Virus record (IMG/VR): IMGVR_UViG_3300006921_000032
Location: 1-41,606 of that record
Strand: one strand, 5' to 3'
Source of the DNA: a virus
DNA: 41,606 bases
This document shows positions 1-41,606 of the stretch, in pieces. Each line of letters starts with the position of its first letter. Within the stretch, counting starts at the first letter, position 1. The notes beneath the pieces were generated by a model. The model was not told the DNA's origin and ran no database searches. It worked only from the letters and a program-made list of their open reading frames with translations. The translations under genes and the position numbers were made by a program.

Positions 1-1086
1 AGAAAGTTTAGTGTCTGCGCCATCATGATAAATCATAAAATCACTACTATCACCTAGTTTTATTCTATCACCATCACCCATATTTATATGCGATCCAACA
101 GTTAGTTCGCCTGCAAAAGTTGCGTTATTATCACCAGCTATAGCAAGAGGAATAGAACTATCAGTATCGTTATAAACAAGAAAAGTACCATTGTTATTTA
201 TTATAGAGTAATCATCGTTACTATCTGTGTCAGCTAAGTAAATTCTTGGGTATGTCCCTTGAACATAAAACGAAGCGGCTGTTATGTGGTTGGTGCCAGC
301 GGTAACATTTCCTGTAAACGTTCCGCCAGATAAAGGCATTTTAGTAGCTATACTATTTGTAACAGTTGTGCTAAAACTAGCGTCATCACCTAAAGCTGCG
401 GCTAACTCGTTTAGTGTATTTAAAGTTCCAGGCGCTGAATCTACTATCGTAGCAACTTGAGCGTCAACATAAGCTGTTGTAGCTACTTTAGTTGAATTGT
501 TACTTGCTGACTGTGTTGTAGCTGTTGTTGCTGTGTTTATCGTACCATTTAAATCACCAGAAAAAGTTGTAGCGGTTAATGTGTCTACTCCAGTTAAGTT
601 ACCAGATATATCAGAGTTACCGTTTATATCTAAACTAGCAGCACTTACTTCACCTGCAGTAGTTGTATCACCATTATAGCTAACTCTAAAAGCTTCCGCT
701 AAACCAGTGCTATTACCTGATTCATCACTTCCAACAGGTGCGGTGTACACTACAAATGAACCTGCACCTTCTTTTGACATTTGGTTTGCGTCTGCATCAG
801 GACCAACCTGAGCACCTATACGTACTTGCGGTGTATAGTTAGCGTTATCGTCAGTAAACTTAAAGTCTATAAAAGTTTGCTGTTGTGATATGTCATTACC
901 AACATAATTGTCAAGTTCTAAAAACGTAGTACCAGTGCTACTACCTGACGTGCTTGTTGCCTTTGTTATTTCTGTAGTACCAGTTATAAGAGTTCCTGAT
1001 ATATTAGCGTTACCATTAATGTCCAACGAGGTACCTTTTACCTCGCCGTTAACATCAACGTTTGAATTAAATTTTTGTGTAGCCAT
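1..1086 (-). CDS. Tail fibre protein, N-terminal 362 codons (cut by left edge)
   Basis: The frame opens with ATG at 1086 and stays open to base 1, so the C-terminus lies outside the window. It begins 3 bases after the stop of the 844-aa fibre gene and shares its MAT start. Visible elements: two copies of a SLDINGN motif (about residues 20 and 155), a G-T/A-rich fibre region, a STKVATTAYVDAQV stretch that is typical of phage fibres, an L-N-E-L-A-A-A-L-G-D-D helix with a following PLSGGTFTG motif, and then beta-strand-like sequence (YPRIYLADTDSND). This composition is characteristic of trimeric receptor-binding fibres. Known fibres of this type often end in an intramolecular chaperone (peptidase S74), which would be beyond the left edge; that is a prediction only. 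Role: host adsorption. Confidence 0.85.
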   Translation of the reverse strand, partial: MATQKFNSNVDVNGEVKGTSLDINGNANISGTLITGTTEITKATSTSGSSTGTTFLELDNYVGNDISQQQTFIDFKFTDDNANYTPQVRIGAQVGPDADANQMSKEGAGSFVVYTAPVGSDESGNSTGLAEAFRVSYNGDTTTAGEVSAASLDINGNSDISGNLTGVDTLTATTFSGDLNGTINTATTATTQSASNNSTKVATTAYVDAQVATIVDSAPGTLNTLNELAAALGDDASFSTTVTNSIATKMPLSGGTFTGNVTAGTNHITAASFYVQGTYPRIYLADTDSNDDYSIINNNGTFLVYNDTDSSIPLAIAGDNNATFAGELTVGSHINMGDGDRIKLGDSSDFMIYHDGADTKLS

Positions 1087-1089
1087 TTA

Positions 1090-3624
1090 TTAATCTATCT
1101 TGTTAATCAATATTATAACATCACCAGTTGCAGGTGCATCATTAAAAGTAACAGTCACAACAGAAGTTGAAGTTCTCACAACCTGTGCCATAACAGTTTC
1201 AAAAGAATTAGCATCGTACATCTGTACGTTTACGTCTCTAGTTGCTAAACCGTGTGATACAGCTATAGCAGTATTAGAACCATCACCAATTGCAGCTTTA
1301 TAACTTCTTGCAGCTAAACCTGCAGGAGTTACAGCTCTTGATGAATCAGAACCAGCTAAAGCTTCAGCAGTTGTAGCAAGCTCAACTTTACCAGCAGCAC
1401 TTGTAGATGCAGCATTTACAATCGCTGTTGCATTACCAGAAGAAAGTGTACCTACAGTTGTTATAGCTAAGCCATCAATATCAGATTTAGTTTGATCTGC
1501 AGTTGCACCTGACTCAATACCATCTAGCTTATCGTGATGTGCTGTAGTCATTACACCCGCAATAGTTCCAGATGCTTGTGCTATCACTACGTTATCACCA
1601 TCAGAAGAGTTAATCGTTAACTGAGAAGCGTTTGTTGTTGATGATAAGTCAGTACTTACATTTGTATTCTTAGCAGTGTTAGCATCGATCTCAGCTAGAA
1701 GTGTATTAGCTAACTTATCTTCTGTTATAGCGTCATCAGCAATATATGCTGTAGCTATAGCAGTACCTTGCCAAACACCAGTTCCAATTGTTCCAACAGA
1801 AGTTAACGATGAACCAACTACAGTTGACTTAAGAGAGGTTCCAGTTAAAGTAGTAGCTGCAGCTGTTACCGTAATATTTGCACTACCATTAAACGATGTT
1901 CCGTTTATAGTTCTAGCCGTAGTTAATGTAGCTGCAGATCCAGTTGTGTTCTGGTTACCAGCGGAGTTTACACCAGGTAAATTAATATTAGCACTACCGT
2001 TAAAACTAACACCACCAATTGTTCTTGCTGTTGCTAGAGTGCTAGCTGAACTAGCATTTCCATCAACATCACCAGTTACATCACCAGTTAAATTACCAGT
2101 GAAACCATCAGAAGCTTTTATTGTTCCTCCCCATATATCCGCGTAAGCATAACCAGTACCAGATGTGTTAACAGTTGTAGTTGGTTCAGCTTGGTTGCCA
2201 TCAAAGAAAATAAATGGATTACCAGTCGCACTTACATCTCTAAATACACCAGCGTATTTTGTTGTTGAACTTTCTACATACTTAGAATAAAACCCAGTAT
2301 CTACAGCATCACCAGTGTTTCCACTAGCTAACTTTATTAAGGGATCTTCAACTGTTAGCGTCGCGGTGTTAACAGTGGTAGTATCACCAGATACTGTTAA
2401 GTCACCAGTTACCACTAAATCGTTACCTATTGTTACTACGTCACTACTATCACCAATTGTAACTGCGTTAGATCCAAAACCACCAGCTAATCTAGTTTTT
2501 AAGTTTGCTACAGATACATCAACATCTGTATTTGTAATAGCTCCAGTTGCTGCTCCTAAATATCCCCATTGCGCTGCAGATATTGTAGTTGTACCAATGT
2601 TTTCTATTTGAGCACCTTCAGCCGCTGTAATATTAGATATCTCAGTTACTTGAGAAGCAGCTATTGTTTTGTTGGTTAACGTTTGCGTTGCTGTTAACTG
2701 TACAATATTACTATTTGTAAGACTTGCAATTTTAGTAGCCGTAGCAGCATTACCAGTAGTATCTTGATTACCTTCAGTGTTTACACCTGGAAGGTCTATG
2801 TTAGCAGATCCATTAAATGATACACCACCTATAGTTCTTGCGGTTGTTAAAGTAGCCGCAGAGCCAGTAGTATTTTGGTTGAGAGTTGGAATTGCAGCCC
2901 AAGTCAAACCACCAGAGTTACCAGACTGTGCTGTTAAGTAATAACCATTAGTAGGTGAGTTAGAAATTTTAAGGTTAGCTTCATCTACAACATTGTTTGC
3001 TATAGTTAAAGATCCACTACCTGTTACTTCGCCAGTGTGAGTAGCATTAGTTGATTTAGCTGTGTTAGCTGTAACCGCATCAAATATTGTAGTTGACATA
3101 ACACCAGAAACAGAAGTTGTAGCTACAGGTATCGTAGCATTAGTTCCATCTGACGATGCTATAGTTCTTGAACCAGTACTACTAGCTACAGATAAGTTTG
3201 TGCTTACGTTTGTTGATTTAGCAGTATTAGCGTCTATTTCAGCTAACAACGAATTTGCTAATTTATCTTCAGTTACACTATCGTCTGCTAATTGAGTTGT
3301 ACCAACACCACCAGCTGTAATAGCTATATCATTAGCATTTGCCGTTATACCAGTACCACCAACAACGTTTAAAGTTGCATCACCAGAGGTAGCGCCACCA
3401 GTAAGACCAGCACCAGCAACAACCGACTCTATATCACCAGCTCCTGTAGCACCTAACTGAACCCATCCACTACCATTGTAAATATTCAAATCGTTAGTGT
3501 CGGTATCATAGTATATTTGACCATCAGCTGGATTTGATGGAGCCGTGCTTAAGTTTTGTATCACAGCGTTATTTAGACTGTTTTTGTCTAAATTTATATC
3601 CGCTAGATATTTAATTGTTGCCAT
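1090..3624 (-). CDS. Long tail fibre / receptor-binding protein (844 aa)
   Basis: The N-terminus (about residues 1-60) contains NPADGQIYYDT and NGSGWVQLG, a module common at the virion-anchoring end of phage fibres. The body is low-complexity Thr/Ala/Gly/Asn sequence with duplicated blocks: TEDKLANxLLAEIDANTAK occurs twice, and an ARTIGGVSFNGSANI block occurs twice in full plus a third, shorter variant. A QTLTNKTI motif is also present. The last ~65 residues (SHGLATRDVNVQMYD through an FNDAP turn to LINKID) form a compact beta domain seen at the end of many marine phage fibres. No catalytic motif is visible. It lies between an 82-aa fibre-associated gene and a second fibre gene and is probably co-transcribed with both. 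The repeated blocks are expected to form a trimeric beta/coiled shaft. Role: adsorption. The exact receptor is unknown. Confidence 0.85.
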   Translation of the reverse strand: MATIKYLADINLDKNSLNNAVIQNLSTAPSNPADGQIYYDTDTNDLNIYNGSGWVQLGATGAGDIESVVAGAGLTGGATSGDATLNVVGGTGITANANDIAITAGGVGTTQLADDSVTEDKLANSLLAEIDANTAKSTNVSTNLSVASSTGSRTIASSDGTNATIPVATTSVSGVMSTTIFDAVTANTAKSTNATHTGEVTGSGSLTIANNVVDEANLKISNSPTNGYYLTAQSGNSGGLTWAAIPTLNQNTTGSAATLTTARTIGGVSFNGSANIDLPGVNTEGNQDTTGNAATATKIASLTNSNIVQLTATQTLTNKTIAASQVTEISNITAAEGAQIENIGTTTISAAQWGYLGAATGAITNTDVDVSVANLKTRLAGGFGSNAVTIGDSSDVVTIGNDLVVTGDLTVSGDTTTVNTATLTVEDPLIKLASGNTGDAVDTGFYSKYVESSTTKYAGVFRDVSATGNPFIFFDGNQAEPTTTVNTSGTGYAYADIWGGTIKASDGFTGNLTGDVTGDVDGNASSASTLATARTIGGVSFNGSANINLPGVNSAGNQNTTGSAATLTTARTINGTSFNGSANITVTAAATTLTGTSLKSTVVGSSLTSVGTIGTGVWQGTAIATAYIADDAITEDKLANTLLAEIDANTAKNTNVSTDLSSTTNASQLTINSSDGDNVVIAQASGTIAGVMTTAHHDKLDGIESGATADQTKSDIDGLAITTVGTLSSGNATAIVNAASTSAAGKVELATTAEALAGSDSSRAVTPAGLAARSYKAAIGDGSNTAIAVSHGLATRDVNVQMYDANSFETVMAQVVRTSTSVVTVTFNDAPATGDVIILINKID
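1651..3290 (-). repeat. Duplicated blocks inside the tail-fibre gene
   Basis: Two segments, about 3201-3290 and 1651-1740, encode nearly the same peptide (TEDKLANxLLAEIDANTAK followed by xTNVST). A second family (ARTIGGVSFNGSANI, then LPGVN) is encoded near 2746-2850 and 1936-2036, with a shorter variant near 1866-1920. At DNA level the copies differ at many third positions, so the duplications are not recent. They fit internal amplification of fibre shaft units. Confidence 0.7.
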
Positions 3625-3653
3625 ATTGTTTTATTTATTTATTAGTTTTATTA

Positions 3654-3902
3654 TTAGTTGAAGTAAGCTTTTCCCGCAAAAGAACTTCTAAATTTTATTG
3701 TAGCTTGGTTAACACTGTTGTATTCTATTTCTCCTATAACCACAGTATTAGCCGTGTCTACAACAGATACAGAACAGTACTTACCTAGATTATGAGTGAT
3801 AACCCAAGTCGCAGAGGCCGAGCCATGATCATGCACATAATTTGCATCACCAGTAAATACATTTGTTGTTTCCGTAGGAGGAGTTTGTATAAACCTAGCC
3901 AT
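3654..3902 (-). CDS. Small fibre-associated protein with ITHNLG beta domain (82 aa)
   Basis: A short protein whose residues ~30-82 (WVITHNLGKYCSVSVVD, then a GEIEYN strand and an FAGKAYFN end) match the compact beta-sandwich found at the C-termini of phage tail fibres, including the end of the neighbouring 844-aa fibre (SHGLATRDVNVQMYD). The N-terminus is too short for an independent shaft. It could be a capping or accessory subunit of the fibre, or a free-standing copy of the tip domain. The leader (AAAAATTAAAAACA before ATG) has no GGAGG-like site. It starts 12 bases after the stop of the 104-aa gene. Family-level recognition is fair; the precise role is inferred. Confidence 0.7.
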   Translation of the reverse strand: MARFIQTPPTETTNVFTGDANYVHDHGSASATWVITHNLGKYCSVSVVDTANTVVIGEIEYNSVNQATIKFRSSFAGKAYFN

Positions 3903-3914
3903 TGTTTTTAATTT

Positions 3915-4229
3915 TTAAGATATTATTACGTCTACAGCGGGTTCACCACTTCCAGACCCAAGTTTTGTTAGTTTAATAAACAAACCAAACTCATCGTTAC
4001 TAAAATTTATTTCTTTTTCATCTAGTATTAAAGTGGTTTGAATTGGTATTTCTACTGTTTTAACTATATAAAACTTACCTAACAATTTTTTTTCAATATA
4101 CAAGTCTACTGAGCACGCTATGCTAGCGTTTACGTTTGATAGTGATATTGATTTTACTTCTACACCATCACCCGCCGCTAATAACTGCTGAGTAATCTCA
4201 CCGGATATGTTGTGGTGTCTAGATGCCAT
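3915..4229 (-). CDS. Small beta-rich protein of unknown function in the adhesion module (104 aa)
   Basis: I do not recognise the family. The sequence is predominantly beta: alternating hydrophobic strands such as SISLSNVNASIACSVDLYI and TTLILDEKEINF, without signal peptide, membrane segment or catalytic motif. The alternation and size fit a jelly-roll or Ig-like structural or decoration protein. It begins 3 bases after the stop of the 140-aa gene, so translation is probably coupled to it. Its position between the paired MATTTATITL proteins and the fibre genes suggests a virion or fibre accessory part. Confidence 0.6.
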   Translation of the reverse strand: MASRHHNISGEITQQLLAAGDGVEVKSISLSNVNASIACSVDLYIEKKLLGKFYIVKTVEIPIQTTLILDEKEINFSNDEFGLFIKLTKLGSGSGEPAVDVIIS

Positions 4230-4232
4230 TTA

Positions 4233-4655
4233 CTATTCGTAAAAACAAACGTATTCTAAAGTAGTTTCTGTAGTGTCATTGCAAGTGTATTCAATGTCTT
4301 TACCGCTACTTGTTGCGTCCCACGGTATAAACATCCAATCACCACCGTATAACCTACCTATTTCAGTGTCTTCTAGTAAAATTGTAACATACTTACTACC
4401 ATCACCTCTATCGTTAATGTTTTTAATATATACTTTAGCTGATTTTTGAGCTGTAACATCACTACCCGCTCCAGCGTCAGTGTTTAGCAGTACTTCGTTG
4501 TTTCCAGTATTCGTCTTTTTTCTCGATAAGCCAGTAGTTTCTGTTAATCCAGTATCATTGCCCGCTTTAGTTAATGTAGCTGTGTTTGATATAGATATAA
4601 CATTGTCCATCATGTCACTGCTAGCTAAAGTTATTGTTGCTGTTGTTGTTGCCAT
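4233..4655 (-). CDS. Structural protein, second of a tandem paralogous pair (140 aa)
   Basis: The first ten residues (MATTTATITL) are identical to those of the gene immediately upstream. The pair also shares a later IGRLYxGDW...PW motif (residues 99-112 here) and a closing beta strand (LEYVCFYE compared with IEYALFHDG). The middle regions diverge strongly. No enzyme motif, signal peptide or membrane segment is present. The conserved ends around a variable middle suggest a small beta-fold subunit, perhaps of a virion decoration or fibre base, but the fold and role are not known to me. The gene is in the adhesion cluster, with a 33-base A/T-rich spacer upstream. Confidence 0.65.
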   Translation of the reverse strand: MATTTATITLASSDMMDNVISISNTATLTKAGNDTGLTETTGLSRKKTNTGNNEVLLNTDAGAGSDVTAQKSAKVYIKNINDRGDGSKYVTILLEDTEIGRLYGGDWMFIPWDATSSGKDIEYTCNDTTETTLEYVCFYE

Positions 4656-4688
4656 ATTTTTTTTATTTATTTATGTTTTTAATTGCTC

Positions 4689-5150
4689 TTATGCGTCTGC
4701 AGATTCTGTTAATGTTTCTCCATCGTGAAATAAAGCATACTCTATTATAGCCGTACCTTCTTTAGCTTGTACTTCAACTGCAGAACCTGCAGTAGCGTTC
4801 AAGTGACAGCTCCAAGGAAAAAACGCCCAATCACCTGCGTATAACCTACCTATAACATCATCTTTAATTGATATTATAATATAGTGAGTATCATTTGTAT
4901 TTTTGTTAGCTATATATACATAGTTAGATCCACCTGCTAGAGCTGCTGCTGAGTTAGGTATAATATCATACTGTTTAGCAGTTCCACCACCATAATCATC
5001 AATTGGTATTTCTAATCTTTCCATTCTAAATTCATCTAGACCTGTTGCTGTAGTGTTGTCTTTATAAAGAGTTGTTGTAGCCGACAACGACAAGTTGTCA
5101 CTCAGTAAATCTGCACTATTAAGCGTAATTGTTGCTGTTGTTGTAGCCAT
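4689..5150 (-). CDS. Structural protein, first of a tandem paralogous pair (153 aa)
   Basis: Paralogue of the next gene downstream: identical MATTTATITL start and a shared GRLYAGDW...PW motif at residues 101-113, followed by a beta strand near the C-terminus. It is longer by a short acidic tail (GETLTESADA). No signal peptide, transmembrane segment or catalytic signature is visible. It begins 24 bases after the stop of the secreted GCTD-repeat protein, with an A/T-rich leader. A structural role in the virion or fibre base is inferred from position only; the pair looks like a local duplication that has diverged. Confidence 0.65.
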   Translation of the reverse strand: MATTTATITLNSADLLSDNLSLSATTTLYKDNTTATGLDEFRMERLEIPIDDYGGGTAKQYDIIPNSAAALAGGSNYVYIANKNTNDTHYIIISIKDDVIGRLYAGDWAFFPWSCHLNATAGSAVEVQAKEGTAIIEYALFHDGETLTESADA

Positions 5151-5174
5151 AATTTTACTTTTTAATTGTTTTTG

Positions 5175-7367
5175 TTATTGTTTGATTAATTTTCTCTCTA
5201 CGCTACCATCATTATAGATATAGAATAGAAGTTTGTTTTTACTTTCTTTTGATGGTCGACCTAGTAAATCAGTAACTCTTACTAACTCTTTTTTATCTAC
5301 TCTTTTAACTAATGGTCCTGACCAAGTACCATCACAGTAGTTATAAGTTAATTGACATATTTCATCCCACTCGTTTTCACAACAGTAATCGTCTACCGAT
5401 AACACCCAAGCATAACAAGGATCATTTAACCAATAAGGATTTCCTGGACCAGTAATACAACCAGCATTATATAAACAAGATAAAGAATCGCTAACGTTAG
5501 CACTAGGCTCGTAGCTATACGCCCCTGGATCCATGCAACCCACAACCACTTCGATACACGAGTTGTTATCCGTGTTAGCAAGTGAATTATAGTTAAGAGC
5601 CAAACTATCCATACACCCATAAACATAAGAGATACAACTAAAATCCTCCGTGTTCGCGGATGAGTTATAATTAAGCATAGAAGGATCCGTGCAGCCATAT
5701 ATGTAAGGTACACAAGAATTGTTATCAGCATTAGCTAGTGGGTTATAATTAAAAGCTGTAGTGTCAGTACAACCATAAACAAAAGGTTCGCAACCACCAT
5801 CATCAGTGTTTGCTAGTTGATCGTAGTTAAACATTGTAGGATCTGTACAACCGTAAGCAAGTGCTATACACGTATCAGGAGTATTAGCATTAGGATTATA
5901 GTTAAAAGCTAAAGGCTGCATACAACCAGTAACAATAGCAATACACGAACCAGAGAGCTCTGTGTTCGCTAGTGGATTATAGTTAAATGCCGTTGAATCC
6001 ATACACCCTAGTACAACCTCTATATTACATGATCCATCATCAAAGTCTGCTAAAGCATTATATTCAACGTATGTTGGGCTTGTACAACCTGGTACATAAT
6101 AACAGCTTGTGTCTGATGTGTTAGCCGTGTCGTTATAGTTGACAGCCATAATATCTAGGCATCCAAATATTTTTTCTTCACAAGTATTACCACAATTAGT
6201 AATAAGAACGTAAGGTAGTAATGGCTGTATGAAAGGAGGTTGAATACTAATCATTGTATCTCCTTCTGGATTAATCAGAGTAAATCCACACTCTATAGTT
6301 GTTAGTTGTGCTAACGGGTCAATTGAAAATATAAATCTTATAGGATCTGGAGCTGTAAGTCCTACGTAGTGAATATCATTAAAAGTACCGTTGTGAGTAA
6401 AGTTGTAAGATGTGTCAGGGTGAACTAACTCTAAGTTTGAACCTACCCAACCATTACCCATTAAATCGTGTAGTATTAAAGTATACGTACAAGTATCAAT
6501 AAGCTCCATTGTGTTAGCACTTGCATCGTAGTTAAACATAGTTGTATCTAAACAACCAAATATTTTAAATGTCTGACAGCTTCCGTCGTCTAAATTAGCA
6601 AATGGGTTCCACTCTACATAATCGTTGTCAGTACAACCTAATATAGGTGGACATGAATCAGAAGCAAATACATGTGTAGAATCATTACCAAAAGCAGGAT
6701 CTGTACCATACACTAGAGTGTCATTACATTGCTTTACAAAATAAGAACCATCTTGTCCTTGCCATATAGCTCCGTTTAAACCATCTCCGTAAGAATCGTA
6801 TATAGTAAAGTTTAATGGACCTTTAGGTATACATACTGGCACTATTATAGTAGCATAATCAGGACTACTACCATAACCACTTCCCGAGGCATATATAACA
6901 CCATTTGTATCTGTTATCTCCCAAGAAGTTTCCGACTGGTATTGATCAAGGTTTATAATAACCTTAGCTGGCACACAAGGTGGTGGTGGGTTTGGTAAGC
7001 AAGGTCCTATATTAAAGTTAATAATCTCTGTAGCAAAACCATTACTAGGATTACATAAGAACTCTACTATAGTATCTTGGCAACCGTTCCATATTCTAAA
7101 CGATCCAGCCATACTTGTTGATTGCCATCCATCACCATAACTATCTAGCAATACAGCTGAATAAGAACCAGCATCAGTCCACAAAGTATCGATGTAGTAT
7201 TCAAATTGTGCTGTAGGCGTATGATACAATACAGTATCACCATTACCGTCCGTAATGTAAAACTCTGACTCCGTAGGGCCAAAACTATCATACTGAGCCT
7301 CAACTACTATATAAGAGTTTTGACTAAATATTGATAACGGTAATAATAGTAATAGTAGTTTTTTCAT
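5175..7367 (-). CDS. Secreted GCTD-repeat protein with DSYGDGW motifs and T9SS-like C-terminus (730 aa)
   Basis: Residues 1-16 are a signal peptide (MKKLLLLLLPLSIFSQ, flavobacterial cleavage before Gln). The N-terminal third has three DSYGDGW-type motifs (LLDSYGDGW, IYDSYGDGL, LHDLMGNGW) that recur in secreted Bacteroidota proteins. From residue 244 there are 11 repeats of the form GC[TM]D-x-x-x-x-NY-N-x-x-AN-x-x-D-x-x-C, with seven in tandem from residue 454. A Cys-rich segment with CCENEWDEIC follows. The last ~45 residues (ELVRVTDLLGRP, then FYIYNDGSVERKL) resemble the C-terminal half of type IX secretion sorting domains. I infer export through the host Sec and T9SS routes to the surface or medium. 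The start follows the previous stop with no gap, so translation is coupled. The function could be adhesion, envelope modification or receptor masking; no catalytic site is visible. Confidence 0.75.
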   Translation of the reverse strand: MKKLLLLLLPLSIFSQNSYIVVEAQYDSFGPTESEFYITDGNGDTVLYHTPTAQFEYYIDTLWTDAGSYSAVLLDSYGDGWQSTSMAGSFRIWNGCQDTIVEFLCNPSNGFATEIINFNIGPCLPNPPPPCVPAKVIINLDQYQSETSWEITDTNGVIYASGSGYGSSPDYATIIVPVCIPKGPLNFTIYDSYGDGLNGAIWQGQDGSYFVKQCNDTLVYGTDPAFGNDSTHVFASDSCPPILGCTDNDYVEWNPFANLDDGSCQTFKIFGCLDTTMFNYDASANTMELIDTCTYTLILHDLMGNGWVGSNLELVHPDTSYNFTHNGTFNDIHYVGLTAPDPIRFIFSIDPLAQLTTIECGFTLINPEGDTMISIQPPFIQPLLPYVLITNCGNTCEEKIFGCLDIMAVNYNDTANTSDTSCYYVPGCTSPTYVEYNALADFDDGSCNIEVVLGCMDSTAFNYNPLANTELSGSCIAIVTGCMQPLAFNYNPNANTPDTCIALAYGCTDPTMFNYDQLANTDDGGCEPFVYGCTDTTAFNYNPLANADNNSCVPYIYGCTDPSMLNYNSSANTEDFSCISYVYGCMDSLALNYNSLANTDNNSCIEVVVGCMDPGAYSYEPSANVSDSLSCLYNAGCITGPGNPYWLNDPCYAWVLSVDDYCCENEWDEICQLTYNYCDGTWSGPLVKRVDKKELVRVTDLLGRPSKESKNKLLFYIYNDGSVERKLIKQ
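5463..6008 (-). repeat. Tandem ~78-bp coding repeats (GCTD units) in the secreted protein
   Basis: Seven consecutive GC[TM]x units begin at 6008, 5927, 5852, 5774, 5696, 5618 and 5540. Five starts are exactly 78 bases (26 residues) apart. The reading frame is kept throughout and substitutions fall mostly between fixed Cys, Asn-Tyr and Ala-Asn positions, so this is a protein repeat under selection, not a non-coding array. Confidence 0.85.
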
Positions 7368-7652
7368 TTATTTTTTACCATATTTATTACCACAGTCGCA
7401 GTCGTTAACCCTTCTACCCGTACGGCTTGAAATTTTTGTACCTACTTTCTTACAGCCTTTCCAGCATTTAGAGTTTTTTGAGTTAGCACCTTTGAATGTG
7501 GTAGGTGAACTTTTAAATTGTTTAAAATCTTCCTTTTGTATGCCTGGCTCACCATTGTACATTGGATCCATTTTAGCTACTGGTGAGTTGCCAAAACCTG
7601 AAAAACCTTTCATTCTGTAGCAACTTCTCTTTTGTGTTGGTGCTTTTTTCAT
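7368..7652 (-). CDS. Small basic Cys-containing protein of unknown function (94 aa)
   Basis: I do not recognise the family. The protein is Lys/Gly-rich with Cys pairs spaced as CWKGC and CDC, plus one Cys near the N-terminus, and it lacks any signal peptide or membrane segment. The Cys spacing could bind a metal or form disulfides. It is squeezed between the PAP2 phosphatase gene (1-base gap) and the secreted GCTD protein (no gap), so it is translated as part of the same compact run. A second small basic Cys-containing gene lies two genes upstream, which may indicate related jobs such as nucleic-acid or virion association; that is inference. Confidence 0.6.
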   Translation of the reverse strand: MKKAPTQKRSCYRMKGFSGFGNSPVAKMDPMYNGEPGIQKEDFKQFKSSPTTFKGANSKNSKCWKGCKKVGTKISSRTGRRVNDCDCGNKYGKK

Positions 7653-7653
7653 T

Positions 7654-8187
7654 TTAAATTTTGTTTTTAATATGTCTATACATTTGTTTTCCTAATTCAA
7701 TACCGTTCTTACTATCGCTCTTATAGTGCGCATGTGCTATGTTTCTACTGTCAGATATGTTTTTAGCCGTTCGCATAAACGCAGAGCTTTTACCGTATTT
7801 ATCTTTTAATACTGAAGCTATGAGCATGCCCTGCGCAGAGTGACCAGATGGGTATGAAGCTGTGTTCATTGAATCCATTTTAAAAAAACTTAAAGACTTA
7901 TCTAATTCATAAGGTCTTGGTCTATTGTGATACTTCTTTAGTTTTAATATCACAGGTGCTGATTGTTTTATAAGTTTAGCGGCAATACTTTTATCGTAAT
8001 CTTTTACACCTTGCTCGTCAGCTGTTTTTTTAAAAGCAGCTTCTATGTTGTCATATTTTTTAACAAATTCCTTACGTAGCGGTATTTTTTTTAACGCTTT
8101 AATTTCTTGATCGGTATCGAAACTATTATTACTAGGTGGTTTTATTTTTTTAAAAGTTGATACGTTAAAATCTTTTAACATCTCCAT
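7654..8187 (-). CDS. PAP2-superfamily phosphatase (177 aa)
   Basis: All three catalytic motifs of the PAP2 / class A acid phosphatase superfamily are intact: K84-x6-R91-P92, P113-S-G-H116 and S147-R148-x5-H154-x3-D158. His116 would be the general acid and His154 the phospho-accepting nucleophile. Members of this superfamily hydrolyse phosphomonoesters or lipid pyrophosphates, including undecaprenyl pyrophosphate and lipid A phosphates. No signal peptide or transmembrane helix is visible, so it resembles the soluble acid-phosphatase arrangement and, unless secreted by another route, would act in the cytoplasm. It overlaps the upstream basic protein gene by 13 bases. Its neighbours are envelope-directed genes, which suggests a lipid- or envelope-linked substrate, but nucleotide or sugar phosphates are equally possible. 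Confidence 0.88.
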   Translation of the reverse strand: MEMLKDFNVSTFKKIKPPSNNSFDTDQEIKALKKIPLRKEFVKKYDNIEAAFKKTADEQGVKDYDKSIAAKLIKQSAPVILKLKKYHNRPRPYELDKSLSFFKMDSMNTASYPSGHSAQGMLIASVLKDKYGKSSAFMRTAKNISDSRNIAHAHYKSDSKNGIELGKQMYRHIKNKI

Positions 8188-8519
8188 CTTCTTCTAGCCG
8201 CTCTACCTCTTTCACCTGTCCAACCTTTTGATCTAGCGCAAAATGATTTTCTTCTTTTAGCAGCTTTACTACCTTTTTTAACTTTTCCTGTTACAGCTGT
8301 TTTAAGCTTACTTCCAGGATTTCTACGTCTATACGCTTTAACTCCCTTAGAAGTCATCCCAGCACCTTCCTTTGTTGACCTGAAGTTACGTCCTTTGCCT
8401 TTAGTTGTTTTACGTAATCTTTTCTTTTCTAATGGTGAATCACAATTACAGTCACTACCACAACCGCAGCCTCCAGAAGACATAGTTATAAAAGGATTAT
8501 TTTTTTGTGTGTAAGCCAT
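8175..8519 (-). CDS. Small very basic Cys-rich protein (114 aa), DUF6321-like
   Basis: Residues 18-26 form a CxCxxxCxC cluster. The rest is strongly Lys/Arg-rich, with GMTSKGVKAYRRRNPGSKLK, a KKGSKAAKRRKSFCARSKG block and a terminal RRRWRC. The 'KAAKRRKSFCAR ... W-x-C' ending is recognisable from small proteins of many aquatic phages (I recall the label DUF6321, not verified here), whose function is not established. Charge and size suggest nucleic-acid binding, possibly packaged with DNA; the Cys cluster may bind a metal. It overlaps the following PAP2 gene by 13 bases and starts 2 bases after the thioredoxin-like gene. Confidence 0.65.
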   Translation of the reverse strand: MAYTQKNNPFITMSSGGCGCGSDCNCDSPLEKKRLRKTTKGKGRNFRSTKEGAGMTSKGVKAYRRRNPGSKLKTAVTGKVKKGSKAAKRRKSFCARSKGWTGERGRAARRRWRC

Positions 8520-8521
8520 AA

Positions 8522-8902
8522 TTAAAAGTCACTCATTAATTGATTGTCTATTTCTTCTTGTACTTCTTTTCTTGTTGCTAGCATTTTAAAACTAAGATCG
8601 GCTTGAAACCTAGCAACTTCTACTCCATCTTTAAATATTATAATAGTAGGTATAACCGCTATTTTATGTTTAACCTGTAGATCAGGGCTAGTGCTTATGT
8701 CTACATATGATATAGTTTTACACTCTTTTAAATCTTGAACCCAAGCAACTCCATTTGCTTTGTTCCACCCTGCGTTAAACTGTGATACATGTATTTGACC
8801 GAATACTACATTAGATACTAACATGCAAATTATAACAAGCACGTAAGCTCCAAACAATTTCCAAGTGGTATCTAATTTATCTATCATATAATTTATCTTC
8901 AA
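8522..8902 (-). CDS. Membrane-anchored or exported thioredoxin-fold protein lacking CxxC (126 aa)
   Basis: Residues ~15-35 are a hydrophobic segment ending in VVFGQ, which can serve as a flavobacterial signal peptide or an N-terminal anchor. The remainder reads as a thioredoxin fold: F42-x-A-x-W46, then a helix, a D-I-S strand region, the cis-proline strand V83-I-P85-T followed by IIIFKDGVEVARF. The catalytic WCGPC of thioredoxins is replaced here by W46-N-K-A-N50, and the only nearby Cys is C61, so ordinary disulfide exchange is unlikely. The gene overlaps the end of the upstream membrane-protein gene by 26 bases; Met6 is an alternative start. It would act in the periplasm, perhaps as a binding or chaperone domain. 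Family assignment is good, function open. Confidence 0.7.
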   Translation of the reverse strand: MKINYMIDKLDTTWKLFGAYVLVIICMLVSNVVFGQIHVSQFNAGWNKANGVAWVQDLKECKTISYVDISTSPDLQVKHKIAVIPTIIIFKDGVEVARFQADLSFKMLATRKEVQEEIDNQLMSDF

Positions 8903-9158
8903 TTTTTTCTAAAGACTTCTTAATTTCTTGCACGTCTTTTTGAGTATCTATAATAGTGTTACGAATCATTTGATCTTTCATATCAAATTCCATACGCGTA
9001 ACCTCTGGTGAAGGAGGTGCTGGTAACTCTTTAGCTTCAGCGATATCTGCTTGTAAAGCAAACCACATGCCTATTATAGTTGCCATAGCAAAACCTATAG
9101 CTATTAAGCTTTTAATGCTTACTTGAAATCCTGTGTCCTCGTTTAGTTCTTTTGCCAT
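8877..9158 (-). CDS. Single-pass membrane protein with coiled-coil tail (93 aa); holin- or spanin-like size
   Basis: A short hydrophilic N-terminus is followed by one hydrophobic helix at about residues 14-36 (IKSLIAIGFAMATIIGMWFAL), a Pro-rich linker (LPAPPSPEV) and a charged heptad-patterned helix to the end (DTQKDVQEIKKSLEKIEDKL). This layout fits an inner-membrane protein with a periplasmic or cytoplasmic coiled coil. Phage i-spanins and some holins have comparable size, but no lysis enzyme is visible nearby, so I do not assign lysis. It sits 1 base after the outer-membrane-protein gene and overlaps the thioredoxin-like gene by 26 bases, implying coupled translation and perhaps a joint envelope-spanning role. 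Confidence 0.6.
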   Translation of the reverse strand: MAKELNEDTGFQVSIKSLIAIGFAMATIIGMWFALQADIAEAKELPAPPSPEVTRMEFDMKDQMIRNTIIDTQKDVQEIKKSLEKIEDKLYDR

Positions 9159-9159
9159 T

Positions 9160-10239
9160 TTAAAATATAACGTAGTTTAATCCTAATTTAAAGTCGTACC
9201 ACTCTCTGTTCCAGTACTTATTGTATTTTCCTTCTGCAAACAAGCCTAGGTTTTTATTAATCTTTATTCCAGTTATCAAACCTGCTGAATAATCAAACCA
9301 TTGTCCATCTACGTAATTGTGATATGAGAAACTACCGCCATCATTATAGTGATAAGGCATAAAGTTACCCCAAGCGTGCAACCATTTTGACTTACTATAT
9401 TTATAAAAGTCAAAACCAACAACCGCTGATTGTTGTATTTTTTTATCTAATTCGTTTCTTTTTCTTTCAGTATAATCTGATAATACTTCTGGTACTACAA
9501 CTGCTTCCCAAACCTCAGCGCTAGTAGCAACTAATTCACCTTGTGGATTATAATATTCACTATTAGCTACATCGATATTATAACCTTCCTCTATAGCTAA
9601 ATATGTGTAATGTAAATTACCATTATCTAACATCCACTCATCCAACGGATCGTAACCATATGGCTCAGCAAGTCTTTGTACTGCTCCGATGTTTACTGAA
9701 AAGTTTCTACCAATTTTTAATCTGTATCTTTCAGATGCTTCAAAGTATTTTATATCAGCAAAACCATCTTGTAAGTATTCAAGTTTTAAAGCAAATACAT
9801 TTATGCATAATTTATCTTGACAACCATCATCAGAACTATATCTAATGAAATGATGTTGATCTATATAATCTACACCTTCTTGTCTTTTAAAATCAGCTTC
9901 AAATAAGTATTCAACCCCTTTGACTTTACCTACAGTGGCCGCGTCACTATAATTAGATTCAGTTCCATCGTAAAAAGTTTGTGCTTTGTTTTCATAGCCA
10001 AACCTAGCGATTTTACGTAAACCTATGGTAAAATTATAATCATAAGGAGTTGAAATAGTTTGTGTAGATAAACCATTATCTACAGAAAATACGTCAACGT
10101 CTGAAAGTGATGTTCCACCATTAACAGCAGCATAAAACGTGGAGAACTTTAATAGGTCTCTAGCCTCTTGCAAACCGAATGTTTGTGCTGTTGCAACGTT
10201 ACACACGAGTAGTAGTATTATAATTAGTCTTTTTACCAT
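9160..10239 (-). CDS. Predicted outer-membrane beta-barrel protein (359 aa)
   Basis: Residues 1-19 are a signal peptide (MVKRLIIILLLVCNVATAQ), cleaved before or after Gln as in Flavobacteriia. The mature part is rich in amphipathic aromatic strands, e.g. LGLFAEGKYNKYWN and WYDFKLGLNYVIF, and ends in a C-terminal Phe, the usual barrel-assembly signal of outer-membrane proteins. Tyr, Asn and Asp-rich turns are frequent; two Cys sit close together (DGCQDKLC). The predicted product would insert in the host outer membrane during infection. Such phage proteins can alter receptors or exclude other phages, but the role here is inferred. It follows the 2820-aa gene by 35 bases and starts a run of closely spaced or overlapping envelope genes. 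Confidence 0.75.
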   Translation of the reverse strand: MVKRLIIILLLVCNVATAQTFGLQEARDLLKFSTFYAAVNGGTSLSDVDVFSVDNGLSTQTISTPYDYNFTIGLRKIARFGYENKAQTFYDGTESNYSDAATVGKVKGVEYLFEADFKRQEGVDYIDQHHFIRYSSDDGCQDKLCINVFALKLEYLQDGFADIKYFEASERYRLKIGRNFSVNIGAVQRLAEPYGYDPLDEWMLDNGNLHYTYLAIEEGYNIDVANSEYYNPQGELVATSAEVWEAVVVPEVLSDYTERKRNELDKKIQQSAVVGFDFYKYSKSKWLHAWGNFMPYHYNDGGSFSYHNYVDGQWFDYSAGLITGIKINKNLGLFAEGKYNKYWNREWYDFKLGLNYVIF

Positions 10240-10274
10240 CTTTTTATTATCACTTATTTTTTTAATTGTTTACT

Positions 10275-13200
10275 CTAACGACGGCCTCGTTTTGATTTCC
10301 TTTTGCTTTTCTTTTTTCTTTTAGCTTTAGCTTTAATATTTTCTTTTATTTTTTTCATCTTCTCGGTATCACCAAGATCTAAACTCCAAGTTGTATAACC
10401 ACTAAAGAACATTGCTCTTTGAAAAGCTGTATACTGATTATCTAAAGCATTTCTTACATTTATTGTTTTTTGATATAATCTATTTACAGGTAAAGTAGTT
10501 GTACCTTCTACGTAATTTGTAACAGCAGACCATTGTGGATTATCAATATCAAAAGTTGTCATTTCATCAATAACTTTAGTATTGTAATTAAGTGTTTTTT
10601 CAGCGTTAACTATTTTTCTAGCTCTAATACCTAGTACAGGCGAAAAGTTTAAGGCTTCCATTATAACAGCACTCTCATCCTTGTTGTAACCTTTCTCTCT
10701 TTGCTCCGCAAACTTGATCATCATGTTTTTAATAGTAGACAATGCAACGCCGTATATACCAGAACCTCTTAATATAGTATCTATAGAGCCATTAATAACT
10801 CTTTCTTTTTTCTTTAAAAATGCTTCGTTCTCATCATCATCATCACCAAACATAACGGCAAACAATGCTGTCTGTAAACCATAGAATATTAAGTTTTGAG
10901 CAGCGCCATAATACAATATTCTAGACAAGTTAGACATATCACTTTGCACTTGACTAGTGTTAGGTTTTGTTATTCTTCTGTTTTTAAGATCACTACCAGC
11001 TTTTTTAATTATTCTATTATACTGAGATGGTGTATTCAAAAAGTTTAGCACTAATTTACCTATCCACATAGCTTGTTGTTGCGATGTCATATCTGGTCTA
11101 GCTGACTGCTGCGTAGACTGCGTTATATTTTGAAAATCAGTAAAAGCTTTAGCTTCAGCTTCTTTTTGACTCAAACCTTGTTTTAAATATGTGTTTATTC
11201 TGTTTCTGTAAAACGCAGCGCCACCTGTTGCGATAGCAATACTATCACCCATTTGTGTAGGTAAAAAACCTAATCTAAGTAACTTACCTGTTATAATAGC
11301 AACTTGATCAAACATACTATCTGGCCTAGCTTTTTTAATAGCTTCTACAAGTTCAGCTCCGTTTACATCAGTACCAATACCACCACGTCTTTGTTTTAAC
11401 ATGTCTGAGTTAAGTATAAAAGCAAAATCAGCCCAGTATTGTTTTTGATTAGCAAAAGCAAGTCCTGCTTTAAAAATATTATTATCAGCAAAGTTCAAGT
11501 AATTCACGTTAGAAAGCTGCTGTAATAAAGCGGATCTAGTGTTAAAAAACATAACACCAGCTACAGAAGCATTTAACCAGTTTAAAAATTTATTTGGTTT
11601 TCCACTTTGACCTTTAGGTCTGTTAACACCGGTTTTAATTCTATGTAACATATCTTCTAAAGCCTCTCTAAAATCTTTACCATAAGCAGCTTCAATTTTA
11701 TTTAAGTTTTCTTCAGAAAACAATACGTCAGCGTTTTCTATAAACTCAGAAAGGTATTGAGCTCTACCAACTCTACCTGTAGCGTCAACTAAATCAATTC
11801 TTATGTTAGCTGTTTCCCACGCTTGACCTGGGGCTACATAATCTTTTTGCTTAGATATAACATTTAAAGTTTCAGCATAAGCTTGAAGCTGTGGATCTGA
11901 CTCTACTAGCTTAGTTAATTTAGCTTGATCAGTTTCTGTTAAACCAGGTATTTTATGACCATGTTTATTCCATAAATAAACTCTAATAGCATCTTGAAAA
12001 GTAAAATCACCATCTGGAGTGTTTTTTATAAGCTTTTTATTTACATCAGGAAATTGCTCGTTTAATTTTTTATAATCATTTGCTATAGCTTGCTTAGCGG
12101 TATCTAGTTCTCTATAAGCTCTATTTAAAGGTCTAACTAATGCTTGCTCTAAAAAATCTCTATGAGCATCACCTCTTCTACCTTTGCCCATAAAGTTATA
12201 TAATAAACCTACAAAATCTTCATGTGATGGTGGTATAAAAAATCTAAACTTACCTTTGTCTTCACCACGTTTTCTACCTTTAATAGCTGAAAAACGTTTT
12301 TGACTTTCAATACCTGTAATTTCTTCTAATATATTGTTAAAAGTATCGTTCATACCTTTGCTAAACTTTACTCTAGCTTGTTGAACTTTAGATTTAACAT
12401 CTAATTGATCTAACATGTTTTTAACAGCTTGTACGTTTTGTAAAGCATCATCAGCAAAATAAAAGTCGTTAAAACCTTCACCAACCTTTTCAGCCATCCA
12501 AAGCGCTTTGGCTTCAGCAGTAGAGTTTCCTAAACCAGTTATATTATCAATAGGTATATTTAACCCATTAGCTTTTAAGAAATCAAATATAGCTTTTTGA
12601 GCAGCAGGTGGTCTAGCTGTTAGTACAAACATATTTTTAGGACCAAACTTACTTTGTAGTTTTAATGCTTTTTGAAACAATGGTGCCAACTTACCTTTTA
12701 CCACTTTATTAAACTCTGAGAAATCAAAAGTATAACCTTGATCTAATAAGTTTTCATAAGTACTAGCATATTGCTCTGCATTTAAAGTACCAGTTGTACC
12801 ATCTGGTCTAGTAAATTTAACTAAAGACTTAGTTGTAGCAAGTGTATCATCAAAATCTAAAACAGTAATACCTTTCGTTGGGTTGTTTGCTGATCTAGAA
12901 AATTGCACAGCTTTTTGTATGTTGTTGGAGTTGTCCGCCTTGCTAAAAGGCACCATTACTTTTTCAACAGCTTTGGCAAATTCTACAGCATTTGTAGGTT
13001 TTAAAAGATTAACATTAGATTTAACTAACTCGTTATCTATTATTCTAGGAGAAACTCTAAACTTTAACACTCCATTTTGTGTGTCTAATCTAGCTTGAAG
13101 CTGCATTTTTATTCCATCTTCCGTTTTAAAAACAGGTATATCACCTTTAAACGCGTGTACAATAGAATTTGTTAAACCGTCTAAATTACTATTGCCAGTA

Positions 13201-16200
13201 ATCATTCTGTACAAGCTTTTTCCTACTTGAATAAATCCTTGTGGTTTATTAGTATATTTTCCATTAGCGTAATGCCAAGCAGCATATGATTCGCTAACAT
13301 CTATATGTTTAAACAGTTTTGTTTTTAAATTATCATCTTGTATATATTTAATTTGTTTTGGAGAAAGCTGGTTGCCATTCTTAATTTCGCCTAAATTATT
13401 TTCTTTAAAAATTTTATTTAATTCTTTTAAAGCTATTTGTATTTCAGAACCTATTAAGCTATCGTAAGTATCACCATTTTCATTTGTAGTTGGGTTTTCA
13501 TTAGCGTAGCTTAAAGAGTACTCTCCATTTTCGTTTTGAATTACATTTACAGTTTGAGAAACGCCATCTGCCTCATTCATTTTAACCTCAATACCAAGTA
13601 TATTTTTACCGTAACTAATATAAGCATCGCCTTGACCAACTCCCTCTTTTACTTTTTTGTTAGTCCTTAGTCTAGAGTTTATACCCTGAACAGCGTATTG
13701 CAACGATGATATAATCATTTGCTCAAACGCTTGGTGGACTTTTATATCATTTTTATTTTTTCTAGCTTTTATTACTGTTTTTAGCACTTTTGTAGCTATT
13801 TCGTAATCTGTTAGCCTACTATACTGCTCCGATCTATATGCTTTGTAAGTGAATTCAGCTATAATAGCTAGATCAGATTTTTTAAATTTAGCTTTTTTAG
13901 TCCATCTTTTCCAAACCGTAGAGTTTATTTTATACTCACCATCTTCATATGTTACCAAACCAGCATTAGTCCTCATCTCATTAGTTAAACTAATTATTTC
14001 GCCAGCCATGTTTGATATAATTCTATTTTCATTAGACTTAATTGAAAATTTAACATCTATATTTCTACTTATAGAAATAGCAAGTTGCTCTAAATTATCT
14101 TCAACTAAAGTTTCACCTCTAGCATCAGCAAGTTCTTGCCGTTTTTCAATTATATCTTGTTCTTGAGCAACTTCCATCGTAGCGTCATAAGCTAGCGCAC
14201 CAGCCATGTTTTTTGCTAGTGTATCTTTTCTAGTGCCTTTTTTACCAGACCTTAAACCTGTAACAGGGTTTATTGTTGGTATCATAAAATATGCTAAAAA
14301 CTGCTCTTCAGTAGGCCTTGCTTTTTCGTACAAGTTAACAGACTTATCTTTAATGTACGCGTTTATCGCTGATGGTGGAAGTAAATTTTGATTAACAGCA
14401 TCTTCAACCTCTTGTTTTGTGGTAAGTTTTTTAACAAATTTAGTAAACACTCTGTCAGCTTCAGGTACTTCTCTTTCCATTTGTACTAAGTCAGCTACAA
14501 ATAAGCTTTCCATTATGTTTTCTCTGTATTGCTTTAAATTAAATTTATACTTAGTCGTACCTAAAAAGTTTTTAATATCCTTAAATAAATACTTATTAGC
14601 TTGATCTCTTAGGTTTCTTTGTATTTGTCTAACCGTGTCTTTTGTGCTATACGCTCTTAACAAGCTTTTTCTAGCAGCATCTAAAACTTTCATGTACAAA
14701 ACACCACCTGTTTCTATACCAAGAGCTTTTCTAAACTTAGATTCTTTTTGTTGTTTTACTTTTTGTTTGTCTTCTTTTTCTTGTGCCTGAGCTTGAATAG
14801 ACATGTCTTTTTCCTCAAGCTGTTTCATTTCATTAGTGGTTTCAGCTGCAACTTGAATTTTAACCTCGCCTTCTTTAGTTGTTTCACCTATTTCTTTAGT
14901 GTATTTTATCTCACCTTTTGTTATAACGTTATAAGCTTGTTTTGCTCTATTAGGTATTTGAGGGTTTATATGACCAAATAAACCACTAGAATTTTTTCTT
15001 TCAGGTTGATATTTTTCAAACCAAGAAAAAAGTTCTGCATATGTAGTGTCTAAAAAAGCTTTATTGTTAACACCTTCGTGTGGTTGAGCTAATATAAGAC
15101 CATCTAATAAACCTTGTTCTTGTATTTGCTTCCAAATATTTTTAGCTTCAACTTTAAAATAATAGTTACCCTGGCCTTTTTGTTCTAAATCTGTTACAGT
15201 ACCGTCTTTATCTACAATTTTTTTACCAAAATCGTTTATTGTTTTAGTTTGAGTTTTAGAAAACTTAGGTTTTTTAACTTCTTCTTCAGGACCTAAAACT
15301 AACGTTTGAGTTCTAGTACTACGTTGGAAACTATCAATATATCCAAGTACATCTTGAGTATTGTTAAGTTTAAAGAACATTTCTCCTTTCTTAAAGTACT
15401 TGTTAGAAAATTGATTTATCATTAACTTTAAAGATAATAAAGGATCAGTAGAATTTTCACTTAGTACTCCAGCGTCTTTTAATTCACCAGCTATAGTTAA
15501 AAGCTCCATTAAATCTACAGTCCCATTGTTGTCTTTAGTGTACTGACCAACTCTTTTTAGAAAAGATACATAGTCTTTTTCTTTTATTTTACCTTGTTTA
15601 TATAGAGTCTCAACTTCGTCTTGAATACCTTTAACCGCTATTTTAGAAGATTGAACAACATCTAAATCTTGCACTAAACCAGTTTTAACGTCATTTATAT
15701 GCTGTAACTCATGAATAACAGAGTAAGCATGTATAGACTTCTCTAAAGCGGTTTCAGCGTTGTTTATATTACGTATCATGTTACTTTCTATTAAAATAAC
15801 ATCATTACCTACAAAACTAGCGTTGTGACCTTGTCTAAATCCTTTTAAGTATTCTTTCTTTTGACCTTCTGTTATATTTCCTTTTTTAACTTTTTTATCT
15901 AGGTATTTTTCTAAATCAGTCAGATCAATCGTGCCGTCTTTGTTTATCTTACCAAACTCTTTTACGTTACCCAACCCTTTTACTATATTTTTAGCTGCAA
16001 AAGCTTTACCTAAATAAAACTCTGTTTCTACTTGAATTTTATCATTTTTCAAAGTAGCTTCAATAATTTCTTTTCTTCTCGCGCCAGGCTTACCTCTTAG
16101 TTGATCTCTTTGCCCGTTTAAATTTTTAATATCATTAACGAGTTTTTCTTTTTGTTTTTCTATATAGTTACTTCCAGCTTTTTCATAAGCACTAGACGCT

Positions 16201-18737
16201 CCTAAGTTTTGAATCTGCTTAAGCTTATCTCTTTTCTTCTGGTTAATAGCAAACATCTCTTTAACTTCAGCAGCCGTCATATTAGCAACGTTAGCAAACA
16301 TCTCTGAGTCTTTCATGCCCGCTTCTCTTATTAGTCTACGGTTTTCACTTTCCATAAACTCTCTAGTTCCGGCATCTAATAGTTTAAAACCAGATTCTTG
16401 ATCTGCTTGTAAAGCACCGTTAATTTCAATAATTTGATTTGTTCGTTTTCTATTTTCTAGTATTTCTCCTTGTGTTGCAACCTCGCCTCTAAGAGTATTA
16501 AACACATTCATACCTACAGAAGGACCTTGAATAGCTAGTGTTGAAAATATTATATTAGCATTAAAGTTGTTATCAATACCATCAAGTAAACTTTTGTTTT
16601 GATCCAATACAGTCATATCAACCAAGTTATGACCAACTTGAGTAGCAAATTCCTCTATATACTCAAGACCAACGCCTTTTCCTACTTGCCATGATCCTTT
16701 CATGGTGTTTGCAATATTAAGCCTATTGTTTGTAGGTGAAATTCTATTTAAATTTCTCAGGGTACGCATCGTACCCAAACGCTCAGCATACATAGCGATA
16801 CCACCATAAGCTATTGAAGAAAACGCTTTTTCCATTTCAGTAGCACTTAGCGCTTTTTCGTAATAATCTATTTGATCTAATATTTGAACTCTTTCACCTT
16901 TAGTTGTGGCGGACTTAAGAGACTCTTGTAAACCAGCAATGTACTTACCAGCGTTTTTTTGATCAATCTCCATGTGAGTGTACTTTGCACCACCCTCAAG
17001 CATAAAGAAAGTACCGCTTAAAATTTTAGTAGCCTTTGGGATGTTCATTCCAGCTCTAATAGCACCACTATAAGTCAATGCTGTCGCGATACTAAAAGCG
17101 TTATTACTCAAAGCTTGAGACGACCACTGCCCAATATTATCCCAACCAACATCATCCCAATCAATATCTAAAGGAAGAGAAGCTTGCTTATAGTTCTGCA
17201 CACTTTCGTTGTAGTCAATTACACCAGCATGTAAACTTCTCCAACGGTCCATGTGAGCGGTATTTTGATCCTCTGAAAGAAAGTCTTGAGGATTTACCAT
17301 TATCTGCTTCAGCTTTGTCGGATCAGCAAAGGCAGAGCCAAATGCTGTCACTTTATCAGACGCGTAAGCAAAACCTTTAAGCGCTCCTGAAATCCAAGAT
17401 CCCATTTCAGCCATTCCACTTTCAAAGCTTAAGCTAGTCGAGTTTAGCCAACCGTAATCTAAAGCCAATGCTTTTGCTATGGTAGTTGCATCACTAACTT
17501 TATCAAAGTTATCTACCACCTTGTCAAGGCCAGATTGAATAGTTGTAGCCTCGTTAAATATATCTTCAAAACTAAGATTTTTATCTGATAAAGCTTTTTT
17601 ATATCCCGCTGACAAACTGTTACCCTCGGCAACTAAATTGTTATATTGTTCTATTTTTTCTTTAGACGAATATTCGTCAACTTTTCCAAGAGCGTTTAAA
17701 GAAGCGCTTATACGGTTAAATTGTGGTTCATATGTCTTGTTAACTTCGATGTAGTCATTATACTTACTCTTCCAGTCTTTTGATTTTTTTTGGTATCCAA
17801 TAAACTTGTGGTTAAAATAATCAGCTAAAACTTTTTCAGCCGCACTACCTTGAACCCTAAGTTTCATAATCTCCTCATCAGTAGCTCTATCTCCAAAAAA
17901 AACACTAGTTTTACCTAGTTCTTTCTGTTTAGTTTCTTTAGCCTTGTCGACAGCTAATGCGTCAATATACTTTTTTAACCAATTTTGACCATCACCAGTA
18001 ATACTAGCGTCTTCAGGATCAAATATGTTAAATATACCCTCTTGAACTGCTTTTCTAGCATCTGCAACCATGTCTTTATGCCCCTTGAAATCAGGTTTAA
18101 TATCACCTATATCAAGCCTTCCAATATACTGCTCAACCTCCTCTTGTTTAACAACACCAATAATTTGTTTAACTATTTCATCATCCACCCATTTTGAATC
18201 AAAAACTTCGCTTTGTTTGTATTGTAAATACTGCTCGTATTTTTCTTCTCCAAACCAACTTTTTAAATCATCTTCTTCTGATCTAGCGTATCCTTGAAAG
18301 GAAATTCCACTTCCAACCTTTACTCTTGATTGCTTAAAGTTATCTAAGCTAAAATACTCTTCAGCTAATCTATTTTTAACTTTAACGTGGTTTTTTGTAA
18401 CGCCGTTAGAAATAGCAAGTAAATTTACGTTAAGTTCTTCAGTTGTCTCTGGTAAACCCAAAGTGCCAACGTCCAAACCTGACTCCGTAACGATCGGCTC
18501 TACTCCTGGAGTCGCATCCGCAGAGCCGTTTGTCTTTCCCATTACACTAGTCGTCCACTCTTCTAAGTTGTTAGCTTTTACATTGTAGTTTTGTTTTAAA
18601 TAATCATACACGTTAGACTGTATATCTTTATTATTAATAAAACTACTTTTCCACTCTTCAAAATCTTGCGCTTTAAGGCTAGCGTTTGGATCGTTAGACA
18701 ACGTGTTCCAAATATTATTTAATATTTCTTCGTTCAT
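10275..18737 (-). CDS. Giant multidomain internal virion / ejection-type protein (2820 aa)
   Basis: Visible regions in order: an N-terminal helical part with two similar W-containing segments (about 1-75); long helical coiled regions; a metallopeptidase-like H1009-E-L-Q-H1013; D1704...E1717-V-K1719, compatible with a PD-(D/E)xK nuclease; a HAD-superfamily domain at ~1955-2110 with D1961-F-D-D-T, VLTARP and a later FADD; a conserved hydrophobic region at ~2430-2640 (LPTQMGDSIAIATGGAAFYR, YYGAAQNLIFYGLQTALFAV); and a basic tail (~2800-2820). Comparable huge proteins in short-tailed phages are packaged and enter the cell with the DNA. Lack of a signal peptide and position among virion genes support that reading. 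No RNA-polymerase DxDxD or DFDGD signature was seen. Catalytic activities are motif-based guesses except the HAD domain, which is clear. Confidence 0.8.
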   Translation of the reverse strand: MNEEILNNIWNTLSNDPNASLKAQDFEEWKSSFINNKDIQSNVYDYLKQNYNVKANNLEEWTTSVMGKTNGSADATPGVEPIVTESGLDVGTLGLPETTEELNVNLLAISNGVTKNHVKVKNRLAEEYFSLDNFKQSRVKVGSGISFQGYARSEEDDLKSWFGEEKYEQYLQYKQSEVFDSKWVDDEIVKQIIGVVKQEEVEQYIGRLDIGDIKPDFKGHKDMVADARKAVQEGIFNIFDPEDASITGDGQNWLKKYIDALAVDKAKETKQKELGKTSVFFGDRATDEEIMKLRVQGSAAEKVLADYFNHKFIGYQKKSKDWKSKYNDYIEVNKTYEPQFNRISASLNALGKVDEYSSKEKIEQYNNLVAEGNSLSAGYKKALSDKNLSFEDIFNEATTIQSGLDKVVDNFDKVSDATTIAKALALDYGWLNSTSLSFESGMAEMGSWISGALKGFAYASDKVTAFGSAFADPTKLKQIMVNPQDFLSEDQNTAHMDRWRSLHAGVIDYNESVQNYKQASLPLDIDWDDVGWDNIGQWSSQALSNNAFSIATALTYSGAIRAGMNIPKATKILSGTFFMLEGGAKYTHMEIDQKNAGKYIAGLQESLKSATTKGERVQILDQIDYYEKALSATEMEKAFSSIAYGGIAMYAERLGTMRTLRNLNRISPTNNRLNIANTMKGSWQVGKGVGLEYIEEFATQVGHNLVDMTVLDQNKSLLDGIDNNFNANIIFSTLAIQGPSVGMNVFNTLRGEVATQGEILENRKRTNQIIEINGALQADQESGFKLLDAGTREFMESENRRLIREAGMKDSEMFANVANMTAAEVKEMFAINQKKRDKLKQIQNLGASSAYEKAGSNYIEKQKEKLVNDIKNLNGQRDQLRGKPGARRKEIIEATLKNDKIQVETEFYLGKAFAAKNIVKGLGNVKEFGKINKDGTIDLTDLEKYLDKKVKKGNITEGQKKEYLKGFRQGHNASFVGNDVILIESNMIRNINNAETALEKSIHAYSVIHELQHINDVKTGLVQDLDVVQSSKIAVKGIQDEVETLYKQGKIKEKDYVSFLKRVGQYTKDNNGTVDLMELLTIAGELKDAGVLSENSTDPLLSLKLMINQFSNKYFKKGEMFFKLNNTQDVLGYIDSFQRSTRTQTLVLGPEEEVKKPKFSKTQTKTINDFGKKIVDKDGTVTDLEQKGQGNYYFKVEAKNIWKQIQEQGLLDGLILAQPHEGVNNKAFLDTTYAELFSWFEKYQPERKNSSGLFGHINPQIPNRAKQAYNVITKGEIKYTKEIGETTKEGEVKIQVAAETTNEMKQLEEKDMSIQAQAQEKEDKQKVKQQKESKFRKALGIETGGVLYMKVLDAARKSLLRAYSTKDTVRQIQRNLRDQANKYLFKDIKNFLGTTKYKFNLKQYRENIMESLFVADLVQMEREVPEADRVFTKFVKKLTTKQEVEDAVNQNLLPPSAINAYIKDKSVNLYEKARPTEEQFLAYFMIPTINPVTGLRSGKKGTRKDTLAKNMAGALAYDATMEVAQEQDIIEKRQELADARGETLVEDNLEQLAISISRNIDVKFSIKSNENRIISNMAGEIISLTNEMRTNAGLVTYEDGEYKINSTVWKRWTKKAKFKKSDLAIIAEFTYKAYRSEQYSRLTDYEIATKVLKTVIKARKNKNDIKVHQAFEQMIISSLQYAVQGINSRLRTNKKVKEGVGQGDAYISYGKNILGIEVKMNEADGVSQTVNVIQNENGEYSLSYANENPTTNENGDTYDSLIGSEIQIALKELNKIFKENNLGEIKNGNQLSPKQIKYIQDDNLKTKLFKHIDVSESYAAWHYANGKYTNKPQGFIQVGKSLYRMITGNSNLDGLTNSIVHAFKGDIPVFKTEDGIKMQLQARLDTQNGVLKFRVSPRIIDNELVKSNVNLLKPTNAVEFAKAVEKVMVPFSKADNSNNIQKAVQFSRSANNPTKGITVLDFDDTLATTKSLVKFTRPDGTTGTLNAEQYASTYENLLDQGYTFDFSEFNKVVKGKLAPLFQKALKLQSKFGPKNMFVLTARPPAAQKAIFDFLKANGLNIPIDNITGLGNSTAEAKALWMAEKVGEGFNDFYFADDALQNVQAVKNMLDQLDVKSKVQQARVKFSKGMNDTFNNILEEITGIESQKRFSAIKGRKRGEDKGKFRFFIPPSHEDFVGLLYNFMGKGRRGDAHRDFLEQALVRPLNRAYRELDTAKQAIANDYKKLNEQFPDVNKKLIKNTPDGDFTFQDAIRVYLWNKHGHKIPGLTETDQAKLTKLVESDPQLQAYAETLNVISKQKDYVAPGQAWETANIRIDLVDATGRVGRAQYLSEFIENADVLFSEENLNKIEAAYGKDFREALEDMLHRIKTGVNRPKGQSGKPNKFLNWLNASVAGVMFFNTRSALLQQLSNVNYLNFADNNIFKAGLAFANQKQYWADFAFILNSDMLKQRRGGIGTDVNGAELVEAIKKARPDSMFDQVAIITGKLLRLGFLPTQMGDSIAIATGGAAFYRNRINTYLKQGLSQKEAEAKAFTDFQNITQSTQQSARPDMTSQQQAMWIGKLVLNFLNTPSQYNRIIKKAGSDLKNRRITKPNTSQVQSDMSNLSRILYYGAAQNLIFYGLQTALFAVMFGDDDDENEAFLKKKERVINGSIDTILRGSGIYGVALSTIKNMMIKFAEQREKGYNKDESAVIMEALNFSPVLGIRARKIVNAEKTLNYNTKVIDEMTTFDIDNPQWSAVTNYVEGTTTLPVNRLYQKTINVRNALDNQYTAFQRAMFFSGYTTWSLDLGDTEKMKKIKENIKAKAKRKKKSKRKSKRGRR

Positions 18738-18749
18738 ATAAGTTTTATT

Positions 18750-20312
18750 TTACCCTATGTTGTTATTTGTTTTTACTTTACCAGTAGTCCAAAGTTTAGC
18801 TTTTTCTATATCTACAAATGTTATAAACTTAACAGAACTACCACCTTGTGGTATGCCGTAGATTTCATATCCAACATGCTTACCTTTTCTAATAACTTTT
18901 CTGTATTCGTTTTCAAAAGGACCTATAAAACTTTCTCCTTTGTTTATTTTATCTAAAGTAGCAACATCATCGTATAATACATTTCCATTTCTTCCTAATT
19001 TGTAACCTTTATACTCAGACACGCCGGGCGATCCGTCCTCTTTTATTAATGCTGGGTTTGTTAAGAAACCATTACTACCAACTTTGTAGTTTCCAGAAGT
19101 ACTATCAAATTCATTTTTCTTTTCTTTATCGTAGTAGTTATAGGTGTTATCGTAATTTTGTTTTTTTAATCCAACATAATAATCAGCTAAAAGATCTTTA
19201 GATATCGATAGGTTGAAAGCTTCGTTTTCAGGGTTTGTTATAGCATCTATTAGAAGCTCGTAGTTTTTCTTAAATTCCTCTCTAGCTTCTGTTGTTGTTA
19301 GTTCAGCTAAATCTTTATCAAAATTTATTCCACCAGAATTATCATGATCCATAGCGGCATAAAGAGCGCCAATGTCAGCTTCATTTTCGCCAACCATAGT
19401 TCTTATAGTAGCGACAGATATATCAGCCCTATTAATCAAACCCTCTCTAAAACTACGGTCACCAATAATTTTAGCTCCAGACACATCTAAAAAGTCTTCT
19501 TCATTATTTATTTCTTTTTTAAATTGAATTTTTTGACCTTGCAAATATTCATCATTTTTAAACTGATTAACAGGTGTTTCTGATTGAGCATCAATTTTAG
19601 CAGTTTCAGTAGCTGCATTAAAAAATTTAGCTATTCTGTTATGTTTAGCTATATCGTACTCCGGTAGACTTTCCACCATTTCATCAAGAGTCATACTAAA
19701 ATCACCGTCTACCTCGTATACTAAGTCTTCTTTTTCGTGATCATACCTAACGACAACTCCAGGGTCGTTTTTATGATTGTCTACATCCATAGCTCTACGC
19801 ATCGGATCTAAAAGATGTCCTTTAAATTTAGTTATATCTTCAACTCTTAAGTTGTCAACTCTAGTTCCTAGTTTATCAAAAAAATCTCTAGAGTTTCTTA
19901 CGCTTGATATTAACTTGGCAGCTCTAGCTTCTAATTGTATTCTAGCGTACTCGTTTTCATCGCTGTCATTATCACCATAAGTATTAACTCTTAAAAAATC
20001 ATCTTCTATTTTTTTTATACCTTCACGAACAGCCATTATAGTTTCCTCACCTTGATTACCGCCTTTTTGAATCATTTCACTATAGTTTCTTTTTATAACG
20101 GCCTTTAGACTCTCAAGTTGTTTTTCACGACCTAGTTCGTTTTTCTTTCTCTCTAAAGCCATTTCTTTTCCAATACCAGAAACTACGTTTAGATACGTTT
20201 TACCAATATCCACATTAGACTTGTATACGTTAGACATGTCGGGAGTGTTAGCCGCGGCTTCACTATTTGCAAGATTAAAAGATGCTTTTATTAAATTTGG
20301 ATCTGATGCCAT
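18750..20312 (-). CDS. Virion-associated protein of unknown function with EF-hand-like loop (520 aa)
   Basis: I do not recognise the family. The first ~150 residues are helical and highly charged (e.g. MALERKKNELGREKQLESLK). Around residue 322 there is a D-H-D-N-S-G-G-I-N-F-D loop, close to the calcium-binding EF-hand/dockerin consensus, although position 12 is Lys with Asp following. The C-terminal third contains Gly/Tyr-rich strands (SEYKGYKLGRNGNVLYDD). No signal peptide or membrane helix. It lies between the Gln/Ala-rich internal-virion-like gene (3-base gap) and the 2820-aa gene (12-base gap), so the three probably form an internal virion or ejectosome set. A calcium role is inferred from one loop only. 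Confidence 0.65.
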   Translation of the reverse strand: MASDPNLIKASFNLANSEAAANTPDMSNVYKSNVDIGKTYLNVVSGIGKEMALERKKNELGREKQLESLKAVIKRNYSEMIQKGGNQGEETIMAVREGIKKIEDDFLRVNTYGDNDSDENEYARIQLEARAAKLISSVRNSRDFFDKLGTRVDNLRVEDITKFKGHLLDPMRRAMDVDNHKNDPGVVVRYDHEKEDLVYEVDGDFSMTLDEMVESLPEYDIAKHNRIAKFFNAATETAKIDAQSETPVNQFKNDEYLQGQKIQFKKEINNEEDFLDVSGAKIIGDRSFREGLINRADISVATIRTMVGENEADIGALYAAMDHDNSGGINFDKDLAELTTTEAREEFKKNYELLIDAITNPENEAFNLSISKDLLADYYVGLKKQNYDNTYNYYDKEKKNEFDSTSGNYKVGSNGFLTNPALIKEDGSPGVSEYKGYKLGRNGNVLYDDVATLDKINKGESFIGPFENEYRKVIRKGKHVGYEIYGIPQGGSSVKFITFVDIEKAKLWTTGKVKTNNNIG

Positions 20313-20315
20313 GTT

Positions 20316-21008
20316 TTATATTTTTGGTGTGAATATATTGTTATCTGTACCACCTAGTGTATCAGCGTTAGACGCCAGACCTTGGGCTACAGTTCCGAAA
20401 GCGTTAGCAACTATCTGTTGTTGCGCGACTTGAGCATTTGCTAAGTTACTTTTCGCAGTTTGAAGAGCTGTGTTAGCCCCAGCAGTTTCACCCATTTGCA
20501 TACCTAAAAGTGTTGCTTGCCTATTAGCTTCTTGCTGTTGAACGTATTGATCACCTTGTCTTTGCATCGACTGTACGTTAGCAGCGCCTTTAGCCGCTAA
20601 AGCTTGATTTCTAGATTCTTGTTGTCCTATAGACGCTGATATAGCTTGCGTTTGTAGTTGACCTTGATTTGCCATAGCTTGTGCTAAACCAGCAATACCA
20701 CTACCACCAGCAGCGCCTTTCATACTTTGCATTATATTTGCTCTTTGCTGAGCACCTTTTTGGGCTTGAAACTGAGCTTGTTGTTGATTGACGGTTAAAT
20801 CTTCAAAAGTATTTTCCATATCTGCAAAAGGATTTTTAAACTCCATAGCTTTATACTGTGCTTTTTGTTTGTTTAATAAGGCTTGTTGTTTGTCTCTTTC
20901 CACTTCAGCATCAGACACAAAATCTTTAGCGTCTAATCTATTTTTATTAGCGTTTATCAAGCTAATCCCAGCGCCTATTCCAGCTACCGCCATTGCACCA
21001 AAACTCAT
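20316..21008 (-). CDS. Gln/Ala-rich internal virion-like protein (230 aa)
   Basis: The N-terminus (FGAMAVAGIGAGISLINA) is a glycine-zipper-like hydrophobic helix. It is followed by a charged segment and a long Gln/Ala/Met-rich helix with AAGGSGIAGLAQAMANQGQ in the middle. Composition and layout match small internal virion proteins of short-tailed phages (the T7 gp14 type in size and character), which help form the DNA-ejection channel in the host envelope. I claim resemblance, not homology. It is directly upstream of the 520-aa and 2820-aa genes, which fits a three-component ejection set. No catalytic motif is present. Confidence 0.65.
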   Translation of the reverse strand: MSFGAMAVAGIGAGISLINANKNRLDAKDFVSDAEVERDKQQALLNKQKAQYKAMEFKNPFADMENTFEDLTVNQQQAQFQAQKGAQQRANIMQSMKGAAGGSGIAGLAQAMANQGQLQTQAISASIGQQESRNQALAAKGAANVQSMQRQGDQYVQQQEANRQATLLGMQMGETAGANTALQTAKSNLANAQVAQQQIVANAFGTVAQGLASNADTLGGTDNNIFTPKI

Positions 21009-21033
21009 ATCTTATTTATTTTAATTATTTTTT

Positions 21034-21525
21034 TCATTTTTTTGATCTTAAATATTCATCGTAATCATCCCAGTTGAACACAACATTTGCTATTTCTATT
21101 TCTTTTAAGTCCTGTGTATTTGTTGGGTTTGCGTGTACCGTAGTTATAATACAGTCTTCTACTGCGTAAACTATTCTTTTAGCTCCTCTAGGTGATATAA
21201 TATAACATGGAGCGATAAACTCTTCTACACCATCTTCTTTTGAAGAAGCTAAAATTCCTGATAGTAAAAAAAACCCATAGCTATGTTTGTGTATTGCTGA
21301 AAAACCTAACTGACCTTTCTTCATACCCATCTCTCGTATATATATACCATCGGCAAATGAATGCTTGTATTTCCAAAAATCTGGATAAACTAACTCAGTG
21401 TTATCACCAACAACTGTTTCGCCATCAGCTATACTAATAAAATAATCTTCAATTTTCTTTACTTTTTCTCTATATGATTCAGCGGGTGTATTGTCAAATA
21501 TTTCTTGCAACTCGTTTTTAGACAT
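21034..21525 (-). CDS. Cupin-like protein (163 aa)
   Basis: After a helical N-terminus (1-35), residues ~60-145 show the beta-strand rhythm of a single cupin barrel: IYIREMGMKKGQ, H79-x-H81-SYGFFLLSG, then IAPCYIISPRGAKRIVYA and TVHANPTNT with a third His. The H-x-H plus distal His arrangement could hold a metal, but the usual Glu of cupin motif 1 is not obvious. Similar proteins occur in phage structural regions with no known role; they might be virion parts or small-molecule binders. It stands between two structural genes, with 25- and 51-base A/T-rich spacers. I am fairly confident of the fold, not of the activity. Confidence 0.6.
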   Translation of the reverse strand: MSKNELQEIFDNTPAESYREKVKKIEDYFISIADGETVVGDNTELVYPDFWKYKHSFADGIYIREMGMKKGQLGFSAIHKHSYGFFLLSGILASSKEDGVEEFIAPCYIISPRGAKRIVYAVEDCIITTVHANPTNTQDLKEIEIANVVFNWDDYDEYLRSKK

Positions 21526-21576
21526 AATTTAATTTAATTTATATCTAATATAGTCACAGTTTTGCTTGTTTTTTTA

Positions 21577-23118
21577 CTATGCTGACGTAGAAAGCAGTTT
21601 TTCAACGTCAAAATTTAAAGTAGCATTTTGAGTGCCTACTTCTAGTATTTCTATCTCACCTGTTATAGTAGCTATTTTACCGGCACCAGGAAAAGTTAGT
21701 GTTATACCGTTTTCTAAAGTTTGCGCAGCGCTAAGAACTACTGTCCCTGCTCCCGTTGCATTACCACCACTATTAACAGTTGGATCTGATACCTTTGGAT
21801 CTATACCTATGCCACTAACAGTGCTTACGCTATTCATTATACCATCTACAGCCGTAAGAACAACGCTAGTGCTAGCGGAAGAAGCAGAAGTTGTAGTTGT
21901 TGTAACTTCGGTTAAAGCTATTTTTAAACTTGTTAACTTTATTTTATAACCATGTATATCGTAAAAGGTATCAATACCATAACCTCCTATTTTTATAGTA
22001 TCTCCAGCTAGTAGTAGGGCTTGTTGATTGCTAAATATCAAATTGCCAGGTTGAACAGTTATTATTCCATTTACTATAGTTGGAATTTGGCTTTCGGTTT
22101 GTACAGCTTCCTTGTAGTTTTTAGAAAAAATTACGTTATTAGATTCAACATAATCTTGGAAATCAGAAACTATCGTGTTAGCTGTTACGTTTGTTCCAGC
22201 GAAAAGCTTCATGCCTGGTTTAATGTTTAAAACATTGCTAACTGGCCATTGGTAGTTTTTTCTATTGCTAAACTGAATACTTTTATCATCAGCAGCGTTT
22301 ATAGCTACAGATGAGGTTATAGCTGTCTCCGAAACATTTTCAACTATCTGCGGTAACGTTGAGTTCGTAGAATCAACTACAAAAAACTTATCACCTACTA
22401 AAGGTGTTCCGCTCAGACCATCTACAGTAACATTTTGACTGTTGTTAATAACTCCATTTATCTTACCAGTAACTGTTATTGCTGGAAATTCATTTTCACC
22501 ATTTAACAATTTTGGTTCGCTACCAACAGTTAAAGTTACAAAAGAAACTATATCGTCTTCAGTAGGTTGTTTTATTATTCTAAATGATTCAGCAGACGCT
22601 GAAGAGCAGGATATAGAAAAACTTTGTTTATTATTAGCTACACCCCTAGACAATGATACAGTGTCACTAGTATTAGTTAGACTTATAGTTGAGTTTGGAG
22701 AATAGTTAGATATAGTTAATAATAAGCTAGTGTATTGATATAAAACTTTTTTTAGTAGTAAAGAGTTTGATCCAGTAGAAGAGTTTACATCTATAGTATT
22801 ATCAGCAAACCTAACTTCCTTGTATGTAGCATGTTCAGTTCCAGGTTTTGCGGAAAGTGTTACATTATAAACATCATTACTAGTCACAGTTGGAAAGTTT
22901 ATTAAACCTGAATAAACAGATCCAGATACAAATCCATCTAGCTTATACTCAGCCGAGGCAAAAGTTTTTGTTTTAAAGTTATAATAATAATTGTTTTCGT
23001 TTTTTATTTCTAAAGTAAACTCAGAGTTATTGTCACCTAAAATAGTAAATCTTCTAATAGATCCAACGTTGGGTATATCAGACAAATCAAGATTAAAAGA
23101 TTTTATAGTTTTTTTCAT
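21577..23118 (-). CDS. Beta-rich structural protein (513 aa)
   Basis: No catalytic motif, signal peptide or membrane helix. The sequence is almost wholly beta: serial strands with Ser/Thr/Asn-rich turns, a poly-Thr/Ser segment (TTTTTSASSASTSVVL) and recurring 'GM-x-x-x-G-x-x-V' type units (INIKPGMKLFAGTNV-like near the middle, SGIGIDPKVSDPTV near the end followed by GTVVLSAAQTL). The same style of unit occurs in the 454-aa and 2739-aa proteins of this genome, so these likely share a virion beta-domain. The gene starts 10 bases after the 120-aa gene. Candidate roles are tail hub, baseplate-like or fibre-attachment part; I cannot choose among them. Confidence 0.65.
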   Translation of the reverse strand: MKKTIKSFNLDLSDIPNVGSIRRFTILGDNNSEFTLEIKNENNYYYNFKTKTFASAEYKLDGFVSGSVYSGLINFPTVTSNDVYNVTLSAKPGTEHATYKEVRFADNTIDVNSSTGSNSLLLKKVLYQYTSLLLTISNYSPNSTISLTNTSDTVSLSRGVANNKQSFSISCSSASAESFRIIKQPTEDDIVSFVTLTVGSEPKLLNGENEFPAITVTGKINGVINNSQNVTVDGLSGTPLVGDKFFVVDSTNSTLPQIVENVSETAITSSVAINAADDKSIQFSNRKNYQWPVSNVLNIKPGMKLFAGTNVTANTIVSDFQDYVESNNVIFSKNYKEAVQTESQIPTIVNGIITVQPGNLIFSNQQALLLAGDTIKIGGYGIDTFYDIHGYKIKLTSLKIALTEVTTTTTSASSASTSVVLTAVDGIMNSVSTVSGIGIDPKVSDPTVNSGGNATGAGTVVLSAAQTLENGITLTFPGAGKIATITGEIEILEVGTQNATLNFDVEKLLSTSA

Positions 23119-23128
23119 AATTTAATAT

Positions 23129-23491
23129 TTATTTGCTACTTTGTGATATTTCAGAACCAACACTAAAAAGCTCTGCTTTTTTTGTTGAGTTGTTTATAAA
23201 GTTAACACTAGCATAGTAACCTAAAAGGCTAGATGTATTTACAGATTTGTCTTTTACAAAAGAAATAAAAGCACCTCCTGGAACTCCATTTGGATGCACC
23301 GTGTTGTCGTATTCAACTGTTATTTGATCACCGTCAATAATTGTAATTGGACCTAACATTTTTGTAAACTGCAAGTCGGTAGTATCAAAACCACCTAAAG
23401 ACTGACCGTTGTAAGAAAAATAAACAATATCACCTACTTGAGCGGAGGTGTTTATATTGTTAAAGTTGAATGTCATTGATATTATAGCCAT
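23129..23491 (-). CDS. Small virion-associated protein of unknown function (120 aa)
   Basis: A compact protein that reads as a small beta domain (VGDIVYFSYNGQSLGGFDT, GDQITVEYD) with a conserved-looking C-terminal segment, NTSSLLGYYASVNF followed by KKAELFSVGSEISQSSK. I have an impression of this ending in other environmental phage proteins but cannot name the family. No signal or membrane segment. It lies 11 bases downstream of the 2739-aa giant and 10 bases upstream of the 513-aa structural gene, which suggests a structural partner of one of them. Confidence 0.6.
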   Translation of the reverse strand: MAIISMTFNFNNINTSAQVGDIVYFSYNGQSLGGFDTTDLQFTKMLGPITIIDGDQITVEYDNTVHPNGVPGGAFISFVKDKSVNTSSLLGYYASVNFINNSTKKAELFSVGSEISQSSK

Positions 23492-23502
23492 ATTTTTTTA
23501 AT

Positions 23503-25650
23503 TTATTGAGAGTTTGCAGACCCGATACAATCTGAATTTTGAGCAACTGCATTTAAACAATCAATTTCAGTTGCATATGTGGTTGGTATTCCAATTCCAG
23601 CAGCTTGATCACAAGGAGACGGCTCTTCACAAGCGCAACCTGCTATACCAGCATTGTTAGGCACAGCGTTAAAACCTACGTTAGGGTTAGGTACACCTAA
23701 GTATATGCATTGGTCGTCATCAGTGCAAGGAAACGTATTTGCTAACGCTTGATCAAAAAAGCAAGAAAGTGGATCTGTACAACCACCAAATACACAACTG
23801 TTATCGTCCATAGAAACACCGTCAGTACAAGGTGTTGTAGAGCCAGAGTTCAAAGCTGTTGAGCAGTCAAAATTACAAGCTGTTGGTGTCATACAACCGA
23901 AAACATGTGCGCAGCTACCGTCATCTTGACATGCGTTTGGGTTATAGTTTGGATAAGTTGAATCAGTACAACCAGAGATATAACAACAGCTAGTTGGAAT
24001 TGTATCTACATTAGCTGTAGGGTCATAATTAAGAGCTGTTGAGTCCATACAACCAACTACAGCTGGTATACATGAACCATCGTCATATAATGCTGTAGAA
24101 TCAAAATTAATTGCTGTAGAGTCCATACAACCATAAACAGCGAGTATACATGAACCATCATCTACAGTAGCCACAGGATTATAATTAAACATTACATTGT
24201 TTCCGTTAGCATCTGTACTACCGTCCGTACACCCAAGTATAGTGTAAGCGCAACAACCATTACCTTGAGGTGTTGCGTTGAAACCATTACCACACTGTAT
24301 TGTACAAAGATTGCTAATGTTTCCGTTTATTAAAACGCTACAAGGAGTTCCCATTTGGCCAACTCCACCGGTACCGGTTTGAGAACCATAATTATCAGCT
24401 GGAAAAGCATTGTCAATACAACCAGCACACGTAGCGTAATTACACGGCGTTGGATCATTAGCTTGAGGATTATAATCGCAAGCGTTTGGATCCATACAAC
24501 CTTGTGTTAAAATTGGAGAACCAACTAAAACGGTTACGTTTTCATTATACTCACATATACCGCTAACACCATACTGGTTAGGGCCGCTTAAAACCTGAAC
24601 CGTGTATACACCTGGAGCTAAATGAGAGAAAAGTATAGAGTTTGAATTTACAGCGTTATATAAACCTGAGTTTGGAGTAAAAGTATAAACAGCCACAGAA
24701 CCACTAGAGTTTAACAACTCTATTGTAAACGGAGTGTAAGTTTGACCTTGAGCGGTTGGATTTGGAAAGTTTACATTTACTTCAACAGCAACTTGACCGT
24801 CATTTGTGTTTGGCGTTGATTCATTTATATTAGTAATAGCAACAGGATTACCATTATAAGGGTAGACACCGCCTTGTACCCAATCGCAAGCAATACAATT
24901 ACTAGGATCGTTTATTTGAGCTGACGGGTTGTAGTTTGCTTGTGTATCATCAGTACAACCAACACTGTAAGCACAAGAACCGTCGTCATTATTTGCAGCA
25001 GGATCAAAGTTTGTAGCTAAATATCCTGATATGTTAAGGCCAGAAGGTGGTATATTTCCATTTATATCTGGATTGATACCAGGTGTATCATCTGTACATC
25101 CGTCAAAAACACAAGCAGATTGGTCACTAGTGTTTATGTCAGAGCTATTACCTGCTGGTATTACGTAGTTAGATGCTGTAGGATCCATACAACCTGTTAT
25201 AACTGGTATACAATTGTTGTTATCTACAGTTGCCGTATTATCATAATTAAACGCTGTTGGATCTGTACAACCAAGTACAACCGGTATACAAGAGCCATCA
25301 TCACTAATAGCTACTGGTATATTATTAGCCGCAGCATAAGCGTACGCAGCTGTAAAGTCTGTTGTGTTTAGAGCGCTATTGTCCGTGCAGCCGAGCCATA
25401 TACAAGAGTTGTTACTAACATTTACAAAAGCATTATAGTTAGAAGCTGTTGGCTCCATACATCCAATAACAGCAGCTCCATTGTAAAAACAACTACCATC
25501 ATCTGTATTAGCATTAGAGTTATAATTTGTTGCAAGAACATCAGTACATCCATGTATTGGATTTGGTGGTGGTGGTGGTGGGTTAAAGCAACTACCATCA
25601 TCAATTGTAGCATTTGGATTATAGTTTGCAAAAGTGTTATCTGTACAACC
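23503..25650 (-). repeat. GCTD-type coding repeats of the giant virion protein
   Basis: About 16 units starting with GCTD, GCMD or close variants run from residue 2025 to near the C-terminus. Unlike the regular array of the secreted protein, unit lengths vary widely (about 20 to over 40 residues) and inserts occur, such as the ~125-residue SprB-like block. The Cys framework and the NYN/DDGSC landmarks are kept. Confidence 0.8.
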
Positions 25651-28600
25651 AGGAACTGGTACAGCAACAGGTCCATCATATACTCCTAAACCTTGTATAC
25701 TAAAACTAGCTTGGTCAAAAGAAGAACTGCCGTCATTATTAATATGTATTTGATTACCCACTGACAACTGAACGTTTTTACCTTTTATGTAATTAAACCA
25801 TTTACCTTCTTTTTCTATAAATTCATTTACACTGCCTTTTTCTTTATCTGTAATTATATTATTTACATACCAACCTTTCTTAAGCGTTAGATTGTAATAT
25901 TGGTTGTCACTTAAAGTCACACCAGTGCTAGGGTTTGTGTTAGAAACAAATTGATCAACTTTAGACTGACTACCTTCGTAGTTTATTGTTTGATACGATT
26001 TAACAACGCTAGGTGCATCATTTAAAATAACTTCTAGCGATGAGTAGTCGTTTTCAGTATGAGCACCGTAAAAATTGTTTCTAGTTTCAGGAATTGTTTC
26101 AACGTGATGCTTCCATATTACACCATTTTTTAGCGTGTAGTAATCGTTAGCGCAGCTAATAGCGTTTTCAGGAACAAATGACTTAAAACTAACCCAACCT
26201 CTAACTGATTCGCTAAAAGAAACAGTTGTTCCGGTGTTAGGTAAAGTTACATTGTATTCGTCTTTTTTATCATCATAACTACCTATAATTTTATCGTTAG
26301 ACTTGAGATTATCTTTAAAATAATCTTTCATACCATGCGCTGATATAGGTGTTAACCCATCCATAGATAGCCTAATAACCTTACCTCTTACTTTGTCGGT
26401 AAAGTAAACTCTATAGGATTCTGAAGCAAACGATTCTGGATTTGTAGATATACCAAACTCTCCAACAAAAGGAATGCTCTGTCCTAAAACCCTTTCGTTA
26501 GCGGTTAATTGAGGGCTTCCATCAGCATTAAACAAAGCATCTTTATTTGCTAGTATTTTAATTACTTTATCTTCACACAAAGCAATTAAATCAGAATCTC
26601 TAGCGTGTAACTTTTGAATACTACCATAAGTAGGGTTTAAGTCTTTTGTTATTTTTTCAGCAGCTATAAATTGATTTAGATTATTAACACCAGAGTTAGA
26701 GTTGTATAAACCAGAAAATATCAAACCGCTTTTCCTACGCTCTTCTTCATAAGGCTCTAGAATAGTTGCAGAGGCAATAGCTCCATTATCTATAGACACG
26801 GAATTAAAGTCATCTCTTATACTATTAGATTCTACTCCATTGTTAAAGGAAAAACAGTTGCTCCAAGACAATCCATTAAGCAGCCCTAGTTTAAACGGCC
26901 TAACATAATATTGAAAATAATCAGCGGTACCAGTTGTATTTAAGGGGTTTGTTGGTCCATTAGGAAAAGTAGCCGAAGCTGCTGATTGCCAAAACTCAGC
27001 TTGAGATTCTGATCCATCATCTAAAGTAAAACGTATAATATCTTCGTTTGCAAACGTTAACGGTTTGTTTGTTACTAAAACTATAGAGTTACTAATTTGT
27101 CTTTCTTGCCAATCAACAACTGTAGTACCAGGTTGTATTAACACAGAAGGATCGTCAGGTCTTATCAAACTACCAATAGGCATTTTTAATAAAGCATTGT
27201 CTTTACTTATAGAAAAAGGGTAAGACCTACTAGCTTCATAGTAAATGTCAAGACCGTCGTTTTGTTTTGGTTCGGTCTCCCATATCGAAGGGTTCAAACT
27301 AGAGTCAACACCAAAACCATCAAAAACCGTCCGTGCTTCTAAAAATACTATTTTAGCAAAGTCGCCAGTTATTGTTGGCGTGTTCCAGTTACCAGCATAA
27401 CCAGGAACATTACCAATACTTCCATCTGTAGGAGTATAACCGCTTGCACCTATATCCTTATCTAACAGTATGCTAATAGTGTGCCTGTGATTTGCATTTG
27501 CAGTGTAATTAACACTATCGGATATTGGAGTTGAGCCGTCATGAGGGTAGTTTGAGCTAAAATTTGGGTCAGCCTGAGTTACACCAGGGTAGGTATCGTC
27601 ATAAAATCCTTCAGAATAATTTTTCTTTGATTGTATTCTGAAATCTAAAATAGTAAATACTTCTTCGGTAGGATCGTTATCAAATCTAAATTTATTACCT
27701 ATAGTACAAAGTTCAAACATAATATTACGTTGTGCATCGTCTAACGATGTTAACGCTAGCTGTGCGTCGTTCCAAGTTAAATACCCAAAACCATTTGGAT
27801 CATGAGGAGTAAAACCTAAACCACCTTGGCTAGGCTTCCACTCGTTTCCAATACCTCCTATTATAGATATATCAAGAACATTGGCGGGCGAAGCGCCTGC
27901 TCCGTTACCCTCGTGATAGTATTTGTTTTGAGACAGAGAAGTGTTGTTTAATAATGGTTCCCATACACACGCAGCTATTCTATCGGGGCAAGGGTTAGTT
28001 AAATTAGATGGGATACTGTTAGTTACACCACTTACCGTTTGGCATCCAGTGTAATCAGTTAATTGATCGCTGGACAAAGATGTGTGATAAGCGTATAAAG
28101 AGCTTAAGTTTGTATCAACATTACTGTAGTAATCTAAAGTTGGTTGGGGTGAAGATGCAGAGTTCCAACCTCCAAAAAGAGCAACTTGATTTCTTTCTCT
28201 AGTTTCACTATCATCTACAAAACGAGTTTGAAAAGCCTCTCTAAAGTTATAAAACGGAGATATACCAGTAGCAAAAGCTTCATCAATAAAAAAACCTTTT
28301 GCTGAAGAAGCATTTAACTTGTTATGTATATAAGACCAAGCTGATGGATGGTAATAAGCGTCAGTTGGTATAGGTACTCCACTTACGCCACTTGGATATC
28401 TAGCGCTAGCCCAAGAATGTGGCAAAGCAGATATTTGACTAGAAACTGTTGTAGAAAAGTTAGAGGAAATATTACCTTGACCACTAAAATCTTCTTGTGT
28501 AAAATCTTTTACATAACCAAGATCTTGTTGAAGTTTAGGAACTAAAGTTTGAGAACCCATTTGGCTTAACACTTGTTCGTAGAAACTTATATCTTTTAGT

Positions 28601-31600
28601 ATTTTAACAAAAAACCTACCAGCAAACTCTGCTAAGTTATCTCTACGTATTAGTTTTCTAAACTCTAAAACTGGCGCGCCGTTTGTGCCTTCGGTTGTAA
28701 CTGTACCAATTTGATCCGTGAAAAAGAAACTTGAATCGTTCTCCCAAGCTTCTGATAAATGTATAGTGAAATCCTGTTGTTGGGCAGATGATGAAGTTGG
28801 TAAAGTATCAAGAGTTACTCCGTTTTTGCCGTAATGAGTTATTTTATTTATCTTTCTCCAAGAGGTAACATAATTGCCTTGTACAAAGTTTGATTTGAAA
28901 GTATTTATTCTAACCTCTACCTCATACTCATCACTGATTAAACTACTAGGTCTTAAACGACCTACACTACCACCGATACGATTAACTCCAGTTGGAGTAA
29001 CATCACCTTTAACATGTAATTGTTTAGTGCCAGGCAGGCCATTTACTAAGACGCTGTCAGGGTAAGCATTGGTAGTATTGTCAACAAATAACGGGTTTGT
29101 TGTAACAGGAAGTCCACTACCACCATTATTACCGTTTGTAACAGGACCTTCTACAATTTTTGCTAAATCTTTTTTGTCTACTTTTATAAAGTTAGGAGCT
29201 TCGTTTTTAATATCAAGAATTTTATATCTATAATCAGCTAAAACTAAATTGCTAGAGTTTTGTTCTTTTTTTAATATTAAATAAGTGTCAATATCTACTT
29301 TGTTTCTTTCTGAAGACGGAAAAGAAAGCCATATATTACTATCTTCAGCATCGTAGAACCTGTCCATAGACAAATTATAGTACTCTGTTGACGTTTCTTT
29401 CACGTAGAACTTATAAGATTCAACCCAATCAGGAAGTTGATACCCATCAGTGGTTTTCCAAGAAACTTTAAATCTATTATTTTTGTCCGCGTTAGCCTTA
29501 GATAGAGTCACCTTATTCTGTTCGCTAGTTATAACAGGTGTTTCTCTACCATATTTGTCAGAAAAAACTAAACCTACCTCGTAGTCTCTTATAGATTTTA
29601 TACTTTTAAATCTTTCGTTATTTGGATAAGGAGATATAGATGTGCTTATTAATATATTTTCTTTTTCTATATTGTAATTTTGTAAGTAGTTACCATAAAC
29701 CAACCTACTCCCAACTATATCTTGACCTAAAGCAGCTCTAGGCACATTATCATAGCTTCTTAGTATTTGCTCAGAAGATATTAAAGCGTTGATGTTTTCT
29801 GACGTTATTATGTATTCGTAGTTGTCGTCTAATTTTTTAGGATTCCAAATAGAAGTATCAGCCGGTACTGGAAGTTTTTGAGGTAGGTTTGTTATTGTTT
29901 CTAAAAGATAAACATTAGGAGAATCTGACTCTTTATAAAGTATATCTATATCTACAACGTCTTCTGGTATATCTAAAGTTATAATATCTTTTAAGCTAAC
30001 AGAGGTAATACTGTTTTCCATACCAATATTAAAACCTGTTCTAGCATTATACTCGTAGTTGCTAGGAACAAAAGCAACATCAGAGAAAGGTGAAAAAGAA
30101 GAATACTGACCGTCTTTATATTTATATCTAGTCGCGAATCTTGGGAATTTTAGTTTGTATAATACTTTAGAATTATCTAACAAGTCAACAGCGTAGTCAC
30201 TACCTAATGAATTACCAACAAATTGTTGTACAATTATAGATACGCTTGTCATACCGCTAGCTGAAGAACTACCTATAGAGACTATAGAACCAGACAAAGT
30301 GTAATTAGAGTTTGTTGATATTGGAAAAAATGAAGTTATATTTGTTGACAGGTAAGAGCTTAATAGTTTGAAAGCTAAAACATCTCCAACTTGATAGTTT
30401 AATTCAGTTGCAAAAGGAGAAGTTATATCTATAGTCAAAGTGTCTCCAACCCCAGCGTTAGCAGTAGGTACTTGATACGCTATGCCATAAGAGTTACCAT
30501 CTCTACCTTGCTTTGAATTTATTATAGGAGGGTTTTTTGGTGCATTTTTAATAACAGTAACATGTTTTTCCCTAGCTGGAACTAATATGTCTCTTTCCTC
30601 AACAAATATATCTGTATGAAAATTACCAGTTTGATCAGTACCTTTTATGCTGTCTGTAATATTTATACATTTTGGTTCTGAATAGTTATCAGTCCAAAAC
30701 AAAAGATCATCAATGATATTTATTCCAGTTATTAAGTTTTTTCTGTCTAGTTGTAATGTTTTAGATTCAAAAACCCAGTGTGTAACAATCATTTGAATGT
30801 TAATCCAAGCGCTAGGACAATTTGGTGGGTTAACTAAGTTAGGAACGTAAGTATACGTGTTGTCCTCTGCAATACAACCAAAACCTCCAGTAGTGTTATT
30901 TAGTTGAACTATACCCTGTATTCTTTGATCTCCATTGATATCTGTCCATGTTCCAACTTGCTCAACGCTTAACACAGAGGTGTTTGGCCAAAAATTCATT
31001 ATTTCGTTAGTGTGAGGGTTCAACCCGACACCAACAACGTCCATACCAGCTGTTATGTTTGTAACATCACCAACTTCTAATTGAAATATCGTAGAATTAT
31101 TATAACCATATCCAGTACCAAAACTAGAAAACCCACTTGATATAGTGGGTGTAAAAGAGCTAGAAGGAGCTACATCGCCAGCTAACACCTCAAACTGACC
31201 ACCGTCTGTTGAGCCTACATTAGCATCCCAAGCATTTATAGTAACAGATGCTTTATCTACAAAGACCAACTCAGCGTTGTTGTTTTTATACTTAACGATA
31301 GCGGATTTGCTTTCAACAATCCAATTAAAACTATTATAATTCTGAAAGTTAGTTGCTATAACGTTTAGTAGTGGTGATGAGTTTGTGTGAACAACTTGCT
31401 CTAAAAGAACATTACCTGATTGTGTTATTTGATCTTTCCAAGTGTACTCAGCTAACATCCAGTAAAGCTCATTTTTAGCCTCGTTAGATATAGAACCTAC
31501 ACATATGTGGTTGTTGAATAAGCTTAACGCGTTATTTATAGGTAAACCTGGTGTTATAGCAAGACTATTACCTAGTATATTTTGAACGGTACCAACATCA

Positions 31601-31722
31601 GATCCTTCTGAAGTTGTAACTTGAATGTTAACAGCGTGTCTATACTCTCCCTTGGGAACAAGACGCTCGTCTACATCTTTGTTCATTTTACCACCGGCAA
31701 ACTGATTCTTAATCTCTGGCAT
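23503..31722 (-). CDS. Giant virion protein with C-terminal GCTD-repeat region (2739 aa)
   Basis: The N-terminus (MPEIKNQFAGGKMNKDVDER, then a YRHAVNIQV motif) is a start I associate with large structural proteins of marine Bacteroidota phages; the SIQKLHARDSDLIALCEDKV and VGEFGISTNPESFA segments before residue ~1900 recall tail-stabilisation proteins of crAss-like phages (unverified). The middle is a long beta-rich region. From residue 2025 to the end there are about 16 GC[TM]D-type units, many ending DDGSC, with a poly-Pro linker after the first and an SprB-like segment at about 2280-2405. No signal peptide, consistent with assembly into the virion and not export. The repeat region may project outward and bind host surface components, or bind calcium through its Asp-rich loops; both are inferences. 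Start is 3 bases after the upstream gene's stop. Confidence 0.78.
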   Translation of the reverse strand: MPEIKNQFAGGKMNKDVDERLVPKGEYRHAVNIQVTTSEGSDVGTVQNILGNSLAITPGLPINNALSLFNNHICVGSISNEAKNELYWMLAEYTWKDQITQSGNVLLEQVVHTNSSPLLNVIATNFQNYNSFNWIVESKSAIVKYKNNNAELVFVDKASVTINAWDANVGSTDGGQFEVLAGDVAPSSSFTPTISSGFSSFGTGYGYNNSTIFQLEVGDVTNITAGMDVVGVGLNPHTNEIMNFWPNTSVLSVEQVGTWTDINGDQRIQGIVQLNNTTGGFGCIAEDNTYTYVPNLVNPPNCPSAWINIQMIVTHWVFESKTLQLDRKNLITGINIIDDLLFWTDNYSEPKCINITDSIKGTDQTGNFHTDIFVEERDILVPAREKHVTVIKNAPKNPPIINSKQGRDGNSYGIAYQVPTANAGVGDTLTIDITSPFATELNYQVGDVLAFKLLSSYLSTNITSFFPISTNSNYTLSGSIVSIGSSSASGMTSVSIIVQQFVGNSLGSDYAVDLLDNSKVLYKLKFPRFATRYKYKDGQYSSFSPFSDVAFVPSNYEYNARTGFNIGMENSITSVSLKDIITLDIPEDVVDIDILYKESDSPNVYLLETITNLPQKLPVPADTSIWNPKKLDDNYEYIITSENINALISSEQILRSYDNVPRAALGQDIVGSRLVYGNYLQNYNIEKENILISTSISPYPNNERFKSIKSIRDYEVGLVFSDKYGRETPVITSEQNKVTLSKANADKNNRFKVSWKTTDGYQLPDWVESYKFYVKETSTEYYNLSMDRFYDAEDSNIWLSFPSSERNKVDIDTYLILKKEQNSSNLVLADYRYKILDIKNEAPNFIKVDKKDLAKIVEGPVTNGNNGGSGLPVTTNPLFVDNTTNAYPDSVLVNGLPGTKQLHVKGDVTPTGVNRIGGSVGRLRPSSLISDEYEVEVRINTFKSNFVQGNYVTSWRKINKITHYGKNGVTLDTLPTSSSAQQQDFTIHLSEAWENDSSFFFTDQIGTVTTEGTNGAPVLEFRKLIRRDNLAEFAGRFFVKILKDISFYEQVLSQMGSQTLVPKLQQDLGYVKDFTQEDFSGQGNISSNFSTTVSSQISALPHSWASARYPSGVSGVPIPTDAYYHPSAWSYIHNKLNASSAKGFFIDEAFATGISPFYNFREAFQTRFVDDSETRERNQVALFGGWNSASSPQPTLDYYSNVDTNLSSLYAYHTSLSSDQLTDYTGCQTVSGVTNSIPSNLTNPCPDRIAACVWEPLLNNTSLSQNKYYHEGNGAGASPANVLDISIIGGIGNEWKPSQGGLGFTPHDPNGFGYLTWNDAQLALTSLDDAQRNIMFELCTIGNKFRFDNDPTEEVFTILDFRIQSKKNYSEGFYDDTYPGVTQADPNFSSNYPHDGSTPISDSVNYTANANHRHTISILLDKDIGASGYTPTDGSIGNVPGYAGNWNTPTITGDFAKIVFLEARTVFDGFGVDSSLNPSIWETEPKQNDGLDIYYEASRSYPFSISKDNALLKMPIGSLIRPDDPSVLIQPGTTVVDWQERQISNSIVLVTNKPLTFANEDIIRFTLDDGSESQAEFWQSAASATFPNGPTNPLNTTGTADYFQYYVRPFKLGLLNGLSWSNCFSFNNGVESNSIRDDFNSVSIDNGAIASATILEPYEEERRKSGLIFSGLYNSNSGVNNLNQFIAAEKITKDLNPTYGSIQKLHARDSDLIALCEDKVIKILANKDALFNADGSPQLTANERVLGQSIPFVGEFGISTNPESFASESYRVYFTDKVRGKVIRLSMDGLTPISAHGMKDYFKDNLKSNDKIIGSYDDKKDEYNVTLPNTGTTVSFSESVRGWVSFKSFVPENAISCANDYYTLKNGVIWKHHVETIPETRNNFYGAHTENDYSSLEVILNDAPSVVKSYQTINYEGSQSKVDQFVSNTNPSTGVTLSDNQYYNLTLKKGWYVNNIITDKEKGSVNEFIEKEGKWFNYIKGKNVQLSVGNQIHINNDGSSSFDQASFSIQGLGVYDGPVAVPVPGCTDNTFANYNPNATIDDGSCFNPPPPPPNPIHGCTDVLATNYNSNANTDDGSCFYNGAAVIGCMEPTASNYNAFVNVSNNSCIWLGCTDNSALNTTDFTAAYAYAAANNIPVAISDDGSCIPVVLGCTDPTAFNYDNTATVDNNNCIPVITGCMDPTASNYVIPAGNSSDINTSDQSACVFDGCTDDTPGINPDINGNIPPSGLNISGYLATNFDPAANNDDGSCAYSVGCTDDTQANYNPSAQINDPSNCIACDWVQGGVYPYNGNPVAITNINESTPNTNDGQVAVEVNVNFPNPTAQGQTYTPFTIELLNSSGSVAVYTFTPNSGLYNAVNSNSILFSHLAPGVYTVQVLSGPNQYGVSGICEYNENVTVLVGSPILTQGCMDPNACDYNPQANDPTPCNYATCAGCIDNAFPADNYGSQTGTGGVGQMGTPCSVLINGNISNLCTIQCGNGFNATPQGNGCCAYTILGCTDGSTDANGNNVMFNYNPVATVDDGSCILAVYGCMDSTAINFDSTALYDDGSCIPAVVGCMDSTALNYDPTANVDTIPTSCCYISGCTDSTYPNYNPNACQDDGSCAHVFGCMTPTACNFDCSTALNSGSTTPCTDGVSMDDNSCVFGGCTDPLSCFFDQALANTFPCTDDDQCIYLGVPNPNVGFNAVPNNAGIAGCACEEPSPCDQAAGIGIPTTYATEIDCLNAVAQNSDCIGSANSQ
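25561..25582 (-). repeat. TGG microsatellite encoding a poly-proline linker
   Basis: A run of GGT/TGG triplets on the plus strand encodes six consecutive prolines on the minus strand between the first and second GCTD units of the giant protein. A shorter run near 6981-6992 encodes four prolines in the secreted protein. Such runs can slip during replication, changing linker length by whole codons. Confidence 0.7.
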
Positions 31723-31725
31723 ATA

Positions 31726-33090
31726 CTAGTGTTTTATTTGCTTAGATTTGCCTCTAAGTATTTGAGTTAATTCTTCTAATTTTATATTTGATAGTCTTAG
31801 TTTAGCAGTTCTTACCGCTGCAAATCTTTCTTTTTTATATCTTTGAACTACATACTCTTGAACATCCGACCTTGAAGAAAGTACGGCGTATGCTATACAC
31901 TTGTACATAGCTTCTTCAGCAAACTTATGAACTTGCATCTCCGCATCTGTACCAAGACTATCACTTATGTAATCTAAGATCACAGTTTTTCCTGAAATAT
32001 TAGAGCTAAAATGAATCTTTCCAACTAACTCGTCTATATAAAAAGAACCATTAACTTGTGCGTGCTGAGGATCAAGACCATATCTATTACCATTCATAGG
32101 CCAGTAAGTATCATCCTCGTAATCGTCATTGTTATTTTCTGATGGGTTTTGAGACTTGTAGTTGTTCCAAGTTGTAGAGTTTGTTTCGCTAGATAAAAAA
32201 CCAACAGCATCTCCAGAACCTATAGTCTTAACCGCCGCATGCGAAAGCTCTACTGTAGTGCTTCCAACACCAACAACAGTTATAGCAGACTTACCACTGT
32301 TTATAGAATTGTCATTAATAAAAGAAGGGTGGTTAATAACCATGCCCTCTTCAATACCAGTAACATCGCTTATATTTAACGCTGTATCACCAATGTTACC
32401 ACTACTTGTTGTTGTTGTTGATATTAACTTGGTATTACCAGCCATAAGTCCAGCAGAGTTAATAAAGTTAAACCTAGTAATATCTAATCTTTCGTTTGTA
32501 GATACTATAGCTAGCTTAGTGTTTGTGCCGCTCTTATTTTCTAAAGTTATAGATGTTATACCACTCGTAGTAACTACATTATGTATAAAGCTTGCTGGTG
32601 GTAAATTTGGACTAACAACTCTCATGCCGTGGATTAATATATCACTATAATCACCGTCTAAAACAACTACGTTTGAACCAAGTGTTAAAGTACCAACAGG
32701 ATTTATTTTAAAATCACCATCTTCGTTTTGATAATGTTTTGTAGGGTTGTTTGTTTTGTTTGTTTTGTAAATAGGATGTTTTATACCTGAAGAATCTACC
32801 CAACTTAACTTAGTATAATTTACGTAGCTTTGTGGAAGTGGAATCTGTAAAGTTGGAGGTATAACTACTTCTTGTGATTTTATAGATTTTAATGTATCAA
32901 AAGAAAGTTCTTGCAAAGCTCTTTGGGCGTGAAAAGCTATATCGGCTCTTTTAGCTCGAGGTATAATTTTATCTTCTCCAACATAAATAACTTTAAACTG
33001 AGTTATAATATCGTCTAAAGAAACAAATTGATATCCTCCAAATTCATTACTATCATAATAATCTTTTTTAGTTTGGTTTAATAATGCCAT
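31726..33090 (-). CDS. Head-tail region structural protein (454 aa)
   Basis: The N-terminal ~90 residues (DDIITQFKVIYVGED, RAKRADIAFHAQRALQEL) and the C-terminal ~80 (MQVHKFAEEAMYKCIAYAVL, then a basic helix) are helical and appear to flank a beta-rich insert with two 'GM-x-V' units (ILIHGMRVVSPN and GIEEGMVINHPS). This helical frame with a beta insert recalls ring or connector proteins below the portal in short-tailed phages. I cannot name the family. It is 9 bases downstream of the 238-aa connector candidate and 3 bases upstream of the 2739-aa gene, so position supports a neck or tail-tube-substitute role. Confidence 0.65.
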   Translation of the reverse strand: MALLNQTKKDYYDSNEFGGYQFVSLDDIITQFKVIYVGEDKIIPRAKRADIAFHAQRALQELSFDTLKSIKSQEVVIPPTLQIPLPQSYVNYTKLSWVDSSGIKHPIYKTNKTNNPTKHYQNEDGDFKINPVGTLTLGSNVVVLDGDYSDILIHGMRVVSPNLPPASFIHNVVTTSGITSITLENKSGTNTKLAIVSTNERLDITRFNFINSAGLMAGNTKLISTTTTSSGNIGDTALNISDVTGIEEGMVINHPSFINDNSINSGKSAITVVGVGSTTVELSHAAVKTIGSGDAVGFLSSETNSTTWNNYKSQNPSENNNDDYEDDTYWPMNGNRYGLDPQHAQVNGSFYIDELVGKIHFSSNISGKTVILDYISDSLGTDAEMQVHKFAEEAMYKCIAYAVLSSRSDVQEYVVQRYKKERFAAVRTAKLRLSNIKLEELTQILRGKSKQIKH

Positions 33091-33099
33091 TTGTTATTT

Positions 33100-33816
33100 T
33101 TATTGTTGTTGTTGAATGTTTTCTAAAGCATTACCGGCTTGTTGAATGTCTAGTTGCTTTGTAGCTATGCCAGCAAACTTAAGTATTTTGTACACTAACT
33201 CAGACTCCTCAGATGAATGTAACTCAAAGTTAGTAGTTTTAGTATCACTACTATCGTGTAGCGCTTTACCACCTACTACAAAGTAGCCCCACGAAACCTT
33301 AGCTGGTTTTTGAAAATAAAATATTCCAGTAGGAACAACTAAAACGCCGTCGTCACCAACAACTCTTATTTGGTTAGCTCTTATGTTAGCTATAGGTCTA
33401 GAATTGCTAGGTCTTAATAATGCTGGCCCATTTCTAAATTCATTAAAATCATTGGTACTCAAAAGCTCGCACTCGTTGTCTAAATACTCTATTCTATTTA
33501 CTCTATAAACAACATTAGGATCTATTTTTTTAACTCTAGTGTTGTTACCAACATTAGGTAGTGTGTTTATAGCGTTTATACCATAAACTTTTTCGAATAT
33601 TCTAACTCTCTCTTCTATAGTTTCATCCAAATCTAAATACACTAATGAGTTTGTGTCTTTTTTAGGAGCATTCATGACGTTGTGAAAGTATCGTTCAAAT
33701 ATTTCTAATTGAGCTTGGTTGGCGAACAAATTAAACTCCTGTGGAGTTATATATCCTCTTTGCTCTTTATTAGCAAAAGCTAAAACCTTTTGATACACTG
33801 TGTCTATGCTAATCAT
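33100..33816 (-). CDS. Putative head-tail connector / adaptor protein (238 aa)
   Basis: The N-terminal 50 residues are helical (YQKVLAFANKEQRGYITPQE, then FANQAQLEIFERYF), followed by mixed strands and a C-terminal helix ending in QQQ. N-terminal helical modules of this type are frequent in environmental phages downstream of the capsid gene. No enzyme motif or signal peptide. Size, position between the capsid block and the 454-aa protein, and the mostly helical ends fit a head-completion adaptor that sits on the portal ring. This is assigned from context; the family is only loosely recognised. Confidence 0.6.
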   Translation of the reverse strand: MISIDTVYQKVLAFANKEQRGYITPQEFNLFANQAQLEIFERYFHNVMNAPKKDTNSLVYLDLDETIEERVRIFEKVYGINAINTLPNVGNNTRVKKIDPNVVYRVNRIEYLDNECELLSTNDFNEFRNGPALLRPSNSRPIANIRANQIRVVGDDGVLVVPTGIFYFQKPAKVSWGYFVVGGKALHDSSDTKTTNFELHSSEESELVYKILKFAGIATKQLDIQQAGNALENIQQQQ

Positions 33817-33825
33817 AATTTCTTT

Positions 33826-33990
33826 TTAGTTATTATAAGGAAACAACCTATTTAAAGTGTCTTGACGTTTAGCGCAACCACAGTCTTTACCTACTGCCTT
33901 GCTAACCTTTTCCACTACTTTTTTAATTCCAGTTGCTTTTGTTATTTTAGCGACAGTGTCGCCTAATCCTTTTGATTTATTTTTTTCCAT
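33826..33990 (-). CDS. Very small basic protein (54 aa), start revised
   Basis: The product begins MEKNKSKGLGDTVAKITKAT and ends with a CGCAKRQDTLNRLFPY motif: a short amphipathic basic helix pair followed by a Cys-x-Cys turn. A longer reading with ATG at 34035 exists, but its first codons lie in a hairpin (34010-34033). The ATG at 33990 is preceded by the same TATATTAT leader seen before the 415-aa and 279-aa genes, so I prefer the 54-aa form. Small proteins ending in 'CGCxKR...LNxxFPY' occur in Bacteroidota phages near head genes; the function is unknown. It might bind DNA or portal or serve as a head completion factor. Confidence 0.7.
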   Translation of the reverse strand: MEKNKSKGLGDTVAKITKATGIKKVVEKVSKAVGKDCGCAKRQDTLNRLFPYNN

Positions 33991-34001
33991 ATAATATAAT
34001 T
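33991..34001 (-). promoter_or_regulatory. A/T-only translation leader of the 54-aa gene
   Basis: The coding strand reads AATTATATTAT immediately before ATG. No purine-rich Shine-Dalgarno is present, as is normal for Bacteroidota. The match to the leaders at 34887 and 37695 decides the start codon here. Confidence 0.5.
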
Positions 34002-34009
34002 TGTAGTTT

Positions 34010-34033
34010 GCAATCGCCCCGTAGAGCGACTGC
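34010..34033 (-). other. RNA hairpin between the 279-aa and 54-aa genes
   Basis: On the coding strand GCAGTCGC is followed 8 bases later by GCGATTGC: eight pairs including one G-U, with a TCTACGGG loop. No run of T follows, so it is not a standard terminator. It may protect the upstream mRNA end or act as a processing site. Confidence 0.5.
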
Positions 34034-34046
34034 ATCTACAGTTAGA

Positions 34047-34886
34047 TTAATTTAATCTTTTTTCAATATTAGAGTAAATCTCCATTCCTTCGTCTGTTTT
34101 AAACCAGTGTGCTAAAGCAGTGTACGGGTGTTCGTCAAATGGTATAACCATTAGCTTTCTTCCATTACTACCCCACAAAAAGTTTCTTTGATCAGAGGAT
34201 AATCTTAGTATTCCAGCTTCAACAGCTTTAATACCAAAGTTTCTTAGCATTACATTTTCATCGTCTGCTAACTCTAAGAATAGTTTAGGATTGTTACGAG
34301 CAAATACTAGTAAATCTCTTTTAAGCTCTTTAGAACTTAAGTTTGATACACCAGAACCTTTTTCTACACGCATAATAGCTTCAGCCATATCTATGTCTAC
34401 ATTTCTAGCTGCAGTCAAAGCGTCTACTTGCATATTTAGTACATCTATCTCTTCTTCGGCAATTGCCGCTGGCTTATACTCATAGTATAAAGTGTCTTTA
34501 TGAGGGTGGTAAAGAGATAATAGTTTTTGTAAAGTAGTTTTCTCTTTTGGAACAAACAGCTGACCTCCTCTAAACACAATATGCGCTAACCTATGTTCGC
34601 CTTTCATTTCATCTACAAATGTTGTTTTTTGGTTTTGACAATATTTCAACTCTCTTTCATAACCTTTTTCTTCGTCGAAAAAGTATATATTAGCTGATTT
34701 AATAGATCTTGAAAGTGGTTTTTTATTTCCTTTTAAGAAATAAACTCTATCTTTAATTTCCCACTCGTTAGATGGTTTTAATCTTTCTCTTACTTCTGGT
34801 TTTGGAGTCTCCATAACCGGTGTAACGTTTACCTCTGTTGCTTCAACGTGGGTAACGTTTTCTGTTTTTTTAGCTTTTTTAGCCAT
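34047..34886 (-). CDS. Capsid-adjacent protein of unknown function (279 aa)
   Basis: The N-terminus is basic then rich in Val/Glu/Pro (to about residue 45). The body contains an EIKDRVYFLKGNKKPLS segment, IVFRGGQLFVPKEKTTLQ, helical stretches (IDVLNMQVDALTAARNVDID) and an SDQRNFLWGSNGRKLMVIPF region near the C-terminus. I recognise no enzyme family; there is no signal peptide or membrane helix. It comes directly after the capsid gene and the terminator, with its own A/T leader, and is followed by the 54-aa gene. A head decoration, minor capsid or head-completion protein is likely by position. The terminator upstream suggests a lower expression level than the capsid protein. Confidence 0.6.
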   Translation of the reverse strand: MAKKAKKTENVTHVEATEVNVTPVMETPKPEVRERLKPSNEWEIKDRVYFLKGNKKPLSRSIKSANIYFFDEEKGYERELKYCQNQKTTFVDEMKGEHRLAHIVFRGGQLFVPKEKTTLQKLLSLYHPHKDTLYYEYKPAAIAEEEIDVLNMQVDALTAARNVDIDMAEAIMRVEKGSGVSNLSSKELKRDLLVFARNNPKLFLELADDENVMLRNFGIKAVEAGILRLSSDQRNFLWGSNGRKLMVIPFDEHPYTALAHWFKTDEGMEIYSNIEKRLN

Positions 34887-34903
34887 AATATAATATAATA
34901 TAA
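34887..34903 (-). promoter_or_regulatory. TATATTATATTAT leader of the 279-aa gene
   Basis: Three TATAT/TTAT units precede the ATG on the coding strand. The sequence is close to the leaders at 33991 and 37695. It could serve as an unstructured ribosome-loading site, or be a promoter-like element after the terminator; I cannot tell which. Confidence 0.45.
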
Positions 34904-34911
34904 ATTAATAA

Positions 34912-34947
34912 AAATAAAAGGACCGAGGCCGAAGCCCCGGTTCTTTA
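34912..34947 (-). terminator. Rho-independent terminator after the major capsid gene
   Basis: On the coding strand the stop codon is followed by a stem ACCGGGGC / GCCTCGGT closed by a C(TTCG)G tetraloop. It extends outward past one A-C mismatch by four more pairs (AAAG/CTTT), then TTTTATTTTT. There is one G-U pair in the core. UUCG is an exceptionally stable RNA loop. It is the only strong intrinsic terminator I see in the window. Confidence 0.88.
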
Positions 34948-34960
34948 ATATAAATAATGC

Positions 34961-36433
34961 TTATTTCATTAACATGAAATTGTTAGCACCTTGAGTAATT
35001 AAACATCTTTCAGTTAACATGTGGATTTGCATTGCATCTAAAGAAGATGTAGCAGCACCAACAGAACCAGTAACCCATGATTTCATTCTTCTATCATCAG
35101 TTTGAGAAGCTCTGTAACGAACATGTAAGAAAGGACGCTTAAGGTTTTTACCTAATGACTGATCGTAAACAGTAGAAGTTCCAGCAGGAACAACTACCCC
35201 TCTGATAGCGTTAGCTCCAGCAGCATCATTGATACCACCTCTTGTAGCTTTGTCATTTAAGTATCTGAAGTCAGACTTGTAGAAGTCATAAGAACCTCTT
35301 CTGAAACCAGAGAAACCTAAATTTAATGCCATATCTTCTGAGTTGTCAAATACTCCGTAAGAAGTACCACCAGCTCCGTAAGAATTCATAGAAGCTAACA
35401 TATCATCCATTGCTAACGAAGTAGATCTGTTTACAAACATCATGTTTTCTTCAATAGCACCTTGCTTATCAAACTCAGCTAAGATAGCGTCAAATTCAGC
35501 CAAATCAGTTGCAGCATTAATACCAGTTACACCAGTAGTAATATTACCTCTTGATTCGATAGCAGCGAATAAACCTTCAGTACCAGCAGCATCAGTAGCA
35601 GCAGGAGCAATAAACGCAGCAACATCATCTGTTGCTTGAGCAGCAAGCTCACCTTCTAACATAGCCATTTCGATATAATCGTTAAATCTAGCTCTTGTAT
35701 CAGCTTCAGCTTTTAAGTACCACATGTAACCAGCTGTACCATCTTCAGCAGCTATCTCTACCCAACCAACTTTTGAAACATCAGATCCAGATACCTCGTA
35801 GTAATCTTTCATGATGATCGGCTTGTTAGTGTAAGTTTTGAATTCTGGCTCATTAGCAGAGTGAGAATCGCTACCGTTATAGTTATCAGCTTTTCCGTAC
35901 TCAGAACCATAAACTAGTAAAGTACCCGTGCTACCTTCACCAAGTGATGTGATATCAGCAGCTCCATAAGGCTCTACATCAAGAACATCAGTAGCCACTT
36001 TAACTACTAAACATTTTAGCACTGCAGATGAAGTAGCAACGATAATAGTATCATTAACTCTTACACCGTGTTTTCCTGCAGTATATGTAGCGTTAGTATC
36101 AATGAAACCATTAATAGTTATTTCACCACCATTTGTAGAAGCACCATCATCAACATCAGTGATTTCACAAGTGTAAGATAAGTGTAAACGACCTTGCTCA
36201 GACCAAACAACTTGGTCAGCAGCCATCGCTTCTTCAGCTCCAACTTGAGATAAGAAACCCGAAATAGTTCTTGGTCCGAACACTTCAGCTTCTTGCTCCA
36301 TTAGATCTGGTAAATATTGTTGCGCCCAGCCTTGATTTGCTGTCGCAGTAAAGTCAAAGTAATTTGTTGCTAGAGTCTGCTGTCTGTGAGACGGCGTACT
36401 GTTCAACAAACCACCAGGATTTGAAATTGCCAT
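34961..36433 (-). CDS. Major capsid protein (490 aa)
   Basis: Position (directly after portal and scaffold), length and composition fit a HK97-fold major capsid protein. Residues ~1-75 contain NYFDFTATANQGWAQQYLPD and FGPRTISGFLSQ, a helical N-arm; the middle is acidic and Ala-rich with long helices (TRARFNDYIEMAMLEGELAA); the C-terminal part contains a GGTSYGVFD loop, GFRRGSYDFYKSDFRYL and a final helix (MQIHMLTERCLI). No protease or enzyme motif is present. Its leader is a T/A-only stretch. The gene ends at a strong UUCG terminator, consistent with a need for high output of this transcript, and its base composition looks less AT-rich than that of most neighbours by eye. Confidence 0.85.
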   Translation of the reverse strand: MAISNPGGLLNSTPSHRQQTLATNYFDFTATANQGWAQQYLPDLMEQEAEVFGPRTISGFLSQVGAEEAMAADQVVWSEQGRLHLSYTCEITDVDDGASTNGGEITINGFIDTNATYTAGKHGVRVNDTIIVATSSAVLKCLVVKVATDVLDVEPYGAADITSLGEGSTGTLLVYGSEYGKADNYNGSDSHSANEPEFKTYTNKPIIMKDYYEVSGSDVSKVGWVEIAAEDGTAGYMWYLKAEADTRARFNDYIEMAMLEGELAAQATDDVAAFIAPAATDAAGTEGLFAAIESRGNITTGVTGINAATDLAEFDAILAEFDKQGAIEENMMFVNRSTSLAMDDMLASMNSYGAGGTSYGVFDNSEDMALNLGFSGFRRGSYDFYKSDFRYLNDKATRGGINDAAGANAIRGVVVPAGTSTVYDQSLGKNLKRPFLHVRYRASQTDDRRMKSWVTGSVGAATSSLDAMQIHMLTERCLITQGANNFMLMK

Positions 36434-36446
36434 AATTTTTTAATTT

Positions 36447-37694
36447 TTAATTTTTAAATTTATTGTTTTTAATTTTAAACTTAAAATCAGAAGAGTTACT
36501 ACCTAAAGCTCTTACTTTTATCCCCCCAGCTTCAACAGCACCATGACTTTGTCTTGGTTCCATATCCACGTTTTTAGCTTTAGCAACACTATTTCTCATA
36601 GCGTCAGCTTTACCCTGTTCATAAAAGTGTCTTGCAACAGCATCCGCATTCATTGCTGTGTATAGAGATTTATGATAACCCTTAGCATCTGATAATGTAT
36701 TATTTTTATCTAAAAACTTTTTAGTAAAATTATTTATATCGCTTTGTGTTGTTTTAACCTCTTCAGCATTGTTTACATTAAACCTGTATTTTTTGTCACC
36801 GACGTTGTATTCAAAACCTTTGAACTTGTCGTTAAAAACATTATTTGTTTTTTGAGTAAAAATATCAGTATTTTTCTTTGCTGCTTTTTGAGTTACTTCT
36901 GACTCTTTGTTATATCTATTAAAGAAATCAACTGCTTTCTGCTGTTCACTAGTAAGTTTGCTTCCAGCTTTGATCTCGTTATAGTATTTGGACTTTTGCC
37001 CGTCCAAGTGGCTTTTAGCGTTCGCAACTTGCTCTTTTAACGCTAATTTTTTTCTTCGTATATCTATCTCCTCATCTTCATCTTCATCATAAGCGAACTG
37101 ATCGTCCATCAGAAAGTTTATTTCTTCATTGTTTAAATGAGGTTTTGTTTGCTTGTAATATTCGTACAGCAAGTCTTCATTTTCTAATTTGCTATAGTCT
37201 TTGTTCAATTTAACGTAGTCGTTTAGATCACCACCAGTTTCTTCCATAAACTCCATTAACTTCTGTATGTTCTCTGGTATAGGTTTTCCTGTAGCTTCAG
37301 CCTCTGCAACAGCTTCTTCGATTTTCTCTTCAACTTCAGCAACTTCTTCTGTAGATTCTTCAGTAATTTCTTCTAGTATTGGAGCTTCTTGTGTTTCTGC
37401 TTCCGGCTGTACTTCTTTTTGTTCTTGTGGGGCATCGGCATTTTCATCGACTCCAACCACTCCCTCGTTGACAGGGTTATTTTCTTTAGTTTCATTTTCT
37501 TTTGGTTTGTTTGGTTTGTTTAAATCAACCTTAGTTACTGTTTGCTCTTGCACTTCAGGTTTTGCTTTCATCTTTGCTTTAACCTTGGTAACGTTTCCTT
37601 TTGTCTCGTTACCATTTGGTTGTTTTTCTTTCTTTGCTTTTACTTTAATCTTGCCAGTATCGTCGTTTGCGATTGGCTCTTCTTTTTCTGCCAT
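36447..37694 (-). CDS. Scaffold-like acidic protein (415 aa)
   Basis: Residues 1-130 are low complexity: a Lys-rich start (KIKVKAKKEKQPNGNETKG) then a Glu/Val/Gln-rich stretch (EEITEESTEEVAEVEEKIEE). The middle and C-terminal parts are helical and charged (YDEDEDEEIDIRRKKLALKE) and end in basic residues (FKFKIKNNKFKN), where scaffolds commonly contact the capsid protein. No protease signature (e.g. Ser/His pair) is visible. The location between portal and major capsid is the canonical scaffold slot. It is preceded by a TATTATATTATATT leader and starts 27 bases after the portal stop. Confidence comes from context and composition, not from sequence homology. Confidence 0.75.
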   Translation of the reverse strand: MAEKEEPIANDDTGKIKVKAKKEKQPNGNETKGNVTKVKAKMKAKPEVQEQTVTKVDLNKPNKPKENETKENNPVNEGVVGVDENADAPQEQKEVQPEAETQEAPILEEITEESTEEVAEVEEKIEEAVAEAEATGKPIPENIQKLMEFMEETGGDLNDYVKLNKDYSKLENEDLLYEYYKQTKPHLNNEEINFLMDDQFAYDEDEDEEIDIRRKKLALKEQVANAKSHLDGQKSKYYNEIKAGSKLTSEQQKAVDFFNRYNKESEVTQKAAKKNTDIFTQKTNNVFNDKFKGFEYNVGDKKYRFNVNNAEEVKTTQSDINNFTKKFLDKNNTLSDAKGYHKSLYTAMNADAVARHFYEQGKADAMRNSVAKAKNVDMEPRQSHGAVEAGGIKVRALGSNSSDFKFKIKNNKFKN

Positions 37695-37711
37695 AATATA
37701 ATATAATAATA
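37695..37711 (-). promoter_or_regulatory. TATTATATTATATTAT leader of the scaffold gene
   Basis: The coding strand before the ATG reads TATTATTATATTATATT, matching the leaders at 34887 and 33991. No Shine-Dalgarno is present. Confidence 0.45.
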
Positions 37712-37721
37712 GTTAATAAAT

Positions 37722-40142
37722 TTATCTAGGGTCAAACGAACCTAAATCAAATCCTCCACCTAGTATATCATTACCTGCGGATTCAAAGTTTTTAGGTGGT
37801 TTTCCACTATTTCTTTGGTCAATCATTTCTGATTGCTGTGTAGCTTGTATTTTTGTTCTTTCGTCTTTACGATCTTCTTTTTCTTTTTCACTTTGTTTTT
37901 TAACAGAAGACTCCATACTTTTTAGTTGCATGTTATATTGAAACTCTAGACCCATAAGTTCTTTTTTCATTTGAACTTCCTGCATCATACGTTGAGATTC
38001 TATTTGACCTTTAATTTGTTCAAGTTGAGCTTGACTTTCAGTTACAGCTTGGTTTTTTTGAACCTCAGCTTGAGCTGCCATCTGAGCTGACTGCTGGTTT
38101 AACTGTGCTTGTTGTTCCATGTTTTGCTGTTGTACTGCTTGGTCTCTATCTAACTTCTTTTTTCTACGTATTTTTAATAGTTGGTTTGCTAGCTTTATGT
38201 TTTTTATCTCTCTAACGTCTATAGCATCAGCCAACTCTATAACTTGTTGTTGTAAAGCCATTTGAATGTTATTCTCCAACATCATTCTTTGCTCTTCGTC
38301 TGGTTGTAAGTTTATAAATATACCAAAGTCATAAAGATGTAAGTCTCCTATTTCTTTTAAAACTTCAACGTTATGAACACCTATAGCCTGTATAAACGCG
38401 TCTTTAGTTGGAGAGTACTCTATAATATCAGATATCCTAAGAGATAAAGATTCACAAACTTCAGCAGTTAAAAACAAGCCTGACTGAAGTATATGTCTAG
38501 TTGCTGTATTACTATTTGCAGCAGCTAACTTTTGAACTCCTACTAAAGCATTTTTATCAGGCATACTACCATCTCTAGCTTCGTTAAGCCCGGTTACATC
38601 TCTTATCATTTGTAAATAGTAGTTGTAATTACCAATAAGAGCTTGCATCTTATTACCACCGCTACCTGATGTAATTTCTTGAATAGGTACTTTACCTGGA
38701 TTCATATCACCTTCACCTGTAAACGATCTACCGATAACACTACCGGTTTGAAAGAACATGTTTAAAGCTTCTTGTGGGTTGTAGTTTGTTCCATTACCTA
38801 GATCAACTTCAGCTAAACCATCGGCATCTAAATACACACCATCTGGAACCATTCTAGACAATACTTGCTGTAACTTTAAGTGTGTTAGTTGAATCATATC
38901 AGCAAAACCAGTGATTTTTTTAACAAGCGAGTCTATTCTACCATCGTACATTCTAGGAGCTACAATATTGTAATTCATCTTAACTTTAGTAAAATCGCTT
39001 TTTGGTCGCATCATGTTTTTAGCCATTTCCCATTTAAGTAGTTTTTTTGTACCAAGTATCATAGCACCATCGTATAAACACTCTATAGACCTCAACATCC
39101 TACCATAACCACCTTCCTTGTCTTGTGGTGGGTTAAAAGAGTCGTCTTTATCTATAATTTTATCAGCACCTGTAGCTGTTTCTTTAACCTTATAAACTTC
39201 ATTCATATAAGTTTTATAGTTAAAGTATAAAACCTGAATAGTATTGTTATCTTCTTTTTGGTGAGTATGTCTTGAGTTATAATTAGATCTACTGTTAGAT
39301 TTATTTTTCATTATATCTTCAAGATCCGCTTCGTTTAAGTGAGGAAATTGTTTTGCCAACTCGTTCACCGGTATCGTTTTTACCTCACCTACATAATATA
39401 TGTCTTCAAAATAAGGTGAGTCTGTGTAAGAGTATACTAGGTTTGCTGGATCAACGTAATCTACAGTTACACCTTCAGATGTATTAAAGCAAGTTTTTAC
39501 CGCCCCAATTCCTAGAACAGTTAAATCGTAGTAAAATTGCTTTTTAATAAGCTCGTATTTGTTTCCTTCTAAAAGAGTGTTAATAGCTTGTTCTTCTGCT
39601 ATCTCTACTGACTGCTTATAAGAAAGCTGCATATGAAGATCTAATTCTTCTTGCGAACTAGGAAGCTCTTCTACTTGGCTTTTTCGCATTTTTAACTTTA
39701 GAGCTTGCTCTATATTGTTATTAAAATCTTTTAGCTTCATGTCGCTTTGTATACTTTCCATATACTCAGTTCTTTTAGCCACACCAAAAGGATCTTGCGA
39801 ATAAGCTATAATGTCATAAGTTCTTTCAGCTATACCATTAACAACTATATCTACAAATTTTGATATTATAGGTATAGGTTTCCAGTCTAAATTAAGATAA
39901 GACAGGTCGCCGTTTATAGATAATTCGTCTTTATATTTTTGTATTGACTGCTCGCCTCTCGCATACAACCTTAAATTATGAAAATCGTTTTGATTAGTTC
40001 TATATCTATTATTGTTCCTATCATTTTTGAACCACTCTTGCTCTATTGCTTTACCTACTTTCAAACCATAATCGTAGCTTAGCTTTTCAGCATCACTAAC
40101 TGTTTGACTCGGGAAATAACTTTTAATGCCAGACTCTGCCAT
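37722..40142 (-). CDS. Portal protein (806 aa)
   Basis: Long portal of the type seen in Bacteroidota phages. The N-terminal part contains DFHNLRLYARGEQSIQKYKD and WKPIPIISKFVDIVVNGIAE; next come YYDLTVLGIGAVKTCFN and DYVDPANLVYSYTDSPYFED, which are typical of portal wing/clip regions; later IGNYNYYLQMIRDVTGLNEA and DKNALVGVQKLAAANS. The last ~150 residues are a Gln-rich coiled coil (about 655-770), likely the barrel/crown that reaches into the head. The dodecameric ring would be the DNA gate and docking site for the terminase encoded 5 bases upstream. No unusual change is seen. Confidence 0.9.
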   Translation of the reverse strand: MAESGIKSYFPSQTVSDAEKLSYDYGLKVGKAIEQEWFKNDRNNNRYRTNQNDFHNLRLYARGEQSIQKYKDELSINGDLSYLNLDWKPIPIISKFVDIVVNGIAERTYDIIAYSQDPFGVAKRTEYMESIQSDMKLKDFNNNIEQALKLKMRKSQVEELPSSQEELDLHMQLSYKQSVEIAEEQAINTLLEGNKYELIKKQFYYDLTVLGIGAVKTCFNTSEGVTVDYVDPANLVYSYTDSPYFEDIYYVGEVKTIPVNELAKQFPHLNEADLEDIMKNKSNSRSNYNSRHTHQKEDNNTIQVLYFNYKTYMNEVYKVKETATGADKIIDKDDSFNPPQDKEGGYGRMLRSIECLYDGAMILGTKKLLKWEMAKNMMRPKSDFTKVKMNYNIVAPRMYDGRIDSLVKKITGFADMIQLTHLKLQQVLSRMVPDGVYLDADGLAEVDLGNGTNYNPQEALNMFFQTGSVIGRSFTGEGDMNPGKVPIQEITSGSGGNKMQALIGNYNYYLQMIRDVTGLNEARDGSMPDKNALVGVQKLAAANSNTATRHILQSGLFLTAEVCESLSLRISDIIEYSPTKDAFIQAIGVHNVEVLKEIGDLHLYDFGIFINLQPDEEQRMMLENNIQMALQQQVIELADAIDVREIKNIKLANQLLKIRRKKKLDRDQAVQQQNMEQQAQLNQQSAQMAAQAEVQKNQAVTESQAQLEQIKGQIESQRMMQEVQMKKELMGLEFQYNMQLKSMESSVKKQSEKEKEDRKDERTKIQATQQSEMIDQRNSGKPPKNFESAGNDILGGGFDLGSFDPR

Positions 40143-40147
40143 ATTTA

Positions 40148-41606
40148 TTATTTGATTATTTGTGAATTGCTTCCAGTATTACTATACTTAGAAATGTTTA
40201 TATTTAACGGTTGTTTTTCAACCTTTGCATTTGGTGCGTATAAATGTCTGTTGTTTGCCATTATAGCTAAACCAGAACTTATAGATGCATCAAACTTTGT
40301 TCTTTTGTTTATATCAAACCTACTCCAGTCGTTTAAAAGATCATTAAAATACAAATCTCCAAACGTTCCGTCTTGCTTCATACCTACGTGATCTTGTATA
40401 TACATTTCAATCGCGGCGGCATGTGCTTGTTTTATATCTTCGCTAGAGTTAGGTATACCACCTACTTCTTTTTCTGCAACAGATAATTTATTCCATATCT
40501 TATCAGGCCTATTCATACTAAACCCTCTATATCCTCTACGTCTCAGATAATACAAGAGACGGGGTTTATTGTTCTCTGCGAGTATAGGCATCCCGTAAAA
40601 CACTAAAGCCATTAGAACGTCCTCAAAGAACATCTCTGCTGTTGGTGGTCTTGATAAGTATTCTAAAAAGAAACTATTAGCCGGAGCATCTTCCATGCTA
40701 AACCTAGTCAAACCGTGTAAAGCTCCTTTTGATCCTTCGCCATCTACTGTGCCTGATATATCGTAACTATCACAACCAAATGCTCCCATGTGCTCATTGC
40801 CTGGGTGCTTAACACCATTTTTAAGTATTACTCTATTCTGTATTTGTGACGGTGGCGTCCAACTTACTTTAAACCTACCTTTTGGATCTGGATAAAATAT
40901 TACTTGTGAATCTTTTATACCGTTAACCCATTGAAAATTACCTTTAGTTACACCTAGTGTTCTAGATAGCTCTTCGTTGTAATCTATCTGCTCGTATATT
41001 TTAACTAAGTTAAATATACTATTCTTAGTCTCATCTCTAAACGCATGTTCAGTTGTTCTTGGAAACTGGCGGTAGAATTCGTTTAAAGCATCTTGATCAT
41101 CTTTTAAACCATCAACCTCATTTTGCCAGTTATCTATTACGCCTACATCTATTAGTTCACCGTCTGGGGCGAACACGTCGATATCAGGAGTAGTGAAAAC
41201 TGGAATTCCGTGCTCATCAATAAATCCTTCGTAGTTCCACTCCATTGGGATAAAAAGAGAGTATAAGCCACTTTTTGTTTGACCGTTTCTATTTCGTTTA
41301 GTGACATCTGATGCATTGTATAATTTTTTAAAGTTATCGCCTCCTTTATCTAAAGCGTTTGATGTTGAACCCATCATACACTTACCTATAATTCTACTAC
41401 CTAATCTTAAACATGTTTTTGTAACACGCCAGTTATTTAATATATTATCAGGTCTTTCCCACTTACCACTTTCATCATGTACTAATAATGCTAGCTTTTC
41501 ACCGTCATAGCTATTGTCACCTGTATTTTTCCAATCTATTGTTGTATCTAATCCTTGTATGTCTTCCAGCTTTTCATTAGCTGTTATTTTCTTTCTTGTA
41601 AACTTA
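40148..41606 (-). CDS. terL: Terminase large subunit, C-terminal part (cut by right edge)
   Basis: The frame is open to base 41606, so 485 residues of the ATPase-nuclease are visible; the ATG at 41377 is internal. Just upstream of it lie a Walker B-type LALLVHDESGKW and an MGSTSNALDKGG segment (ATPase coupling motif region). The nuclease half has G-C-D-S-Y-D-I-S-G, a NNKPRLLYYLRRRGYRGF segment and FDASISSGLAIMA, giving the acidic residues expected for the RNase H-like headful or cos nuclease. The enzyme packages DNA into the prohead through the portal encoded next. The Walker A motif and small terminase lie beyond the right edge. The strategy of end formation cannot be read from this fragment. 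Confidence 0.92.
   Translation of the reverse strand, partial: KFTRKKITANEKLEDIQGLDTTIDWKNTGDNSYDGEKLALLVHDESGKWERPDNILNNWRVTKTCLRLGSRIIGKCMMGSTSNALDKGGDNFKKLYNASDVTKRNRNGQTKSGLYSLFIPMEWNYEGFIDEHGIPVFTTPDIDVFAPDGELIDVGVIDNWQNEVDGLKDDQDALNEFYRQFPRTTEHAFRDETKNSIFNLVKIYEQIDYNEELSRTLGVTKGNFQWVNGIKDSQVIFYPDPKGRFKVSWTPPSQIQNRVILKNGVKHPGNEHMGAFGCDSYDISGTVDGEGSKGALHGLTRFSMEDAPANSFFLEYLSRPPTAEMFFEDVLMALVFYGMPILAENNKPRLLYYLRRRGYRGFSMNRPDKIWNKLSVAEKEVGGIPNSSEDIKQAHAAAIEMYIQDHVGMKQDGTFGDLYFNDLLNDWSRFDINKRTKFDASISSGLAIMANNRHLYAPNAKVEKQPLNINISKYSNTGSNSQIIK

Follow-up and report, generated by a model that had tools for sequence, protein, structure and literature searches.

A single open reading frame in the virus genome analysed here (an IMG/VR virus record of 41.6 kb, called the window below) encodes 2820 amino acids without an internal stop (10275-18737, minus strand, as are all features described below unless another genome is named), and it combines peptidase-, nuclease- and phosphatase-type motifs in one polypeptide. 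A first-pass annotation made from the letters alone had quoted H1009-E-L-Q-H, D1704/E1717-x-K1719, D1961-F-D-D-T and VLTARP, and we found the frame and every one of these motifs in place, the second as E1717-V-K1719 and the last as V2038-L-T-A-R-P. We consider it quite probable that this is a 'polyvalent' ejection protein, modular and carried in the virion, from an uncultured marine lineage of podoviruses with kin among the flavobacterial phages (Pervagoviridae, Pachyviridae, Elemovirus), and that linkers bearing the tripeptide FSK or FSR (FS[KR]) connect its exchangeable modules; these linkers are candidate processing sites. Its predicted layout runs from a variable N-terminus through a helical virion or ejection domain, a zincin-like peptidase, a helical module B and a slot, here filled by a PD-(D/E)xK-type nuclease, to a HAD phosphatase and a helical C-terminus.

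Scans of the whole 2820-aa protein against Pfam and PHROG gave nothing significant, with no Pfam family above its cutoff, and tblastn of the whole protein against phage records found no match. The same search with the C-terminus, the nuclease or the EHxxP cassette of relatives (described below) returned zero or insignificant matches. Adjacent genes match PHROG families of terminase, portal and virion structural proteins. The product of 23503-31722 is a 2739-aa muzzle-type protein with a crassvirus MUZ C domain (E 6e-7), much longer than its cultured relatives. Phages of Cellulophaga, Flavobacterium, Tenacibaculum and Maribacter, together with one environmental genome, hold the nearest relatives of the portal and muzzle-type proteins, and the source is an uncultured marine virus, probably a flavobacterial one.

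An IMG/VR search yielded 2 close relatives first and then 80 loci by way of the C-terminal block. The comparison set consisted of 75 full-length proteins, the window protein and 74 IMG/VR relatives, each encoded by a single ORF. BLAST coverage along the window protein was about 74 relatives at aa 1950-2750 and mostly 3 to 22 at aa 1-1900, indicating that a conserved C-terminal part stands behind a mosaic N-terminal part.

The first-pass annotation had proposed that the protein is probably injected with the DNA. The evidence that bears on this comes from the N-terminal helical domain (aa 392-895, 16053..17564), whose aa ~420-890 align to the N-terminal part of the syntenic giant proteins of the cultured flavobacterial phages phi38:1, phi18:3, Gundel_1 and elemoC (hhalign probability 98.9, E 1.8e-17, 380 columns). 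A profile built from these four proteins only found the window protein with hmmsearch (E 8e-12) along with about 20 relatives. One of the four, phi18:3 gp123, carries an annotation based on experimental MS/MS proteomics and occupies the same gene position as the window protein. Homology and synteny with this detected virion protein thus support virion carriage, and from them we infer that the window protein itself is packaged and ejected. That it is an early intracellular multi-enzyme and no virion component seems very improbable to us, since the N-terminal homology and synteny with gp123 argue against it, as does the location of the gene in a structural gene block.

The region from the N-terminus to the zincin also shows divergence. 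In relative L002 identity is 96% from aa 1151 onward, and the counterpart of aa 88-1150 is very divergent, again with an HExxH. This block (L002:10001-13130; L006 aa 88-1036) has diverged so far that BLAST barely detects homology, yet its ejection domain is the same and it has an HExxH, while the surrounding DNA is about 93-94% identical between the phages. Judged by the sequences, this is a recent module exchange.

The putative zincin-like metallopeptidase domain spans aa 900-1150 (15288..16040). HELQH at aa 1009-1013 (15699..15713) is the sole HExxH of the window protein, and such a motif was found in 72 of the 75 full-length proteins. Among nine window-type sequences the invariant residues include H1009, E1010, H1013 and E1078, the last a putative third zinc ligand (15504..15506). 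A second zincin family (n=40, mean identity 23%), in which N, H, E, H and E are the only invariant residues, is homologous to the window type, and its distal invariant glutamate aligns with E1078. The structure model places HExxH and E1078 on two separate helices, with strands before the first, as expected of a zincin, in which HExxH is followed by a distal Glu in a second helix. Because PDB sequence profiles and a fold search with the whole model gave no significant zincin match, the proposed fold rests on these residues and on the topology. Three relatives (L044, L071 and L076) have no HExxH at all and keep the HAD domain and the C-terminus.

Downstream of the zincin lies module B (aa 1162-1562, 14052..15254), helical in the model and common to about 20 relatives, and then the slot (aa 1590-1925, 12963..13970). 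Twelve sequences with a mean identity of 34% all have E1672, D1704, E1717 and K1719, which the model assigns to a helix and to paired strands, in the arrangement of PD-(D/E)xK enzymes (E on the helix, then D, then (D/E)xK in a hairpin). Searched by fold against the BFVD library, this region hit a 225-aa protein of cyanophage P-SSM2 (E 2e-5); the Holliday junction resolvase of P60 was a weak match (prob 0.60, E 0.16). The first match (Q58MG2) is probably PSSM2_192 (YP_214424.1), judging by length and sequence, and PSSM2_192 carries all four signature residues. Its gene (L103:5263-5937; P-SSM2 157263-157940) is stand-alone, annotated as hypothetical and adjoins purH genes. This relative was reached through the fold match only, as the zincin and nuclease sequence profiles found nothing in the P-SSM2 genome. 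Against the PDB, the sequence profile of the nuclease gave no convincing match and the fold search no significant one.

The nuclease is missing from most relatives. Its residues are invariant in 12 sequences and yet most of the family lacks the domain, which makes it one option in an exchangeable slot. Relative L003 keeps aa 1-1579 and 1922-2820 and has the nuclease slot swapped for about 850 other residues (its aa ~1580-2430), which bear a PWCLC motif. Another 24-25 relatives (e.g. L018:8549-9463, L010:8570-9463) have an alternative slot module with an EHxxP motif, in which only E, H and P are invariant and one Arg is near-invariant; it had neither a Pfam nor a phage match.

The HAD phosphatase domain (aa 1955-2122, 12372..12875) is far more constant. 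DxDxT, represented by D1961, D1963 and T1965, is present in 75 of 75 full-length proteins, and T2040 (motif II), K2077 (motif III) and D2096/D2097 (motif IV) are invariant across 65 sequences. Pfam recognised DUF2608 in 55 and HAD in 8 of 62 members, the window protein itself scoring below cutoff, and the domain matches the PHROG family phrog_415, polynucleotide kinase (E 6e-4). PNKP was its best PDB sequence match, at a non-significant level, and HAD phosphatases appeared in the PDB fold list, weakly and with non-significant E-values. These matches make a nucleic-acid-end phosphatase the likeliest activity. About six relatives have a P-loop kinase (AAA_33/Zeta_toxin, E down to 2e-13) inserted between the first and second HAD motifs; in L063:8804-10000, and likewise in L057, L059, L060, L062 and L051, GGAGSGKS falls between DxDDT and LTARP, forming a kinase-phosphatase chimera. 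The HAD domain of the window protein has no such kinase. We had considered the Zeta_toxin matches as a separate toxin cassette, a reading rejected by the position of the P-loop kinase inside the HAD domain.

How far do these results bear out a stack of peptidase, nuclease and phosphatase? Conservation in homologues had been set as a check that could refute it, and the motifs withstood it, with HExxH and DxDxT near-universal or universal and D/ExK with E1672 invariant in 12 diverged sequences. The three signatures therefore stand as zincin-type, PD-(D/E)xK-type and HAD. A fixed three-enzyme stack is not supported, since most relatives have something else in the nuclease slot. The second check, fold searches, left the two folds unconfirmed: with one multi-domain model as query, nothing in the PDB matched significantly as a zincin or PD-(D/E)xK fold. 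Foldseek of model 1 (aa 880-1950) had beta-lactamases at the top with TM ~0.1, which is noise. This failure is qualified by the predicted secondary structure, which fits both folds, and by the match of the nuclease region in the viral library. It counts in favour of an alternative in which the zincin and HAD domains are catalytically dead, with a structural or regulatory role, but we regard this as improbable, because in alignments that otherwise diverge widely it is the catalytic residues that stay invariant.

The C-terminal block (aa 2130-2820, 10278..12350) had been described as conserved and membrane-like. It is conserved, being kept in 74 of 74 relatives. The membrane-like character was not borne out: no 19-residue stretch of the protein passes a mean hydropathy of 1.4, and the block is all-helical in a model of moderate confidence. 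No convincing match to the PDB or Pfam was obtained. Distant matches were to Gundel_1 gp074 (E 5e-7) and to the giant PLxRFG protein encoded by Klebsiella phage ZX1 (E 1.5e-4). The ZX1 protein is L110:1516-13119, and its C-terminal region is the part that matches. LPD38 as the identity of the C-terminus was silent in 9 records, its positive control being absent.

What, then, joins the modules? In the window protein FS[KR] tripeptides stand after the zincin, before the HAD domain and after it, mostly in or beside low-confidence linkers of the model. Junction 1 (FSK, aa 1159-1161, 15255..15263) is at the edge of a linker with pLDDT<50, and DNA homology switches there: that of L002 resumes at aa 1161, that of L028 ends at aa 1161 and that of L003 at aa 1160. 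Junction 2, after module B, is an FSI variant (aa 1564-1566, 14040..14048) in a coil of the model, and the protein homology of L003 ends at aa 1579. Junction 3 (FSK, aa 1931-1933, 12939..12947) is identified by its motif and is followed by junction 4 (FSR, aa 1946-1948, 12894..12902), in a low-confidence segment, where DNA homology resumes (L007 at aa 1942, L028 at aa 1943 and L003 at aa 1946). Junction 5 (FSK, aa 2125-2127, 12357..12365) lies inside a segment with pLDDT<50, and its serine is invariant in A9.

Upstream of the C-terminus FS[KR] was observed 201 times against 53 expected from shuffles, counts that are not independent as many sites are homologous. FSK reached 8.4 per 10,000 residues, compared with 1.5-2.8 for four of its permutations and 1.5 in the other ORFs of the same loci; the permutation KFS, which overlaps the FSK motif, reached 6.3 per 10,000. 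With all pairs counted, breakpoints upstream of the HAD domain fell within 6 aa of FS[KR] 31 times against 6.5 by circular shift, about a 5-fold excess; the p value of 0.0005 is the floor of 2000 shifts and is optimistic, since related proteins do not yield independent breakpoints. Most control tripeptides showed little excess, but LS[KR] had some, with 16 against 6.1, which weakens the case for FS[KR]. The signal was weaker at the protein level than at the DNA level. Single-linkage clustering of the motif contexts was uninformative because the junctions chain clusters together. No description of such a junction motif was found in the open-access papers that were searched. On these sequence comparisons we take the FS[KR] sites to be exchange joints between modules.

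The serine codons of FS[KR] are a mixture of 68 TCN and 79 AGY, near their background rates, which rules out a DNA recombination sequence and places the constraint on the peptide. This is awkward for one account of the joints, namely that FS[KR] is merely a tolerated flexible linker spread by recombination, whose shared sequence guides module exchange without any processing, since it is not the DNA that is conserved. That account agrees with the coincidence of breakpoints with FS[KR] and with the fact that the motif is not a rule in giant phage proteins (as a general feature of these it was dismissed after seven others did not show it), and we give it somewhat less than an even chance. Constraint on the peptide favours the other account, in which the linkers would be cut by the zincin of the protein or by another peptidase, so that a virion polyprotein would release its modules before or after ejection. 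The recurrence of FS[KR] between modules, in or next to linkers of low model confidence, is consistent with such cleavage, as are the zincin in 72 of 75 proteins and the proposal of Iyer et al. 2017 (PMC5512222) that zincins process polyvalent proteins. Several proteins (L023, L029, L055 and L077), however, have an HExxH zincin and no FS[KR], and the same paper describes the N4 virion RNA polymerase as packaged unprocessed despite its zincin domain; we hold cleavage to be possible and put it forward tentatively. Neither the cultured relatives nor the giant protein of ZX1 showed an enrichment of FS[KR], so any processing signal would be specific to this lineage. The most explicit form, in which the protein's own zincin recognises FS[KR] and frees the nuclease or alternative cassette and the nucleic-acid-end phosphatase during or after ejection, cassettes being swapped at the same sites, is doubtful.

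Under our preferred reading, a modular ejection protein, the protein would be packaged in the particle and leave it with the DNA, its N-terminal helical domain would aid envelope crossing, and the predicted enzymes would set to work immediately on nucleic acid, either that of the host or the incoming one. The FS[KR] linkers would serve module exchange between relatives and might serve processing. Healing of nucleic-acid ends may be one function, to judge by the nested kinase of some relatives. Polyvalent proteins are poorly characterised, and their action is predicted for the first minutes of infection. In the present family of 75 full-length members, nearly all share a fixed chassis of zincin, HAD and C-terminus, the slot takes alternative cassettes, and one short junction peptide recurs. 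With this family one can test whether proteins of the type are divided by cleavage, and how enzymes that arrive ahead of gene expression affect the nucleic acid of host or phage. Through domain swapping at FS[KR] the protein is a naturally occurring cassette system, and as a possible self-processing polyprotein it can be put to the test.

Polyvalent ejection proteins are the known kind to which this protein most probably belongs; new here is a peptidase/slot/HAD chassis with peptide-marked exchangeable cassettes. With the phage-type polyvalent proteins of Iyer et al. 2017 (PMC5512222) it shares giant multi-domain, virion-type organisation, a zincin, disparate enzymes, large helical regions and predicted early-phase action. 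Several disparate biochemical activities in one polypeptide characterise that class, and the window protein has the signatures of three (zincin, PD-(D/E)xK and HAD). It matched none of the Pfam domains associated with the class (the LPD series and MPTase-PolyVal), an auxiliary and not strictly defining feature; Pfam scans matched no LPD domain, and ART-PolyVal matched weakly in one relative only. HAD and phosphatase terms are absent from the text of that paper, whereas the window protein has a HAD domain, and the portion covered makes no mention of FS[KR]-bounded cassettes. The giant proteins phi18:3 gp123, phi38:1 gp101, elemoC gp20 and Gundel_1 gp074 have the gene position and the homologous N-terminal helical domain in common with the window protein. 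Those of elemoC and Gundel_1 also have HExxH, unlike those of phi18:3 and phi38:1; none has DxDxT or an enrichment of FS[KR], and the C-terminal block is seen, distantly, only in Gundel_1. The N4 virion RNA polymerase gp50 has a likely membrane-spanning N-terminal domain, a zincin-type HExxH domain and a large helical C-terminal domain without known relation (PMC12633501), a likeness of described layout; it carries an RNA polymerase where the window protein carries the slot nuclease and HAD. PSSM2_192, with E, D and ExK conserved in 225 aa, is a free-standing cyanophage gene, unlike the window module. The HAD domain resembles, through the phrog_415 profile, that of Pnkp (polynucleotide 5'-kinase/3'-phosphatase), and relatives add a P-loop kinase; in contrast to Pnkp, the relatives that have this kinase carry it inside the HAD domain, after motif I and before motif II, and the window protein has none. 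Genes of crassvirus cargo proteins follow the muzzle and tail genes (PMC10172136), and the gene of the window protein, with its muzzle-type neighbour, is alike in placement.
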